A DNA stretch of 51,997 bases from the IMG/VR virus record IMGVR_UViG_3300042887_002920, positions 1 to 51,997 of that record; one strand, written 5' to 3'. The translations under genes were made by a program, and so were the position numbers. Under the pieces are notes generated by a model. The model saw only the letters and a list, made by a program, of their open reading frames with translations. It did not search any database and was not told where the DNA came from. Shown piece by piece: positions 1 through 51,997 of this stretch (position 1 is its first letter; every line of letters begins with the position of its first letter). The stretch comes from a virus.

Positions 1-696
1 AGCATATCCTTTGGTAAATCCTTTATCGTATTCTTTTGATAGTTCTGTTTGTTCAACTGATTCGGTATTCAAGTTTATTTTACTGATACCGTCATGTTTA
101 CATTGTTCATATCCATCATTGTAACCAACATCATATCCTTCTGCCTTTCCTTTGTCATACCATATCTTTCTTGTAAATTCATTATCGGTATGTAATTGTT
201 TTATATCATCTACTGTATAACCGTTGGCTTTCTTACCGGCTTCATATCCTTCATATTTACCAATCTCATATCCTTTATTAAATTGGTCTACTTTCTCAAG
301 CGTTGCTTCTTTCTTACCATCAGTGTAACCATCACCATATCCTGCTTCCTTACCTTCAGCATACCATGTCTGTTTAGTTCGTTCCAATTCTTCTTTCACA
401 CGATCGTCTTGTAGTGTCTTTTCAATTCCACGGTCTATGCCAGCGTCATATCCGGCTTCATATCCTTTCGTATATCCTTCGTCAAACCATGCATCATGCA
501 TATTAGACATTTCATTATCGGAATAGGTATTGTCACTACCCAATTCCATGCCTTGTTGTTTACCCATTTCAAAGTATGTAGTTTGTGCAGTAGCAAGTGC
601 AAATTGAGAATGGTATGTATTACCGTTTACCGTTATTGTTAGCGGTAAGTCTTTGTCTTTGTATTGTTCAAGTGTTAGATAGATTCCGTTAGGCAT
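1..696 (-). CDS. GX3-repeat hypothetical protein (3' end outside window)
   Basis: The reading frame is open from the ATG at 696 to the window edge (232 codons), so the C-terminus is missing. The first ~60 residues look like an ordinary globular segment. From about residue 70 on, the protein is built from degenerate repeats of the form GYxxGY / GYEAGY / GYGDGY / GKKEA, with Gly or Ala every fourth residue and many Lys, Glu and Asp. Such GX3 repeats are known from Yae1-type and some coiled or helical-hairpin proteins, where the small residues allow close helix packing. I infer an elongated helical protein and cannot assign a function. The start is supported by an AAGGAATAACAACC leader just upstream. 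It is the last visible gene of the leftward early block. Confidence 0.75.
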   Translation of the reverse strand, partial: MPNGIYLTLEQYKDKDLPLTITVNGNTYHSQFALATAQTTYFEMGKQQGMELGSDNTYSDNEMSNMHDAWFDEGYTKGYEAGYDAGIDRGIEKTLQDDRVKEELERTKQTWYAEGKEAGYGDGYTDGKKEATLEKVDQFNKGYEIGKYEGYEAGKKANGYTVDDIKQLHTDNEFTRKIWYDKGKAEGYDVGYNDGYEQCKHDGISKINLNTESVEQTELSKEYDKGFTKGYA

Positions 697-730
697 GGTT
701 GTTATTCCTTATACTGTATATGTAATATAG

Positions 731-871
731 TTACCGTCTTATCTTAATTGTATGGAATGGTTGTTTACCACCACTGGGGATTAAATCGCTAAAGTAGCAA
801 GATACTACTTCTGCTTCATAGTTCTTCTTTTCCTTTGTTTCCTCTTTCTGTTCTTTCTTCTTCTTGCTCAT
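731..871 (-). CDS. small Lys-rich hypothetical protein
   Basis: A 46-residue frame starts at the ATG at 871, preceded by the same TTTACCGTAAGGAATAACAACC leader seen before several neighbours. It stops at 731, leaving 34 nt before the next gene's start. Residues 1-17 are almost all Lys and Glu (MSKKKKEQKEE...). The remainder (DLIPSGGKQPFHTIKIRR) is less biased. I do not recognise it. The leader and tight spacing argue that it is translated. It lies directly downstream of the structured intergenic segment at 900-1132. Confidence 0.55.
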   Translation of the reverse strand: MSKKKKEQKEETKEKKNYEAEVVSCYFSDLIPSGGKQPFHTIKIRR

Positions 872-890
872 GGTTGTTATTCCTTACGGT

Positions 891-970
891 AAATAAAAAA
901 GAAATACCGATGTAGGAGCCTTATAGATTGTGGCAGGGGAGCCATCAGCCGTGCCGTCTACACCGGTATT
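891..970 (-). terminator. long hairpin followed by T-run
   Basis: In the minus-strand transcript, positions 970-958 pair with 915-903 over 13 bp. One of these pairs is G-U, so the pairing is preserved in RNA rather than as a perfect DNA palindrome. A 42-nt interior follows the first arm. The second arm is followed immediately by TTTCTTTTTTATTT (about 904-888). This looks like an intrinsic terminator or the 3' end of a structured RNA. The next gene's leader lies directly downstream, so some read-through would be needed for 731..871. Confidence 0.45.
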
Positions 971-1132
971 ATTTCTAAGGAGTTCATTTGCGGACATGGA
1001 GGTAATCGAAACCATCAGTAAACGAAACCGTAAACTTGCCTTCCATCATGTCCGACCAGATAGGTTACTGCCAACCATTGACTCTTAGAGTCCTCTTAGG
1101 TTCACCTATCAATCACGCATGATTAGCGTGAT
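900..1132 (-). ncRNA. candidate structured RNA
   Basis: This 230-nt gap between two small genes has no convincing ORF but several complementary segments read from the minus strand. First, 1132-1126 pairs with 1118-1112 (ATCACGC/GCGTGAT) and overlaps the stop of the upstream gene. Second, there is a nested three-part stem: 1110-1104 with 1065-1059 (GATAGGT/ACCTATC), inside it 1102-1099 with 1076-1073, and inside that 1092-1088 with 1084-1080. Third, 1053-1048 pairs with 997-992, extended by a further GGA/TCC. Fourth, the 13-bp stem 970-958/915-903 ends in a T-run. This suggests an independently folding RNA made from the promoter at 1486. No known RNA family was recognised. Confidence 0.4.
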
Positions 1133-1389
1133 GTTGTACTTGTTCTAATTTTACCGGATGGGGTAACGATAGAAGCAAGTGCATTGCGAAGATAGCCAAC
1201 ATTCATGGATGCGATAGAAACTCTCTTTCCATCAGATGATGTCCATGTTGTTTTGCGTCCATTAGGTTTACCGTTGTTTACATAGTTCAAAAGAACATTA
1301 CGCAAATGGTTTTCGTTCATAGTTGCAATAGCAACCTTCTGGCCATTTGAACGAGCGTAAACTGGGGTTGATGATGTGGACTTAGCCAT
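1123..1389 (-). CDS. small protein with internal duplication
   Basis: The protein has 88 residues. Its start at 1389 is supported by CAGGAG 8 nt upstream. The protein contains two copies of one unit: NGQKVAIATMNENHLRNVL near residues 15-33 and DGKRVSIASMNVGYLRNAL near residues 53-71, joined by a Gly/Asn/Lys-rich linker. The shared pattern is G-[QK]-[KR]-V-x-I-A-x-M-N-x(2)-[HY]-L-R-N-x-L. The family is unknown to me. The duplicated basic fold could bind nucleic acid or form a pseudo-dimer, but that is a guess. It is the first gene after the promoter at 1486-1518, with a leader of about 90 nt. Confidence 0.75.
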   Translation of the reverse strand: MAKSTSSTPVYARSNGQKVAIATMNENHLRNVLLNYVNNGKPNGRKTTWTSSDGKRVSIASMNVGYLRNALASIVTPSGKIRTSTTSR

Positions 1390-1485
1390 AGTAGCACTCC
1401 TGTAATAGGGTATTGTAAATGTGGTAAGTAAGATGTTGTTAATTGTTTTTTACTTACCGTGTTTTTATTGTCAAACTTTGATATA

Positions 1486-1518
1486 CAAATATAAGTAATT
1501 TTTCTGTCAATTCCAAGC
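1486..1518 (-). promoter_or_regulatory. Bacteroidota-type promoter
   Basis: On the minus strand GCTTGG is followed by a 19-bp spacer and TATATTTG (1493-1486). This fits the Bacteroidota primary sigma consensus TTTG-N19-TAnnTTTG with one mismatch in the upstream box. It faces gene 1123..1389. Confidence 0.75.
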
Positions 1519-1542
1519 ACTTTTTAACTTTGTTAGGTGGCA

Positions 1543-1779
1543 TTATATCAGTATGGGTTTCACATCCACCTGCAATGTATTGTCTTGTGACCAGAACATA
1601 TAGTCACAGTCCACCTGCATCATACTACCGATACCACCTCTCTCTTCGAGCAAATGATATGCCCTATCAAGAGCAGCACTTTCCGTATGGTATGCCAACG
1701 GTTCCATGTATTCTTCATGGATATTATCTATGGAGTTTTTGATAGTAAGACGATAGAATGTTTCTTGTTTCTTTTTCAT
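1543..1779 (-). CDS. small hypothetical protein
   Basis: The protein has 78 residues and begins MKKKQETFYRLTIKN. A longer frame opens at 1806, but that ATG would lie inside the -7 box of the promoter at 1804-1811. The start at 1779, preceded by GAGAAACAACCT, is therefore preferred. The sequence is mixed polar (two short beta-like stretches, a YHLLEERGG helix, and the ending QVDVKPILI) with no recognisable motif. It appears to be a monocistronic early gene between two promoters. No function can be assigned. Confidence 0.7.
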   Translation of the reverse strand: MKKKQETFYRLTIKNSIDNIHEEYMEPLAYHTESAALDRAYHLLEERGGIGSMMQVDCDYMFWSQDNTLQVDVKPILI

Positions 1780-1803
1780 AGGTTGTTTCTCATTTTGAAT
1801 ATA

Positions 1804-1836
1804 CAAATATACGGAATAGTTCTGACATATACAAGC
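1804..1836 (-). promoter_or_regulatory. Bacteroidota-type promoter
   Basis: GCTTGT, a 19-bp spacer and TATATTTG (1811-1804) on the minus strand. The 5' leader then runs into GAGAAACAACCT and the ATG at 1779. It drives gene 1543..1779. Confidence 0.75.
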
Positions 1837-1866
1837 ATTATTTTACTTTGTTAGTTGGCATCATCC

Positions 1867-2220
1867 TTACCAATCGCAAGAATAATAGTCTGCGATACAC
1901 GCTATCGATTCGGTTATTGGTTCAATGAATGACCGTAATAACTCAGCCTCATCCTTACCAATCGCAAGAATAGTCGAATCAGGTTCTTCTCTGTATTGTA
2001 ACAGGATTGTATGACTACCTGGTATATGGGGTTGAAAATTTAGATACCACCATTTCCATTTGCGTTGTTGCAGACGCATCACATTGAGATCGGCATCATC
2101 GAGTATTACACTACAAATCTGTTCAATATCCTCACGGATAAATTCAAGAACATCGGTTCCATAATTATACTCAACAAGGCCGTTGTAGGGATTTATACTT
2201 AAACTTGGTTTCGTTTTCAT
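1867..2220 (-). CDS. hypothetical protein, 117 aa
   Basis: The start at 2220 (MKTKPSLSINPYNG) is chosen over an in-frame ATG at 2232 because the GGAGAA that would belong to codon 2 of the longer form is an ideal ribosome site for the shorter one. The sequence is acidic and aromatic-rich with a KWKWWYLNF segment near residue 56, predicted mixed alpha/beta. No family was recognised. It is the last gene of the leftward set starting at 3499. A 23-bp stretch within its 3' part (1950-1972) is repeated exactly over its stop codon (1862-1884), in another reading frame. Confidence 0.75.
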   Translation of the reverse strand: MKTKPSLSINPYNGLVEYNYGTDVLEFIREDIEQICSVILDDADLNVMRLQQRKWKWWYLNFQPHIPGSHTILLQYREEPDSTILAIGKDEAELLRSFIEPITESIACIADYYSCDW

Positions 2221-2259
2221 AACATTCTCCATCGGTAAATAAAATAATACTACTATGGT

Positions 2260-2526
2260 TTATTCACCATCATCATCATCTTCTTCGTCACGATGAATTA
2301 CATAGTCTGGTTCATCTTCATCCTCAGCAATAAGATCCTCATAGTAGCCAGCCAAGTAATAGTCTTCACCTATATTTTCACTATGGTGTTGTTCCATATC
2401 CTCAATCAATCTACTTCGTTTGATAGCAAGTAGTTTCATCTGAGCATCTACCTGCATAACTTGCAGAACAAGGTTCTCATAGTGTGTAATAGCACTTTGC
2501 AATTCGGCTTCTTGGTTCAAGTTCAT
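2260..2526 (-). CDS. small acidic coiled-coil protein
   Basis: The protein has 88 residues. Residues 1-50 form a likely amphipathic helix or coiled coil (heptad-like Leu/Ile/Met spacing from ELQSAITHYENLVLQV to RSRLIEDME). The C-terminal third is strongly acidic and ends EEDDDDGE. The leader is TTACCGTAAGGAAACAACC directly before the ATG. An acidic tail is common in small phage inhibitors that mimic DNA or bind basic host proteins, but nothing specific supports that here. It sits in an operon with 2575..2892 and 1867..2220. Confidence 0.75.
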   Translation of the reverse strand: MNLNQEAELQSAITHYENLVLQVMQVDAQMKLLAIKRSRLIEDMEQHHSENIGEDYYLAGYYEDLIAEDEDEPDYVIHRDEEDDDDGE

Positions 2527-2574
2527 GGTTGTTTCCTTACGGTAATTAAAATAAAAATACTATACTGACAATGA

Positions 2575-2892
2575 TTAGTCATGCATTCCAATAGCGGTTT
2601 CTTCTAAACGAACAAGATAAGTCTGCAACTCATGGATATGGTTCTGCAGTTCAATGATATATGAACCCGGAAACTCTACATCATGTTTCTTGTATAATTG
2701 AATGCGGTGAGCCACACTACTTATCTCACCAGCTATCAGCATAATAGTCTCACAGTTCGCCTGTGTAATACGGTCAGCTATCTTTTCAGCTAACTCTGTT
2801 TGTTTCTTAGCACGGGCTTCACGGTTACGCAATCGCCATTCCTCTGCTGTTGGAGGTGTTAATGTATGTTCGGTTCTTGGTCTGTCTAACAT
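2575..2892 (-). CDS. hypothetical helical protein, 105 aa
   Basis: The protein starts MLDRPRTEHTLTPPTAEEW and is followed by a long basic then mixed helix (RLRNREARAKKQTELAEKIADRI). A second helical part is rich in His and Leu (NHIHELQTYLVRLEETAIG). The leader CTTACCGAGAACATT precedes the ATG, as it does (with one difference) for the next upstream gene. The family is not recognised. By size, strand and promoter it belongs to the early host-takeover type block. Confidence 0.75.
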   Translation of the reverse strand: MLDRPRTEHTLTPPTAEEWRLRNREARAKKQTELAEKIADRITQANCETIMLIAGEISSVAHRIQLYKKHDVEFPGSYIIELQNHIHELQTYLVRLEETAIGMHD

Positions 2893-2921
2893 AATGTTCT
2901 CGGTAAGTAAAATAATAATGA

Positions 2922-3170
2922 TTAAGCTGCAACAGCAAAGTTATCGTCTAACACTTCTTGCCAATTAGCGTCTCGTAGTTTAGAGAGAATGAAAAGTTCC
3001 TCACGCACTTCACTTAACAGTTTCTCAATATCCTTCTGTCTTCTTTGATTCCATCGTATGTTCTTCTGCATATCCTTTATCTCAGCATTAAGGTTACGCC
3101 ATTCAGCAGATAAACTTAAAACAGTTTCTTGTCCTTTGGCGATACGGTCTTGTATATTGAATGTGCTCAT
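2922..3170 (-). CDS. small coiled-coil protein
   Basis: The protein has 82 residues, almost entirely charged helix: AEWRNLNAEIKDMQKNIRWN followed by RRQKDIEKLLSEVREELFIL, which shows heptad-like hydrophobic spacing. It starts MSTFNIQDRIAKGQETV, preceded by GTTACCGAGAACATT. No catalytic motif is present. A coiled-coil oligomer or partner-binding protein is likely. It is the second gene of the unit transcribed from 3536-3568. Confidence 0.75.
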   Translation of the reverse strand: MSTFNIQDRIAKGQETVLSLSAEWRNLNAEIKDMQKNIRWNQRRQKDIEKLLSEVREELFILSKLRDANWQEVLDDNFAVAA

Positions 3171-3223
3171 AATGTTCTCGGTAACTAAAATAATAATACT
3201 GTAATACTATATGCAGGTAATGA

Positions 3224-3499
3224 TTAGAACATAGACCATACATTATCATCACCATCAGCATCATCATCAACAGTAGGCATAACAGTCATAAAGCCCATAT
3301 AATCATTAGCAAATTCATCCACCTTACGGCAATGTTCTACTGAAGCACCCATAAGACTGGTAAAGGAAAGAGCCATGTCCTTAGCATTACGAGGGGTATC
3401 TGCAACGAATGAACCAGTCTCACTGGACAAATATCCGTCACGGTCTCTACCTGTTACTGTTACGGTGTATTCTACGGAGGTTGATTTGGTCTGTCTCAT
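3224..3499 (-). CDS. hypothetical protein, 91 aa
   Basis: The protein has 91 residues and is the first gene behind the promoter at 3536-3568. The leader holds AACAACCAATAGGAAAACGACC before the ATG. The N-terminal 35 residues look like beta strands (VEYTVTVTGRDRDGYLSSETGSFVA), then comes a helix (TPRNAKDMALSFTSLM), and the C-terminus is acidic (VDDDADGDDNVWSMF). The shape resembles small phage proteins with a ferredoxin-like or HicB-like fold, but I see no diagnostic residues. Function unknown. Confidence 0.75.
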   Translation of the reverse strand: MRQTKSTSVEYTVTVTGRDRDGYLSSETGSFVADTPRNAKDMALSFTSLMGASVEHCRKVDEFANDYMGFMTVMPTVDDDADGDDNVWSMF

Positions 3500-3535
3500 G
3501 GTCGTTTTCCTATTGGTTGTTATTAACTTACTCTA

Positions 3536-3568
3536 CAAATATAAGGACTATTTTCGTAAGATCAAAGC
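3536..3568 (-). promoter_or_regulatory. Bacteroidota-type promoter
   Basis: GCTTTG, a 19-bp spacer and TATATTTG (3543-3536) on the minus strand: a perfect TTTG-N19-TAnnTTTG match. The sequence around the upstream box is shared almost base for base with copies at 12313, 13540, 13851 and 14039. Confidence 0.85.
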
Positions 3569-3569
3569 A

Positions 3570-3731
3570 TTATTTTACTTTTTTTACTAATACTTTTACG
3601 GTATATGTACTGTCTTTGACCATATTTTTAGGGGTTGGCACGGTAACACCGTAACATAACACCATGAGAAATAAGGTAGTTACGCCGGTTTTGAGGTGTT
3701 TCATATACTGAATCCGTTGGTTGTTCATCAT
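3570..3731 (-). CDS. small membrane or secreted peptide
   Basis: A 53-residue frame begins ATGATGAACAACCAACGG at 3731, only a few bases after the -7 box of the promoter at 3741. An internal ATG at 3704 would give 44 residues (MKHLKTGVTTLFLMVLCYG...). The segment LKTGVTTLFLMVLCYGVTV is hydrophobic and preceded by Lys, which is compatible with a signal peptide or a single membrane anchor. The C-terminus is Lys- and Val-rich. The stop abuts the next promoter. Nothing identifies a function. The start is uncertain because the leader of the longer form would be nearly absent. Confidence 0.4.
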   Translation of the reverse strand: MMNNQRIQYMKHLKTGVTTLFLMVLCYGVTVPTPKNMVKDSTYTVKVLVKKVK

Positions 3732-3740
3732 CTTACAATA

Positions 3741-3773
3741 CAAATATAAGGTATTTTAGGGACATATCCAAGC
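3741..3773 (-). promoter_or_regulatory. Bacteroidota-type promoter
   Basis: GCTTGG, a 19-bp spacer and TATATTTG (3748-3741) on the minus strand, followed by the ATGATGAACAACCAACGG segment also found after the promoter at 13944. Confidence 0.75.
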
Positions 3774-3774
3774 A

Positions 3775-4054
3775 CTATTTTGCATAGGGTGTAATTTGGA
3801 ATTAGTCTAAATAAGGATATAGGGGTAAAAACGGTCAAAAATAGGGGTATCTAGGGGTGGGTGTAAACCTATGGCGCATAGGGTTTTACACTACCCTCTC
3901 GGTAGGGGGGTGGGGTAATTAAACGTAAATCCTTATGGGGTAGGGGGTTAGGGGTGCCGGCCATACCCGTCTCCTGCTCGAGGTCAATTTTTTTGCTATA
4001 GGAAACTTGATCTAAGGACTATCCGGTGGATAGAATAATTCTACCAACCCGTTC
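3775..4054. other. G-tract-rich, hairpin-rich intergenic gap
   Basis: No ORF of normal size occurs in these 280 bp. The plus strand carries many runs of four to six G (for example GGGGTAGGGGGTTAGGGG near 3940-3956). It also has a strong hairpin at 3861-3891 (GTGTAAA-CCTATG / CATAGG-TTTACAC), a small one at about 3890-3906, and CTATCC-ggt-GGATAG at 4019-4033. Base composition differs sharply from the flanks. It could hold a replication or regulatory element, or the tiny ORF listed at 3869-3964. Confidence 0.4.
3869..3964 (-). CDS. possible Pro-rich micropeptide
   Basis: A 31-codon frame begins at an ATG at 3964 with CAGGAG six bases upstream, one of the strongest Shine-Dalgarno matches on this strand. 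It reads MAGTPNPLPHKDLRLITPPP and ends YREGSVKPYAP. The G-runs of the plus strand are Pro and Thr codons in this frame. There is no recognised family and it may be chance. The ribosome site is the only support. Confidence 0.22.
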   Translation of the reverse strand: MAGTPNPLPHKDLRLITPPPYREGSVKPYAP

Positions 4055-4228
4055 TCACCAATTCACAATATCGCCACTCACCCAATCATTGCAGTCATTA
4101 CAGTCACCACATTCACATTTTTCGTTCTTCACCACATCCTCAGGACCAACAACCTGTCCAGCCGGTGTAAATATAAGGTCATAGTGTTCATTGGTATCAT
4201 ACATTATTGTGTCGGTGTTCGTTCTCAT
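4055..4228 (-). CDS. Cys-cluster mini-protein
   Basis: The protein has 57 residues. The start at 4228 (MRTNTDTIMYD) is preferred over an ATG at 4240 because GGAG of the longer form sits at ribosome-site distance, the same arrangement as in 1867..2220. Near the C-terminus is CECGDCNDC, four cysteines in nine residues, which could bind zinc or another metal. The protein ends DWVSGDIVNW. The first 30 residues are polar. No family was recognised. It is divergent from the plus-strand gene at 4308. Confidence 0.65.
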   Translation of the reverse strand: MRTNTDTIMYDTNEHYDLIFTPAGQVVGPEDVVKNEKCECGDCNDCNDWVSGDIVNW

Positions 4229-4276
4229 AACTTGCTCCATAACATGATAAAAAGAGGATATAACATAACTATGGAT

Positions 4277-4284
4277 ATATTTAT
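4277..4284 (+). promoter_or_regulatory. candidate phage late-promoter box
   Basis: TATATTTAT lies 24 nt before the ATG at 4308. The same box recurs upstream of other genes here with no TTTG element 19 bp earlier. Confidence 0.3.
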
Positions 4285-4307
4285 GAATATGTTAATAGGA
4301 GTATAAT

Positions 4308-4856
4308 ATGTTGCCAGGTGATTTGAGTACATTCATAAATCTAATTAAAAGGGATTGGTCGTTTCCCGCACTTGTCCTATCCATATTCGGTCTTGCCCTC
4401 ACCCAATGGGTTAATCTGTCCTATCCACTCGTTTTGGGGTTAGGTCTGACCCTATTCTCAGCATGGGATGTAATCGGTTATGAATCGGTTGCACGGTCTG
4501 ATAAGAGGGAAAACATGGTAAGGTATCGTATCGGTCAAACAAGTGTTCAATTACTCACTATTATCCTTTTAGGTGTTATCACTCATTGGAACACATGGGT
4601 GGTGCTAGGATTTATTTACCTATGGTGGATGGGTGTGTGTGATGTTCTATTCTATATTCTTCTTGGTCGTCTGCGGGCGATGGTTGAATACGGTGATATG
4701 TTTTGGTTATGGTGGACACCCGTAGGTATGATGAATCGTTGGATGGGTCGTCCTACAAGGGGCATAGTCATATTTCATAATTCACTCTATGCGGTGATAA
4801 TATGGTATGCTATGTGGTTCCTATTTCCTATTATTCGTTTGAAAGAATTATTTTAA
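4308..4856 (+). CDS. polytopic membrane protein
   Basis: The protein has 182 residues. The start is supported by AGGAG seven bases upstream. Hydrophobic segments lie at about residues 18-36, 38-53, 76-94, 96-117 and 155-174, giving four or five membrane spans rich in Trp. A charged loop (ESVARSDKRENMVRYRIG) separates spans 2 and 3. The base composition is richer in G and C than the genes to its right. There is no transporter or holin signature that I can name. It heads a rightward unit with the two ADP-ribosyltransferase-like genes. Confidence 0.75.
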   Translation: MLPGDLSTFINLIKRDWSFPALVLSIFGLALTQWVNLSYPLVLGLGLTLFSAWDVIGYESVARSDKRENMVRYRIGQTSVQLLTIILLGVITHWNTWVVLGFIYLWWMGVCDVLFYILLGRLRAMVEYGDMFWLWWTPVGMMNRWMGRPTRGIVIFHNSLYAVIIWYAMWFLFPIIRLKELF

Positions 4857-4868
4857 TTGGAGTGTGGG

Positions 4869-4940
4869 ATGGATATACAATCGACATCGACATTGGAGAC
4901 AATGATACTAGGTACTGTGGGGGTGGGCGGCCATGATTAA
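4869..4940 (+). CDS. possible 23-residue leader peptide
   Basis: ATG at 4869 has GGAG seven bases upstream. The frame reads MDIQSTSTLETMILGTVGVG and ends GHD, and its stop at 4938-4940 overlaps the start of gene 4933. The downstream gene has no ribosome site of its own (GGGGGTGGGCGGCC precedes its ATG). Translation of this short frame may therefore deliver ribosomes to it. It could also be a tiny membrane peptide. Evidence is limited to this arrangement. Confidence 0.35.
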   Translation: MDIQSTSTLETMILGTVGVGGHD

Positions 4941-5847
4941 ACTGAAACCTTTGGTTGAGCAGACACTTCTTCGGGAATATGTAGACACCGACATAGTAAA
5001 ACTATGGAAGTATCTTGATGGGACATTGGACACCACCTTTGGTAAGTTCGGTAGGTTTGGTGAGGTTGCCCGCAAGATAGGTTATCGGAACATGATGGAG
5101 TATTTCATAGAAAATTCAGATGATACATGGTGGGGTAGTTATGATTTCTCCGATGATGGAACTCTGGGCACTACTTTAATCAGGTATTCAACATTCAAAG
5201 AATTAGAAACAAAAAAGAAACGTGTCTATAAGTTGGTGCTCAAGTGGTATGAAGATGTGTTTAATAACAAACCTGGTTATATTCAGGAACTATATTCATT
5301 ATACGGTGGTGGAGCAGAGTATATGCCGTCTTGGATATTCTTGAAGAACCCAGAATTGGTTAAGAATCAGTGGTTAGTTCATGGAACAAGAATGATAGAT
5401 GGTGCAAGAATGGCAAGTCAAGGATTCATTAGGGGTGTAAAGGATTTTAAGAAATTAGGATTGACTACATTTTGGACAGGTGAACAAGCTGAAAAGAAAG
5501 CAGGTGGATATAACTTTGCATTTACACCTACTGATTTTGATATGTATGGTATGGATGAAAGTGATCCAATTTATGGTGATGGAACACTATTAGTATTCCG
5601 TGCATCTGGTATACGATGTTTCCATGTATCAGACGACCAATATCAAACCATATTCAATGGTAAGACTGCAACAGATATTGTTCTGATATATGAGACAATG
5701 GGAACTTATACGATATATTCCAAAGATAAAAAGAAATTATTTCAGACATCCACCGAAGGTCAAAGTGGGGCAATAGAAGCGGTAAATTGGGTAATCAATA
5801 ATTATGATCAATATAGACAATCAATAGGATGGGATAAACCAAGATGA
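4933..5847 (+). CDS. PARP-like ADP-ribosyltransferase, putative packaged effector
   Basis: The protein has 304 residues. Residues 149-164 read VHGTRMIDGARMASQG, followed by GLTTFWTGEQAEKKAGGY. This matches the layout of the NAD-binding core of PARP-type transferases (HG[ST]R, then S/G-G-[LF], then a Y/F-x-A segment). The expected catalytic Glu near the end of the fold is not firmly placed. The N-terminus MIKLKPLVEQTLLRE resembles the neighbour's MIKLKDILTE and the short peptides that target T4 internal proteins to the prohead and are cleaved after [LI]-x-E. I infer an enzyme packaged in the head and injected, as T4 Alt is. It overlaps the next gene by ATGA. Confidence 0.6.
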   Translation: MIKLKPLVEQTLLREYVDTDIVKLWKYLDGTLDTTFGKFGRFGEVARKIGYRNMMEYFIENSDDTWWGSYDFSDDGTLGTTLIRYSTFKELETKKKRVYKLVLKWYEDVFNNKPGYIQELYSLYGGGAEYMPSWIFLKNPELVKNQWLVHGTRMIDGARMASQGFIRGVKDFKKLGLTTFWTGEQAEKKAGGYNFAFTPTDFDMYGMDESDPIYGDGTLLVFRASGIRCFHVSDDQYQTIFNGKTATDIVLIYETMGTYTIYSKDKKKLFQTSTEGQSGAIEAVNWVINNYDQYRQSIGWDKPR

Positions 5848-6419
5848 TAAAATTAAAAGACATACTAACCGAAAGAATATCTGATATAGTATACCACTTC
5901 ACAGCACCAGATGCTGCAACTCTTATCATTAGACAGAACAGATTTAAGTTGGCACCAATACCAGTTGGACAGAGGGTTGATCCTGGTAAGAAATATGAAG
6001 ATGGTTACTATATGTCCGTTGCAAGAACAAAGATTGAGGGATATACAAAACTTGTGGGTGATTCCAAATGTAAAAATGTTCGGATGGAATTGGATGGTGC
6101 CAAAATGGGCAATACATTAAAAGGTGGTGCTTACAATTACTTTCACGGTCAGCACGGTAGGGATGATTATGAGGAATATGAAGACCGGGTATACTCACGA
6201 AAGCAATACATAGATAATGCACTTGGGTATATCAAAAGAATTGATGTTTATTGGGATAACAGATGTGAAATTGGATTTAATTTTGTTAAAACCGCATTAG
6301 AAAATAACATACCAACATTCTTATTCGCCAAAAGAGAAAAATGGGCACAACAATCTGGTGGTATAGAAGTTAAGGACATGGATGGTTACAGTCTGTTTAT
6401 GCAGAAAGTAATGAAGTAA
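5844..6419 (+). CDS. ADP-ribosyltransferase-like protein, putative packaged effector
   Basis: The protein has 191 residues. Motifs in order are VYHFTAPDAATLII (His18), YYMSVARTK (about 56-63), MELDG (81-85) and EYEDRVYS (111-118). This order, His, then S-x-[AT]-R, then a strand ending in LDG, then E-x-E-x-R, recurs in an uncharacterised family of phage proteins thought to have an ADP-ribosyltransferase fold. The enzymatic role is inference from pattern, not tested. The N-terminal MIKLKDILTE is a plausible head-targeting peptide shared with the upstream gene, with which it is translationally coupled. Confidence 0.55.
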   Translation: MIKLKDILTERISDIVYHFTAPDAATLIIRQNRFKLAPIPVGQRVDPGKKYEDGYYMSVARTKIEGYTKLVGDSKCKNVRMELDGAKMGNTLKGGAYNYFHGQHGRDDYEEYEDRVYSRKQYIDNALGYIKRIDVYWDNRCEIGFNFVKTALENNIPTFLFAKREKWAQQSGGIEVKDMDGYSLFMQKVMK

Positions 6420-6437
6420 ATACAATAGGTTATACCA

Positions 6438-7169
6438 ATGGCAAAAATACCATATACAGATAATGATTTCAGAAGATTAACCGTCTTTGATGTTCAAGAA
6501 ATAACAACTACAATTTATAGTGCTGAACTTCGTTTTGATTATGAAGAACAATCAATTTATTATGGAGTATTGGATTCCATAGTAAAAAAATCATCTTTAC
6601 TTACCGATCCTGAGATTATTCCACTAATATCGCAATTTATACTTTACGGAGATAGAGTAGGGAATGTTCCGCAGCAATACACATCATTGATAAGTTTTAG
6701 AAATACGGCGTTTGAAGAAGAACAACAAGATGATGGTGCTGGTGATGAATTTATTGATGAAGAAGAAATCATTGATGATGGACCATTTTTAGGTCCGTAT
6801 TACTATCCCATATTTAACAAAGATGATATACGGATAATACAAATAACTGGAAGACTTGCTCCCCCTGTTTCTGGTAACATATTATTGTTCTTCGATAATT
6901 TGGATAGTATCAAATCATATTGTAAATCGATAGCACTACAAGAAAAGGAAATACAAATCGCTGAATGTTATATGTCCGAGAGGGCAATAAATTTGATAGA
7001 TACAACAACAATAAGTGATGTATTTGGAAACCAATTTGGAATAACATTTTATGTTTCCGATGTTATTTGGATTCCATATATTATTGTCCAATCAATGATT
7101 CAGTATAAGTTGGTTGAAGTGAGTTTATCTAAAACGATACCAAGACGAGCTAAAATAGGAACGAGATAA
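6438..7169 (+). CDS. hypothetical protein, 243 aa
   Basis: The protein starts MAKIPYTDNDFRRLTVFDVQ, with no strong ribosome site. The N-terminal ~90 residues look helical. An acidic linker (EEEQQDDGAGDEFIDEEEII) spans about residues 94-113. The C-terminal half is predicted beta-rich (IRIIQITGRLAPPVSGNILL...). No catalytic motif was seen. It closes the rightward island and converges on the leftward unit, so its transcript must end near 7170. It may be a structural or packaged protein like its two neighbours, but this rests on position only. Confidence 0.7.
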   Translation: MAKIPYTDNDFRRLTVFDVQEITTTIYSAELRFDYEEQSIYYGVLDSIVKKSSLLTDPEIIPLISQFILYGDRVGNVPQQYTSLISFRNTAFEEEQQDDGAGDEFIDEEEIIDDGPFLGPYYYPIFNKDDIRIIQITGRLAPPVSGNILLFFDNLDSIKSYCKSIALQEKEIQIAECYMSERAINLIDTTTISDVFGNQFGITFYVSDVIWIPYIIVQSMIQYKLVEVSLSKTIPRRAKIGTR

Positions 7170-7171
7170 AC

Positions 7172-7327
7172 TCATTCAGAATCAATTAAGTCTCTCGCTA
7201 TTGCTGTAAAATGTTCATCGTCTATTGGGAATATAGATTTGATTCTCTGAATGAAATCCATGATACCGGCCTCATATCCTTCGTTGTAGGATTCTTCTAC
7301 AAGTGTTAGGTCTTTTCCTTTAATCAT
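7172..7327 (-). CDS. small hypothetical protein with GYxxG motif
   Basis: Taking ATG at 7327, the product has 51 residues (MIKGKDLTLVEESYNEGYEA...). The frame continues open to a GTG at 7375, but that start would lie in the loop of the terminator hairpin 7356-7389, so I reject it. NEGYEAG resembles the repeat unit of the protein at 1..696. The C-terminus DDEHFTAIARDLIDSE looks helical. No clear ribosome site is seen and the gene lies after a terminator, so its expression is doubtful. It could be a remnant. Confidence 0.4.
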   Translation of the reverse strand: MIKGKDLTLVEESYNEGYEAGIMDFIQRIKSIFPIDDEHFTAIARDLIDSE

Positions 7328-7347
7328 ATCGAATTTGTTTAGTGAAA

Positions 7348-7389
7348 TAAAAAGTGGGGCACCGAAAACAACCACGAAAACGGTGCCCC
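7348..7389 (-). terminator. intrinsic terminator of the MoxR-tRNA unit
   Basis: On the minus strand GGGGCACCG (7389-7381) pairs perfectly with CGGTGCCCC (7364-7356) around a 16-nt A/C-rich loop, followed by ACTTTTTATTT. This is a clear nine-base GC-rich stem plus T-run ending the leftward transcript after the small gene 7431..7592. Confidence 0.8.
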
Positions 7390-7430
7390 GAGGATAACCC
7401 CAAGCGGGCGGGGATATAGGGAGTAAGTAT

Positions 7431-7592
7431 TTATCCTATCTGTGTTCGTCTGTCATCAGACAGACCACGCATTCTTTTGAGTTCTTCTTCCATTGCAACC
7501 AATCCTTTTGCAACCCAAGTATCATTTGGATTCTCTTTGAGGACGTGTTTTGCAACTTCAATCATCTGTTCTAACTTCTGTTCGTTGTTCAT
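7431..7592 (-). CDS. small helical hypothetical protein
   Basis: The start at 7592 (MNNEQKLEQMIEVAKHVLKE) has AAAGGA nine bases upstream. The upstream extension of the frame would read through tRNA-Ile and is rejected. The 53 residues form two helices with a TWVAKGL turn and a basic end (KRMRGLSDDRRTQIG). The sequence resembles a helical-hairpin repeat but I cannot name a family. It is the last gene before the terminator at 7356-7389. Confidence 0.65.
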   Translation of the reverse strand: MNNEQKLEQMIEVAKHVLKENPNDTWVAKGLVAMEEELKRMRGLSDDRRTQIG

Positions 7593-7610
7593 TTCATATT
7601 CCTTTGTTAG

Positions 7611-7684
7611 TGGGCCCTGCCGGACTTGAACCGGCAACCTAACGATTATGAGTCGTTTGCTCTAACCGATTGAGCTAAAGGCCC
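7611..7684 (-). tRNA. tRNA-Ile2 (anticodon CAT)
   Basis: A 74-nt cloverleaf is read on the minus strand. The acceptor is GGGCCTT with AGGGCCC, the D arm is GCTC...GAGC, the anticodon arm is AACGA-CTCATAA-TCGTT, and the T arm is GCCGG-TTCAAGT-CCGGC, with discriminator A and no encoded CCA. The anticodon CAT allows Met or Ile2. The body (GACTCATAATCG stem-loop, TTCAAGTCC T loop, acceptor) is much closer to bacterial tRNA-Ile2 with lysidine-modified C34 than to elongator Met. It would decode AUA, a codon used heavily in the late genes of this AT-rich phage. Confidence 0.85.
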
Positions 7685-7690
7685 TGTTTG

Positions 7691-7762
7691 TGATCCCAAG
7701 GGGGCTCGAACCCCTATTATCGCCGTGAAAGGGCGGTGTCCTAACCATTAAACGATGGGACC
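7691..7762 (-). tRNA. tRNA-Glu (anticodon TTC)
   Basis: A 72-nt cloverleaf is read on the minus strand. The acceptor is GGTCCCA with TGGGATC (one G-T pair), the D arm GTTT...GGAC, the anticodon arm CCGCC-CTTTCAC-GGCGA, and the T arm GGGG-TTCGAGC-CCCC, with discriminator A. The anticodon TTC reads GAA and GAG. It lies four bases after the stop of gene 7767..8057 and six before tRNA-Ile2, so both are cut from the same long leftward transcript. Confidence 0.92.
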
Positions 7763-7766
7763 ATTT

Positions 7767-8057
7767 TTATTGTTCATTATCTTGTTGTTCTTGTGATTCA
7801 AGGTATTTACCAAACGACCATTGTAATAATCTTGTGTAATATCCAATGAATATGATTATTGGTATTGCAAGTCCAACCATAGTAAGCCAAAGTGGCGATG
7901 ATAAAAGGAAATTCATGTAAAAAAAGAAAAACCAAATACCAAGAATAGCAATAACAAATATGGCAAGAAACAATAATGAGATATAAACAAAACCTTTGAG
8001 ACCAGTCCAAAAGACTGACAAACATCCCATATTCAATTTTTCGGGTTGATTACTCAT
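7767..8057 (-). CDS. two-span membrane protein
   Basis: The protein has 96 residues with two hydrophobic stretches at about residues 22-48 (FVYISLLFLAIFVIAILGIW...) and 55-75 (PLWLTMVGLAIPIIIFIGYY). Both ends are polar and the C-terminus is Gln/Glu-rich (ESQEQQDNEQ). Its start overlaps the end of the thioredoxin-like gene by 8 bp, so the two are probably co-translated. It may be a membrane partner of that redox protein or a holin-like protein. Neither is shown by the sequence. Confidence 0.7.
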   Translation of the reverse strand: MSNQPEKLNMGCLSVFWTGLKGFVYISLLFLAIFVIAILGIWFFFFYMNFLLSSPLWLTMVGLAIPIIIFIGYYTRLLQWSFGKYLESQEQQDNEQ

Positions 8058-8571
8058 TAACTACACCATTCATTTCATAATTACGGATGATTTCATATAT
8101 TCTATGTTCATCACCAACTGTATAAGAATTTTGTTGCCATATCACTTCGCCTTTGTCATTGATAAGGAAAGAATGTGGAACGGTATTTACATTCATCATT
8201 CTTCTCAAATCAGCATTTTGGTCAAGATATACTTCAAAATTCCAATTCTTTCCATTTACAAACGGTTTTACTTTTGGAGAAGTTCGTATATCATCAACAG
8301 ATACCGCAACTATCTTGACATCAAATTCATCACGCCACACATCATACACATCATTCAGTTCGTTTAGTTCTTGAATACATGGTTTACACCAAGTAGCCCA
8401 AAATGTTAGATAGATTAAATTCTTACCGTTGTTTATGTTTGTTGAATTTACAACATTACCATTTATATCTTTTATTACTGCACTTGGTAATGGTGATTGA
8501 ATCATCGTTGAATCTTTACCAAATATACTAAAATTACACAACATTGCCAAAAGAAAAATAATTTTTTTCAT
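8050..8571 (-). CDS. TlpA/ResA-like secreted thioredoxin
   Basis: The protein has 173 residues with an N-terminal signal peptide (MKKIIFLLAMLCNFSIFG). It then has a thioredoxin fold with FWATWCKPC (Cys62, Cys65) and the cis-Pro loop NTVPHSFLIN near residue 134. WCxPC with this spacing is the TlpA/ResA family, which reduces disulfides outside the cytoplasm, in Bacteroidota typically in the periplasm. In a phage it is an auxiliary gene. It might adjust disulfides of a virion or envelope protein. The start is supported by GAGGAAATT and a four-base overlap with the upstream gene. Confidence 0.85.
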   Translation of the reverse strand: MKKIIFLLAMLCNFSIFGKDSTMIQSPLPSAVIKDINGNVVNSTNINNGKNLIYLTFWATWCKPCIQELNELNDVYDVWRDEFDVKIVAVSVDDIRTSPKVKPFVNGKNWNFEVYLDQNADLRRMMNVNTVPHSFLINDKGEVIWQQNSYTVGDEHRIYEIIRNYEMNGVVNE

Positions 8572-9047
8572 AATTTCCTCATAACATAATTTGTTGCAGG
8601 TTGTGCATACATTTCACTTAAATAGTATGCCTCAATTTCGTATGGGTTTTTATAGTAGCCATATTGTTTATTCCATCGTTCATACCAACCTCCCTTTCTG
8701 GGTTGCAGGTAGTGTATGTATTCATGTATGATAGTCTTGATAAACAATTTAGCAGTTCTGTGTCCACGAACCTTCAATGAAATACTATTCAGTTCTGGCT
8801 CGTATCTACCTATTGTCTGTGTATCATCTTCATCGTGGTCAATAGTATTCCATTCCCAAGAGATATACGGATGTTCTCTTGTTTCATTCATTCCAAAAGT
8901 ATCTATACACCAATCAATAGTGTGGTCAATAATTTGGTCAATAGTATCATCGGAAACATTCTTTTTTGAGAGATACATTGCCTCCACCGGCGGTTCTTTC
9001 ACCGGAGGAGACATTGCAAATCTTTTGAGTGTTTTCGTCTTAACCAT
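8568..9047 (-). CDS. HExxH zinc metallopeptidase-like protein
   Basis: The protein has 159 residues, taking ATG at 9047 (GAGAAAG upstream). An ATG at 9080 would overlap the previous gene more deeply and lacks a ribosome site. The motif IIHEYIHYLQ (His108, Glu109, His112) is the zinc-binding and catalytic signature. NPYEIEAYYLSE about 25 residues later offers the third ligand, as in SprT-like and other small gluzincin-type proteins. The active-site set looks complete. The substrate is unknown. It overlaps both neighbours in a unit with the MoxR ATPase and a second metallopeptidase-like protein. Confidence 0.75.
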   Translation of the reverse strand: MVKTKTLKRFAMSPPVKEPPVEAMYLSKKNVSDDTIDQIIDHTIDWCIDTFGMNETREHPYISWEWNTIDHDEDDTQTIGRYEPELNSISLKVRGHRTAKLFIKTIIHEYIHYLQPRKGGWYERWNKQYGYYKNPYEIEAYYLSEMYAQPATNYVMRKL

Positions 9048-11250
9048 GTGTCTTTCTCGAAGCGGATAGTAGTTCTGCATTCATGGATTGAACAACCTTG
9101 TTCAATTCCTCAGCATTAGCAAGGTGGTGACAATTTGTTTTGTAGCATTTCAATACATCTTCAAAGTCATACTTACGACCAATGAAATAAGTAAGAACAT
9201 TGATACCATGACTACGCATTCTATCTACTTGTCTGCGGGAATGGTCTTGAGCAGGTTGTCCTGCATATCTGAATAAATTGTATTTACTAATCTCTTTTGA
9301 CATATATGGTTGTCCATCACATAGATTGATAAAGAATGCATCGGTATTGGTGGATTCTTTGTATATGTCATTCATAATGGCCTCGAATGTCAAACCTTCT
9401 GGTGTTGTGTTTGTTGAATATAGACGAGGAAATATACGGCGAATATCCGCAATACCGTCTTGTTTAGAATCAAACAGGTAAACGATGTATGGTGTTTCAT
9501 TCATATCACTTTTATTTTTGTTGTTACTATAACCGTAATAATTCTGGTTGATAGTGGAACGGGCAGTAACTACTACACGAAGATTACGAATGAGTTTGGA
9601 TGCAGTTGCAAACATAGCAGCAAGTTTTACGGATTCATTAAACTTGTCACCCTGCATTGAACCGGAAGCATCAATGGAAAGATGAATGTATGAATCTTTA
9701 TATTTGTTTATACTAATCTTGTTGAAGATTTCGTAATTATCAAAACCAATTTCATGTAGCAATCTCTTGTCAATCTTACCTGAACGCAATCTGGTAGACT
9801 TATCTACTCGTTCTTCGTTACGAATTTGCAATCTTTTTGCAAGCAATTTACCTAAACTAATTGCCTTCTCAATCTCTTTAGCGTTTTGTTGTGTTTTCCA
9901 TGTGGAATAATGTGCATACACACCAAACGGAGCAGATACATCTGACTGCATAAACTTCTCGGTCAATCGTTTGATAGTATAAACTTTGATACCGTTGGTA
10001 TGAACACGACCATGATCATCTTCAAAACCTTTAGCAACATTATTTTGGTTCATATCTACGGAAGCAAACGCATCTACTTTTGAAACATCTTGTTTAGACA
10101 ATTTTGATTTGGTTAATTGACCATTGATAAAGTCTTTTTGTTTCTCTACCAATTTGCGTAATTGTTCAATTTGTTTATCAGAAAGTGGTTTGACATTCTG
10201 GTCTGCATCCGGAGTAGGTGGTGTCCATTGTGAATTAGTCCCAATGTTTCCGTCTGATTGACTATCGCCGAATCCATCATCGCCACCAAAGTCATCAGAA
10301 TTACCGTCACCTTCACCTTCACCACCTTTTTCTTTCTGACTATCATTTGCTTGATATTCTGTAATTTGTCCGATAATGGTGGAATAAACTTTGTAAGCAA
10401 GTTCGATACGGTCTTGTTGTTCGGATAACCTACGGATATTACGCATATCAATAAGATTCCATATTGTTTCCAATTCTGGAAGTGCCTTCAAGTTTCTTGC
10501 AGGTGAACGGAAATTACAAAGATGAAACATATAATTGTCCATAGTAGGTTGGCACATATCTGGTTGCCAAAACCCACGAGAAATTTTATCGTCACCAAAG
10601 TATTTGTGGTAAAGAGATTTGTAGTAAGCACGATAACCTGGAGCATTGGAATATGTCATTGCATCAATATACAGGTCCTCAACGATATTTAGAATTGTTT
10701 TGAAATTCTGTTTATATCCTTCCCAACCGAATGTTCTGCCCAAAATAGTTTGTTTCGTTTCACCATCATTTTCACGCAGTTTAGACGCAGTTTCATCAGG
10801 TAGAATTTTATCTACATTTGGATATTGAAATTCGGTTATAGATTTCGTAAAGTCTGTGTATAGAATATGTGAGCTCTCATGTAGGGCAAGGCCAACATTG
10901 GCATCAAAATCTTCTTCTTTCATCGTTGCAGATAGATTGATAGTTTTACCATCGGTAGAATTATTACCTGCACTATTGTATTGAACCTTGATAGTAGGGT
11001 CTGCAGTCAAAATGTGAACAAAGTTTGTAATAGCTCGCTGGTATTGAGCAAGAGCATGATAATCATATTTTGAACCTTGTTCTTCTGGTTCTGCAAACAT
11101 AGATGTTTTTTTGTCAAAGATTGAACCTTTGAGCCAGTAATTGGAATGTGCCTCATATTCATCGGCATAGTTATACTTGTCCCAAAAATTCGAGACGAAT
11201 TTCTTGGATGAATTGAGAATGTTAGATACGGATGTTTTTCTCTTACTCAT
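9040..11250 (-). CDS. HESSH metallopeptidase-like plus VWA domain protein
   Basis: The protein has 736 residues; the start at 11250 has AAGGGAT upstream. The N-terminal part has LALHESSHILYTDF (124-128 HESSH) and NIVEDLYID near 188-196, a layout of zinc peptidases with a downstream acidic ligand. A low-complexity acidic Gly/Asp/Ser linker covers about 308-340. A C-terminal von Willebrand A domain has a complete metal site: DASGS (Asp527, Ser529, Ser531), a TTPEG Thr near 616 and CDG (Asp645). Metallopeptidase-like plus VWA proteins encoded next to MoxR ATPases are known in bacteria (COG3864/DUF2201-type), where the pair is thought to act as a chaperone or remodelling machine. Its role in a phage is not known to me. 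Confidence 0.8.
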   Translation of the reverse strand: MSKRKTSVSNILNSSKKFVSNFWDKYNYADEYEAHSNYWLKGSIFDKKTSMFAEPEEQGSKYDYHALAQYQRAITNFVHILTADPTIKVQYNSAGNNSTDGKTINLSATMKEEDFDANVGLALHESSHILYTDFTKSITEFQYPNVDKILPDETASKLRENDGETKQTILGRTFGWEGYKQNFKTILNIVEDLYIDAMTYSNAPGYRAYYKSLYHKYFGDDKISRGFWQPDMCQPTMDNYMFHLCNFRSPARNLKALPELETIWNLIDMRNIRRLSEQQDRIELAYKVYSTIIGQITEYQANDSQKEKGGEGEGDGNSDDFGGDDGFGDSQSDGNIGTNSQWTPPTPDADQNVKPLSDKQIEQLRKLVEKQKDFINGQLTKSKLSKQDVSKVDAFASVDMNQNNVAKGFEDDHGRVHTNGIKVYTIKRLTEKFMQSDVSAPFGVYAHYSTWKTQQNAKEIEKAISLGKLLAKRLQIRNEERVDKSTRLRSGKIDKRLLHEIGFDNYEIFNKISINKYKDSYIHLSIDASGSMQGDKFNESVKLAAMFATASKLIRNLRVVVTARSTINQNYYGYSNNKNKSDMNETPYIVYLFDSKQDGIADIRRIFPRLYSTNTTPEGLTFEAIMNDIYKESTNTDAFFINLCDGQPYMSKEISKYNLFRYAGQPAQDHSRRQVDRMRSHGINVLTYFIGRKYDFEDVLKCYKTNCHHLANAEELNKVVQSMNAELLSASRKTHG

Positions 11251-11283
11251 AAAATATCCCTTTGTGGTTGTTGGTTGTTTGAT

Positions 11284-11291
11284 ATAAATAT
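11284..11291 (-). promoter_or_regulatory. candidate phage late-promoter box
   Basis: Read on the minus strand, TATATTTAT lies 34 nt before the start of 9040..11250. This is the same box and spacing as in front of several plus-strand genes, which supports its orientation. Confidence 0.3.
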
Positions 11292-11293
11292 AG

Positions 11294-11320
11294 TTTGCAG
11301 GGCGGGTTACGCCCCGCAAA
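11294..11320 (-). other. GC-rich intercistronic hairpin
   Basis: TTTGCGGGGCG pairs with CGCCCTGCAAA (one G-U in RNA) around a short loop, right between the MoxR and VWA genes. No T-run follows, so it is more likely an attenuator, processing site or mRNA stabiliser than a terminator. Confidence 0.45.
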
Positions 11321-11338
11321 CATTGTCAGTCATTGAAA

Positions 11339-12256
11339 TTACTTGTTGGTATCGGCTTCGTCAAACATATTGTCATTCTCAAGATCACCGGTTCCAACAT
11401 ACTTTTGTGCAATAATTTGAACGAAGGTTCTCTCACTATCAAGACCACCTTCACCATCAAAGTATGGGTAAATACACAGGTCAAGTGCCTCATTGATTGA
11501 GAAGCCGTCACAAATGTGTCTGGCGGCACGAATCATTGAACGGGTAGACATTCTTGTTTGAATTTTACCGTTATTAGTGGCCAATTCAGTATTGATTTGG
11601 TCATAGATACTGGTAAGAACTTCAACCGTTTTATCGTCAATTTTCGGACAAGCATGGCGAATGAGAGATTGTTGTTGTATCTTTGATAGAATATCCATTT
11701 CCAAGATAGCAAAACGGTCTGCAAGAGCAAAGTCTACCTTACGGGTGGATGTGTATTGAATGCCCTCGTTGGATGTAGCAAGGAACGAAACACCATCGGC
11801 AACCTTGACTACTTCTGTATCAGGAGATTCGTCAATACGCAAATATCTTTGAGATTCATCAAGAACAGTCATCAAGATATTCCATGCCTCTGGATGAGCA
11901 CGAGACAATTCATCTAGCAGAATTACAGCACCTTCTGTTTGGATTGCCTTGACAAATGTGGATTGGGCAAAGTAAGTGCCGGTCTCTTTGTTGAAATGGG
12001 TATTACCGATAAGTGTTGAACGAGGATCCTGTGTAGCACCAAGATTAAAGTAAAAGAATGGACGATCCATAACTCTAGCAACAGTAGTCACGGCAAGTGT
12101 TTTACCGGTTCCGGCGTCACCACGAAGCATGATATTTTCACCACGAAGAACGGCACGGACAATGAATTTCCATTTACTATCGGAAATGATTAAGCTCTCT
12201 GGTTTGTATTGAGGAGCAGTTTCGAGAAGCGTTGCGATGTTTTTTGCGTTTGTCAT
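11339..12256 (-). CDS. MoxR-family AAA+ ATPase
   Basis: The protein has 305 residues. It carries Walker A GDAGTGKT (46-53), Walker B VILLDE (111-116), sensor 1 ATSNEG (160-165), the ALADRF arginine-finger region (~177-182) and a C-terminal lid. The pattern and length fit MoxR/CbbQ-type AAA+ proteins, which use ATP hydrolysis to remodel a target recruited by a VWA-domain partner. That partner is encoded immediately downstream. The start at 12256 has TAGGAAA upstream. The leader carries two AACAACCA elements behind the promoter at 12313-12345. Confidence 0.9.
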   Translation of the reverse strand: MTNAKNIATLLETAPQYKPESLIISDSKWKFIVRAVLRGENIMLRGDAGTGKTLAVTTVARVMDRPFFYFNLGATQDPRSTLIGNTHFNKETGTYFAQSTFVKAIQTEGAVILLDELSRAHPEAWNILMTVLDESQRYLRIDESPDTEVVKVADGVSFLATSNEGIQYTSTRKVDFALADRFAILEMDILSKIQQQSLIRHACPKIDDKTVEVLTSIYDQINTELATNNGKIQTRMSTRSMIRAARHICDGFSINEALDLCIYPYFDGEGGLDSERTFVQIIAQKYVGTGDLENDNMFDEADTNK

Positions 12257-12312
12257 AAGACAGTTTCCTAAATGGTTGTTAATATGGTTGTTATTTTATC
12301 AATTTTGATATA

Positions 12313-12345
12313 CAAATATAAGTAATTTTACGGTAAGATCAAAGC
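12313..12345 (-). promoter_or_regulatory. Bacteroidota-type promoter for the MoxR-VWA-tRNA unit
   Basis: GCTTTG, a 19-bp spacer and TATATTTG (12320-12313): a perfect consensus. It overlaps the last codons of 12328..12606, whose C-terminal NNALILP is encoded by the promoter's upstream box. Confidence 0.85.
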
Positions 12346-12606
12346 ATTATTTTTTATTTTTTGTAATTTCTTATCTACCAAAGTCTTGACTGCGTTTTCA
12401 TGTATCAAGTATTTCACCGTTTTGCTGTTCTCCTTACGAACAGGACGAACAAGAGACTGATCAACTACTGGTTTCTCAAATAGTTTGTAAGATTGGTATT
12501 TTCTGGTTCTACCGTTTACCAATTTACGAACATACTGAAATGAGCACCCAAGAATCTTTGCAACTTCCGGGACAGTATAAAACTTTCCTTCTGGTGTGTC
12601 AATCAT
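12328..12606 (-). CDS. HTH DNA-binding protein
   Basis: The protein has 92 residues. FYTVPEVAKILGCSFQYVRK (about 9-28) is a helix-turn-helix of the MerR/excisionase 'helix_turn_helix_17' type, followed by the wing-like VNGRTRKYQSYKLFEKPVVD. The C-terminal part is basic. It probably binds DNA as a regulator and could act on the repeated early promoters, but no target is shown. Its ATG overlaps the previous stop by four bases and has AGGAG upstream. The 3' end runs into the next promoter. Confidence 0.75.
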   Translation of the reverse strand: MIDTPEGKFYTVPEVAKILGCSFQYVRKLVNGRTRKYQSYKLFEKPVVDQSLVRPVRKENSKTVKYLIHENAVKTLVDKKLQKIKNNALILP

Positions 12607-13127
12607 TTCTTTCTCCTAGTTGTCTTTGTTGGTTTGATAGTTTTTGTCTTGGTTGCCTTGGTTGTCTTTGCCTTGGCAGGTTTCTTCTCGGCTTTCTTGG
12701 CCGGTTTTGTTTTACGCATTTTTTTTACAATTTCGGTTGAAATTTTATCGTCAAGTGTTTCTTTCTTTTTACGCGGTTTGTTCACAACAACCTTGATTTC
12801 AGTTGGTGGCAATGTTCCACGCAATGATGATTGTTCTTCGCCTTTATGAAACACACGACCATCTTCGTGCACAAATTCCTTAAAAAACTTCCAGCCACGA
12901 GGAAAGCCAGTAGCAACATTTTTCTCATTCAGTTGTGGACCTGGAATCTTTGAAGCAACACATTTCCAACAAACAGCAGAGACAATGTTTTCCATTACAC
13001 GAATTTTTTCATTACAGTTACGGCCGGAATACCATTTACTTGTAGTATCGCCACCTTCACAAGTTACTGTTTTCATCTTGATAGCTTCGTGTCTTTTGGC
13101 TCGTTTTAATTCTATTTTCTTTTTCAT
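12603..13127 (-). CDS. zinc-ribbon-like protein with Lys-rich tail
   Basis: The protein has 174 residues; the start at 13127 (MKKKIELKRAKRHEA) has TTGGAAA upstream. Cysteines at TCEGG, GRNCNE and VCWKCVA suggest a metal-binding ribbon in the first 60 residues. A GFPRGWKFFKEFVHEDGRVFHKGEEQ segment follows, typical of phage and bacterial proteins in which a residue replaces ribosomal-like zinc loops. The last ~50 residues are Lys/Thr/Ala/Pro repeats (KPAKAKTTKATKTKTIKPTK), resembling histone H1 tails. A nucleic-acid-binding role is likely. It is translationally coupled to the HTH gene. Confidence 0.7.
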   Translation of the reverse strand: MKKKIELKRAKRHEAIKMKTVTCEGGDTTSKWYSGRNCNEKIRVMENIVSAVCWKCVASKIPGPQLNEKNVATGFPRGWKFFKEFVHEDGRVFHKGEEQSSLRGTLPPTEIKVVVNKPRKKKETLDDKISTEIVKKMRKTKPAKKAEKKPAKAKTTKATKTKTIKPTKTTRRKK

Positions 13128-13177
13128 TGTGTTTTCCAAAGTTATTGATTAAGTTATTTACCGGATTACTGAATTGG

Positions 13178-13498
13178 TTATTCAATAATCATACCACCAT
13201 TTTCGGGTGACCATTTACCTATGTATGTCCACTGGTGAGAATTTACCCATGATTGACCATTGAGATACCATTGCCAGTTCTTCTGATTGATACGGACACC
13301 GGGAACACCATTAAGTCTCTCTCTGGTTGTCTTTGTTTCCCACCCGGCAGAACGGATGAAAACATTTCCACTGGTATCAATTTGAGCGATAGGGTTATTG
13401 TGAAGATATAGGGTATCGCCGTCTGTATGGGTATTGTCTCTACGAAATTTCTTACGCATAAGCCAATTTGAAACGGCTAATCTGGTTACTTGTCTCAT
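13178..13498 (-). CDS. conserved phage-type protein with WxTxTTRxRL motif
   Basis: The protein has 106 residues. GNVFIRSAGWETKTTRERLN near the centre matches a short pattern (W-x-T-x-TT-[KR]-x-RLN) found in uncharacterised proteins of many phages (DUF8033-like, my assignment). It is followed by QWYLNG. A basic N-terminus (MRQVTRLAVSNWLMRKKFRR) precedes beta-like segments. The first gene after the promoter at 13540, with GAGGAAACAACC directly before the ATG. Function unknown. Confidence 0.7.
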   Translation of the reverse strand: MRQVTRLAVSNWLMRKKFRRDNTHTDGDTLYLHNNPIAQIDTSGNVFIRSAGWETKTTRERLNGVPGVRINQKNWQWYLNGQSWVNSHQWTYIGKWSPENGGMIIE

Positions 13499-13539
13499 GG
13501 TTGTTTCCTCAAAATAGTGGTTGTTGTCAGTTTATACTA

Positions 13540-13572
13540 CAAATATAAGGCATTTTTTTGTAAGATCAAAGC
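13540..13572 (-). promoter_or_regulatory. Bacteroidota-type promoter
   Basis: GCTTTG, a 19-bp spacer and TATATTTG (13547-13540) on the minus strand, followed by an AACAACCA element at 13525-13518. It drives the unit 13178..13498, 12603..13127, 12328..12606. Confidence 0.85.
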
Positions 13573-13582
13573 ATTATTTTTA

Positions 13583-13813
13583 TCATAATTTACTTTCATC
13601 CCATTTTTGATAGTGGCCTGGTTGTGCAAAACTTTCCATGAAGTCTTGGAATGTTTGACCATCTTTGCCAAATTTCCATGCCTTCTGTAATTGCATATTT
13701 TCTACATCAACAGTAATTGAAAGCAACATTTCAATCTTTTTGAATTGTTTTTCTGACAATTCATTTTGTAATTCTTGTCTCAATCTACGAGCGGCTGGCA
13801 TAGTGTGTTTCAT
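13583..13813 (-). CDS. small basic helical protein
   Basis: The protein has 76 residues. The N-terminal basic helix is MPAARRLRQELQNELSEKQF, with a second helix KKIEMLLSITVDVENMQL, and the C-terminus is AWKFGKDGQTFQDFMESFAQ followed by a short tail. The start at 13813 has AGGATAAAATT upstream and an AACAACCA element further up. It is a single gene between two promoters. I do not recognise the family. Confidence 0.7.
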   Translation of the reverse strand: MKHTMPAARRLRQELQNELSEKQFKKIEMLLSITVDVENMQLQKAWKFGKDGQTFQDFMESFAQPGHYQKWDESKL

Positions 13814-13850
13814 AATTTTATCCTAATTGGTTGTTTCTAAACTTACTCTA

Positions 13851-13883
13851 CAAATATACGGACTATTTTTGTAAGATCAAAGC
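13851..13883 (-). promoter_or_regulatory. Bacteroidota-type promoter (tandem copy 1)
   Basis: GCTTTG, a 19-bp spacer and TATATTTG (13858-13851). It faces gene 13583..13813 and has an AACAACCA element in the leader. Confidence 0.85.
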
Positions 13884-13934
13884 ATTATTTTTTATTTTTA
13901 TCACTTTTTTATATGTCCGTTGGTTGTTCATCAT
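13863..13934 (-). CDS. possible 23-residue micro-ORF
   Basis: The frame begins ATGATGAACAACCAACGG right after the promoter at 13944 and reads MMNNQRTYKKVIKIKNNALI plus three residues. Its end is encoded by the next promoter. It shares the MMNNQR start with the ORF at 3731. It may be a leader peptide, a remnant of a deleted gene, or not translated. Confidence 0.25.
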   Translation of the reverse strand: MMNNQRTYKKVIKIKNNALILQK

Positions 13935-13943
13935 CTTACATTA

Positions 13944-13976
13944 CAAATATAACACATTTTTTGTTAAGATCAAAGC
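13944..13976 (-). promoter_or_regulatory. Bacteroidota-type promoter (tandem copy 2)
   Basis: GCTTTG, a 19-bp spacer and TATATTTG? Here the box reads TTATATTTG (13951-13944) after AAGTGCTTTG. It is followed only by a micro-ORF before the next promoter. Confidence 0.8.
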
Positions 13977-14029
13977 ACTTTTTGAAATAATTTTGAAAAT
14001 TTGTTTATATTTGTGTTGGTTGTCATCAT
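13970..14029 (-). CDS. possible 19-residue micro-ORF
   Basis: ATGATGACAACCAACACA follows the promoter at 14039 and encodes MMTTNTNINKFSKLFQKVL. The stop lies in the next promoter's upstream region. It has the same layout as the micro-ORF at 13863-13934, and no other support. Confidence 0.22.
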   Translation of the reverse strand: MMTTNTNINKFSKLFQKVL

Positions 14030-14038
14030 TTTATACTA

Positions 14039-14071
14039 CAAATATAAGACATTTTTTTGTAAGATCAAAGC
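14039..14071 (-). promoter_or_regulatory. Bacteroidota-type promoter (tandem copy 3)
   Basis: GCTTTG, a 19-bp spacer and TATATTTG (14046-14039), the outermost of three tandem copies at 93-95 bp spacing. Confidence 0.85.
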
Positions 14072-14144
14072 ATTATTTCAAAAAAAGTAAAAAAAATGTA
14101 ACTCATTGGTTTGTAAGGAGTTAAGTTTAATTGATATAAGTGTA

Positions 14145-14186
14145 TAAAAATCAAGGACTTACATCAAAAATGACATAAATCCTTGA
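14145..14186 (-). terminator. intrinsic terminator
   Basis: TCAAGGA (14186-14180) pairs with TCCTTGA (14157-14151), extended by imperfect inner pairing (TTTATGTCA / TGATGTAAG), and is followed by TTTTTAT on the minus strand. It ends the unit 14645..14851, 14212..14655. Confidence 0.7.
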
Positions 14187-14211
14187 AAAATATAGACTTA
14201 ACCTATTTTGG

Positions 14212-14655
14212 TTATAGTCCGTTCACAATAACATCAGGACGCTTGATAATTTCAACATTCCCCATGTCATCGTTGAACAAAACATTTTCTTTATCCCAAG
14301 AAACTATTTGATCTGGCACTAAACAAGCGTATCTTTGAAAATATGAACCATAATCATCAAACATTTTTTCAATATCCTCAAAATAAATTGATTCATCAAA
14401 AATAGGAATTTCACCTATAAGTGTTTTTGTATCAGAATCTACCCACAAATCATGCTCGTATTGGGCAAACTTTGTTAGACATTGACTTTTCGATTCATCA
14501 TCTGGATTATTTTCCATTATCCATTCAAAAATTACTTCTCTTTTATTTTCAAAAGAAATGTAATGTTCTTTTAATTCTTCAAGATTTGCAGATTTTTTTG
14601 CCAATTCAAAAATTGAACCAAATTCTTCTAACATTTTTTCAAAATTACTGTTCAT
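14212..14655 (-). CDS. hypothetical acidic protein, 147 aa
   Basis: The start at 14655 (MNSNFEKMLEEFGSIFELAK) overlaps the end of the DUF4494-like gene by 11 bp. The sequence is acidic, helical in the first 90 residues, with IYFEDIEKMFDDYGSYFQRY, and a more beta-like end (NVEIIKRPDVIVNGL). No motif was recognised. Codon and base use are as AT-rich as the late genes, unlike the somewhat GC-richer leftward block beyond 13813. It is followed by a clear terminator. Confidence 0.7.
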   Translation of the reverse strand: MNSNFEKMLEEFGSIFELAKKSANLEELKEHYISFENKREVIFEWIMENNPDDESKSQCLTKFAQYEHDLWVDSDTKTLIGEIPIFDESIYFEDIEKMFDDYGSYFQRYACLVPDQIVSWDKENVLFNDDMGNVEIIKRPDVIVNGL

Positions 14656-14851
14656 TGATATAGTCCACAATTTTTGATTCAGAAATAGTTTTTACTTCAA
14701 ATGGTTCGGTGCTGTCTTTTAGATACTTATTCACTTGAACTTCTGCATCTGTGACTGAAACCGCATCAACCATATAAGTGCGGTTATGTCTTTTGACTTT
14801 ACCTTGTTCGTTTGTAATTTCAAACTGAACTTTTGCGAGGTAGAACGCCAT
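14645..14851 (-). CDS. DUF4494-like protein
   Basis: The protein has 68 residues from ATG at 14851, with AAAGGAATTGTT upstream. The longer frame to 14965 would cross the promoter and is rejected. The pattern AKVQFEITNEQGKVKR...YMVDAVSVTDAEVQVNKYL matches the core of DUF4494, a small family common in Bacteroidota genomes and their phages ([YF]xVDAxSxTEAE). Function is unknown in that family. It is the first gene of a two-gene unit. Confidence 0.65.
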   Translation of the reverse strand: MAFYLAKVQFEITNEQGKVKRHNRTYMVDAVSVTDAEVQVNKYLKDSTEPFEVKTISESKIVDYINEQ

Positions 14852-14860
14852 AACAATTCC

Positions 14861-14892
14861 TTTGGAAATGTGAGTTAAAATGTTTATATTTG
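14861..14892 (+). promoter_or_regulatory. Bacteroidota-type promoter, rightward
   Basis: TTTG (14861-14864), a 20-bp spacer and TATATTTG (14885-14892) upstream of gene 14977. It forms a divergent pair with the leftward promoter at 14896-14928. Confidence 0.65.
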
Positions 14893-14895
14893 ATA

Positions 14896-14928
14896 CTAAC
14901 ATAATGAATTGTTGCGAAACAAGCAAGC
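14896..14928 (-). promoter_or_regulatory. degenerate Bacteroidota-type promoter, leftward
   Basis: GCTTGC, a 19-bp spacer and TATGTTAG (14903-14896), one base off TAnnTTTG. It drives the DUF4494-like gene. The two divergent -7 boxes lie only 3 bp apart, so simultaneous use is unlikely. Confidence 0.5.
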
Positions 14929-14976
14929 ACTTTTTGAAATTTTTTTTACTAATTATTATTTTCATTAGGGAAAACG

Positions 14977-15633
14977 ATGAAACGAATTATTGTATTATTA
15001 CTATTAGTAGTGTCACCGATGCTTTGGGGGAAAGAATGGGTGATTAAGTTGGCAGTCAAGGATGTTCAGGTATTCTCATCAGATACACTACGCCATCCAA
15101 GTTGGTATTCTGTAAAGTATAAATTGAGAAACATGGTTAATCTTTCATTCTTCACTACAAAGACGGTTGTTCCACCATTTAAGAATCACGATAAGATTTA
15201 TCCTAATAATCCACATAACTGGCCATTTGTTTCCATTGATGATCCACACGAATGGGGTGTACCGAATCTAACACCACACTTACACTTCAGCGGTCAAAGT
15301 GAGGTGCCAGCGATATGGTCAAAATACATCTTTGCGGGAACGCCATTACTTCTTAAAGACAGTATACCACAAAAGATATATCGGAACTCATTTACAACAG
15401 CCAGAAGGCCGAGAACGGTGTTTGGCAGTCATCATAAGGATAGTGTATTTATCTACATCAGTGACGGCATTCGAGTGGTAGATTTACCAAAAAGATTATT
15501 GGAATTGGGTTGCCGTGATGCAATCAACATGGATGGTGGTGGTTCAACATTTTTATATCGTGGAAACAAATATGACTATGTACAAACGCCAATTAAAAAA
15601 ATGAGGAAATATCCAAATGTTCTTGCTTGGTAG
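14977..15633 (+). CDS. secreted phosphodiester glycosidase (NAGPA domain)
   Basis: The protein has 218 residues with a signal peptide MKRIIVLLLLVVSPMLWG. The C-terminal half carries ARRPRTVFG (142-150), a strand-helix part (DGIRVVDLPKRLLELGCRDA) and NMDGGGSTFL (184-193). These are the signatures of the NAGPA/DUF2233 family, which cleaves sugar phosphodiesters such as GlcNAc-1-phosphate links. In a phage it may trim envelope glycans at entry or lysis. The N-terminal 100 residues are not typical of the domain core. Preceded by AGGG only. A related domain ends the virion protein at 30089. Confidence 0.8.
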   Translation: MKRIIVLLLLVVSPMLWGKEWVIKLAVKDVQVFSSDTLRHPSWYSVKYKLRNMVNLSFFTTKTVVPPFKNHDKIYPNNPHNWPFVSIDDPHEWGVPNLTPHLHFSGQSEVPAIWSKYIFAGTPLLLKDSIPQKIYRNSFTTARRPRTVFGSHHKDSVFIYISDGIRVVDLPKRLLELGCRDAINMDGGGSTFLYRGNKYDYVQTPIKKMRKYPNVLAW

Positions 15634-15784
15634 CAATTATTGCTTTGATCATATAGGTAAAATTGTTTATCTTGCTAGTGAACACGGAGAAAGTGTGAAC
15701 ACAGAGAAAATGCTAAGATCTAGATCTAATATAGATCTAATATAATATAGATCTATAGATCTAATAGATAATAGAATAAAAAAT
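15634..15784. repeat. intergenic region with clustered AGATCT palindromes
   Basis: Five AGATCT sites lie at 15716, 15722, 15733, 15749 and 15757, separated by AT-only spacers. The whole of 15716-15762 is therefore highly self-complementary. A weak rightward promoter-like pair (GCTTTG at 15642, TATCTTGC at 15668 after 20 bp) precedes it. It could be an operator or iteron cluster for a dimeric DNA-binding protein, or a cruciform. No gene is seen here. Confidence 0.4.
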
Positions 15785-15817
15785 GCTTGCTTTATATTTA
15801 TATTTTCTGTATCTTTG
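15785..15817 (+). promoter_or_regulatory. Bacteroidota-type promoter, rightward
   Basis: GCTTGC (15785-15790), a 19-bp spacer and TATCTTTG (15810-15817). It faces the lytic transglycosylase gene at 15931 with a leader of about 110 nt. Confidence 0.7.
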
Positions 15818-15930
15818 AATGATACTAAAATTTCGTTCTTTGAAAACATGGTCGGTATGTGTTTCAACCATATTGTTGGCAACAACAGAATGGTTCGTTA
15901 AATATATTATCCAATAATGAGGAAAGGAAT

Positions 15931-16437
15931 ATGACTAACAAATGTAAACGGGTTATAGCATTATTCTTAATTGGCTTCTGTTTTCCATTAGTAGCAATGA
16001 CTACCACAGTTAATAGAAGTGCTGAAATTAAATCATCAACAATGAAGAATGTGTTATATTCATCTATCGTTTGGGTTGAGTCTAAAGGCAATGCAACCGC
16101 ACGATCAAAGGATGGTTCACTTGGAATAGCTCAAATTTTACCGGTAATGGTGAAGGAAGTGAACCGAATCTGTAAAATGAAAGGAATCAATAAAACTTTT
16201 ACTTTACAAGATAGGCTAAATCCTGAAAAGTCTGAACAAATGTTTTGGATTTTTCAGAATTTTTACAATCCCAACATTAACTGGGAAACCATCACAATGA
16301 GTGATATGGAAATCATTGCACGGAAGTGGAATGGCGGTCCTAACGGACACAAAAAGGGTGCTACTAAGCACTATTGGAATAAAGTTTCAAAAATGGTCTA
16401 CAAAGACCTTAAATCAAGGGGATTTATCACTGGTTAA
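15931..16437 (+). CDS. exported lytic transglycosylase-like endolysin
   Basis: The protein has 168 residues; the start at 15931 has GGAAAGGAAT upstream. N-terminal hydrophobic signal: KCKRVIALFLIGFCFPLVAM. Then IVWVESKGNATARSKDGSLG with Glu50 as the likely catalytic acid and GSLGIAQI (63-69), the hallmark of SLT/GEWL-type transglycosylases, and a C-terminal RKWNGGPNG...TKHYWNKV that fits the family's NxG/Y-x-x-V region. It cleaves peptidoglycan glycan strands. With a signal peptide it would act in the periplasm as a secreted endolysin. It is followed by a terminator. Confidence 0.85.
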   Translation: MTNKCKRVIALFLIGFCFPLVAMTTTVNRSAEIKSSTMKNVLYSSIVWVESKGNATARSKDGSLGIAQILPVMVKEVNRICKMKGINKTFTLQDRLNPEKSEQMFWIFQNFYNPNINWETITMSDMEIIARKWNGGPNGHKKGATKHYWNKVSKMVYKDLKSRGFITG

Positions 16438-16450
16438 TATCAGTTGATAT

Positions 16451-16522
16451 ACGAGAGATTTTTGTCTCAAATGTTTACTAAATTTGAGACAATTTTTTAC
16501 ATACCGACCATTTTTCTCTCGT
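16451..16522 (+). terminator. nested hairpin terminator
   Basis: The inner stem TGTCTCAAAT (16463-16472) with ATTTGAGACA (16482-16491) is followed by a six-T run, an intrinsic terminator after the transglycosylase. An outer inverted repeat ACGAGAGA (16451-16458) / TCTCTCGT (16515-16522) encloses it. Confidence 0.8.
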
Positions 16523-16529
16523 AACATAT

Positions 16530-16537
16530 CTATTTAT
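16530..16537 (+). promoter_or_regulatory. variant late-promoter-like box
   Basis: CTATTTAT, 33 nt upstream of the GTG at 16570, is a one-base variant of ATATTTAT. It sits right after the terminator, where a new promoter is expected. Confidence 0.2.
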
Positions 16538-16569
16538 CTGAAATGAAGTTTACAATTTTGGAGAATTAG

Positions 16570-16821
16570 GTGGAAATAGTATCATCATTCGTATTAGGGT
16601 TTGTTGCTATGTGGGTTGCATTGAGATTTGGAATAATGAAACCAACTCATATTGAAAATAAACAAACAATGATTGAAATGGCAAACACATACGGAAATAA
16701 TCAAAAAATCTGCAAAGAACTGAAAGATTATTCTATGAAACAAATAAAACATGGTAATTACGAGTTTATAGAAGTCATAGACACAATAAAAAGGCAAAGT
16801 AATGACAAAACAAGAACATAA
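16570..16821 (+). CDS. small membrane-anchored protein
   Basis: The protein has 83 residues. The start is GTG at 16570, with TTGGAG seven bases upstream and no better ATG. A single hydrophobic segment at residues 3-23 (IVSSFVLGFVAMWVALRFGIM) is followed by a charged helical tail. This is the topology of inner-membrane spanin or holin-associated subunits, but it is too general to assign. It overlaps the next gene by 20 bp. Confidence 0.65.
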   Translation: MEIVSSFVLGFVAMWVALRFGIMKPTHIENKQTMIEMANTYGNNQKICKELKDYSMKQIKHGNYEFIEVIDTIKRQSNDKTRT

Positions 16822-17278
16822 ATTAAAATCCATGCTGAATTACTATGAAGTAGATTTGCGTGGAAATAAAGATGAAAAGATGACTAAAAAGGCATTGAAT
16901 AGATTTTTAGACAACTTTAATCAGATTTATGATTTCTATACATTACAAGATATAATGAAAAAAATAAAAGATAAGAAAAAAGAAGAATTAGGGGATGATG
17001 AAGAAAAAGATGATTTTATGATGCCAAGAAAAGATGATGATGAAGGTGATGATGATACATTTGAAAATGAAATGATGAAGAATCCAGAAGATTTTTTTGC
17101 TAAAAAAGATTCTCTTGATAAAGGTAAAAACTTTAATGATCCAATAGATACTGATATAAACAAATTTCTGAAATGGCTTACACTGATACTATATTCAGGT
17201 GACCATTCGGTAATAATAACAGAAGATAAAACAGGAATCAATATAAAATTGATAAAAATAAACAAAGGTAAAAAATAA
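16802..17278 (+). CDS. hypothetical protein with acidic middle
   Basis: The protein has 158 residues. The N-terminal helical part has repeated Lys (NKDEKMTKKALNRFLDNFN). An Asp/Glu-rich stretch of about 45 residues (GDDEEKDDF...DDDEGDDDTFENE) follows, then a compact end (KFLKWLTLILYSGDHSVIITEDKTGINIKLI). No family was recognised. It starts within the 3' end of the previous gene and ends 3 bp before thyX, so it is part of the same operon. Confidence 0.65.
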   Translation: MTKQEHKLKSMLNYYEVDLRGNKDEKMTKKALNRFLDNFNQIYDFYTLQDIMKKIKDKKKEELGDDEEKDDFMMPRKDDDEGDDDTFENEMMKNPEDFFAKKDSLDKGKNFNDPIDTDINKFLKWLTLILYSGDHSVIITEDKTGINIKLIKINKGKK

Positions 17279-17281
17279 GTT

Positions 17282-17968
17282 ATGCTTTCAAGTGATTTAA
17301 GAGATGCAGTAAGATTAGTTTCGGTTACAAACCCATCAGAATTAGTTAGATTTACCAATAAGGGTAAGACTAAAAAAGTTTCACCCGAAGAGTTAATAGT
17401 TTACATCGCAAGAGTAAGTAATCCAAGTAATCAGATGAACATGGAGACTGCTCCAAAATTGATAAACTATTTAATTAAACACAAACATTGGTCTCCATTT
17501 GAATTCGTAGATATGACAGTTGATATTGTTACGCGTAGAAGTATTGCGGCTCAAATTCTTCGTCATAAATCTTTTTCTTTCCAAGAATTTTCACAACGAT
17601 ATTCAACTGCAACGGAAATACAAAAAATAGAATTGAGAAGACAAGGGAAAACAAATAGACAAAGTTCAGAAGAATTAGTTCCAGATTTCACATTAGATCG
17701 TGATATTGAACAACATATTGCAAATTCAAAAATGTTATACGATAAATTGATTAAACAAGGAATATCAAGAGAAACAGCTCGTGATGTTCTTCCATTATCA
17801 ACAGAAACAACTATGTATATGAAAGGTTCTGTTCGTAGTTGGATTCATTATTTGGATCTTCGTTGTTCGCCTGATACACAAAAGGAACATCGTTTGATTG
17901 CAGATGGTATAAAATCAATTTTTGTAAATAATTTTCCGAACATTTCGGAAGCATTAAATTGGAAATAA
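17282..17968 (+). CDS. thyX: flavin-dependent thymidylate synthase ThyX
   Basis: The protein has 228 residues. RHKSFSFQEFSQRY (94-107) fits the ThyX signature RHRxxSxQExSxRY. ARDVLPLST and SVRSWIHYLDLR near the C-terminus are the conserved FAD- and dUMP-binding segments. The enzyme makes dTMP from dUMP with methylene-tetrahydrofolate, using FAD and NADPH, and supplies thymidylate for phage replication. The length is normal for the family. The second Arg of the motif is Lys here, a tolerated change in some phage ThyX proteins. The ribosome site is weak. Confidence 0.93.
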   Translation: MLSSDLRDAVRLVSVTNPSELVRFTNKGKTKKVSPEELIVYIARVSNPSNQMNMETAPKLINYLIKHKHWSPFEFVDMTVDIVTRRSIAAQILRHKSFSFQEFSQRYSTATEIQKIELRRQGKTNRQSSEELVPDFTLDRDIEQHIANSKMLYDKLIKQGISRETARDVLPLSTETTMYMKGSVRSWIHYLDLRCSPDTQKEHRLIADGIKSIFVNNFPNISEALNWK

Positions 17969-17981
17969 TTTAGGAAAAAAA

Positions 17982-18515
17982 ATGATAGAAGAATACCAAT
18001 TAAAAAACATTCTTGCAAAAGAAATAATTTATTGTGGAATAGGACAATACGAAAGTGTTTTACACTTTGGTGCCTGTGATAAAGATTTGTTTTTACTTGA
18101 AACTCTTGATGAATATGAATTAGATGTCCAATACACAGCAGTTGATACGAAAGAAGAAATTGAAACTATTTTTAGTAGGTTTCAACCAATGGAGAGAACT
18201 CTTTCTTGGATTTCTGTAAATGAGTCTATGCAAGAGCACATTGATAATATAACAGATGAAAAATACAACTGGACAATACTAACTGGTGTTTTTGATAAAC
18301 CAATTTACAGTGAAAGACAATATCAATTTATTGATACCACCATCCGTTCGTGTATGGATTTTTCCGATAATGTTGCATTTACAATATCGGAACAACCAAC
18401 ACCTGTTTACAAATATAGTATGGTTTATCTTTTTCAACATTTTACACAGTTATACAACACGGTGACAATAAAAAAAATCTATGAAGGTAGATATATTTTT
18501 TCAATAACCAAATAA
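17982..18515 (+). CDS. Rossmann/methyltransferase-like protein
   Basis: The protein has 177 residues. ESVLHFGACDKDLFLLE (about 24-40), VQYTAVDTKEEIE (about 49-61) and YNWTILTGVFDKPIY (about 95-109) occupy the places of motif I, the acidic end of strand 2 and motif IV in class I SAM-dependent methyltransferases. The G-x-G of motif I is changed to GACD, and no substrate motif is seen. It could be a methyltransferase or a degenerate relative. It lies in the thyX operon. Confidence 0.5.
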   Translation: MIEEYQLKNILAKEIIYCGIGQYESVLHFGACDKDLFLLETLDEYELDVQYTAVDTKEEIETIFSRFQPMERTLSWISVNESMQEHIDNITDEKYNWTILTGVFDKPIYSERQYQFIDTTIRSCMDFSDNVAFTISEQPTPVYKYSMVYLFQHFTQLYNTVTIKKIYEGRYIFSITK

Positions 18516-18528
18516 AAAGGAGAAGGTT

Positions 18529-18810
18529 ATGTTAGAACAAATTTTTGCAATACTATTACAATCTGTATTGCCGTTTTTAATTGGAGGCGGTGGAGTTTGG
18601 CTATATTATCGTAATAAATTTACGGAAGTATTAACCGAATTGGAAGATAAAAAAGTTATTATCAAAACTATCCATCAACACTCCGATGAAATTGAAAGAT
18701 CAAATGTTAAGAAAATGGCAAAAGAGCATAATGCTAAAGTTGCTAAAGCCGTAAAAAATCAAAAGCCGGTAGAGAAACCAAAAAGAAAGTATAAAAAACA
18801 AGGTGTTTAA
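18529..18810 (+). CDS. single-span membrane protein with basic tail
   Basis: The protein has 93 residues; AAGGAGAAGGTT precedes the ATG. The N-terminal span is IFAILLQSVLPFLIGGGGVW (5-24), then a charged helix (NKFTEVLTELEDKKVIIKTI), and a Lys/Pro-rich end (KPVEKPKRKYKKQGV). Type II membrane topology with a helical tail fits an inner-membrane spanin or a holin-like protein. The lipoprotein encoded at 19501 could be an outer-membrane partner, but FISUMP gene 18868 lies between. Confidence 0.6.
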   Translation: MLEQIFAILLQSVLPFLIGGGGVWLYYRNKFTEVLTELEDKKVIIKTIHQHSDEIERSNVKKMAKEHNAKVAKAVKNQKPVEKPKRKYKKQGV

Positions 18811-18822
18811 TCTCTCTTTAAC

Positions 18823-18830
18823 ATATTTAT
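18823..18830 (+). promoter_or_regulatory. candidate phage late-promoter box
   Basis: CATATTTATAC lies 38 nt before the ATG at 18868, in a 57-bp gap. No TTTG element lies 19 bp upstream. Confidence 0.35.
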
Positions 18831-18867
18831 ACTGAGAATATCTATAAATTAAAAATAGGAGAATTTA

Positions 18868-19488
18868 ATGGCAGTTGTTCAAATCGGGTCACAATTTTGG
18901 ACAAAAAAAAATTTGGCAGTTGAATCATTCCAAGATGGAACCCCAATAACTGAATGTTCTAGCTCTGAACAATGGGCTGAACTTGCATCTACAAATACGC
19001 CTGCTTGGTGTTATTACAATTTTGATCCTTCAAATGAAGAAGAATATGGTAAATTGTATAACTATTATGTAATTTCTTCATCAAAACAAATATCACCATT
19101 AGGATTTAGAGTGCCAAGTTTAGGAGAATATAACGAACTTGCATCTGCTTTTGGTGGAAATTCTCTTGCCGGAAGAAAATTAAAAAACACTACTAATTGG
19201 AATACAATTCGTAGACAATCCGGAAATGGTGATAATCAATCCGGATTTACAGGTAATCCCAGTGGATATGTCAAAGAAAATGGCGAATTTTGGGATTTCG
19301 GTTGGAGTTCAAACTATTGGACATCTGATTCAGGATCTATAGACGCAACATCAGTTAGATTATATTGGTCTAATACAAATGTTGTTTCTATTCCTGCAAA
19401 TATGGACATGGGTCTTGCTATTAGATTGATATTTGGATCAGGTTCGTATACTGGAAGTTTAGACTTTGATCCATCACAAGATTTTTAA
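18868..19488 (+). CDS. FISUMP-domain protein
   Basis: The protein has 206 residues; AGGAGAATTTA precedes the ATG. The series IGSQFWTKKNLAVESFQDGT, AWCYYNFDPSNEEEYGKLYN, SPLGFRVPSLGEYNELASAF, GFTGNPSGYVKENGEFWDFG and NYWTSD follows the FISUMP domain (Fibrobacter succinogenes major paralogous domain, TIGR02145) in order. The domain is typically on surface or secreted proteins of Bacteroidota and Fibrobacterota. There is no signal peptide here, so it may be a virion adhesin or receptor-binding accessory rather than a secreted host-type protein. Confidence 0.85.
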   Translation: MAVVQIGSQFWTKKNLAVESFQDGTPITECSSSEQWAELASTNTPAWCYYNFDPSNEEEYGKLYNYYVISSSKQISPLGFRVPSLGEYNELASAFGGNSLAGRKLKNTTNWNTIRRQSGNGDNQSGFTGNPSGYVKENGEFWDFGWSSNYWTSDSGSIDATSVRLYWSNTNVVSIPANMDMGLAIRLIFGSGSYTGSLDFDPSQDF

Positions 19489-19500
19489 TTTGGAGTTTTT

Positions 19501-20031
19501 ATGAAAAAGTTTTTATTGTTAGTAATTGCAAGTTTATCTATGATTGTAATTGGATGTAATGAAAATCCACTACCAACATCAGATACAACTATTTTTGAAA
19601 AAAGAACACCCGTTCAAAAAGATACGGTTAAAAGACGTATTCCTATTGAACAAGTATTGCCATGTTTAGGATTAACAAGACAACAAGATAGTGTAATACG
19701 ATTGATTTTGAGAGAAGAAAAACAATGTATTATTGAATGTAAAAAAGAATTTCAAGAATCAATTAAAATACTTCGTGAAGAATATCAATCAAAATTACAA
19801 AAATATCGCCGTGTTGAAAAAACAGATGAAATAAGAAAAGAAATAGAAATACTTACTTTTGAATTTCGTCAAACACAAAGAGACTTAGAAAAAGAATATA
19901 GAGAAAAAATGGCAGTATGTAATAAAAATCTAAATACTGATATTGAAGCTCTTTTGAGAAAAGACCAACTTACACTTTGGAATCTTTGGAAGGCAACTGG
20001 TAAAGTTCCATGTGATAGAGTTAAACCTTAA
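19501..20031 (+). CDS. lipoprotein with coiled coil
   Basis: The protein has 176 residues. The N-terminus MKKFLLLVIASLSMIVIGCN ends in a lipobox with lipidated Cys19. After a short linker, LGLTRQQDSVIRLILREE and the following long charged helix (Lys/Glu/Gln-rich, ~75-150) resemble Spy/CpxP-like or coiled-coil periplasmic proteins. Candidate roles are an outer-membrane spanin-like lysis protein or superinfection exclusion. It is followed by an intrinsic terminator. Confidence 0.75.
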   Translation: MKKFLLLVIASLSMIVIGCNENPLPTSDTTIFEKRTPVQKDTVKRRIPIEQVLPCLGLTRQQDSVIRLILREEKQCIIECKKEFQESIKILREEYQSKLQKYRRVEKTDEIRKEIEILTFEFRQTQRDLEKEYREKMAVCNKNLNTDIEALLRKDQLTLWNLWKATGKVPCDRVKP

Positions 20032-20066
20032 TCCATGTTCGGAATGGAAAGGGTAAACCCCTAATG

Positions 20067-20093
20067 ACCCCTACAATTTGTAGGGGTTTTTTT
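20067..20093 (+). terminator. intrinsic terminator
   Basis: ACCCCTAC (20067-20074) pairs with GTAGGGGT (20080-20087) around AATTT, and a seven-T run follows. It ends the rightward unit after the lipoprotein gene. Confidence 0.9.
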
Positions 20094-20110
20094 ATACAAA
20101 AGGTTGTGTT

Positions 20111-20794
20111 ATGAAACTTTCTGTAAATACACTTCATTGGGATAATGTAGATAATAGAATACTTCAATCCCATAAACAAGTTATGAAACATTTTGATATT
20201 CCGGTAGAATACCATAATATGAATATAGAACATGGTTTATGGATGAACGCAGTTTGCCGTAATACTGACGCTGATGTTTATGTATTTTTTGATATTGATT
20301 GTGTTCCATTGAATCGTGAGGTATATGATGAGGCAATCCATTATGTAACTGAAAACGATAGTTTGTTTGGAAATGCACAAGTGTCAAACCATATACATCC
20401 AAAGACTCATGTATTTGCCGCTCCATCATTTTTTGCTATAACAAAATCTTGTTACGAATTACTTGGTAAACCAACATTTTATCCAACCATTCGTTCAGAT
20501 GTTGCTGAAGAAATTAGTTATGTTGCTGATGAAATTGGAAAGAGATACCGTTGTTTATACCCAACAAAATTTGATGGAGTTCCAAAGAAAGATGGTGTTT
20601 GGAGATTATCAAATTATGGATATTATGGTATTGGAACACTTTACGAAAATAAAACATATCATCTTTTTGAAAGTAGATGGGGAGATCACATCGAATTGTT
20701 CCAGAAAAGATGCCAACAAATTATTGCCAACCAATTTGACACGAATGGTATGTATGATAGTTTATCGGAGTTCTACGGACATAAAGTAAAATAA
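20111..20794 (+). CDS. glycosyltransferase-like protein (GT-A fold)
   Basis: The protein has 227 residues. VYVFFDIDCVPLN (57-69) carries a DxD motif at the end of a strand, the nucleotide-sugar and metal site of GT-A glycosyltransferases. The preceding WMNAVCRNTDADV and the later FAAPSFFAITKSCYELLG fit the substrate side. It may modify DNA bases or virion or host glycans. No nearby hydroxymethylation gene supports the first. The start lies 18 bp after the terminator, so it needs its own promoter, which I do not see clearly. Confidence 0.65.
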   Translation: MKLSVNTLHWDNVDNRILQSHKQVMKHFDIPVEYHNMNIEHGLWMNAVCRNTDADVYVFFDIDCVPLNREVYDEAIHYVTENDSLFGNAQVSNHIHPKTHVFAAPSFFAITKSCYELLGKPTFYPTIRSDVAEEISYVADEIGKRYRCLYPTKFDGVPKKDGVWRLSNYGYYGIGTLYENKTYHLFESRWGDHIELFQKRCQQIIANQFDTNGMYDSLSEFYGHKVK

Positions 20795-20795
20795 T

Positions 20796-20826
20796 TTTGA
20801 TCGTATTCATAAATTTCGTATATTGT
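20796..20826 (+). promoter_or_regulatory. Bacteroidota-type promoter
   Basis: TTTG (20796-20799), a 19-bp spacer and TATATTGT (20819-20826), two positions off TAnnTTTG. It faces gene 20858. Confidence 0.5.
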
Positions 20827-20857
20827 TTTATTATTCATTAAACATTAACGCCAACCT

Positions 20858-21763
20858 ATGAAACTCGGATATGCCTGCATCAACATGACTTTATCAAAAG
20901 ATAAAATCACTACCAACCGTTCCATGATTAAAAAAACATTTCTACAAAAAGGTTTAGACTACTGTTCTGAACTTGCATATATGAATGTTGTTGATATGGA
21001 AAAAATTATCAAATGGAATGTTCAAAACGGTATTTACTTATTCCGCACATCTTCTAATGTATTTCCTTGGGGTTCTGAATATGACTTGGAACAACTCAAA
21101 GATATTGATAAAATCAAGATTGTTCTCAAACGAATTGGTGATTATGCAAAAGAACATGGTGTTCGTCTATCATGTCATCCTGGACCCTTCAATGTTTTAT
21201 GTTCACCAAATCCTAATGTTGTCAAGAATACTATAATTGACTTAGAATTGCACGGTAAAGTATTTGACATGATGGGACTATCACATACACCATACAACAA
21301 AATCAATATACATTGTAACGGTGTCTATGGTGACAAGACCACATCACTTGATCGTTGGTGTCAAAACTTTCAATTACTATCCCACAGTGTTCGTTCAAGA
21401 CTTACTATTGAGAATGATGATAAAGCAAGTATGTATTCTGTTAAAGACCTTATGAAAATTCACGAATGTTGTGGTATTCCTATTGTATTTGATTATCACC
21501 ATCACCAATTCTGCACCGGCGATTTGACTGAACAACAGGCACTTGAACTTGCCATATCAACATGGCCACAAGGTATTACACCTGCAGTTCATTATTCTTC
21601 ATCAAGACTTAAAGAGACTGGTAATCCAAAAGAAAAACCACAAGCTCATGCAGACTACATATTAGAAAAAATCAACACTTATGGACATGATATTGATATT
21701 ATGTTAGAATGTAAAGCCAAAGAATTAGCTCTCAAACGATACCTAACAGAATACGGAATCTAA
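20858..21763 (+). CDS. uvsE: UvdE-like UV damage endonuclease
   Basis: The protein has 301 residues. KLGYACINMTL at the start, the ELAYMNVVDMEKIIKWNVQN helix, LFRTSSNVFPWG, VRLSCHPGPFNVLCSPN, the INIHCNGVYGDK strand, LTIENDDK and PIVFDYHHHQFC occur in the order of the UvdE TIM barrel. The His, Glu and Asp residues are suitable metal ligands. The enzyme nicks DNA 5' of UV photoproducts. It gives the phage its own repair route. The promoter just upstream is of the early type. Confidence 0.85.
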   Translation: MKLGYACINMTLSKDKITTNRSMIKKTFLQKGLDYCSELAYMNVVDMEKIIKWNVQNGIYLFRTSSNVFPWGSEYDLEQLKDIDKIKIVLKRIGDYAKEHGVRLSCHPGPFNVLCSPNPNVVKNTIIDLELHGKVFDMMGLSHTPYNKINIHCNGVYGDKTTSLDRWCQNFQLLSHSVRSRLTIENDDKASMYSVKDLMKIHECCGIPIVFDYHHHQFCTGDLTEQQALELAISTWPQGITPAVHYSSSRLKETGNPKEKPQAHADYILEKINTYGHDIDIMLECKAKELALKRYLTEYGI

Positions 21764-21782
21764 CCCAAAATCCCAAAAGTTC

Positions 21783-21790
21783 ATATTTAT
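21783..21790 (+). promoter_or_regulatory. candidate phage late-promoter box
   Basis: CATATTTAT lies 35 nt before the ATG at 21825, with a second GTATTTAT at 21797-21804. Confidence 0.33.
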
Positions 21791-21824
21791 CTGTATGTAT
21801 TTATGAACAATAATTGGGATATAA

Positions 21825-22880
21825 ATGTCATACAAATTATTCTCTCTGAAAAATCTAATCTGGTTTTGTGCTATCGGATTGGCAGTATTTTCAGGTTACT
21901 ACTCTGTTTACGGTATATCTAAATTATTTTCTGGTGGTTCTTGGTCAATCGTGGGGATGGCCGGAATGTTAGAATTTTCAAAATTAGTGGTTATCACATT
22001 CCTACATGACCACTACAAAACTCTCAAAACTGCTTTCAAAGTATATCTGATGTCTTCCGCTGTTATTCTTATGATATTAACATCGGTTGGTGTTTATGGG
22101 TATCTAACCAATTCTTATCAAGAAACTGCAAAAGAAATATACGAAACACAAAATAAAATTGCATTGATTGATAAAAAGAAAGAAATCTTCCTTGAACAAA
22201 AATCACAAATAGATACTCTTGTAAAACAAAAGGGAGAGAGAATATCATCTTATGATCAATTAAGATTATCACAAGAAAATTCTCTTAATAACCAACTGAC
22301 ACAGAAGAAGGGAACGAAGGGATTACAAAAAAATATCCAATCTGTTGATAATTCTACTCAAACTCTAAATACTGAAATATCGGAACTAAATCAAAAATCT
22401 ATTGGTTTATCTGATAGTGTTGCTAAATTAGAACAAGAAAAGTTGGTTCTTGAAAATTCAACATTTACATCAGAGATAGGACCATTACTTTATTTGAGTA
22501 GATTAACCGGTGCCCCTATGGACATAATTGTTAATTGGTTCATACTCATATTAGTTTCAGTATTTGATCCACTTGCAGTTAGTTTAGTTATTGCAGCAAA
22601 TCATTTGAGACACAAAGAATTGGAACAAAAAATTCCACCTGAAAATGATAACACACAACCACCACCAGAGAAAAAAGTTGTAGAAGATGTTGCAGATGTT
22701 TCAGTTCAACACGAAGAAATAAAAATACAAGATGTTGTTGCTACAAAAAAGAAAAAAGAAAAAAAACCTTTGGAAGTTATAGAAGAAAATGTTATATTAG
22801 AACAAAATGAAATTGAAAAGGCATTCTATGAAGAACAACCTAAACCCAATTTTGGATATAGGAGAGGAATAACTTTATAG
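21825..22880 (+). CDS. membrane protein with long coiled coil
   Basis: The protein has 351 residues. Hydrophobic segments lie at about 10-30, 43-58 and 75-93. A coiled coil rich in Lys/Gln/Glu/Ser runs over about 95-210 and includes QKNIQSVDNSTQTLNTEISE. A further span lies at 230-258 (IIVNWFILILVSVFDPLAVS). The C-terminal tail is Pro/Glu/Lys-rich. Proteins of this layout occur beside the ClpP-like and sigma-like genes in several T4-like phages, but I cannot name a function. It may be an inner-membrane protein with a large extramembrane coil. Confidence 0.65.
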   Translation: MSYKLFSLKNLIWFCAIGLAVFSGYYSVYGISKLFSGGSWSIVGMAGMLEFSKLVVITFLHDHYKTLKTAFKVYLMSSAVILMILTSVGVYGYLTNSYQETAKEIYETQNKIALIDKKKEIFLEQKSQIDTLVKQKGERISSYDQLRLSQENSLNNQLTQKKGTKGLQKNIQSVDNSTQTLNTEISELNQKSIGLSDSVAKLEQEKLVLENSTFTSEIGPLLYLSRLTGAPMDIIVNWFILILVSVFDPLAVSLVIAANHLRHKELEQKIPPENDNTQPPPEKKVVEDVADVSVQHEEIKIQDVVATKKKKEKKPLEVIEENVILEQNEIEKAFYEEQPKPNFGYRRGITL

Positions 22881-22916
22881 TAATGTCATTATTGTATTTT
22901 AACCAGGAGTTCTGTT

Positions 22917-23576
22917 ATGAACGATTTTTATGATGGTGAAGAAGTTGTTGAAAAAGAAACAACTAATAATAAATCAAAAGAAAATGAGAATGACATTCCA
23001 GTTAGATGGAAAGAAGCAACAACACAAATGGATTATGGAATTGATGTTGAGGCATCTTCTGTTTTGTTATTTGGTGAAATAATGGATGGTTCATTGTATG
23101 ATATTATTACTCGTATACGAGCAATTCTTCATATGAGAAAAGATGAAAATAAAAATGATCCAATCAATCTAATTATCAATTCTGATGGTGGTTCTGTTTA
23201 TGAGGCACTTGGTATCATTGACTATATGCAAAGTCTCGATGTGAAGGTAAATACAATTTGTAGAGGTAGGGCAATGTCTGCTGCTGCTTTAATTCTATGT
23301 GCTGGAACAGGTACTCGTTTGGCTTCCCAACACTCTACTATTATGTTCCATGAGATTAGTTCTGATATTTACGGAAAATCTTCTGATATGAAGGCAAATG
23401 TGCAACACATGGAAAAATTAGAAGAAATTCTTTTGGGAATACTTAAATCAAATTCAAACAAAGATATAGAATTTTGGAAAAATGTTACTATAAAAGATTA
23501 TTATATTACTCCGTCTGATGCATTGAATCTTGGTGTTATTGATGTAATAATTCCACCTAAACATAATAGAGGTTAA
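22917..23576 (+). CDS. ClpP-like serine protease
   Basis: The protein has 219 residues; CCAGGAGTTCTGTT precedes the ATG. The ClpP fold is seen in VLLFGEIMDG, PINLIINSDGGSVYEALGII, GRAMSAAALILCAG with Ser121, and STIMFHEISSD with His145. The third triad residue is not certain. The N-terminal ~40 residues are a charged extension. In phages ClpP-like enzymes serve in head maturation or protein turnover. Here it lies just before the sigma factor and tail genes, not among visible head genes. Confidence 0.85.
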   Translation: MNDFYDGEEVVEKETTNNKSKENENDIPVRWKEATTQMDYGIDVEASSVLLFGEIMDGSLYDIITRIRAILHMRKDENKNDPINLIINSDGGSVYEALGIIDYMQSLDVKVNTICRGRAMSAAALILCAGTGTRLASQHSTIMFHEISSDIYGKSSDMKANVQHMEKLEEILLGILKSNSNKDIEFWKNVTIKDYYITPSDALNLGVIDVIIPPKHNRG

Positions 23577-23577
23577 T

Positions 23578-23949
23578 ATGATGCTAACGATAATTGTATT
23601 AACTATATGTCTCGGTATTTCAATTTTTGTTAATATAAATTTGACAAGAAAGTTTGACCATTTAGACGAAATGGCACAAGATAGTGTTGATACACTATTA
23701 GAGAATGAGAAATTTTTAACAGAATTGCGAAACAGAATACGATCACAACAATCCTATTTAAGACAATTAGATAGAATTGGTTCATTTGAAGCAGACGATG
23801 AAACTGGATATTTTTTCAAAGAAATGAAAGATATTATGAATGATATTGCTGTTTATTTTGGTGAGGAACCAATAGACGATGAAAAAAGAAGTATTCTCGA
23901 AAACCAAAGGCAACCAGATGTTTCATTTCAAAAGGATTATTATTTATGA
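23578..23949 (+). CDS. single-span protein conserved in T4-like phages
   Basis: The protein has 123 residues. The N-terminal membrane segment is MLTIIVLTICLGISIFVNI, followed by a helix and the stretch LDRIGSFEADDETGYFFKEM near residues 61-82. That stretch resembles a sequence I recall from short proteins next to gp55 genes in marine T4-like phages. It overlaps the sigma gene by four bases. Role unknown. Confidence 0.65.
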   Translation: MMLTIIVLTICLGISIFVNINLTRKFDHLDEMAQDSVDTLLENEKFLTELRNRIRSQQSYLRQLDRIGSFEADDETGYFFKEMKDIMNDIAVYFGEEPIDDEKRSILENQRQPDVSFQKDYYL

Positions 23950-24680
23950 AACAAAAACGTAGTCCAAAGAAACCAAACATTTATTTTACGCAAGAAACAG
24001 AAGATGCGATAGTATTGTATAACAAATCAGAAGATGATATTCAAAGAAATTTGATATACACAAAAAAAATACACCCTGCATTTTACAAACTTGCTGAAAT
24101 TATGATACATAGATTTAAGTTCTATAATTTTGATGTATCACATGAAGATGTCAAACATGAAGTTGTTTCATTTTTACATGAAAAAATTACAAAATATAAA
24201 GCTGAAAACGGTAAGGCATTTTCGTATTTTTCTATTGTTGCTAAAAATTATCTTATTGCTGAGAACAACAAGAACTATTATCATTTCAAACGTAGTCAAG
24301 ATATTGGTGCAATAGATTTGGAACGTAACATTGTAAACGAAAAACTTAGATTTGATTTGATAGAAGAAAGACGTGATTTCATAGATTTATTTGTTAATGT
24401 TATTGAAAAACATTTACCATTGTTCTTTTCAAAACAAAGAGATATACAAGTTGCAGACACCATATTGTATCTATTCAGAACTCGTGAAAACATAGAAAAT
24501 TACAATAAAAAGGCAATATACATACTTGTAAGAGAAAGAACGGGAGTTAGCTCACAGTATATTACAAGTGTGATAAATAAAATAAAAGTATTATACAATA
24601 ATTTATACCGAGAATATAAAGACGGAAAAAATATAGAAAAAATGTCTTGGTATGACATCCAACATATTATTAACAACTGA
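23946..24680 (+). CDS. gp55-like late sigma factor
   Basis: The protein has 244 residues. The segment from NLIYTKKIHPAFYKLAEIMI through VKHEVVSFLHEKITKYKAEN and KAFSYFSIVAKNYLIAENN (about 35-109) follows the sigma region 2-like part of T4 gp55 homologues: a helix with I-x-P-x-F, then K-x-EV-x-x-L, then G-[KR]-A-[FW]-x-Y-x-x-[IV]-x-[KR]-N-[FY]-[LF]. T4 gp55 directs host RNA polymerase to late promoters with a -10 box only. The protein is longer than T4 gp55 (185 aa), with an extra C-terminal helical part. It would recognise the candidate ATATTTAT boxes here. Confidence 0.7.
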   Translation: MKQKRSPKKPNIYFTQETEDAIVLYNKSEDDIQRNLIYTKKIHPAFYKLAEIMIHRFKFYNFDVSHEDVKHEVVSFLHEKITKYKAENGKAFSYFSIVAKNYLIAENNKNYYHFKRSQDIGAIDLERNIVNEKLRFDLIEERRDFIDLFVNVIEKHLPLFFSKQRDIQVADTILYLFRTRENIENYNKKAIYILVRERTGVSSQYITSVINKIKVLYNNLYREYKDGKNIEKMSWYDIQHIINN

Positions 24681-24687
24681 TATTTAT
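24680..24687 (+). promoter_or_regulatory. possible late-promoter-like box
   Basis: ATATTTATAG lies immediately before gene 24692 (only five bases to its ATG). If it is a promoter, it would serve the tail genes from 25035 on rather than 24692. Confidence 0.18.
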
Positions 24688-24691
24688 AGTT

Positions 24692-25054
24692 ATGAAATTT
24701 GATGAAGAAATCTTTGGAAGTAAAAAATTCTCTGATTTATTGAAAGATATTTACGATAATCAGAAGAAAAAGGATCGTCAGATAAATCTTTTGATTGCTG
24801 ACTTAAAGCCCATGTTAAACAACATAAGTGATGCGGCAATACTAGTTCCTGCAATAAAAGATTTTATGGAGGTTTCGGTAAAAAATGATGAACATTTAGT
24901 AAAACTAGCCGCAGTAATACAACGGGCAATGGGTGATAAAGGTGAAGAATCCTCCTCATTTTTGACTGATGAAGAAAAAGAAGCTCTATTAAAGGGCATA
25001 CAAGAAATTCAAAACGATCAAGAGGAGAATGATAGTGAGCGGCCTACCGTTTAA
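24692..25054 (+). CDS. small structural-block protein
   Basis: The protein has 120 residues and is helical. MKFDEEIFGSKKFSDLLKDI, a NLLIADLKPMLNNISDAAIL segment and an acidic tail (EIQNDQEENDSERPTV) are visible. Its 3' end overlaps the start of the spike gene, and it lies between the late sigma factor and baseplate genes. It could be a tail assembly chaperone or minor component. No motif supports a closer call. Confidence 0.6.
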   Translation: MKFDEEIFGSKKFSDLLKDIYDNQKKKDRQINLLIADLKPMLNNISDAAILVPAIKDFMEVSVKNDEHLVKLAAVIQRAMGDKGEESSSFLTDEEKEALLKGIQEIQNDQEENDSERPTV

Positions 25055-26531
25055 TCCGCAAGTAACAATAATTGATGGGTTTCCTCGTGAGTGGTTTCCT
25101 GCGGAAGTATTGGATGTAGATTACGAAGGCCGTGATAAAACTGCACTATACACGGTATTATGTAGATTATTGGGTGCAATGGGACAAGGACATAAAGATG
25201 TTATACGTGCTCGTGCATTTGATGCTAATATAAAAAATATGCCAATTAGGGGAGAGGTTGTTATGCTTACAAAGGCACCGTCTCCTTATGCTAGTGCAGG
25301 TGGTGTTTCACAAGAATACTACTATACAAATCCTGTTTCTGTTCAATCATCAATTCATCATAACGGCATTCCTGGAGTAACTTACTGGGTAGAAAGAACT
25401 TCACCTGGTAATCGTGCAAAAAGAAATGATGCAGAAGATGGTATTCCACACGAAACCAATACAAAATTTGATACCCATACAACTATTGATCCAATTTTTG
25501 TAGAAAGAAAAGACATTTATCCTATACAACCATATTCTGGCGATATACTACTCGAAGGTAGATGGGGACAATCTATAAGATTTGGATCAACATTGGATGA
25601 AAGAAGAAAATATCCACAAGTTCCAACTTGGAAAAAAGGTTTAGGTCAAATAGGTAATCCAATTTTAATAATTTCTAACGGAACAAATCCAGAATTAAAA
25701 CCAAGAAATGAATTTATCTTAGAAAATATAGATGAAGACGATTCATCTATTTGGATGACATCTGGACAATATGTAAAATTTGAACCCGCATCCACATATA
25801 CACCATCAATAACAGATAAAAGTATAAATCTTTTTACTAAAAATGAGTTTGGTGGAAATGCTGTAATGATTGCGTCTGATAGAATAATTTTTAATTCTCG
25901 TAAGCAAGAATTGATTGGTTTTAGTAAAGAAGGTATTGGTTTTTCTTCTGAAAAGGGTATATCTCTTGACGGAAAACAAGTAGTTGAAATTGAATCAACA
26001 CAAAAAATATCGTTAGGTATAAATGCAATAGAACCGATATTGTTAGGCAAAAGAACAATGACGTGGTTAAATGATTTATGTCAAATACTATTGAATGTTA
26101 CACGAGCAATTACACAACAAACTCATCCAACTGGAACAGGTCCATCCGGTGTTCCTATAAACATTTCTGATTTTTCAACAGCACATTCTGATTTATCAGA
26201 GTTACAAAGTCAAATAGAAAAATTACCAAGCCAATTAGCATTTGTTAATGAAAAGTCTGGTGGTCCATCAGAAAAAGAAGTTCAACAATCCAACGAAAAA
26301 ATTCTACAAAGTCAATTCATCAAAGAAGGCGATAATTCTAATTTGTTGGTAGATACCGGTGAGGGAGCGTTGGAAAATGAGGATCCATTAACACTTGTTG
26401 CAGATATTGCTGATATTGAACAAGAAAAAATAAAACTAATAGATCAAATTTTAGGTGATATTGATCCAACATTTGATTATGGAACATCACTAGTCGGTGA
26501 CGATGCCGGTAATCCTGGAGGACCAGTGTAA
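25035..26531 (+). CDS. baseplate hub / central spike protein (gp5-type)
   Basis: The protein has 498 residues from GTG at 25035, which has AGGAG seven bases upstream. The in-frame ATG at 25029 is only one base from that site, so I prefer GTG. FPREWFPAEVLDVDYEGR and IRARAFDANIKNMPIRGEVV suggest an OB-fold, and SGDILLEGRWGQSIRFGSTL is a marker I recognise from spike or hub proteins of T4-like marine phages. The beta-rich GGNAVMIASDRIIFNSRK...GISLDGKQVVEIES is compatible with a needle. No lysozyme domain is seen, unlike T4 gp5. The C-terminus is an acidic helix. Confidence 0.7.
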   Translation: MSGLPFNPQVTIIDGFPREWFPAEVLDVDYEGRDKTALYTVLCRLLGAMGQGHKDVIRARAFDANIKNMPIRGEVVMLTKAPSPYASAGGVSQEYYYTNPVSVQSSIHHNGIPGVTYWVERTSPGNRAKRNDAEDGIPHETNTKFDTHTTIDPIFVERKDIYPIQPYSGDILLEGRWGQSIRFGSTLDERRKYPQVPTWKKGLGQIGNPILIISNGTNPELKPRNEFILENIDEDDSSIWMTSGQYVKFEPASTYTPSITDKSINLFTKNEFGGNAVMIASDRIIFNSRKQELIGFSKEGIGFSSEKGISLDGKQVVEIESTQKISLGINAIEPILLGKRTMTWLNDLCQILLNVTRAITQQTHPTGTGPSGVPINISDFSTAHSDLSELQSQIEKLPSQLAFVNEKSGGPSEKEVQQSNEKILQSQFIKEGDNSNLLVDTGEGALENEDPLTLVADIADIEQEKIKLIDQILGDIDPTFDYGTSLVGDDAGNPGGPV

Positions 26532-26533
26532 TT

Positions 26534-29500
26534 ATGGGTATATCGTGGAATAAAAATTTAGTAAAACTTATACCAGGTTCTGCAACAGAACCTGATAAAT
26601 ACGAAATTGAAATTTTTCAAGGAGATACTATAAATCTTCTTGACTATGTTGTATTTGAACCAGGTGGAACAAAAAATGCTCTTAATACATGGAAATTAAC
26701 TCTTGTTAATGCGGCACACTTTACAGATAACGGACCAACAGATCCTGGAGATTTATCACAATTTAGCGATTCTTTTTATGATGATTCAGAAGTAACACAA
26801 TATGCTTCAAAGTATGCTTTAGATTGGAATGCAGAAATAAAACCAATACCATTATCTATTCCATCAATTATTATAGATAAATTTGGAATACTGGAAACAT
26901 CAAGTGCTGTATTTAGAGTTGCAAGTGAAATTGAAGTTTGGGTAAATTTTGGAAAAAAAGTACCAGGAGATTTAATTTTAGATCCACCAGCGGGTAAACC
27001 AACCGATGAAATAAAAAAATTAACAATTAAAATAAAATCAAATTCATTTTTAGGTGAAGGTGGTTTATTAAATGGTGTAACAGGATCAATTGATGCATTT
27101 GTTACAGATTCACTAAAATATGTAACAAGTGCTCTTACCGGTGTTGTTGGATTCTTAGGAGAGGGAGTTGCTTGGGGTATAAGTCAAGTTGAAGGTTTAT
27201 ATCCATCTGGATCTAAAGGTTACAATGAAGAAGATGCTAAACAAAAATTAGAAGAAGAAAAAGATAGAGAAGCAAGTCTTTTTTCAACAGTAATTGGTTA
27301 TCCATTTACTGCATTAGATTTTTTAACTAAAAAACAAAATGCTTCATTGATTAAATCCGGATTAAAGGCATTATCTACTTCCGCAAAAATATATCAATTA
27401 TATGCTCAAGGAAAATCTACAATAGCAACTACTAGACTTCTTGCAAATTTAAGAACATTACTTGATTACGAAAAATTATCACCAGGATTACAAATAAAAG
27501 TTGCTAATTTTTTAGGAACTAACCCAAAAACTATTAAGCGAATAATATGGGTTGTTAATAAGATATTAGAAATAGAACAAATGGTAAGTGATGGTAACTA
27601 TGACGCTTTACAAGATTATGTATTAAGAGAGGCAGAGAATGTAAAATCATTAGATGATTTACCCAAAGAATTGAGAGAATTTGCAACCGGTGAAGCATTT
27701 TCAGAATTGTCTCCAGGATCGGTTGTAAATAAAAAATTACAAATCGTTGATAAAGACAATCTAAAACTTATAGTAGAAAATCCATCATATAGAAAAACAG
27801 AAGGTAATAATATAGTTTTGAATCAAATTATTATTAAATCTATAAATAAAGAAGGAGATTTTATACCGATAAAGTCAATCTCTATTGGAAAAATAACATC
27901 TCCTGGATTTGTAGACGGATTTACCGCAAATGAATTATTTTATGACTATAACACGACTAGAGATATTTGCACCATAACGATACCAAATACTTATGGATCA
28001 GAAACTGGTGCGGATCCAATATCCTCAGGATTGTTTCCAAATGGTAGTATGGAACTTAAAATAAATGTAGATAACACAAAATATCAACAACAATACGAAG
28101 GAACTAACCCTATACGATCTGGTGTAATTCCATTTCAAATAGATTACAAATTTATCGGAAACAGCATACCAAGATTGGTTTATAGAAAATTCAATGCCGC
28201 TACAAAAGTTTATGAAGAAGTCAATGAAGATTTACCACATATTTTAGACAGAGGCGAAGAAGTAACTGAAACGATTTCATACGATAATGTAATTCCTGGT
28301 TCTTGGGCAGAACAAAATTTTGGTCAAAATCCAATTACATTAGAACAAGGTTTTGATATTGCAAAAAATGGATTGGCAGTTTACAACTTATACAAAAAGA
28401 AACAATTTTTATCTATATTCGATGCTGTAGATTTCAAAAATTTACCAGCACCCGTTCAAACATTTATTTTTAGCACGGCTGCACTTATTGGAATTGATGA
28501 ATCCGAAATAATCAGATACTATGAAGTTTTAAGTGGTGCAAAAAATTTGTATGAATTATCAACAAAGGGATTTCAACATTACAATTCTTTACCACCAGAA
28601 TTAAAGGCAAAAATCTCAAAACAATTAGGTGTTAGTGAAGAAGTATTGGGTGATGTGATTCCGATTGCAGGCGATATAACTGATTTAATATCTGGAAAAA
28701 GATTTAATGGACCTGGTGAGAAAGAAAAATTTGCCGAAGGTTTATTTGATAAGGTTGGACAAAGTTTATTAAACAAATGGGGTCCAAATGCAGAAGTTTG
28801 GGAAAACTATAATGCATATGACAAAAAAACTGGAAAAGTAACTCCAGGTGGTGGAACCCTTGATCCAAAAATGAAGCAAACTATTGCACTTTCATTAGGA
28901 TTTACCAACATAAAAGAGGCACCAAAACCGCATAAAGATGATCCAGTTTCTGGAAAACCAATAACACACACAGAAGTAAATGGTCTTGCTATAATAAAAT
29001 GTGGAATTGCTATAGATAAAGCGTTAAAATTCAAAAATTCTCTTGCAAAAGGTATAAGTGTTAAAAACCGATTATTGCAAAAGTATGAACAAGTAAAAAA
29101 TTCACCGAATTTAATTGAAGATGAGGCACTTTTAACAGGCGTTTACGATGAATTGGTAGATACTAGAGAAGACTTTGAAAAAGAAGATTTCTTCAATGAC
29201 ATATACGATTCTGCAAAAGAATTGACAGAGGATCCTTATGCTGATTTATTAGATTCTGCCGGTTCATTGCCTCCGGGAGTTCCTGGTGCTGGTGATCCAA
29301 ATTGGAGACAAAAATACAATGTTGAAGACCGATATGTAGTTGAAGATTCAACAGGAGCGCCTCCAAGTGGTGTGAAGGGTGTATTGCAATATGGTACATA
29401 CATAATATACACTCATCCATGGATTGAAGATATTGGACAGAATCCTGAAACAGGCTTGCCTGTATTTACGGGAACGCCTCCATCTGGATTTTTATTCAAA

Positions 29501-30088
29501 CAATCTGATATAAATTGGGTAGTTGATGGTGATCCAAATGTAAGTGAATCACAAAGAAAAACTCTTGGATTGACAAAAGAATTGAAATACAGATATGCTT
29601 TTTCCAGCGGTGATTTTAATTTATTAGAACCGTTTAGGGTAACAAAATATCTTCGTGGATTGGCAAGACTTGGTGTATACAATTCAAGTGGTGGAAGTTT
29701 CAATGAAAAATACTTCACACCAGCATCTATATTGATTCAAAAAATTAAGACAGGTAATCCAAACTATCCAACAAAACAACAAAGACCTATTTATATCGGT
29801 GATGAATTAGTTCCACTTGAAGTTACGAATAAAACAACAATTCCTGGCGGAGCAACATTTGATGAAAACGGAAAACAAATAAATAATGCAGATGCTGTAG
29901 AAGTTAAAGTTGTTAGAAAGGCTGAAACACGAATAACACCGGCAGGTACACCACTCGGTCTTGAAGGTTCAAAAACTGATAGTGCAACTACATCAACTAC
30001 AAAGACACCATTAAAATTTGGCGAAGGTGGTATAGCATACACTCCTTTACCAGTCCCAACAATTAAAATATCATTGGAGATAGGTTAA
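26534..30088 (+). CDS. large virion structural protein
   Basis: The protein has 1184 residues and starts three bases after the spike gene. It begins with a beta-like domain (~1-170). Helical segments recur with a similar L-x-x-A-x-x-[IL]-Y-x-L-Y pattern, for example near 290-300 (TSAKIYQLYAQGKS), 615-625 (NGLAVYNLYKKKQF) and 667-677. The C-terminal part is Gly/Pro/Thr-rich. A gene of this size between the spike and gp25 is likely a baseplate hub, tape-measure-linked or fibre protein. Sequence alone does not identify it. Confidence 0.7.
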   Translation: MGISWNKNLVKLIPGSATEPDKYEIEIFQGDTINLLDYVVFEPGGTKNALNTWKLTLVNAAHFTDNGPTDPGDLSQFSDSFYDDSEVTQYASKYALDWNAEIKPIPLSIPSIIIDKFGILETSSAVFRVASEIEVWVNFGKKVPGDLILDPPAGKPTDEIKKLTIKIKSNSFLGEGGLLNGVTGSIDAFVTDSLKYVTSALTGVVGFLGEGVAWGISQVEGLYPSGSKGYNEEDAKQKLEEEKDREASLFSTVIGYPFTALDFLTKKQNASLIKSGLKALSTSAKIYQLYAQGKSTIATTRLLANLRTLLDYEKLSPGLQIKVANFLGTNPKTIKRIIWVVNKILEIEQMVSDGNYDALQDYVLREAENVKSLDDLPKELREFATGEAFSELSPGSVVNKKLQIVDKDNLKLIVENPSYRKTEGNNIVLNQIIIKSINKEGDFIPIKSISIGKITSPGFVDGFTANELFYDYNTTRDICTITIPNTYGSETGADPISSGLFPNGSMELKINVDNTKYQQQYEGTNPIRSGVIPFQIDYKFIGNSIPRLVYRKFNAATKVYEEVNEDLPHILDRGEEVTETISYDNVIPGSWAEQNFGQNPITLEQGFDIAKNGLAVYNLYKKKQFLSIFDAVDFKNLPAPVQTFIFSTAALIGIDESEIIRYYEVLSGAKNLYELSTKGFQHYNSLPPELKAKISKQLGVSEEVLGDVIPIAGDITDLISGKRFNGPGEKEKFAEGLFDKVGQSLLNKWGPNAEVWENYNAYDKKTGKVTPGGGTLDPKMKQTIALSLGFTNIKEAPKPHKDDPVSGKPITHTEVNGLAIIKCGIAIDKALKFKNSLAKGISVKNRLLQKYEQVKNSPNLIEDEALLTGVYDELVDTREDFEKEDFFNDIYDSAKELTEDPYADLLDSAGSLPPGVPGAGDPNWRQKYNVEDRYVVEDSTGAPPSGVKGVLQYGTYIIYTHPWIEDIGQNPETGLPVFTGTPPSGFLFKQSDINWVVDGDPNVSESQRKTLGLTKELKYRYAFSSGDFNLLEPFRVTKYLRGLARLGVYNSSGGSFNEKYFTPASILIQKIKTGNPNYPTKQQRPIYIGDELVPLEVTNKTTIPGGATFDENGKQINNADAVEVKVVRKAETRITPAGTPLGLEGSKTDSATTSTTKTPLKFGEGGIAYTPLPVPTIKISLEIG

Positions 30089-32287
30089 ATGGCAAAGGTT
30101 ACATTTGAATTTGATAATGAAGGGTATATCAATGTTCGTGGTGAAAAATACTCTGCACTTGAAATAGTAAATGATGCAGGTGATACTGCATTGGATTGGA
30201 TGTTAGCATCTGATAATGCTGAATTAGTTGCACTTGCAAGTACATGGGGATTGACTCCAGATAAAGATGATAAAACTGGATCGGTAGAAGAAAAACCTGC
30301 AGATGATCCTGAAAATGAAGGAAATGTAGATGAGGCAGTTGATAAGTCTGATACAGGTAGTGGTGGATTATCCAATGAAGAAATTACAAGTTTAACTGAT
30401 AAACTTAATATATTGTTTGGGTATAAAGTTGTTAAAGGTGTTGTTCAAAAAGATAAAAATGGAAAACCAGTTATAGCAAACCAAAAGGCCGCCATTAAAA
30501 TTACAGGTGGTGCTGAACCAAAAATACAAGCAGACGGAACCATTGATATTGCAGGTGATGTTACCATAAATTTAGTTTCAGGGAATAAATCATTACCGTC
30601 TGTAAAAGATGGTAAATTTACTGTAAAATTTGGAATTATTGGTGGTAATTTTATATGTAGAAGTGTAAAACTTTCATCACTCGAAGGTGGTCCTAAAAAA
30701 GTCAATGGTCAATTTGATATTTCAAAAAATGAATTAACTTCATTAGTTGGTTCTCCAAATGAAGTTGGTAGTTTTTTTGCTACTGATAATAAAAAATTAA
30801 CATCATTGGCAGGTGGACCAAAAATAATAAAGGGAATAACTGATACAAATAAAAGTCAAAAAGAATATATCTATGATGTATCTGGTTGTGGATTAACAAC
30901 ATTAGAAGGAAATGGAATAACTTCTTTTGGTCCAGGCGGATTTAATTGTGGTGGTAATAAGATTACAAGTTTAGCAGGTTTGGGTGTTGTTACTTCAACT
31001 GGTGTAACACGATTTGATTGTTCTAACAATCAATTAACATCATTGAATGGAATACCAAAACCTATAAAAGATGTAAAAACCGGTAGACCTGGTAACTATT
31101 GGATAAGCAATAACATTCAAATAACAGTATTTCCTGTTAATATGGCAGATTTTGAAGTTGATGGCTTTGTTGCAAGTGGGTTATCATTAACATCACTTTC
31201 TTTTGCACCAAAACAAATATATGGAGATTTTGACTGTTCTGGCAATAAAGGTGCAAAAAAACTTACAAATCAAAGTATTGGTAAGGACAGGTTTGTATCT
31301 GGCGGTGGATTTGAAGCTGATGCTGGAAATCGTATTGTAAAAATAGATGGTGAATTTATTACAAGTGAAGGATCATGGAAAGATAAAACTTATGATGTTA
31401 ATACAACATTTAAGAAATCCGAAACACAAACACAATCAGGACTTGCAGGGCTAGCTCCATTAGGTTCTGGATCAATAGGTGGTGTTGAATATATTGAAAA
31501 TCCAACTAAAAAATTAAGTTCTGGTAAACCATCTAGACTTTGGTTACAAAAATTCAATCCATCCAATTTGAGAGCTGGTTATACTGCACCAAAAGCAGTT
31601 GGCAAAAATCAAATTGGAGAAAACAAATATCCATTTGGTTCAAAAAACACAGGTGGTTGGGTTGCAGCCGGATTCAAAAATTTCATAAATGCAGGACCAT
31701 TTGAAGGATCTACTAATCCAACGTGGGGTTCGGGACAACCAAATGGTTTATTTATAGTTGATGGGAAAAATTATGGATCAAAATTGGCAGAGGCAAAAAA
31801 TCTAAATAGTAACAATTCTGATATGCGATTTTTACCAATGGTTGTTGTTAAACCAAATCCTAACATAATATCAGATGGGTATGCAACAGAGGTAAGACCA
31901 GGTTCAACTGATGGCATACTTAAAAAAGGATGGGGTAATATACAAGTTGGAATACCGATGTATAACATTTGTATACGAAATAATGCAGTAAAAGATGTTC
32001 ATGCATCATTCAAAAAGCATTCTGGATGGCCGTTTATTGGAATACTTGGATCTGGAATGTGGTTTGCTGGTGCAACAGATATGGATGGTCCAAGAACATC
32101 AACTACTAGTTGGAATATACCAGAAATTTCAAATGCAGTTTTGAATCATTTTAATAAAAAAGGTGATACTGTAACAATTATGTCAGGCGGTGATGGCGGA
32201 GGATCAACAAAACTTGTTGTCAATGGACAACTAGTTGGAGGATCTTTGGCAGAAAATAGAGCAGTTCCAACTATTTTAGCGTGGTAA
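30089..32287 (+). CDS. virion protein with leucine-rich repeats and phosphodiester glycosidase domain
   Basis: The protein has 732 residues. The N-terminal ~56 residues (KYSALEIVNDAGDTALDWML...STWGLTPD) resemble a segment in the next gene and may dock to the tail. After an acidic linker, repeats of the type LTSLxGxPxxVxGxFxxSxN cover about 190-400. The C-terminal ~230 residues have MWFAGATDMDGPRTSTTSW, a helix AVLNHFNKKGDTVTIM, and SGGDGGGSTKLVVNG (DGGGST 702-707), ending PTILAW. This matches the secreted NAGPA-type enzyme at 14977, which ends PNVLAW. I infer a receptor-binding and glycan-cleaving tail protein. Confidence 0.75.
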   Translation: MAKVTFEFDNEGYINVRGEKYSALEIVNDAGDTALDWMLASDNAELVALASTWGLTPDKDDKTGSVEEKPADDPENEGNVDEAVDKSDTGSGGLSNEEITSLTDKLNILFGYKVVKGVVQKDKNGKPVIANQKAAIKITGGAEPKIQADGTIDIAGDVTINLVSGNKSLPSVKDGKFTVKFGIIGGNFICRSVKLSSLEGGPKKVNGQFDISKNELTSLVGSPNEVGSFFATDNKKLTSLAGGPKIIKGITDTNKSQKEYIYDVSGCGLTTLEGNGITSFGPGGFNCGGNKITSLAGLGVVTSTGVTRFDCSNNQLTSLNGIPKPIKDVKTGRPGNYWISNNIQITVFPVNMADFEVDGFVASGLSLTSLSFAPKQIYGDFDCSGNKGAKKLTNQSIGKDRFVSGGGFEADAGNRIVKIDGEFITSEGSWKDKTYDVNTTFKKSETQTQSGLAGLAPLGSGSIGGVEYIENPTKKLSSGKPSRLWLQKFNPSNLRAGYTAPKAVGKNQIGENKYPFGSKNTGGWVAAGFKNFINAGPFEGSTNPTWGSGQPNGLFIVDGKNYGSKLAEAKNLNSNNSDMRFLPMVVVKPNPNIISDGYATEVRPGSTDGILKKGWGNIQVGIPMYNICIRNNAVKDVHASFKKHSGWPFIGILGSGMWFAGATDMDGPRTSTTSWNIPEISNAVLNHFNKKGDTVTIMSGGDGGGSTKLVVNGQLVGGSLAENRAVPTILAW

Positions 32288-32311
32288 TTAAAATAATAAC
32301 AGAGAAATCAT

Positions 32312-34861
32312 ATGCCAAGAACAGTAAATGATATAGAACAAGATAGTGCTCCTGATATTAGGGTTGCTAGACGTGCACTGAATAGCAATTTACAGGATAA
32401 CACTAAAATTGATAGAGTTTCTGATGAAGTAAAAGATGATCAATCTAATAAAAGAACTGATGATGATGGTGGTCAAGATAAATCAAAAAATCCAGATAGT
32501 GTTTTCTATAAAGGAGACGATAATACATCTGAAGGTAATGACAGTTCTGGTGGAAATGATGATAGTTCTGATGATGAAAACTTAGGTAATTTTGTCAGAG
32601 ATTTATTCGGAGATAAAAAAGATGATGATGAGGAAATTGAAAAACCCGCTGATAGGGGACCAACAAATGAAGAACTTGATAACGAAGAACCCGGTGGCAA
32701 CGAACAATCAGGCGAAGAAGCCAATGAAGAAAGAACAGGACAATTTGGTTCAAATGTCAATTCCGGTGATGACAATACAAACGATCCACAAAAACAAGAT
32801 GAAAAAGTTAGTATAAATTTCTCCCGAAGAAATAGAAGTAAAGGTGTTACAGTAACATATAATGGTGTAACATATCAGGTAGATACAAAGGGAACCGAAT
32901 CTGATGTTGATATGGGTGGTTTACAAGAATGGTTAGATGATACATTTACTATTGGATCAACTGTAATAAATCTTTCTGAATTTTCAAGTAAGTCTGATTC
33001 TGAAAAATTAGAAATTGTTAAAAATGCTTTGGGTGAATCTGGTACACCAACAACTCCACCATCTGGAAAAAAATACAATGCTAATGGACTAGCTTGGTTT
33101 GTAAAAAGAGATTCTAAATATGGTGCCCGTGTTAGTATAGCCGATCCAGATGACACGAAAAAAAGTATATTTTTTGATGATACCGGCAATATAACGGTGA
33201 AAGATGTAACGTATACGGCAAAAGAAGTATTTTATGAAAACGAATCTGCAGTTGCTTGGTTAAAAAAACAAGTTGATGATACAAAATCAGAGGAATTGGC
33301 AGCACTTTATGCAGGATGGGGCTTTACACCAGATGCACCGCCGGCTGATATACCGAAAGATGAAAACCCAGCAACAAATCCTGATGATCCTGAGAAAAAA
33401 TTTGAACCAAAATTAAAAGAAAATACAACACCAGAAGGTGCACCAACAAATGTAGAAAATAGTGCTGCACTTACAACTGGAAAATTAAGAGAACTTAATG
33501 GTAAAATTGTTGCTCCTGGTGCAAGTATCAATATGTGGGCATCACATATAGATTACAAAGTGCCAAAATATCCAACATCAACTGGATATTATGGTATTCG
33601 TGATCAAAAAGCAAAAACAGATGGATTGGGATTCGCAAAAGACGAATACAATATCGAAACAAAACTTGTTGGTGCTGTAAAAGTTTATTTTAATGCTCAA
33701 TGGGAAAAGTTAATATCCGGTACTCCAATTCCTGTTGCAAAAAAATCTGAAGATCTAAATTTAATAGATTATCCAATAATAATGAATTTTACAGAAGTTG
33801 GTGTTTGGAATAAAAAAGTTCCTTATGTTGCTGATACACAAACAGAACAACATAGAATGTTATACAAAGGTTATAGTGGTGGGAGGTATAATATGGATAA
33901 ATGGGGGATAGGATCTTACGGTGCCGGTGAAAATAAAGGTGGATTTGCCAATTGGTCTGAACAACCACACTGGTGTGGTATATTTACACAACATTGTATA
34001 AGTCATGGTGGATATACTTTTCCAGGAGAACCTGTTGGTTTAGCTGCTGCTAATAAAATTAACGATGTATATTTTAATTCTTCACTTAAAAAATTAAAAG
34101 AAGTAGGATTAGAAGAAGCAAGTGAATGTTTTGCCAATGTTCCAACTTATTTGGATTCTGCTGGCAAAAGTATTCCAGTTAAAAAGTTTTTGGATAAAAA
34201 GGGATTTGGTGTAAAAGGTGGAAAAAGTGATTATTTTACAGATGTATATGGTATTCTTTTAGAAAGTGCAACTTATTCAGAGACAACTGAAACAGAAGTT
34301 GTTATGATTCCAGATGGTAATAAATTAAAACCAAAAAAGAAAACAAAAGTAAATAGAGAAAAAATACCTGTTGCAGTTCGAGAATCATTATTACCAAATC
34401 CAATAATGGTATACTTTATAGGTGGTATTCATTTTACAAAAGATGGATTAACTTCACAAGGAAAAAAATTATTAGAACATTTTTTATCACAAAGAGGGTG
34501 GGAAGTTTCTATAATAAGTCGTGGTGGACACATTGAAGTTTGTCCTTATATTAACCCTGATGGCACTATCGCTCGTTTTGGAGGAAACACTGGTGCAAGT
34601 TCATTTGTTAGTAGAGACGGTGGAAAATTTGCTGCAAAAGGTAGTTCAATATGGGCTTTTAGTGGTGGTGCAAAAGCTGGAACATTTGTTGTATTTACAA
34701 AAGTTGTTCCAAAGGCTGGATCTCAAAAAGTTGAACCAACAATGAACGGACAATTCAGAAGAACGCCGATTGTTGATAGTTATTATAGAAGCATAGATAA
34801 CAAAACCATATTACCAACATTAAAAAACGTTTTATATGATCAAATTGTTGAAAAAGAATAA
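32312..34861 (+). CDS. tail-associated cell-wall hydrolase (CHAP/NlpC-like)
   Basis: The protein has 849 residues. Residues ~25-165 are low-complexity Asp/Gly/Asn/Ser/Glu. Next come two ~70-residue modules (VTYNGVTYQVDTKG... and VTYTAKEVFYENESAV...GWGFTPD). The second matches the N-terminus of the previous gene. The C-terminal half has EQPHWCGIFTQHCISHGGY (Cys near 552), ISRGGHIEVC (His near 739) and FGGNTGASS, the Cys, His and polar residues of a CHAP or NlpC/P60-type peptidase in order. It likely digests peptidoglycan cross-links at infection. Confidence 0.7.
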   Translation: MPRTVNDIEQDSAPDIRVARRALNSNLQDNTKIDRVSDEVKDDQSNKRTDDDGGQDKSKNPDSVFYKGDDNTSEGNDSSGGNDDSSDDENLGNFVRDLFGDKKDDDEEIEKPADRGPTNEELDNEEPGGNEQSGEEANEERTGQFGSNVNSGDDNTNDPQKQDEKVSINFSRRNRSKGVTVTYNGVTYQVDTKGTESDVDMGGLQEWLDDTFTIGSTVINLSEFSSKSDSEKLEIVKNALGESGTPTTPPSGKKYNANGLAWFVKRDSKYGARVSIADPDDTKKSIFFDDTGNITVKDVTYTAKEVFYENESAVAWLKKQVDDTKSEELAALYAGWGFTPDAPPADIPKDENPATNPDDPEKKFEPKLKENTTPEGAPTNVENSAALTTGKLRELNGKIVAPGASINMWASHIDYKVPKYPTSTGYYGIRDQKAKTDGLGFAKDEYNIETKLVGAVKVYFNAQWEKLISGTPIPVAKKSEDLNLIDYPIIMNFTEVGVWNKKVPYVADTQTEQHRMLYKGYSGGRYNMDKWGIGSYGAGENKGGFANWSEQPHWCGIFTQHCISHGGYTFPGEPVGLAAANKINDVYFNSSLKKLKEVGLEEASECFANVPTYLDSAGKSIPVKKFLDKKGFGVKGGKSDYFTDVYGILLESATYSETTETEVVMIPDGNKLKPKKKTKVNREKIPVAVRESLLPNPIMVYFIGGIHFTKDGLTSQGKKLLEHFLSQRGWEVSIISRGGHIEVCPYINPDGTIARFGGNTGASSFVSRDGGKFAAKGSSIWAFSGGAKAGTFVVFTKVVPKAGSQKVEPTMNGQFRRTPIVDSYYRSIDNKTILPTLKNVLYDQIVEKE

Positions 34862-34873
34862 GGAGTTTTTAGT

Positions 34874-35302
34874 ATGAACACGAAGAATTTTTTTACTAAA
34901 ATAAGAGAAATAATTAGAGAAGAAATTGAATATGCTCTTGAAAAGAAAATATCTCAAAAGCAAACAAAAAAAGATGATATTTCTGCATTAAAACATGGTC
35001 TATCTATGTATAATGAATCACAATCAACGAAAAAAGTAGTAAAACCAAAACAACAAAAAAGTGAATTTGGTTCTATAAAAGAATTGTTAGCAGAAACAAA
35101 AAGAAGTCTTCAAGACAGTTATGAAATGGAAGATGAATTTAGCTTTACTGCAGATATGGCAGAAGGATTTGGAAATGAAAGAGTAGGATCGGCTATTCCA
35201 AATGGCTACAATAAAACAGAAATACCTAACGAAGTAATGAGTGCACTTACAAGAGATTATTCTGAACTTATGAAAAAAATTGATGAAAAAAAAGGGAGAT
35301 AA
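34874..35302 (+). CDS. small baseplate-block protein
   Basis: The protein has 142 residues; AAGGAGTTTTTAGT precedes the ATG. The N-terminal helix is FTKIREIIREEIEYALEKKI, then a Lys/Gln/Ser linker, EFGSIKELLAETKRSLQDSY and the ending NEVMSALTRDYSELMKKIDE. Small proteins with such an N-terminal helix precede gp25 in some T4-like marine phages. No function is known to me. It sits 3 bp before gp25. Confidence 0.65.
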   Translation: MNTKNFFTKIREIIREEIEYALEKKISQKQTKKDDISALKHGLSMYNESQSTKKVVKPKQQKSEFGSIKELLAETKRSLQDSYEMEDEFSFTADMAEGFGNERVGSAIPNGYNKTEIPNEVMSALTRDYSELMKKIDEKKGR

Positions 35303-35305
35303 TAA

Positions 35306-35815
35306 TTGAGACCACTTTCAAGATCTGAAAATAGAATAAATTATTTTCAAAAACCTATAAACGAAGGAAACGCCACACAAGGTAACAAATTTGTTGGTGT
35401 AACATTGCCTTTTAATAATCCAAAGGGTATTTTCTTTCAAAGTAGAACAAATGTAAAACAGTTGTTTTCAAATGTGAGAAACTTGTTATTAACAACAAGA
35501 GGTGAGAGATATATGATTCCTGATTTTGGAACAAATCTAAAAAATATATTGTTTGAAAACATAACAAGCGAAGATCAATTTTTAGAAAGTATAAAATCAG
35601 ATATTGTAGAGGCATTAAATACATGGATGCCTTTTTTAACAATAGAAAAATTAACAGTTAATATAAATCCAGATACATCAAATTTAGCCGAAAATGATCA
35701 TGCGATACAAATAGATTTAACTCTAAAACTTCGAGAAACAACAATATATTTACCAATAAGACTATTTATATCTACAATAGGTAGAATTGAAATTGCGGCA
35801 ATAGAGCCGCGGTGA
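35306..35815 (+). CDS. baseplate wedge protein gp25
   Basis: The protein has 169 residues. The start is TTG at 35306 with AGGGAGATAATAA upstream; no ATG is available before the conserved region. The gpW/gp25 core is clear: KQLFSNVRNLLLTTRGERYM, then IPDFGTNLKNILFENITSED, with a later strand-rich IQIDLTLKLRETTIYLPIRL. gp25 links the sheath initiator to the baseplate wedge of contractile tails. The catalytic-looking residues proposed for T4 gp25 lysozyme are not evident. Confidence 0.9.
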   Translation: MRPLSRSENRINYFQKPINEGNATQGNKFVGVTLPFNNPKGIFFQSRTNVKQLFSNVRNLLLTTRGERYMIPDFGTNLKNILFENITSEDQFLESIKSDIVEALNTWMPFLTIEKLTVNINPDTSNLAENDHAIQIDLTLKLRETTIYLPIRLFISTIGRIEIAAIEPR

Positions 35816-35832
35816 AAATATAGGTGATAAAA

Positions 35833-37722
35833 ATGGCTTTAATCCAAAAAGATATTCGTTATTCAAATAGAGATTTCAATTCATTAAAAAAATCTTTGAT
35901 AGATTTTTCCAAAAATTATTTTCCAGATACATACCAAGATTTCAATGAAACCTCACCGGGAATGTTATTTTTGGAAATGGCAGCTTATGTTGGGGATGTT
36001 TTGTCATTTTATACAGATGTTACACTACAAGAATCAATGATTCTGTTTGCTAATGAACGTCAAAATATACTTAACATTGCACATTCTCTCGGTTATGCAC
36101 CAAAAAATAGGGTTGCAGCAAATACCGTATTAGATGTTTTTCAAGTTGTTCCTGCAAAAAAAGTAGGTCTTGAAATAGTTCCAGATTATGATTATGCAAT
36201 GGCAATAGAACCTGGAATGCGTGTATCACCAACAACCGATGGAACAATTACATTCAGAACAATAGATTATATTGATTTTAAGTCTAGTAGTAGTTTTGAT
36301 TCAACAGAAGTAACTCCATATGAAATAGATAATACAACGGGAGAAGTTACATTTTGGCTTCTGAGAAAACAAGCGAAAGCTATTTCCGGAACAATTAGAT
36401 CTTCAACATTTAGTGCGGGTGATCCAAAACCATACGATAAATTTACAATAGAAGAAACGGATATAATAGAAATACTCTATGCAATAGATACAGAAGGAAA
36501 CAAATGGGAACACGTTCCTAATTTGGCACAAGATACTGTATTTGAACCGGTGTTAAACATACCAAGAAATGATTCACAATTAAGTAAATATAGATCAGAA
36601 ACACCATACTTACTTAAATTGAGAAGAGTTCCTAGACGATTTACTTCAAGACAGATGGCAAATGGAAATGTGGAAATACAGTTTGGTGCGGGAATCAGTG
36701 ATGTAGATGATGAATTGTTAATTCCAAATCCAGATTTAGTCGGTGGTGCTTTGCCTATGACAAATCCAAATTTATCGATAAACATAGATCCTTCAAACTT
36801 TTTGTATACAAAAACATATGGTCTTGCACCAAACAATACAACATTGACATTCTTCTATACAATCGGTGGTGGAACCGAAGACAATGTTCCAAGTGAAGTA
36901 TTAAATAATGTTTTGAATAGAATAGTAATTTTAGATTCAACTGGATTGGATCCAGTGTTATATGGTCAAATTGTATCCAGTTTGGCTGTAACAAACCCAA
37001 GACCTGCAACAGGTGGTAAATTTCAAGAAGATATACAAGAGATTAGACAAAATGCCGTTGCTTCTTTTGCTGCACAAAATCGTGCAGTTACAAAAGAAGA
37101 TTACATAATCCGTGCTTATAGTCTACCATCAAAGTATGGTTCTATTGCAAAGGCATATATTACGAAAGATACTCAATTAACGAAGGATTCTATATTCAAT
37201 AGTGATAGAGTTCAAAACGATTTAGCTCTAAACTTTTATGTTCTTGGTTATGACGTAAACGGTAAACTTACAACAGTAAACAATGCTACAAAGGAAAATC
37301 TAAAAAATTATTTGAATTGGTATAGAATACTAACAGATGCAATTAACATTAGAGATGCTTATATTATCAATGTAGGCGTAAATTTTGACATAATAACTTT
37401 ACCTGATCAAAATTCAAACCAAGTTGTTCTTCGTTGTATTGAAAGATTGAAACAATACTTTGATGTAAACAAATGGCAAATAAATCAACCGATTGCAATA
37501 AGCAACATATACACAGAATTAGATAGGGTTCCTGGTGTTCAAACTGTTGTAAATGTTAAAATTAGAAATTTATCTGATACGAACTTGGGTTACTCTCCTC
37601 ATGCCTATAACATAGAACAAGCAACAAAAGATGGTGTTTTGTTCCCGTCATTAGATCCATCTATTTTTGAAATAAAATATCCAAACAATGATATTGTTGG
37701 TAGAGCGAGGTCATTCGGATGA
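35833..37722 (+). CDS. baseplate wedge protein gp6 (baseplate J-like)
   Basis: The protein has 629 residues. ATG at 35833 is favoured over GTG at 35824 because AGGTGAT lies at a suitable distance. DFNSLKKSLIDFSKNYFPDT, then DFNETSPGMLFLEMAAYVGD, then VLSFYTDVTLQESMILFANE is the T4 gp6 signature. The later NAVASFAAQNRAVTKEDYI is the usual baseplate J motif. gp6 forms the wedge ring of the baseplate. The order gp25 then gp6 is kept as in T4-like phages. Confidence 0.93.
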   Translation: MALIQKDIRYSNRDFNSLKKSLIDFSKNYFPDTYQDFNETSPGMLFLEMAAYVGDVLSFYTDVTLQESMILFANERQNILNIAHSLGYAPKNRVAANTVLDVFQVVPAKKVGLEIVPDYDYAMAIEPGMRVSPTTDGTITFRTIDYIDFKSSSSFDSTEVTPYEIDNTTGEVTFWLLRKQAKAISGTIRSSTFSAGDPKPYDKFTIEETDIIEILYAIDTEGNKWEHVPNLAQDTVFEPVLNIPRNDSQLSKYRSETPYLLKLRRVPRRFTSRQMANGNVEIQFGAGISDVDDELLIPNPDLVGGALPMTNPNLSINIDPSNFLYTKTYGLAPNNTTLTFFYTIGGGTEDNVPSEVLNNVLNRIVILDSTGLDPVLYGQIVSSLAVTNPRPATGGKFQEDIQEIRQNAVASFAAQNRAVTKEDYIIRAYSLPSKYGSIAKAYITKDTQLTKDSIFNSDRVQNDLALNFYVLGYDVNGKLTTVNNATKENLKNYLNWYRILTDAINIRDAYIINVGVNFDIITLPDQNSNQVVLRCIERLKQYFDVNKWQINQPIAISNIYTELDRVPGVQTVVNVKIRNLSDTNLGYSPHAYNIEQATKDGVLFPSLDPSIFEIKYPNNDIVGRARSFG

Positions 37723-38897
37723 TATATTCTATTTTTGCACAGCGAGATGCTACAATTTATGAAAGACAATATACCATGAATACTGGTATAGATCCTTTAT
37801 TGGAATTATCCCATGAAACACCAGGTTCAGGATCTTCAATTTACAATAGTAGAATACTTGTAAAGTTTGATATGTCAGATGTTGAAAATAGAATTAACTC
37901 TGGTAAAATATCTGAAAATGCAAAATACTATCTATCTCTTATTACTGCAGATATTAGAGAAATTCCACAAGAATATGTTGTATATGCATACCCATTGAGT
38001 TCATCTTGGACTAACGGAACTGGTAAATTTGTAAATTTACCATATACAACAGATGGAGTTTCTTGGAGATACCGAACATCAAAAACAGTTGGAACCGAAT
38101 GGGATATACCACCAACAGTTGATAGTTTAGAATGGGATGAAGTGTCACAGACATGGATTCAAGATGACGGGATATGGGGAAACAATACACCTACTGCAAC
38201 AGTTACATCATCGTATTTTACACATGAAGGCGGTGGAACATGGTGGGATTATGATAATTTGGAATGCACTCAATCATTTTCATTCCAATCGTCAGATATT
38301 TATATGGATGTCACAAATCTTGCAAGAAGATGGGTAACTGGATCAGGAAGATTTGAAAATGACGGAATGATTCTAAAATTCAGCAATGAAATGGAATCAT
38401 CTCCTAATAATCTATTGAATAGTCTTAAATTTTTTGGAACGGATAGTAATACGATATATGTTCCAAGATTGAACATAGTTTGGGATGATTCTGAATTTAT
38501 TACTGGAAGTTTAGAATCAGTTGCTGAAGATAGCATAAATTTGAATGTTAAACTTAAAAAGTTTTATGCAGAAAAAGAAAGGGCAAAAATAAGAATATAT
38601 GCAAATTCTCGTTATCCACAAAAAAATTACACAACAACTGCATATCAAACTGTAAATTATTATTTACCATCATCTTCTTATTATGAAATCCGTGATGCTC
38701 ATAGTGATGAAATAATTCTTCCTTTTGATTACACTGGTTCAAAAATTAGTTGTGATGGAACAAGTAGTTATTTTAATCTGTGGATGGATTCATTTCAACC
38801 AGAAAGATTTTATAGAGTGGTAATAAAAATAGAAAGAGAAGATGGAGATAATGTTCAAATTTTTGACAACAATCATTACTTCAAGGTTGTAAGATGA
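37719..38897 (+). CDS. baseplate/tail structural protein
   Basis: The protein has 392 residues, overlapping gp6 by four bases. The DATIYER...DPLLELSHETPGSGSSIYNSRILVKFD opening and SDIYMDVTNLARRWVTGSG resemble DNRLRE-like beta-sandwich domains found on phage and bacterial surface proteins. The second half is beta-rich. I place it as a wedge or peripheral baseplate subunit by synteny (between gp6 and a gp7-sized gene). A firm T4 equivalent is not evident. Confidence 0.65.
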   Translation: MIYSIFAQRDATIYERQYTMNTGIDPLLELSHETPGSGSSIYNSRILVKFDMSDVENRINSGKISENAKYYLSLITADIREIPQEYVVYAYPLSSSWTNGTGKFVNLPYTTDGVSWRYRTSKTVGTEWDIPPTVDSLEWDEVSQTWIQDDGIWGNNTPTATVTSSYFTHEGGGTWWDYDNLECTQSFSFQSSDIYMDVTNLARRWVTGSGRFENDGMILKFSNEMESSPNNLLNSLKFFGTDSNTIYVPRLNIVWDDSEFITGSLESVAEDSINLNVKLKKFYAEKERAKIRIYANSRYPQKNYTTTAYQTVNYYLPSSSYYEIRDAHSDEIILPFDYTGSKISCDGTSSYFNLWMDSFQPERFYRVVIKIEREDGDNVQIFDNNHYFKVVR

Positions 38898-39679
38898 GTG
38901 ATTTACAAAGAGATTCTGCAACAAACAGAATAATAAGTTACATCGATGAACGTTCTGTTCAAAACAAAGGAAATATAGAAATACCGGTAGTTGATCAAAG
39001 ATTTTTAGCTGAAAGTTTTGATTTTGTTGTTAAATCAAATTTTACTTCTTTATCTGACGCTGTAAATGCAGAACAAAATTTGTTTAACCAATTAAAAAAC
39101 ATAGAAAATGGAATTTTTTCTGGAGTTCCATTGGGCAATCTTTCTGCAACTGATATTCAAAATGTTCAAGATATTGCTAAAAACGAATTGCTTCAAAATT
39201 TACAAAACATTGTAGAAAGTAATCCTAATAGTATTGCTAATTTAGAAAGAAGAATTGCCGAATTAGAGGCAATCGTAGATAGTCAAAGAGATCAATTAGT
39301 AGATTGGCAAAATGCATCAGAAAGATGGCAAGAAACTGTTAGTCTTTGGGCACGTGAAAATGAAAATCAATCTGTTCGCGCTGATTCATTTGAGAGATTG
39401 AGTAATCAACTTTCTGCACAAAATGAACAAATTATTACAGAACTTAAAACTGAAATGGATCTACAAAACATAATTGCATCTGGATCAATATCTTCTCTTG
39501 CACAAAGAACCGATAAAACACTTAATACATTATTGACGGAAGTTGATACTATAAGAACTGTTGGTGGTATGTTTACTGATCCAGCAACAGGATATGTAGG
39601 AAAATTATCGGAAAAAATCAATGTTGATTTTTTGAATGAATCTCCACCAGAAGAAAATGGTGATGATGAAGGTGGTTAA
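38894..39679 (+). CDS. coiled-coil structural protein
   Basis: The protein has 261 residues, overlapping the previous stop. The segment from LERRIAELEAIVDSQRDQLV through LSNQLSAQNEQIITELKTEM (about 115-195) is a strong trimer-type coiled coil. The ends are globular or disordered (SPPEENGDDEGG). It probably makes a fibrous connector in the baseplate or tail-fibre attachment. There is no enzyme motif. Confidence 0.65.
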   Translation: MSDLQRDSATNRIISYIDERSVQNKGNIEIPVVDQRFLAESFDFVVKSNFTSLSDAVNAEQNLFNQLKNIENGIFSGVPLGNLSATDIQNVQDIAKNELLQNLQNIVESNPNSIANLERRIAELEAIVDSQRDQLVDWQNASERWQETVSLWARENENQSVRADSFERLSNQLSAQNEQIITELKTEMDLQNIIASGSISSLAQRTDKTLNTLLTEVDTIRTVGGMFTDPATGYVGKLSEKINVDFLNESPPEENGDDEGG

Positions 39680-39700
39680 TAAATAAGGTGATTTAATTTT

Positions 39701-42700
39701 ATGCCAAGTTTTTTATACAAAAATTTACTTGATATAGTAAGAACAAATCGTCCTATTAGGGGCGATAGGTATGACTATTCAAATTTTGCTAACAGCATTA
39801 TTGTTCCAAAATTTTCTACATTAAATAATCCCGAAGATCCTTCTTCTCCGGGAACAAATGTAGAACTTCATATATTTTTGCCTAATTTTTCTTATGTAGA
39901 TACATTACATAATGCAAATTATGAAATAGATCCTCGTATAACAGAATCCGGTGATCCGTTACGGTATGTTGTATTACCTATACATAACCATATAAAACAA
40001 TTAAATTTAGTTCCTGGACCATATAAGTTTGTTTACAACTTTTTTAGAGATTTAATTGGTTCTGCTGAAAATGAAAATAGATTGTTTGTTTCAGACATTT
40101 CACAAGACAGACGAGAATTAAGATTAACTTTAACAAATCCAACTGATATAGAATCTTTGGAAAATTTAAGTAGTTTTGTTCTTGAATATATGAGGGGATC
40201 AAAATATAAACTACCAATAGTTCTAAATTTTGGCGAGAATAATTTAGTTGATGTGATAAATGTTACATCCGATGGAAACCCTACATATTTTTATGTTCGT
40301 ATTGCAGAACCGTTAGATACTGATGTTGATTTGTATTATCAATGTTGGCTTTCAAGTCAAATAATGAAGCCGTATATTGATTCAGTTCAAGTGGAAAAAG
40401 AGTTTGAAACACTATCACCAAAATTTATTAAAGGTCCAAATTACGAAGTTGAATATGAAAATTTCATTTCTGCAACAACAGAATATAAAAATTGGAATGA
40501 TATTTTATCAACAAATTTACAAACATCACAACAAATACTTGATAAATACTTAACATCTTCTGGATCAAAAGTAGAATTAAACTATAATTTTACAGATTTT
40601 TCAAATTTTGTATTCTATTCATCAGCAGAAGAAAGAGTTGAAAATTTTTACTATAAAATGCGTTTAATTCAGCATTACAACAATCAACTTGCTGATTTAG
40701 AATCATACACGGGTTCATTGGATTTGAACAAAACAAAAGTAAAAATGTTAAGAGAATCGGTTGTTTCTGGTTTTGATGAATTTGAAAAGTGGTTATACTA
40801 TGAAACAACTGCAAGTTTAAGATATACAAGTGAACTTACTGCATCAATACAACCATTTCCAAAATACGAAGTAACTGGAAGCACTTATCATATATTAACA
40901 AGACAAGGTAAATTTAATTTATATTCAAGTTCAAGTATTCAAGTAGAAGAATGGTATAACACTGTTTTAGATGTAGCAACCGATTTTGATATGGTAAATG
41001 ATTCTGCGTTGATTAAATCACTACCGGAACATATATTTGATAATCCCGATAATGAACAAATACTTACATTTGTAAACATGATTGGTCAGCACTTTGACAT
41101 TTTATATTTTTATACTGACCACATATTAAAAAAGAATTTAAGAGAAGAACACCCAAAAGACGGGTTATCACAAGACCTTATTTATGAAGCAACACGAAAT
41201 TTAGGTTGGACTCTTTCTAGTGGAACAAGAACAAAAGATTTATGGGAATATGCATTAGGTGTAAGTGGTAGTGGTGAACCAATTTGGGCAGGAAGAAATA
41301 CGGTAGGCAAAGAACATTCAAAAAGTGAAGAAGAAAGAACAAAAGAAGTTTGGCGTAGAGTATTGAACAATTTGCCTTACATTTACAAATCAAAGGGAAC
41401 TGCTAGAGGTGTTAAGGCACTATTATCTGCTTATGGTATTCCACAAACACTATTAACTATTAGAGAATTTGGTGGACCGGATAATGCGGATTTGGGTGTT
41501 GTTCCTAGAGCAGAATGGGAAAAACATACATATTATTTGAATTTAGTTGGTAGTTTACAACAACCACCTACATCTAGTTATGTCAGATTGCCTTGGGAAA
41601 GAATTAACAATGAAAATAATCAGTGGCAATATCCAGATACACTAACTTTTAGATGGAAAATGAATCCATCACAGTTGTATCGTTATGAAAATAACGAATT
41701 ACAAACTGTTTTACAAAAAGAAACAACTGGTAGTAGATTGGATTGGTATGTTACTGTTCATAGAACTGGATCTGCAGAAAAAGGTGATTTGACTTTTTAT
41801 TTGGGAGATGGGACAAGTTACAAATCTGCATCTATAAAAGACGAATATCTATATGATGATGTTCCATTGAACATAATGATTCGTAGAAATGAATCAACTG
41901 ATACACTTTCGTCTGATAATACATACGATTTTATATTAAAAACTTCAAAGTATGGAAAAATTGTAGTTGAGAGAAGTGCAAGTATTTCAATAACGGGATC
42001 AATAGAATCAAATTACAACAATGCTTGGTCATCTGATGGATATTTATACATAGGTTCGGGATCAAATCCTCAAACTAATAAAATGTTATCGGGATCTATT
42101 TTTGAATTGAGATATTGGGCAAAACCTTTAATAGAATCTTCTTTCAATAATCATGTAATGGGTGCCCGTGCATATAACGGTAACACATCAACATCATCAT
42201 TTTATGATTTACAAGCACAATGGAAATTTTGGCAACCTTTTAATGCTGAATTAACTTCCAGTATAAAAAGTATGCATCCCGATCAAACAAAATTTAATTT
42301 CTTCACTTCACCAAAGAATGCTTACTTCAATGGATTTAGTAGAGATTTGTTTGAATCAACCGTTGAAGTTTACAATATGGAAGTTGCAACTGTTGCAAAT
42401 AATACACCATTCTCCGAAAAAATTAGGATAGATTCTGCATCACTTCAAGGATCTTTAACAAAAGATAGATCATCAACAGTAACTGCATTTGATAATTTTT
42501 CAATAGATTCAAATAAGTTAATGGTTGCATTTTCGCCACAACACATAATAAATGAAGACATATATGAATCAATAGGTAATGCTGTAATAGATGATTATTT
42601 TGGTGAATACGAAAATACAAAAAGAGACGAATATCCAAGATTAAAACAATTTGCAAGAGAGTATTGGAAAAAATATACAAATAGAAATGATTTTAGTTCG

Positions 42701-43735
42701 TATTTAAGATTGGTTTCTATATTTGATTTTAGTTTATTTGATCAAATACGCCAAACACTTCCTGTTCGTGCAAACGAAATACTTGGATTGGTTATAGAAC
42801 CAAACATACTTGAAAGATCAAAAGTAAAAACATCAAAAGATTTTGGTGGTTTGGGTTCGGATAGATATGTTAGAGATACATCTGAAATATCTGCTTCAGC
42901 TGTTATTATCGGTGATGTAAATAATTCAAAATCAACAACTGTTTTTGTTGGTTTCGATGAGGATATACCAAGTGAATTTACAAACATTGCCGGTGAATTT
43001 GATATAGAAGAAACATTTGAGGCGGAAACAGAAAACCTAGAAGATGATGTTGATGTTAATGCAAATTTAATAATTGATGCATCACTTACAGATGGAACTA
43101 TTTCATCAAGACAACGAGAAATAATTGCAGAATCTTATGATCAAAGGGGAACTATAAACAAAGAACCTGCTAGATTTATCGATAATACTATAACCAATAT
43201 GACCGGACTTATTAAAGTTATAGGAAAAAATTCTTTGATTGGTAAGAACAATACAATACTTGATGTATTTGGCAGTTTGGATTTAGGGTTTTCAAACACA
43301 TTTGATAGAACAAATGTAATACATGGAAGCACAACAGGATTGGGAACTGGATGGTATACTGTAAATAATTCCTTTAATAAAAGAACTTCTTTATTTCAAA
43401 TGATTAGTTCATCCCGCGATGAAAATTTTTACAAAACATTTAAGTTTTACTATACATCATCTTTGAATCCAGAAGGAACAAATTGGAGTTCTTTTGAGTA
43501 TTTACCGGCAGGACAAATGAATCAAGGTAACTATACAACTTCTGTTCGTAATGCACGATTTGATGGATGTAAATTACCAGACAACGATGTTACAAACAAA
43601 ATATCTTTTCCAATGTATACGCCAAACTATACATATTTGGATGCAAATGAAGATCCAAGTGCTTTAATTATTTTGGTTTTGCCTTTTGAAGTTTTACCAG
43701 AATGGTTACAAAGAATAAGATCACAAAGAAGATAA
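39701..43735 (+). CDS. giant baseplate protein with lectin-like domain (gp7 position)
   Basis: The protein has 1344 residues and is larger than T4 gp7 (1032) but occupies the corresponding place after gp6. LPYIYKSKGTARGVKALLSA (~558-577) resembles the core of tail protein I-type baseplate proteins. A concanavalin/LamG-like beta-sandwich follows (~608-850: HTYYLNLVGSLQQPP..., DWYVTVHR, DGYLYIGSGS, FELRYW). Before and after are long structural regions. I infer a wedge backbone with an inserted sugar-binding domain. Confidence 0.7.
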   Translation: MPSFLYKNLLDIVRTNRPIRGDRYDYSNFANSIIVPKFSTLNNPEDPSSPGTNVELHIFLPNFSYVDTLHNANYEIDPRITESGDPLRYVVLPIHNHIKQLNLVPGPYKFVYNFFRDLIGSAENENRLFVSDISQDRRELRLTLTNPTDIESLENLSSFVLEYMRGSKYKLPIVLNFGENNLVDVINVTSDGNPTYFYVRIAEPLDTDVDLYYQCWLSSQIMKPYIDSVQVEKEFETLSPKFIKGPNYEVEYENFISATTEYKNWNDILSTNLQTSQQILDKYLTSSGSKVELNYNFTDFSNFVFYSSAEERVENFYYKMRLIQHYNNQLADLESYTGSLDLNKTKVKMLRESVVSGFDEFEKWLYYETTASLRYTSELTASIQPFPKYEVTGSTYHILTRQGKFNLYSSSSIQVEEWYNTVLDVATDFDMVNDSALIKSLPEHIFDNPDNEQILTFVNMIGQHFDILYFYTDHILKKNLREEHPKDGLSQDLIYEATRNLGWTLSSGTRTKDLWEYALGVSGSGEPIWAGRNTVGKEHSKSEEERTKEVWRRVLNNLPYIYKSKGTARGVKALLSAYGIPQTLLTIREFGGPDNADLGVVPRAEWEKHTYYLNLVGSLQQPPTSSYVRLPWERINNENNQWQYPDTLTFRWKMNPSQLYRYENNELQTVLQKETTGSRLDWYVTVHRTGSAEKGDLTFYLGDGTSYKSASIKDEYLYDDVPLNIMIRRNESTDTLSSDNTYDFILKTSKYGKIVVERSASISITGSIESNYNNAWSSDGYLYIGSGSNPQTNKMLSGSIFELRYWAKPLIESSFNNHVMGARAYNGNTSTSSFYDLQAQWKFWQPFNAELTSSIKSMHPDQTKFNFFTSPKNAYFNGFSRDLFESTVEVYNMEVATVANNTPFSEKIRIDSASLQGSLTKDRSSTVTAFDNFSIDSNKLMVAFSPQHIINEDIYESIGNAVIDDYFGEYENTKRDEYPRLKQFAREYWKKYTNRNDFSSYLRLVSIFDFSLFDQIRQTLPVRANEILGLVIEPNILERSKVKTSKDFGGLGSDRYVRDTSEISASAVIIGDVNNSKSTTVFVGFDEDIPSEFTNIAGEFDIEETFEAETENLEDDVDVNANLIIDASLTDGTISSRQREIIAESYDQRGTINKEPARFIDNTITNMTGLIKVIGKNSLIGKNNTILDVFGSLDLGFSNTFDRTNVIHGSTTGLGTGWYTVNNSFNKRTSLFQMISSSRDENFYKTFKFYYTSSLNPEGTNWSSFEYLPAGQMNQGNYTTSVRNARFDGCKLPDNDVTNKISFPMYTPNYTYLDANEDPSALIILVLPFEVLPEWLQRIRSQRR

Positions 43736-43768
43736 TCCAAAATAATTTGATATTTTTGAATAATTGTT

Positions 43769-43776
43769 ATATTTAT
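43769..43776 (+). promoter_or_regulatory. candidate phage late-promoter box
   Basis: TATATTTATAG lies 39 nt before the ATG at 43815, in one of the few real gaps (79 bp) of the structural block. A TTTG lies 18 bp upstream, so a host-type reading is also possible. Confidence 0.4.
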
Positions 43777-43814
43777 AGAAGTATACGAATAATTTTCTAA
43801 CAAGGAGTTTTACA

Positions 43815-44507
43815 ATGGGTTACTTAAACAATAATGTAGTTACAGTAGACGCAATCCTCACAAAAAAAGGTAGAGAACTTTTAGCAAGGGGAGCATCATC
43901 TTTTAACATTACGCAATTTGCTCTTGCTGATGATGAGATTGATTATGATTTATGGAATCAAAGTCATCCATTGGGTGATGATAAAATGGGCATAGTTATT
44001 GAGAATTTGCCTATCACAGAAGCTGTTCCTGATGAAACACAATCAATGAAATACAAATTGATTACATTGAGTGAAGGAACAAAATCAATACCTTATATTG
44101 AAGCTACACCAAGTTCATTAAACCTAACTTTTAATGGTGGTGCATTAGATTTGACACCGGATGATATAGATACCCCAAATCTTAAATTTTTGGTCAAACA
44201 ATGGAATGAAACCGGTGGTGGAGGATCAGCGCTTAAAACTAATGCAGGTGGGTATACATTTACAATTTTAGATACAACATACTTCACAGTATTGGCTGTA
44301 AATGAAGGTGTACAACAACTTCCCATGTCTGGTAAATCAATCACATGGAATACTACCTCTGATAATGTTCCAGTATTGGATTTTGTAATTGGTATAAATG
44401 GCCGTTGGCTGCCGGATACTCTTGATGGAAAATCCACAAAAATGATTGTTACAAATACAAGATATGGTTCAAGAATTGTAGTTCCTATTTCATTTAGTAA
44501 TGTTTAA
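43815..44507 (+). CDS. conserved virion protein (MGYLNN-type)
   Basis: The protein has 230 residues; AAGGAGTTTTACA precedes the ATG. MGYLNNNVVTVDAILTKKGR, ELLARGASSFNITQFALADD and DYDLWNQSHPLG form a start that I recognise from uncharacterised structural proteins of many T4-like and Bacteroidota phages. The rest is beta-rich. The strong ribosome site and its own promoter suggest high expression. It may be a tail or baseplate decoration protein. Confidence 0.75.
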   Translation: MGYLNNNVVTVDAILTKKGRELLARGASSFNITQFALADDEIDYDLWNQSHPLGDDKMGIVIENLPITEAVPDETQSMKYKLITLSEGTKSIPYIEATPSSLNLTFNGGALDLTPDDIDTPNLKFLVKQWNETGGGGSALKTNAGGYTFTILDTTYFTVLAVNEGVQQLPMSGKSITWNTTSDNVPVLDFVIGINGRWLPDTLDGKSTKMIVTNTRYGSRIVVPISFSNV

Positions 44508-44513
44508 TTTATA
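44506..44513 (+). promoter_or_regulatory. variant late-promoter-like box
   Basis: TAATTTATAG lies 34 nt before the ATG at 44547, a two-base variant of ATATTTAT in a 39-bp gap. Confidence 0.18.
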
Positions 44514-44546
44514 GTATAGAATTATTTAAGTTATAGAGGTTTAATT

Positions 44547-45692
44547 ATGGCCGTACAAGAACCAACATTTGCACAGATTTACAAGTTTTTCCCTCCAAAT
44601 CAGGCAAAACCAACAACTACTGGAACTGCAAGAGGATTGTGGAATACTGGAACAGCAGAACTACTTACATTTTTTACAAGTTCTACTCAAACAGATACTT
44701 CCAAAAATTATTATTATGAAATTTGGGGATCAGCTTCACTATCATGTGACGAAGAAAGAATGTTTTCTGTTGCATATGGTCACATCAGTGGTTCTGGATC
44801 TTTGAACGAAGGTGGTGAGGCAGATGATACACCATCTCGTGCAATTTATTCTCAATATAAATCAATGTGTCTTGACGGAGATGAAGGTGGATTTTATCTT
44901 TCTGGATCAAACGCTGATACAATAGATCCAAATCTTCCACTAGCCATTGAAGATTTTTATGTGATAAATATAAACAGAGATAAATTTGGCGATAAACTTG
45001 ATCCTGGCAATTTTGAAATAAGTTTTGCTGAATTAAGTGGAAGTGGCAAGGCAAACAATGTTCATACTGGAAGTAATGTCCAAGTTTCAGGTTCAACACC
45101 GAAAATAATTACACTAATAGATGATTCAGGAGATGGTTTGGATCAACTTGAAACTCTTTCTCAAACGTCATATGTAAGAAACCTTGTTAGTGGAAGTTTG
45201 CAAAATGGAATTTATTCAGATTCAAGTAGACATTATTATGGAAAAGTTTATCCAAGTCAGGGTATCATTTTAATTTCCGCAAAGGCGTTAAATCATTCTG
45301 CATCATTCAATAGTGTTACCGGTAGTAATATAAATGGTGATAATTCATATAAATTGTTTACATCTATATCAGGTGCTGCTTCAATTTATCAGGAAGGATT
45401 TACCGCTCGTGCAATATCTGTAAAACATTGTTCTTATTATTATTGTAGAGTCACAAACAGTGATTTTAACTATACAAGTAATCCAACATATGTTTATCAA
45501 GCTGGAAATGATAAAGGTTTAATAAAAAATAACAGATTCCATGATAATCCAGTAACATACATAACTTCTATTGGTTTGTATGGACCCGATATAAATGGAA
45601 ATGTGAGTTTGCTTGCCATTGCTAAAATGAGTAAACCAATTAAGAAAACTTATACAAATGAATTATCCGTTACTATAAAATTGGAGTATTGA
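44547..45692 (+). CDS. virion protein, paralogue family copy 1
   Basis: The protein has 381 residues. Features shared with three later genes are YYYEIWGSASL, MFSVAYGHISGSGS, SRAIYSQYKSMCLDG, DFYVININRDKFGDKLDPGN, NVHTGSNVQVSGS, YGKVYPSQGIILISAKALN, NGDNSYKLFTSISGAAS, and YITSIGLYG plus IAKMSKPIKK at the end. This is the simplest full copy of the module. It is beta-rich with Ser/Gly turns, as expected for a decoration or appendage subunit. No homologous fold was recognised. Confidence 0.75.
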   Translation: MAVQEPTFAQIYKFFPPNQAKPTTTGTARGLWNTGTAELLTFFTSSTQTDTSKNYYYEIWGSASLSCDEERMFSVAYGHISGSGSLNEGGEADDTPSRAIYSQYKSMCLDGDEGGFYLSGSNADTIDPNLPLAIEDFYVININRDKFGDKLDPGNFEISFAELSGSGKANNVHTGSNVQVSGSTPKIITLIDDSGDGLDQLETLSQTSYVRNLVSGSLQNGIYSDSSRHYYGKVYPSQGIILISAKALNHSASFNSVTGSNINGDNSYKLFTSISGAASIYQEGFTARAISVKHCSYYYCRVTNSDFNYTSNPTYVYQAGNDKGLIKNNRFHDNPVTYITSIGLYGPDINGNVSLLAIAKMSKPIKKTYTNELSVTIKLEY

Positions 45693-45697
45693 TTGTT

Positions 45698-46789
45698 ATG
45701 GCTGTTACACCTTTTGTATTAAAACGTTTTTCTAATGATGCTGTTGGTAGAAATCGTAGAGAATTGATTACTGCTCCATTGTGGACAGGAAACAACACAG
45801 ACCTGTATACTGTATTTACATCATCTGATCAGTCCGATGCAACAAAAAGATACTTTTATGAGGTATACAACAGCCAATCTAATTTTCCAAATGCTGAAGT
45901 TCAATTTAGTGTTGCGTTTGGTCATGCAAGGGGTAGTGGTTCATCTACTGGATCATATGGTGCTCAAGATTATGATTATCCAACACAAGCAATATATTCA
46001 CAATATAAACAAATGTTGCTTCCACCTGGAATAAATCAGTTTACATTTACAAATGGAACCGTTTCTGAAATATCAGAATACATATATGTTCTTAATGTAA
46101 ATAGATCTAGATATAAAGATAGAATGGACACTAATACATGGGAACTTTCACTTTCTCAATTAAAACCAGATGGAACAGTTGATGGTGCAAAAGATGTAAT
46201 CACATTGATTGATGATTCCGGCACAACAACAACTGAACTATCGGTTCAAGGTGGCAGAATATACAATGTTGTTAGTGGATCACTTACAACAGGAAAAGTA
46301 ACATCAGATTCTACTCCTTGGGGTTTATATTATCCTGACCATGGCATGATTATCTTAAATGGTAAGGCAGCTGATGCATCTGCATCATTCATTACATCTG
46401 CAAGTAGAGTTCCACTTTCAAGTGAAAATTACACAGGAAGTTTATTCGGTGACAACAATGCCATCAGATTGTTCACTTCTATAAGTGGTGCGATGTCAAT
46501 AGATAGTGCATCTTTTTCTTTCAAGGGAAGAACCAGTGAGGTTGTTGCTTCAACTTATTATTTTGTAAGAGTTTATTCCGATGAATACAATTATACTAAT
46601 AATCCAAGTTTTTTCAATCAAAATAATGTGTTGAAATATGAAAGTATGATTATGGATCCAAAAGTCTATATCACAAGTATTGGTTTGTATGATGATGCAA
46701 ACAATTTAGTTGCTGTTGCTAAGCTAAGTAAACCAATACAAAAATCGTTTGACCGAGAAGTAGTTATTAAAGTAAAACTTGATTATTAA
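45698..46789 (+). CDS. virion protein, paralogue family copy 2
   Basis: The protein has 363 residues. ATG at 45698 is taken instead of the upstream TTG at 45689. Same module: YFYEVYNSQSNF, VQFSVAFGHARGSGS, QAIYSQYKQMLLPPG, YIYVLNVNRSRYKDRMDTN, YNVVSGSLTTGK, YYPDHGMIILNGKAADASAS, NAIRLFTSISGAMSI, YITSIGLYDD and VAKLSKPIQKS. Divergence from copy 1 is large, so the duplication is old. It probably assembles with the other copies. Confidence 0.72.
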   Translation: MAVTPFVLKRFSNDAVGRNRRELITAPLWTGNNTDLYTVFTSSDQSDATKRYFYEVYNSQSNFPNAEVQFSVAFGHARGSGSSTGSYGAQDYDYPTQAIYSQYKQMLLPPGINQFTFTNGTVSEISEYIYVLNVNRSRYKDRMDTNTWELSLSQLKPDGTVDGAKDVITLIDDSGTTTTELSVQGGRIYNVVSGSLTTGKVTSDSTPWGLYYPDHGMIILNGKAADASASFITSASRVPLSSENYTGSLFGDNNAIRLFTSISGAMSIDSASFSFKGRTSEVVASTYYFVRVYSDEYNYTNNPSFFNQNNVLKYESMIMDPKVYITSIGLYDDANNLVAVAKLSKPIQKSFDREVVIKVKLDY

Positions 46790-46800
46790 GGAAAATACGC

Positions 46801-49800
46801 ATGGATGTTCTATTAAATGACACCCTTAGATCTCTTCTAAACAATGGTATAAATGGTATACGGAATAATGATCTAAACTCAATTATTGCAGCAATAGATT
46901 ATCTGGATACTTTAATTGTAAATGCAAATTTTGCTATGAGTGATCCGTATTTATCTCAAAATGATACAATGGCGGTAACTAATACTAGATTAAGAGAAAT
47001 TTATCTTCAATATCGTTTGTTGTTGGATGTATACCGAGTCTATCTTCAACAGACAGGAGGAAATGTAGTATACACTACTTGGTTAGCAACAAGGAACAGT
47101 TCTTCTCCATTTAATAATGAAACACCCGCAAATTATGTAAATAGACAACAACCTATTTGGTATGTTGCAATGGACACAAATGGAGATGGGGTTCTCGATG
47201 AAGTTGTACCAGAAATTGATGGATCAAATAGAACTAAAAATTGGACAGATTCTACCACAATGAGTGCAGGTTTATACAGATTATTGAGAGACACAGTAGA
47301 ACCAACCGGTGGAGGATTGTCTGGAAGAACTGTTAGAAAGAAAAAAGTCAAATTGGGTGGAACAAAAGTCGGTGTAAAAACGAGTGAAATGGGTAGTCTT
47401 GAATTTATAGATGGAACATATTTTGATCCAATAGGAGTTGATGATCCTGGATCGGATTTTGTAAGTGGCGGTGGTATTCGATGGGAAGGTGAAGGTCTGC
47501 GTGATCCAAGAACAGGCGAACTTATACCTGAAGAAGGCGAAAATCTTGGTGGCGGAAGACCAACCGAAGATGCTATCCGTAGAGAAAGATTGAGAAGGGA
47601 ATATATTAGAACTCGTGGACGAATACTAACAGATACAAATTTAGGGCTAACCACATCAGGTGACCAAGTTGGAAGACCGGGTGCTAGACTTGGTGTTGGT
47701 AACAATATACCGATTGTCCCATTGGGATTTAATTTTGGAACACCTTTATCCAATGCCATAGCTGTTGCTCCTATGATGGCTCCAATGGGTGCAGCTGGTG
47801 CAGCTGGTGCAGCTGGTGCAGCTGGTGCAGCTGGTGCACCACTTTACTCAACATCGGCAACACCGGCATTATTTGCATCTGCTCCTGGATTGAGTCCTTC
47901 TACTTTTGGATTAACTGCCGGTGTACCACCACCTTTGACTGCTGGTGGAGCTGGTAATGCTGCAGCTCTTGTAAATTTAGGATCATGTGTTCCACTTTAT
48001 AGTTTCAAAATAAGACAAAAAAATTCTAGCAATAATCCAAGAAGGTTTTATGGGTTTAATATAAAACCTACACCACTACTTGATATATCAATGGTTGCTG
48101 CTTGTCCTGGCGGAACTGCAACAACATTATTTACTGTAACAATTGATCCAAACATTTATTACAATTTTGTTGAAAATTCTCGTGGTGATATTCAGATAGT
48201 AAACGGACAAAATTCTACCCAAAATTCTGTTGGTAAGATAAAATACAATTACTATTATGATTTCATAAGTATTTTACAAAAAATATATGAAAAGATAACT
48301 GAAATAGAAGTTCTTCCTGGTGAAATAGTTTATGATAATATAACGGAACAATTATTAAATGGCTTTCTTCCATTTGTATCTGGAAATACTGGTGTTTTAT
48401 CAAACTTTTCAAGATTACCAAAAGAAGAAACCTTTTTCAAATCTGGACCTATATTAACTGGCTTTGCAACAACATTACCAAAAATAGTCCAAGATTACGA
48501 TTATGCTGGTATAAATTGGTATCAGGATACAGCAGAACGTTCTGCTTCTGGAATGGGAATAATAGAAAACTTTTTCTATATGGCAAGAACTGAATATGGT
48601 GGAATATCATATCAAGATGTTGTAACCAATACAACGTTAGTTGTAAAATACCCAACAAACGATAGACTTAATAATACTATAACATCATTGATTGATTCAA
48701 AAGTTACAGGAGAAGTAGAAAATCTTTCAACCGGAAACGGAAACGGAAATCAAAATGGGACAATAGATGATGAGTTTGGAACAATAGATGAAAATGGTGA
48801 CATAGTCATAACATCTGATAAATTCAGAGGACAATATGTTGATAGATTTTATGGAAGATTGACTTGGGCTTTTGATATTGCATCATCAGTAGACTGTACA
48901 TCTCCGTATTATAGATCAAGTGCATCAGTTCAAGGACAGATGTGGAATATAGTATTAGATGATCAATTTGGTACATCTGATTATGAATATCCATCTGCTT
49001 TAACAAGTCAAAATTTATTGAACTTGAATAGTATAAATCCAACAACAGGAGAAGTAACCGGACCAATAGTAGATATTTTAAGATCAAATGTAGATGTTAA
49101 AACTTTACAAACAAATTATGGTCTTATACCATCGCTGTCAGTTCGAGGAACTACTTTTGAAACAATTCCTAACAATCCATGTTTAGAGGGTATTCCCGTT
49201 ACATATAATTGGGGTGTAAGACGAATTAAAAAGGTTCCATTCAAAATTTTCTGTCAGCAACCTGGATTGGGTAGGGTAGAAATAAATTATAGAACAAAGG
49301 GCAGTGATATTTGGAATTGGGTTGTTTCAGAACTGAAAAAATCTTCTGCATTTGGAGCAAGACAAAATTCAAATGGCGAATTGCTTACAACAAAAGATGG
49401 ATATTTCTATTCAGAGGCAACCGAAACTGTGCTAATTACCGGTAGATTTCCGGGTGAACCTGGCACATCATGGAAACAATATGATTCGATTCAGTTAAAT
49501 AGATCTAATCAAAATTGTCTTCCTGTGGAAACTGTTGAATCATCATGGCAAGTTGATTTAGATAATCCTTGTGGTTGTGATGAAGTTGAGATATTAACCC
49601 ATTATCTAACTTATCCAGAAATATCATTCAAAAATCCTTTGGATGATAACCCAACCGTTTATGCATCACGGAAAGAGTTGAACCAAAGATTTTTAGCTCC
49701 TGAACCAGGATCAAAAGCCGCTTCATATCGTTTAACGGTAGGTCAGAGTTTAACAGATAATAGACGCCAAAAACCGGATTGTTTTGAAGGAACTGGAATT

Positions 49801-50907
49801 GGAAGATTACATCATCCTTTCTTATATGGAACTGACATACTTCCTGGAATGCGTAAAAAATCTATAAAGGGTTTATTTAATTTATCACAATCACTTGACT
49901 GTTATCATACATCTTCTACAAAAACTGTTACACAAAAAGAATACTACTATGAAGTAACTGATTGTGACGACTGTGGTAGAACTGCTTATTTTGCAGTTGC
50001 ATACGGTAATTACAAAGGTTCTGGTTCAATATCAAGTGGTTATGAAAAAGATGATAGTCCAAGTAAAGCTATTTACTCACAATATAGACTATTGACACTT
50101 GATCCACATGAGAAGAATTTTACATTCTATGATGGCGGAGAATTAAAAACTCCTGACGATATTTATGTGATAAACTATTATCGAAATGGTTTAAGTGACA
50201 AACTTGATATTGGAAATTTTGAAATAAACATTGCAGAATTGAGTGGTAGTGGTATAGAAAATAGTGTTCATACTGGCAGTAATGTTCAAGTTAGTTCATC
50301 GAATAAAATACTTTCTCTGATTGACAATTCTGCAATTTTTGAAAATGAAGATACTTGTGCAAATGATGATCCAAATTATTATTATGACATTGTTAGTGGT
50401 TCACTTTCTAATGGAATACATTCCAGTGGAGAAGGAACTATACAAACAAACGAAGATTTAACAACTTATGGTAAAGTATATCCAAATTTGGGCGTTATAG
50501 TTTTAGACGGACATAAATTGAATGTTTCTGCATCATTTAATTCTGTTAGTGGAAGTGGTATCAATGGTGATAATTCATTCAAACTATTTACTGCAATAAG
50601 TGGTGCCGCGGCTGTTGGAAAACCAATGCGTGCTAGAAATGTAAAATTCAAAACAACAAATCATTATTTTGTCAGAATACCATCCGGTGAGGCAAACTAC
50701 AGCACAAATCCAACTTATGTTTATGATTCAGGTGAAAATAAAGGAAAAATAAAAAATGCCTGCTTTATTGATAACCCAATGACTTACATAACAACCGTTG
50801 GTTTGTATAATAGTAAACGAGATTTGATTGCAGTTGCTAAATTGAGCAGACCAATAAAGAAAACAAAAGAAAATGATGTTTTAATAAAAATAAGATTGAA
50901 TTGGTAA
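46801..50907 (+). CDS. giant virion protein with paralogue module at C-terminus (copy 3)
   Basis: The protein has 1368 residues; AAGGAAAATACGC precedes the ATG. An N-terminal helical part is followed by an Arg/Gly-rich segment. Five GAA triplets (about 330-346) are encoded by perfect nine-base repeats. The middle is unknown and beta-rich. From ~1035 it has the same module as the two genes before (EYYYEVTDC, YFAVAYGNYKGSGS, KAIYSQYRLLTLDPHE, IYVINYYRNGLSDKLDIGN, YITTVGLYN, VAKLSRPIKK). It may be a fibre or collar protein whose tip module is shared with copies 1 and 2. Confidence 0.72.
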   Translation: MDVLLNDTLRSLLNNGINGIRNNDLNSIIAAIDYLDTLIVNANFAMSDPYLSQNDTMAVTNTRLREIYLQYRLLLDVYRVYLQQTGGNVVYTTWLATRNSSSPFNNETPANYVNRQQPIWYVAMDTNGDGVLDEVVPEIDGSNRTKNWTDSTTMSAGLYRLLRDTVEPTGGGLSGRTVRKKKVKLGGTKVGVKTSEMGSLEFIDGTYFDPIGVDDPGSDFVSGGGIRWEGEGLRDPRTGELIPEEGENLGGGRPTEDAIRRERLRREYIRTRGRILTDTNLGLTTSGDQVGRPGARLGVGNNIPIVPLGFNFGTPLSNAIAVAPMMAPMGAAGAAGAAGAAGAAGAPLYSTSATPALFASAPGLSPSTFGLTAGVPPPLTAGGAGNAAALVNLGSCVPLYSFKIRQKNSSNNPRRFYGFNIKPTPLLDISMVAACPGGTATTLFTVTIDPNIYYNFVENSRGDIQIVNGQNSTQNSVGKIKYNYYYDFISILQKIYEKITEIEVLPGEIVYDNITEQLLNGFLPFVSGNTGVLSNFSRLPKEETFFKSGPILTGFATTLPKIVQDYDYAGINWYQDTAERSASGMGIIENFFYMARTEYGGISYQDVVTNTTLVVKYPTNDRLNNTITSLIDSKVTGEVENLSTGNGNGNQNGTIDDEFGTIDENGDIVITSDKFRGQYVDRFYGRLTWAFDIASSVDCTSPYYRSSASVQGQMWNIVLDDQFGTSDYEYPSALTSQNLLNLNSINPTTGEVTGPIVDILRSNVDVKTLQTNYGLIPSLSVRGTTFETIPNNPCLEGIPVTYNWGVRRIKKVPFKIFCQQPGLGRVEINYRTKGSDIWNWVVSELKKSSAFGARQNSNGELLTTKDGYFYSEATETVLITGRFPGEPGTSWKQYDSIQLNRSNQNCLPVETVESSWQVDLDNPCGCDEVEILTHYLTYPEISFKNPLDDNPTVYASRKELNQRFLAPEPGSKAASYRLTVGQSLTDNRRQKPDCFEGTGIGRLHHPFLYGTDILPGMRKKSIKGLFNLSQSLDCYHTSSTKTVTQKEYYYEVTDCDDCGRTAYFAVAYGNYKGSGSISSGYEKDDSPSKAIYSQYRLLTLDPHEKNFTFYDGGELKTPDDIYVINYYRNGLSDKLDIGNFEINIAELSGSGIENSVHTGSNVQVSSSNKILSLIDNSAIFENEDTCANDDPNYYYDIVSGSLSNGIHSSGEGTIQTNEDLTTYGKVYPNLGVIVLDGHKLNVSASFNSVSGSGINGDNSFKLFTAISGAAAVGKPMRARNVKFKTTNHYFVRIPSGEANYSTNPTYVYDSGENKGKIKNACFIDNPMTYITTVGLYNSKRDLIAVAKLSRPIKKTKENDVLIKIRLNW
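47788..47838 (+). repeat. perfect 9-bp tandem repeat in CDS
   Basis: GGTGCAGCT occurs five times in a row, then GGTGCA. It encodes Gly-Ala-Ala triplets. In-frame slippage would change the length by three residues without breaking the gene. Confidence 0.9.
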
Positions 50908-50908
50908 T

Positions 50909-51349
50909 ATGATAACTGAATCCGAAATAATAACAACCTTATCTGGATCATTTTTAGGAGACTACCCATCCGTTTTACCAGATATGGATGCGAGAACTAT
51001 TGCTTTGAATCTTTTTAGAAAAATTTTCAACATAAATATAAATGGATCAGTAGATTCAATTTTATTTTATGAGGCAATAAATACAAATCCAAGTGCATTA
51101 TCTTCTATACATTTAACTAGATTGGATAAGGCAATTTCAAATTTGGAAGATTTAGTAGATACATTACCACGAACCGTTCAAAAATTACCTTTCATAATAG
51201 ATGCTGAAAATTTAGAAAAATCTCCTATCGGTGTTACTATTACTGATGAAGTAAGGGCAGCTCTTATTCAAGAAAGAAATAGATTGGGTGAGATATTTAG
51301 AACTTTAGCAAATGTTCCAACTGTTTTATCAACAACTTTAATAAATTGA
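50909..51349 (+). CDS. small structural-block protein
   Basis: The protein has 146 residues and starts one base after the previous stop. It is all-helical by appearance: ESEIITTLSGSFLGDY, IALNLFRKIFNINING, LDKAISNLEDLVDTLPRTVQ, VRAALIQERNRLGEIFRTLA. No strong ribosome site, so coupling to the giant gene is likely. It resembles the helical N-terminal part of the gene at 46801 in style (short helices, Asn-rich turns), which may be a shared docking domain. Function unknown. Confidence 0.6.
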   Translation: MITESEIITTLSGSFLGDYPSVLPDMDARTIALNLFRKIFNININGSVDSILFYEAINTNPSALSSIHLTRLDKAISNLEDLVDTLPRTVQKLPFIIDAENLEKSPIGVTITDEVRAALIQERNRLGEIFRTLANVPTVLSTTLIN

Positions 51350-51350
51350 T

Positions 51351-51997
51351 ATGAATGTATTAAGTTTTCAAATAAACAAGTATCTTCTTGAAATGGTACG
51401 TTCATATGTTAAGTTTCAAGTTGATAATGGTTTCCCAACAAAAGATTCATATAGAGCGGTAATAAACAATGATGTTGTTACGTTTTTATTAGAATCACCT
51501 CAATCTGCACCTGCTCCTCCAGAAGTTCCTTTGTTTACTCTAAAATCAAGAGTATTCAAAAAATTTAGATCACCAAGAGATTATTCAATAGTTCAACAAA
51601 AATATAGAAAATATGGTTTATTCAAATTTAGAGGAGAACGAGTAAACACATTTCACACATCTTCTACGTTTGGGGATTCAAGATATTTTTTAAGAATGTT
51701 GTCTTCTCCTGAAAATGAACAAAATTGTGAGACTCTTTGTGATATAACATACGGTCATATAAATGGATCTGGATCTGGTTATTATGCCGATGAATTTACA
51801 AAAGTTTATCCATCAAAAATAATTTTCAAAAATTATTTGATGGAGTATTTTCATACAACAGAAGGAAAAGTGCCATTTAAGAATGGAAAGAATGGTGATT
51901 ATTTTTATGCTATAAATTTTAATAGAAATCTTTTTCCAGAGATGATAGATCCTGGAAATATACAAATAACTCTTGCACCACTTTCATCTAGTGTGAA
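51351..51997 (+). CDS. virion protein, paralogue family copy 4 (3' end outside window)
   Basis: The frame is open from the ATG at 51351 to the edge (215 codons). A helical N-terminus (MNVLSFQINKYLLEMVRSYV) precedes the family module: ITYGHINGSGSGYY, YFYAINFNRNLFPEMIDPGN and IQITLAPLSSS match the GHISGSGS, VININRDKFGDKLDPGN and ISFAELSGSG positions of copy 1. The Ala-Ile-Tyr-Ser-Gln-Tyr block is altered (SKIIFKNYLMEYF). It is therefore a more diverged member. Confidence 0.7.
   Translation, partial: MNVLSFQINKYLLEMVRSYVKFQVDNGFPTKDSYRAVINNDVVTFLLESPQSAPAPPEVPLFTLKSRVFKKFRSPRDYSIVQQKYRKYGLFKFRGERVNTFHTSSTFGDSRYFLRMLSSPENEQNCETLCDITYGHINGSGSGYYADEFTKVYPSKIIFKNYLMEYFHTTEGKVPFKNGKNGDYFYAINFNRNLFPEMIDPGNIQITLAPLSSSV

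Follow-up and report, generated by a model that had tools for sequence, protein, structure and literature searches.

Organization of the locus

The window, as we call the whole stretch of viral DNA analysed here (51,997 nucleotides, IMG/VR record IMGVR_UViG_3300042887_002920), contains a minus-strand block of genes encoding a MoxR ATPase, a HESSH-containing VWA protein, an HExxH protein, a TlpA-like protein and a membrane protein, followed by two tRNAs (Table 1). The block is bounded by a phage-type promoter and a terminator, and since it was seen again in independent contigs it is more than a chance arrangement.

Table 1. Features of the block; residues of the VWA protein are counted with the Ser after Met as 1
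Feature	Positions	Strand	Remarks
Bacteroidota-type promoter TTTGATCTTAC-N12-TATATTTG	12313..12343	-	Upstream of MoxR start codon
MoxR-type AAA+ ATPase, CobS-like, 305 aa	11339..12256	-	AAA_5, PHROG 249
12-bp hairpin between MoxR and VWA genes	11293..11321	-	-21.9 kcal/mol, z -5.8
736-aa VWA protein, viral CobT-like; HExxH (zincin-like) domain at the N-terminus	9040..11250	-	ATG at 11250, stop at 9040
HESSH, putative zinc site, residues 123-127	10867..10881	-	Kept in 84/84
NIVEDLYID, residues 187-195, with Glu190 as putative third zinc ligand	10663..10689	-	Conserved
MIDAS DASGS (Asp526, Ser528, Ser530)	9658..9672	-	Invariant in 70 homologues
Small zincin-like HExxH protein, HEYIH...NPYEIEA, 159 aa	8568..9047	-	Start overlaps VWA stop
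TlpA/ResA-like thioredoxin-fold protein, hydrophobic N-terminus, WCKPC	8050..8571	-	AhpC-TSA 4.5e-17
96-aa protein with hydrophobic stretches	7767..8057	-	Kept in L001, L010, L011, L013, L015
tRNA-Glu (ttc)	7690..7762	-	
tRNA-Met (cat)	7610..7684	-	
Intrinsic terminator, 9-bp stem then ACTTTTT	7356..7389	-	-21.5 kcal/mol, z -3.5

Six nearly identical sites lie on the minus strand, the promoter box among them, and the Bacteroidota-type box gave seven matches at three or fewer mismatches against 0.03 expected. It was preferred to sigma70 promoters, which were found at chance level (28 against 26.2 expected). The original prediction had placed all the genes under a single early-type promoter and terminator. 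Both elements were found, but the evidence of the promoter, the intergenic hairpin and the gene overlaps makes a single operon likely rather than certain. A hairpin with a partly different stem sequence occupies the same spot between the MoxR and VWA genes in four other contigs (L009, L010, L012 and L013; z -4.7 to -5.6), and in L014 this spot has a hairpin with a T run. It is possible that this element acts as a partial terminator, or in RNA processing or stability. The VWA, HExxH, TlpA and membrane protein genes overlap slightly, each with the next. These short overlaps, the hairpin and the 96-aa hydrophobic protein had no place in the earlier description of the locus.

The ATPase and its VWA partner

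The ATPase matched Pfam AAA_5 (5.7e-19) and had its best match in PHROG 249 (1.2e-28), labelled 'porphyrin biosynthesis'; it also scored 32.9 bits with the bpMoxR model, above the cut-off of 27. Walker A (GDAGTGKT), Walker B (VILLDE), the sensor 1 residue Asn163 and Arg181 are all present, and among 22 homologues the Walker motifs, sensor 1, the Arg finger, the Arg of the sensor-2 region, and Asn163 and Arg181 in particular, were invariant. The family matches suggest that the protein carries the MoxR helix-2 insert.

The Pfam VWA match to the partner protein was weak (0.0012), and the DUF2201_N profile (PF13203) had no match within the window. The VWA fold is clear in the structure model, with the closest solved fold being, in a search that covered the VWA part, NorD of the NorQD system (Z 20.2, 270 residues, rmsd 6.4), and with a further match to the MIDAS fold of Rea1/MDN1 (Z 18). 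Thr615 and Asp644 are as invariant in the 70 homologues as the residues of the DASGS motif, so that the MIDAS (DxSxS-T-D) is complete. The complete MoxR/VWA pair that had been predicted therefore holds, with all its motifs present and conserved as a unit. Among 80 loci found through MoxR a VWA gene was nearby in 54, on the same strand every time; of the remaining 26, 23 end within 2.5 kb and one more has a cut VWA gene at the contig end. The two genes are adjacent in the window, the exception being Mel-JY01, in which 13 kb lie between them. Mycobacteriophage MoxR genes found by tblastn were rejected as relatives, the next gene in LeBron (gp127) not being such a VWA gene.

These two genes are a viral "CobS/CobT" pair, called "peptidase + CobS" in cyanophages and distributed widely among the tailed viruses that infect bacteria and archaea (PMC8651126). 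Since such viral pairs were already known, the locus does not represent a peculiar phage derivative of a bacterial machine. In cultured T4-like cyanophages cobS is a core gene (PMC3037559). The pair of the window belongs to a divergent subfamily, found in at least 562 uncultured contigs and in 3 of 50,697 deposited records. This subfamily, a second zincin specific to its clade and the conserved hairpin are newly described here.

A zincin-like domain at the N-terminus of the VWA protein

Two separate metallopeptidase-like motifs had been predicted at this locus; both are present, but HESSH lies in the VWA protein's own N-terminal domain. It is not a stray motif, since by sequence it forms this domain together with a third-ligand-like NxxEDxxID, in which N187, E190, D191 and I194 were kept in 84/84 sequences and D195 in 83/84, the remaining one having Glu. 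The count of HExxH in these 84 sequences is circular, as the loci had been collected by the HExxH pattern, and for this reason it was repeated with queries from the C-terminus alone. When only the VWA C-terminus served as query, HExxH was found in all 73 untruncated ORFs. In the cultured-type family the same kind of search gave HE(V/C)GH and NxxED in 73/73 of the ORFs reaching the N-terminal domain, the motif count for the Kyanoviridae set being made with a profile. The same motif occurs in Gordonia phage GMA3, Bacteroides phage BS162P1, Ochrobactrum phage OC and halovirus HCTV-2. Moreover, a profile-profile comparison of the N-terminal domains of the window family and the Kyanoviridae gave 96% (E 4e-9) with both motifs in register. 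The conservation of the putative zinc site in a search independent of the motif is, at the level of sequence, a further novel result of this work.

In the structure model two strands precede the helix that holds HExxH (111-130), and Glu190 lies within a further helix (175-201), an order of helices and strands that fits a zincin-like domain. None of the Pfam peptidase families matched the N-terminal domain, and PDB sequences searched with a profile of this domain yielded no zincin; the PDB sequence matches of either zincin of the locus, such as mitofusin and haemagglutinin, were at chance level. The VWA protein of Thermus phage P74-26, which belongs to the same fold group, has no HExxH, and therefore the zinc site can be lost. 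The conserved site can also be one that holds a metal without any proteolysis.

Accessory genes

The small HExxH protein scored below the cut-off of the Pfam SprT-like family (PF10263; 18.9 against 25.6 bits, E 0.0014). Its AF2 model (pLDDT 82) gave selecase and jannalysin as best folds, with probabilities of 0.90-0.98 and weak E values of about 0.04. In a profile comparison with the N-terminal domain of the VWA protein no homology was detected (0.2%). All 12 strong homologues of the small zincin have a VWA gene within reach, while at the 68 loci of the wider family the MoxR/VWA pair was found at none. By sequence, this second zincin is unrelated to the first, and its linkage is restricted to the window's clade.

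The TlpA-like protein is above the cut-off of AhpC-TSA, matches the ResA model (9.9e-24) and falls short of the cut-off for each of the named NCBIfam subfamilies. The WCKPC protein and the tRNAs for Glu and Met bear out the secreted TlpA-like redox protein and tRNAs that had been expected in the block. The TlpA gene is present in L001, L011 and L013 and missing from L010, L012, L014 and L015; a narrow peptide-pattern search for its relatives found two other viral contigs and missed L013. It is optional cargo. For the 96-aa protein the Pfam and PHROG searches gave no family match.

These distributions modify the four-gene system of the original prediction: MoxR and VWA stay together, but TlpA is missing in several close relatives. 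Independent occurrence, which was to speak against such a system, was found for TlpA and in part for the HExxH protein, but not for MoxR and VWA. It is possible, though we would not put it as high as an even chance, that under any reading of the pair only MoxR and VWA form a unit, with neither of the accessory genes, for the small zincin and for TlpA, having a functional tie to it. The coming and going of TlpA among relatives, the genes for MoxR, VWA and small zincin lying kilobases apart in Mel-JY01 and the wider small-zincin family occurring alone would all agree with this, whereas the small zincin gene follows VWA in this clade, overlapping it in the window, its strong homologues lie near VWA, and both Mel-JY01 and L016 retain it in the genome.

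Ribonucleotide reductases and the cobaltochelatase hypothesis

In the published view (PMC8651126) such pairs are viral cobaltochelatase subunits, standing in for CobS/CobT, hijacking the host CobN and raising cobalamin, for example for a B12-dependent reductase. The PHROG 249 label of the ATPase agrees with this view, as does the CobT_C VWA model, which matches two of six family members (best 3e-7). Moreover, an adenosylcobalamin-type, RTPR-like reductase is encoded by two long contigs of the window's clade (G003 and G004, where it is class II) and by Mel-JY01, and LR756508 has NrdJ above cut-off. However, S-PM2, another phage with the same pair, has a class I reductase, and so do, above cut-off, all five scanned members of a second group of the window family. 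As the reductase found alongside the pair can be B12-dependent or B12-independent, presence of the pair is not tied to the demand for B12. In addition, the CobT N-terminal profile (PF06213) had no match in the window protein and matched 2 of 24 N-terminal domains of the VWA family (best E 0.07), and the invariant HExxH...E site is left unexplained. We therefore regard a cobaltochelatase role as rather unlikely.

A reductase of some class was found in 14 of 18 long phage records of the family, as well as in G003, G004, Mel-JY01, LR756508 and three Kyanoviridae. The pair might be a chaperone for metal or cofactor insertion or for enzyme reactivation, like NorQD or CbbQO; its HExxH...E site would then hold and deliver a metal instead of cleaving peptide bonds, and the reductase would be a candidate client. 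NorD, the closest VWA fold, belongs to an iron-insertion chaperone, which agrees with this. However, large phages commonly carry a reductase anyway, insertion needs no zinc-protease signature, and none is mentioned for NorD in the excerpts of the NorQD reports considered here; we hold this explanation to be unlikely.

Position of the pair and the virion maturation hypothesis

The original prediction had offered a virion maturation device as one possibility. In Acidianus two-tailed virus (ATV) such a role, in virion or tail maturation, has been suggested for p618 and p892, which are MoxR/VWA proteins. A paper in eLife (2020) counts the tail system of an archaeal virus among its MoxR-VWA examples, and ATV ORF892 appeared in the viral fold search with the VWA protein (E 2e-3, partial). 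However, the pair lies on the strand opposite the virion genes, its early-type promoter is of the type shared with small early-type genes, in S-PM2 the pair is situated between the replication genes gp46 and gp45, and the window encodes a separate ClpP-like head maturation protease. These observations make a maturation role very improbable. Defence evasion, likewise suggested at the outset, received no support from PADLOC, which gave generic ATPase matches and no strong one.

A candidate ATP-driven metalloprotease

We propose that the pair is a virus-encoded, ATP-driven MoxR-VWA metalloprotease or remodeller, the VWA partner bringing its own zinc-metalloprotease domain, and not a cobalt chelatase, a reading of the sequences that we consider evenly balanced between right and wrong. 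The docking steps can be modelled on NorQD (PMC13036017, PMC9976466). By this analogy the ATPase would form a hexamer, with one VWA protein putting a finger into the ring pore, and ATP turnover would twist the VWA domain relative to the N-terminal domain. Going further, the MIDAS might grip an acidic residue of the target protein, and the HExxH...E domain might cleave this target, or the motor might open that domain. Expression would probably be early, driven by the repeated Bacteroidota-type promoter of the phage, and the hairpin between the two genes may set a high ratio of ATPase to VWA protein. The target could be a host or a phage protein, with the neighbouring second zincin as a clade-specific partner.

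More tentatively, the 'CobT' proteins of viruses as different as cyanophages and haloarchaeal viruses might all be MoxR-driven metalloproteases instead of chelatase subunits, remodelling a shared host or phage target early in infection, with the second zincin recruited in the window's clade. The role of the viral CobS/CobT pair has so far been guessed from the names CobS and CobT, and the conserved zinc-protease site in the VWA partner makes its function sharply testable. If the pair does act as a protease, its layout (an AAA+ ring, a VWA gripper and a zincin blade) would be new among AAA+ proteases, and the claims on vitamin B12 drawn from viral 'cobST' genes would need revision.

Comparison with known systems

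The Kyanoviridae pair (S-PM2, P-SSM2 and HTVC008M) resembles that of the window in having a MoxR-type ATPase gene beside or close to one for a VWA protein of about the same length, and its 'peptidase' has an N-terminal HExxH and NxxEDxRI, homologous to the window domain by the profile-profile comparison. Nevertheless it is beyond the reach of tblastn, which returned no Kyanoviridae with the window family; HExxH is filled as HEGSH or HESSH in the window family and as HEVGH in Kyanoviridae, and unlike in the window no adjacent small zincin gene was noticed in the annotated cyanophage regions. The minigluzincins selecase and jannalysin share with the small-protein model an HExxH helix followed by a later Glu helix, but the small HExxH protein has no sequence match to them and forms its own phage family.

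NorQ/NorD, for iron insertion into nitric oxide reductase, likewise combines a MoxR ATPase with a VWA protein; however, the N-terminal domain of NorD is a chaperone module, with no zincin signature mentioned for it in the excerpts considered here. Bacterial CobS/CobT shares the pairing of ATPase and VWA protein and a CobT_C model that fits some family members, but the model of the CobT N-terminal part gave no match to the window protein. The MoxR-VWA ternary conflict systems (bpMoxR, VMAP; PMC7159879) are similar in having a VWA protein with an ATPase that in the window exceeds the bpMoxR cut-off. In contrast to these systems, the window has no recognised VMAP, beta-propeller, iSTAND or effector domain, and its VWA protein has a zincin-like domain N-terminal to VWA.

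Organisation of the gene block

The 51,997 bases are probably a fragment of the genome of one uncultured virus. The predicted block of MoxR, VWA, HExxH, TlpA and tRNA genes was recovered entire, with all its parts in order on the minus strand (see table). Successive overlaps of a few bases among the last four protein genes suggest that these are translationally coupled, and an 88-base gap separates the MoxR and VWA genes.

As to the early-type promoter and terminator originally predicted, a sigma70 scan of the window gave matches at chance level only; a Bacteroidota-type box and a terminating stem were found. The box occurs at six near-identical minus-strand sites against 0.03 expected from shuffling, four of the five further copies being clustered at 13.5-14.1 kb, and these are a probable Bacteroidota-type early-promoter family of the phage. 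Its ends, TTTG and TANNTTTG, are the Bacteroidota -33/-7 elements. A Bacteroidota host is suggested, to which a relative (50% VWA identity) on the Flavobacteriaceae MAG contig L089 also points. The baseplate wedge match suggests a contractile-tailed phage.

Features of the gene block and of other regions of the window
Feature	Position	Strand	Remarks
MoxR-type ATPase	12256-11339	-	first gene
VWA protein	11250-9040	-	second gene
Small HExxH protein	9047-8568	-	third gene
TlpA/ResA-like protein	8571-8050	-	fourth gene
96-aa hydrophobic protein	8057-7767	-	fifth gene
tRNA-Glu, tRNA-Met	after 96-aa gene	-	last in block
Promoter box TTTGATCTTAC-N12-TATATTTG	12343-12313	-	about 57 bases before MoxR
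Five further box copies	3536-3566, 13540-13570, 13851-13881, 13944-13974, 14039-14069	-	
Terminating stem, then ACTTTTT	7389-7356	-	closes block
HTH protein	12328-12606	-	just upstream of MoxR promoter; order with next gene kept in most close relatives
Lysine-rich protein	12603-13127	-	as above
Small protein	13178-13498	-	Kyanoviridae Gp96 (PF23790, 2e-9), common to T4-like cyanophages
Thymidylate synthase	17282-17968	+	PHROG 85, 6e-70
ClpP-like head maturation protease	22917-23576	+	PHROG 94, 1.5e-35
Baseplate wedge protein	35824-37722	+	PHROG 219, 1e-22

A hairpin with a 12-bp stem (-21.9 kcal/mol, z -5.8) lies in the MoxR-VWA gap, and after it come a conserved TATATTTATA and leader. Strong hairpins with partly different stem sequence occupy the same place in loci L009, L010, L012 and L013, and in L014 their place is taken by a T-run hairpin together with a TATATTTG box. 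If it acts as a partial terminator, the hairpin would lower VWA relative to MoxR, in keeping with the 6:1 ratio of NorQ to NorD (PMC9976466).

The MoxR/VWA pair

The ATPase matched AAA_5 (5.7e-19), bpMoxR and PHROG 249, the last labelled 'porphyrin biosynthesis', i.e. CobS-like. The Pfam match of the VWA protein was marginal (0.0012); its AlphaFold2 model (pLDDT 78.6) contains a VWA domain, for which NorQ-bound NorD (Z 20.2, 270 residues) and the Rea1/MDN1 MIDAS domains (Z 18-19) were the best matches among solved structures, all of them partners of MoxR-clade ATPases. In a library of viral models, phage proteins named CobT or VWFA match along most of the length, including those of Gordonia phages, halovirus HCTV-2 and Thermus phage P74-26, and ORF892 of Acidianus two-tailed virus gave a weak, partial match. 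Global TM-scores in this library were low (0.2-0.35); models of several domains joined by flexible linkers can be expected to score in this way.

The window family comprises at least 562 IMG/VR contigs, only three of 50,697 deposited phage records and eight loci, on short MAG contigs, in 84,980 prokaryote genomes; the Kyanoviridae branch counts 463 phage records. Among 80 contigs where MoxR was found, a VWA gene was in reach in 54, always on the same strand but in either order, and in 30 of these at most 300 bases away. Of the 26 others, 23 end less than 2.5 kb from MoxR and another breaks off within a VWA gene. In Mel-JY01 both genes are present, 13 kb apart. These counts and this spacing indicate that the pair is real and old and that strict adjacency is not needed. 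Among viral CobS/CobT-like pairs, that of the window is a divergent variant.

A conserved putative zinc site

Residues 123-127 of the VWA protein are HESSH, and NIVEDLYID follows 60 residues further on; the H, E, H, N, E, D and I of both motifs are invariant in 84 homologues. Because the patterns that found this set included the HExxH/NxxED motifs themselves, the search was repeated with the VWA C-terminus only. HExxH was kept in all 73 ORFs of the window family with a complete 5' end and the exact second motif in 70, the remaining three, mutually identical, having NYVEDRRVD; all misses were at contig ends. In cultured Kyanoviridae, the gene annotated 'peptidase' beside or near cobS (S-PM2, P-SSM2, HTVC008M) encodes HEVGH and NV(I/C)ED.RI, and the same kind of search found HExxH and NxxED in 73/73 ORFs reaching the N-terminal domain. 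The two families are too distant for tblastn; a profile comparison aligns their N-terminal domains at 96% (E 4e-9), and HExxH and NxxED each line up between the two. The motif is also present in Gordonia phage GMA3, Bacteroides phage BS162P1, Ochrobactrum phage OC and HCTV-2, and absent from the VWA protein of P74-26. This evidence is of site conservation, and zincin activity remains putative. In Ochrobactrum phage vB_OspM_OC (L442) a peptide deformylase gene (1232-1726) lies directly upstream of the CobT-like gene.

Cobalamin supply

A pair serving cobalamin supply should accompany a B12-dependent ribonucleotide reductase. RTPR-like class II enzymes do accompany it in Mel-JY01 and the two long contigs of the window clade (about 260 bits, cut-off 340), as does a NrdJ just over the cut-off in LR756508. 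Among another 18 long contigs from the window family, 14 have a reductase; these form two groups, RTPR-like in 5/5 scanned of the first but class I in 5/5 scanned of the second (one being class Ia), and that of S-PM2 is class Ia. Since the pair is found with both kinds of enzyme, a cobalamin role is possible but not needed. The short RTPR-like class II reductase (about 620 aa), under the curated cut-off, is common in these phages (G003, G004, L003/Mel-JY01, G009, G010, G014 and G017).

Companion genes

The small HExxH protein carries HEY.H..QP and GY..NPYE. The folds nearest to its model (pLDDT 82) are the minigluzincins selecase and jannalysin, with weak E-values; it fell below the cut-off of the SprT-like profile, and profile comparison gave no relation to the VWA zincin. 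A VWA gene was in reach of all 12 strong homologues, and around 68 weaker ones no MoxR and no VWA gene was found over distances of up to 8 kb. This gene is a clade-specific companion whose wider family is broadly spread in phages. By its distribution TlpA is optional cargo: L001, L011 and L013 have it, and it is missing from L010, L012, L014 and L015; in L010 and L015 the 96-aa gene comes directly after the small zincin. The co-occurrence expected in relatives holds for MoxR and VWA, fails for TlpA, which comes and goes, and fails in part for the small zincin; the block is not a new four-gene system. Of three adjacent genes in L001 (14673-17090, minus strand), two are evident paralogues of 281 and 299 aa that share the pattern 'HGT...LGLTT...GGYNFA'.

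Proposed role

Early-type expression, and the position of the pair between gp46 and gp45 in S-PM2, disfavour a virion maturation device, one of the roles originally suggested, and favour a takeover or replication role over virion assembly; virion maturation has its own, ClpP-like protease. The finding is of value because the protease site proved conserved in an unbiased search, which makes the function of this widespread viral pair directly testable. Guided by NorQD (PMC13036017), we infer, beyond the pairing itself, a cycle in which the MoxR hexamer would bind the VWA finger and the target would be held at two points, the MIDAS and the N-terminal domain. ATP turnover would twist these apart, and the zincin-like site could then cut an exposed target segment. 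In NorQD the N-terminal domain is a pure chaperone module; that of the window VWA protein carries the zincin-like site instead.
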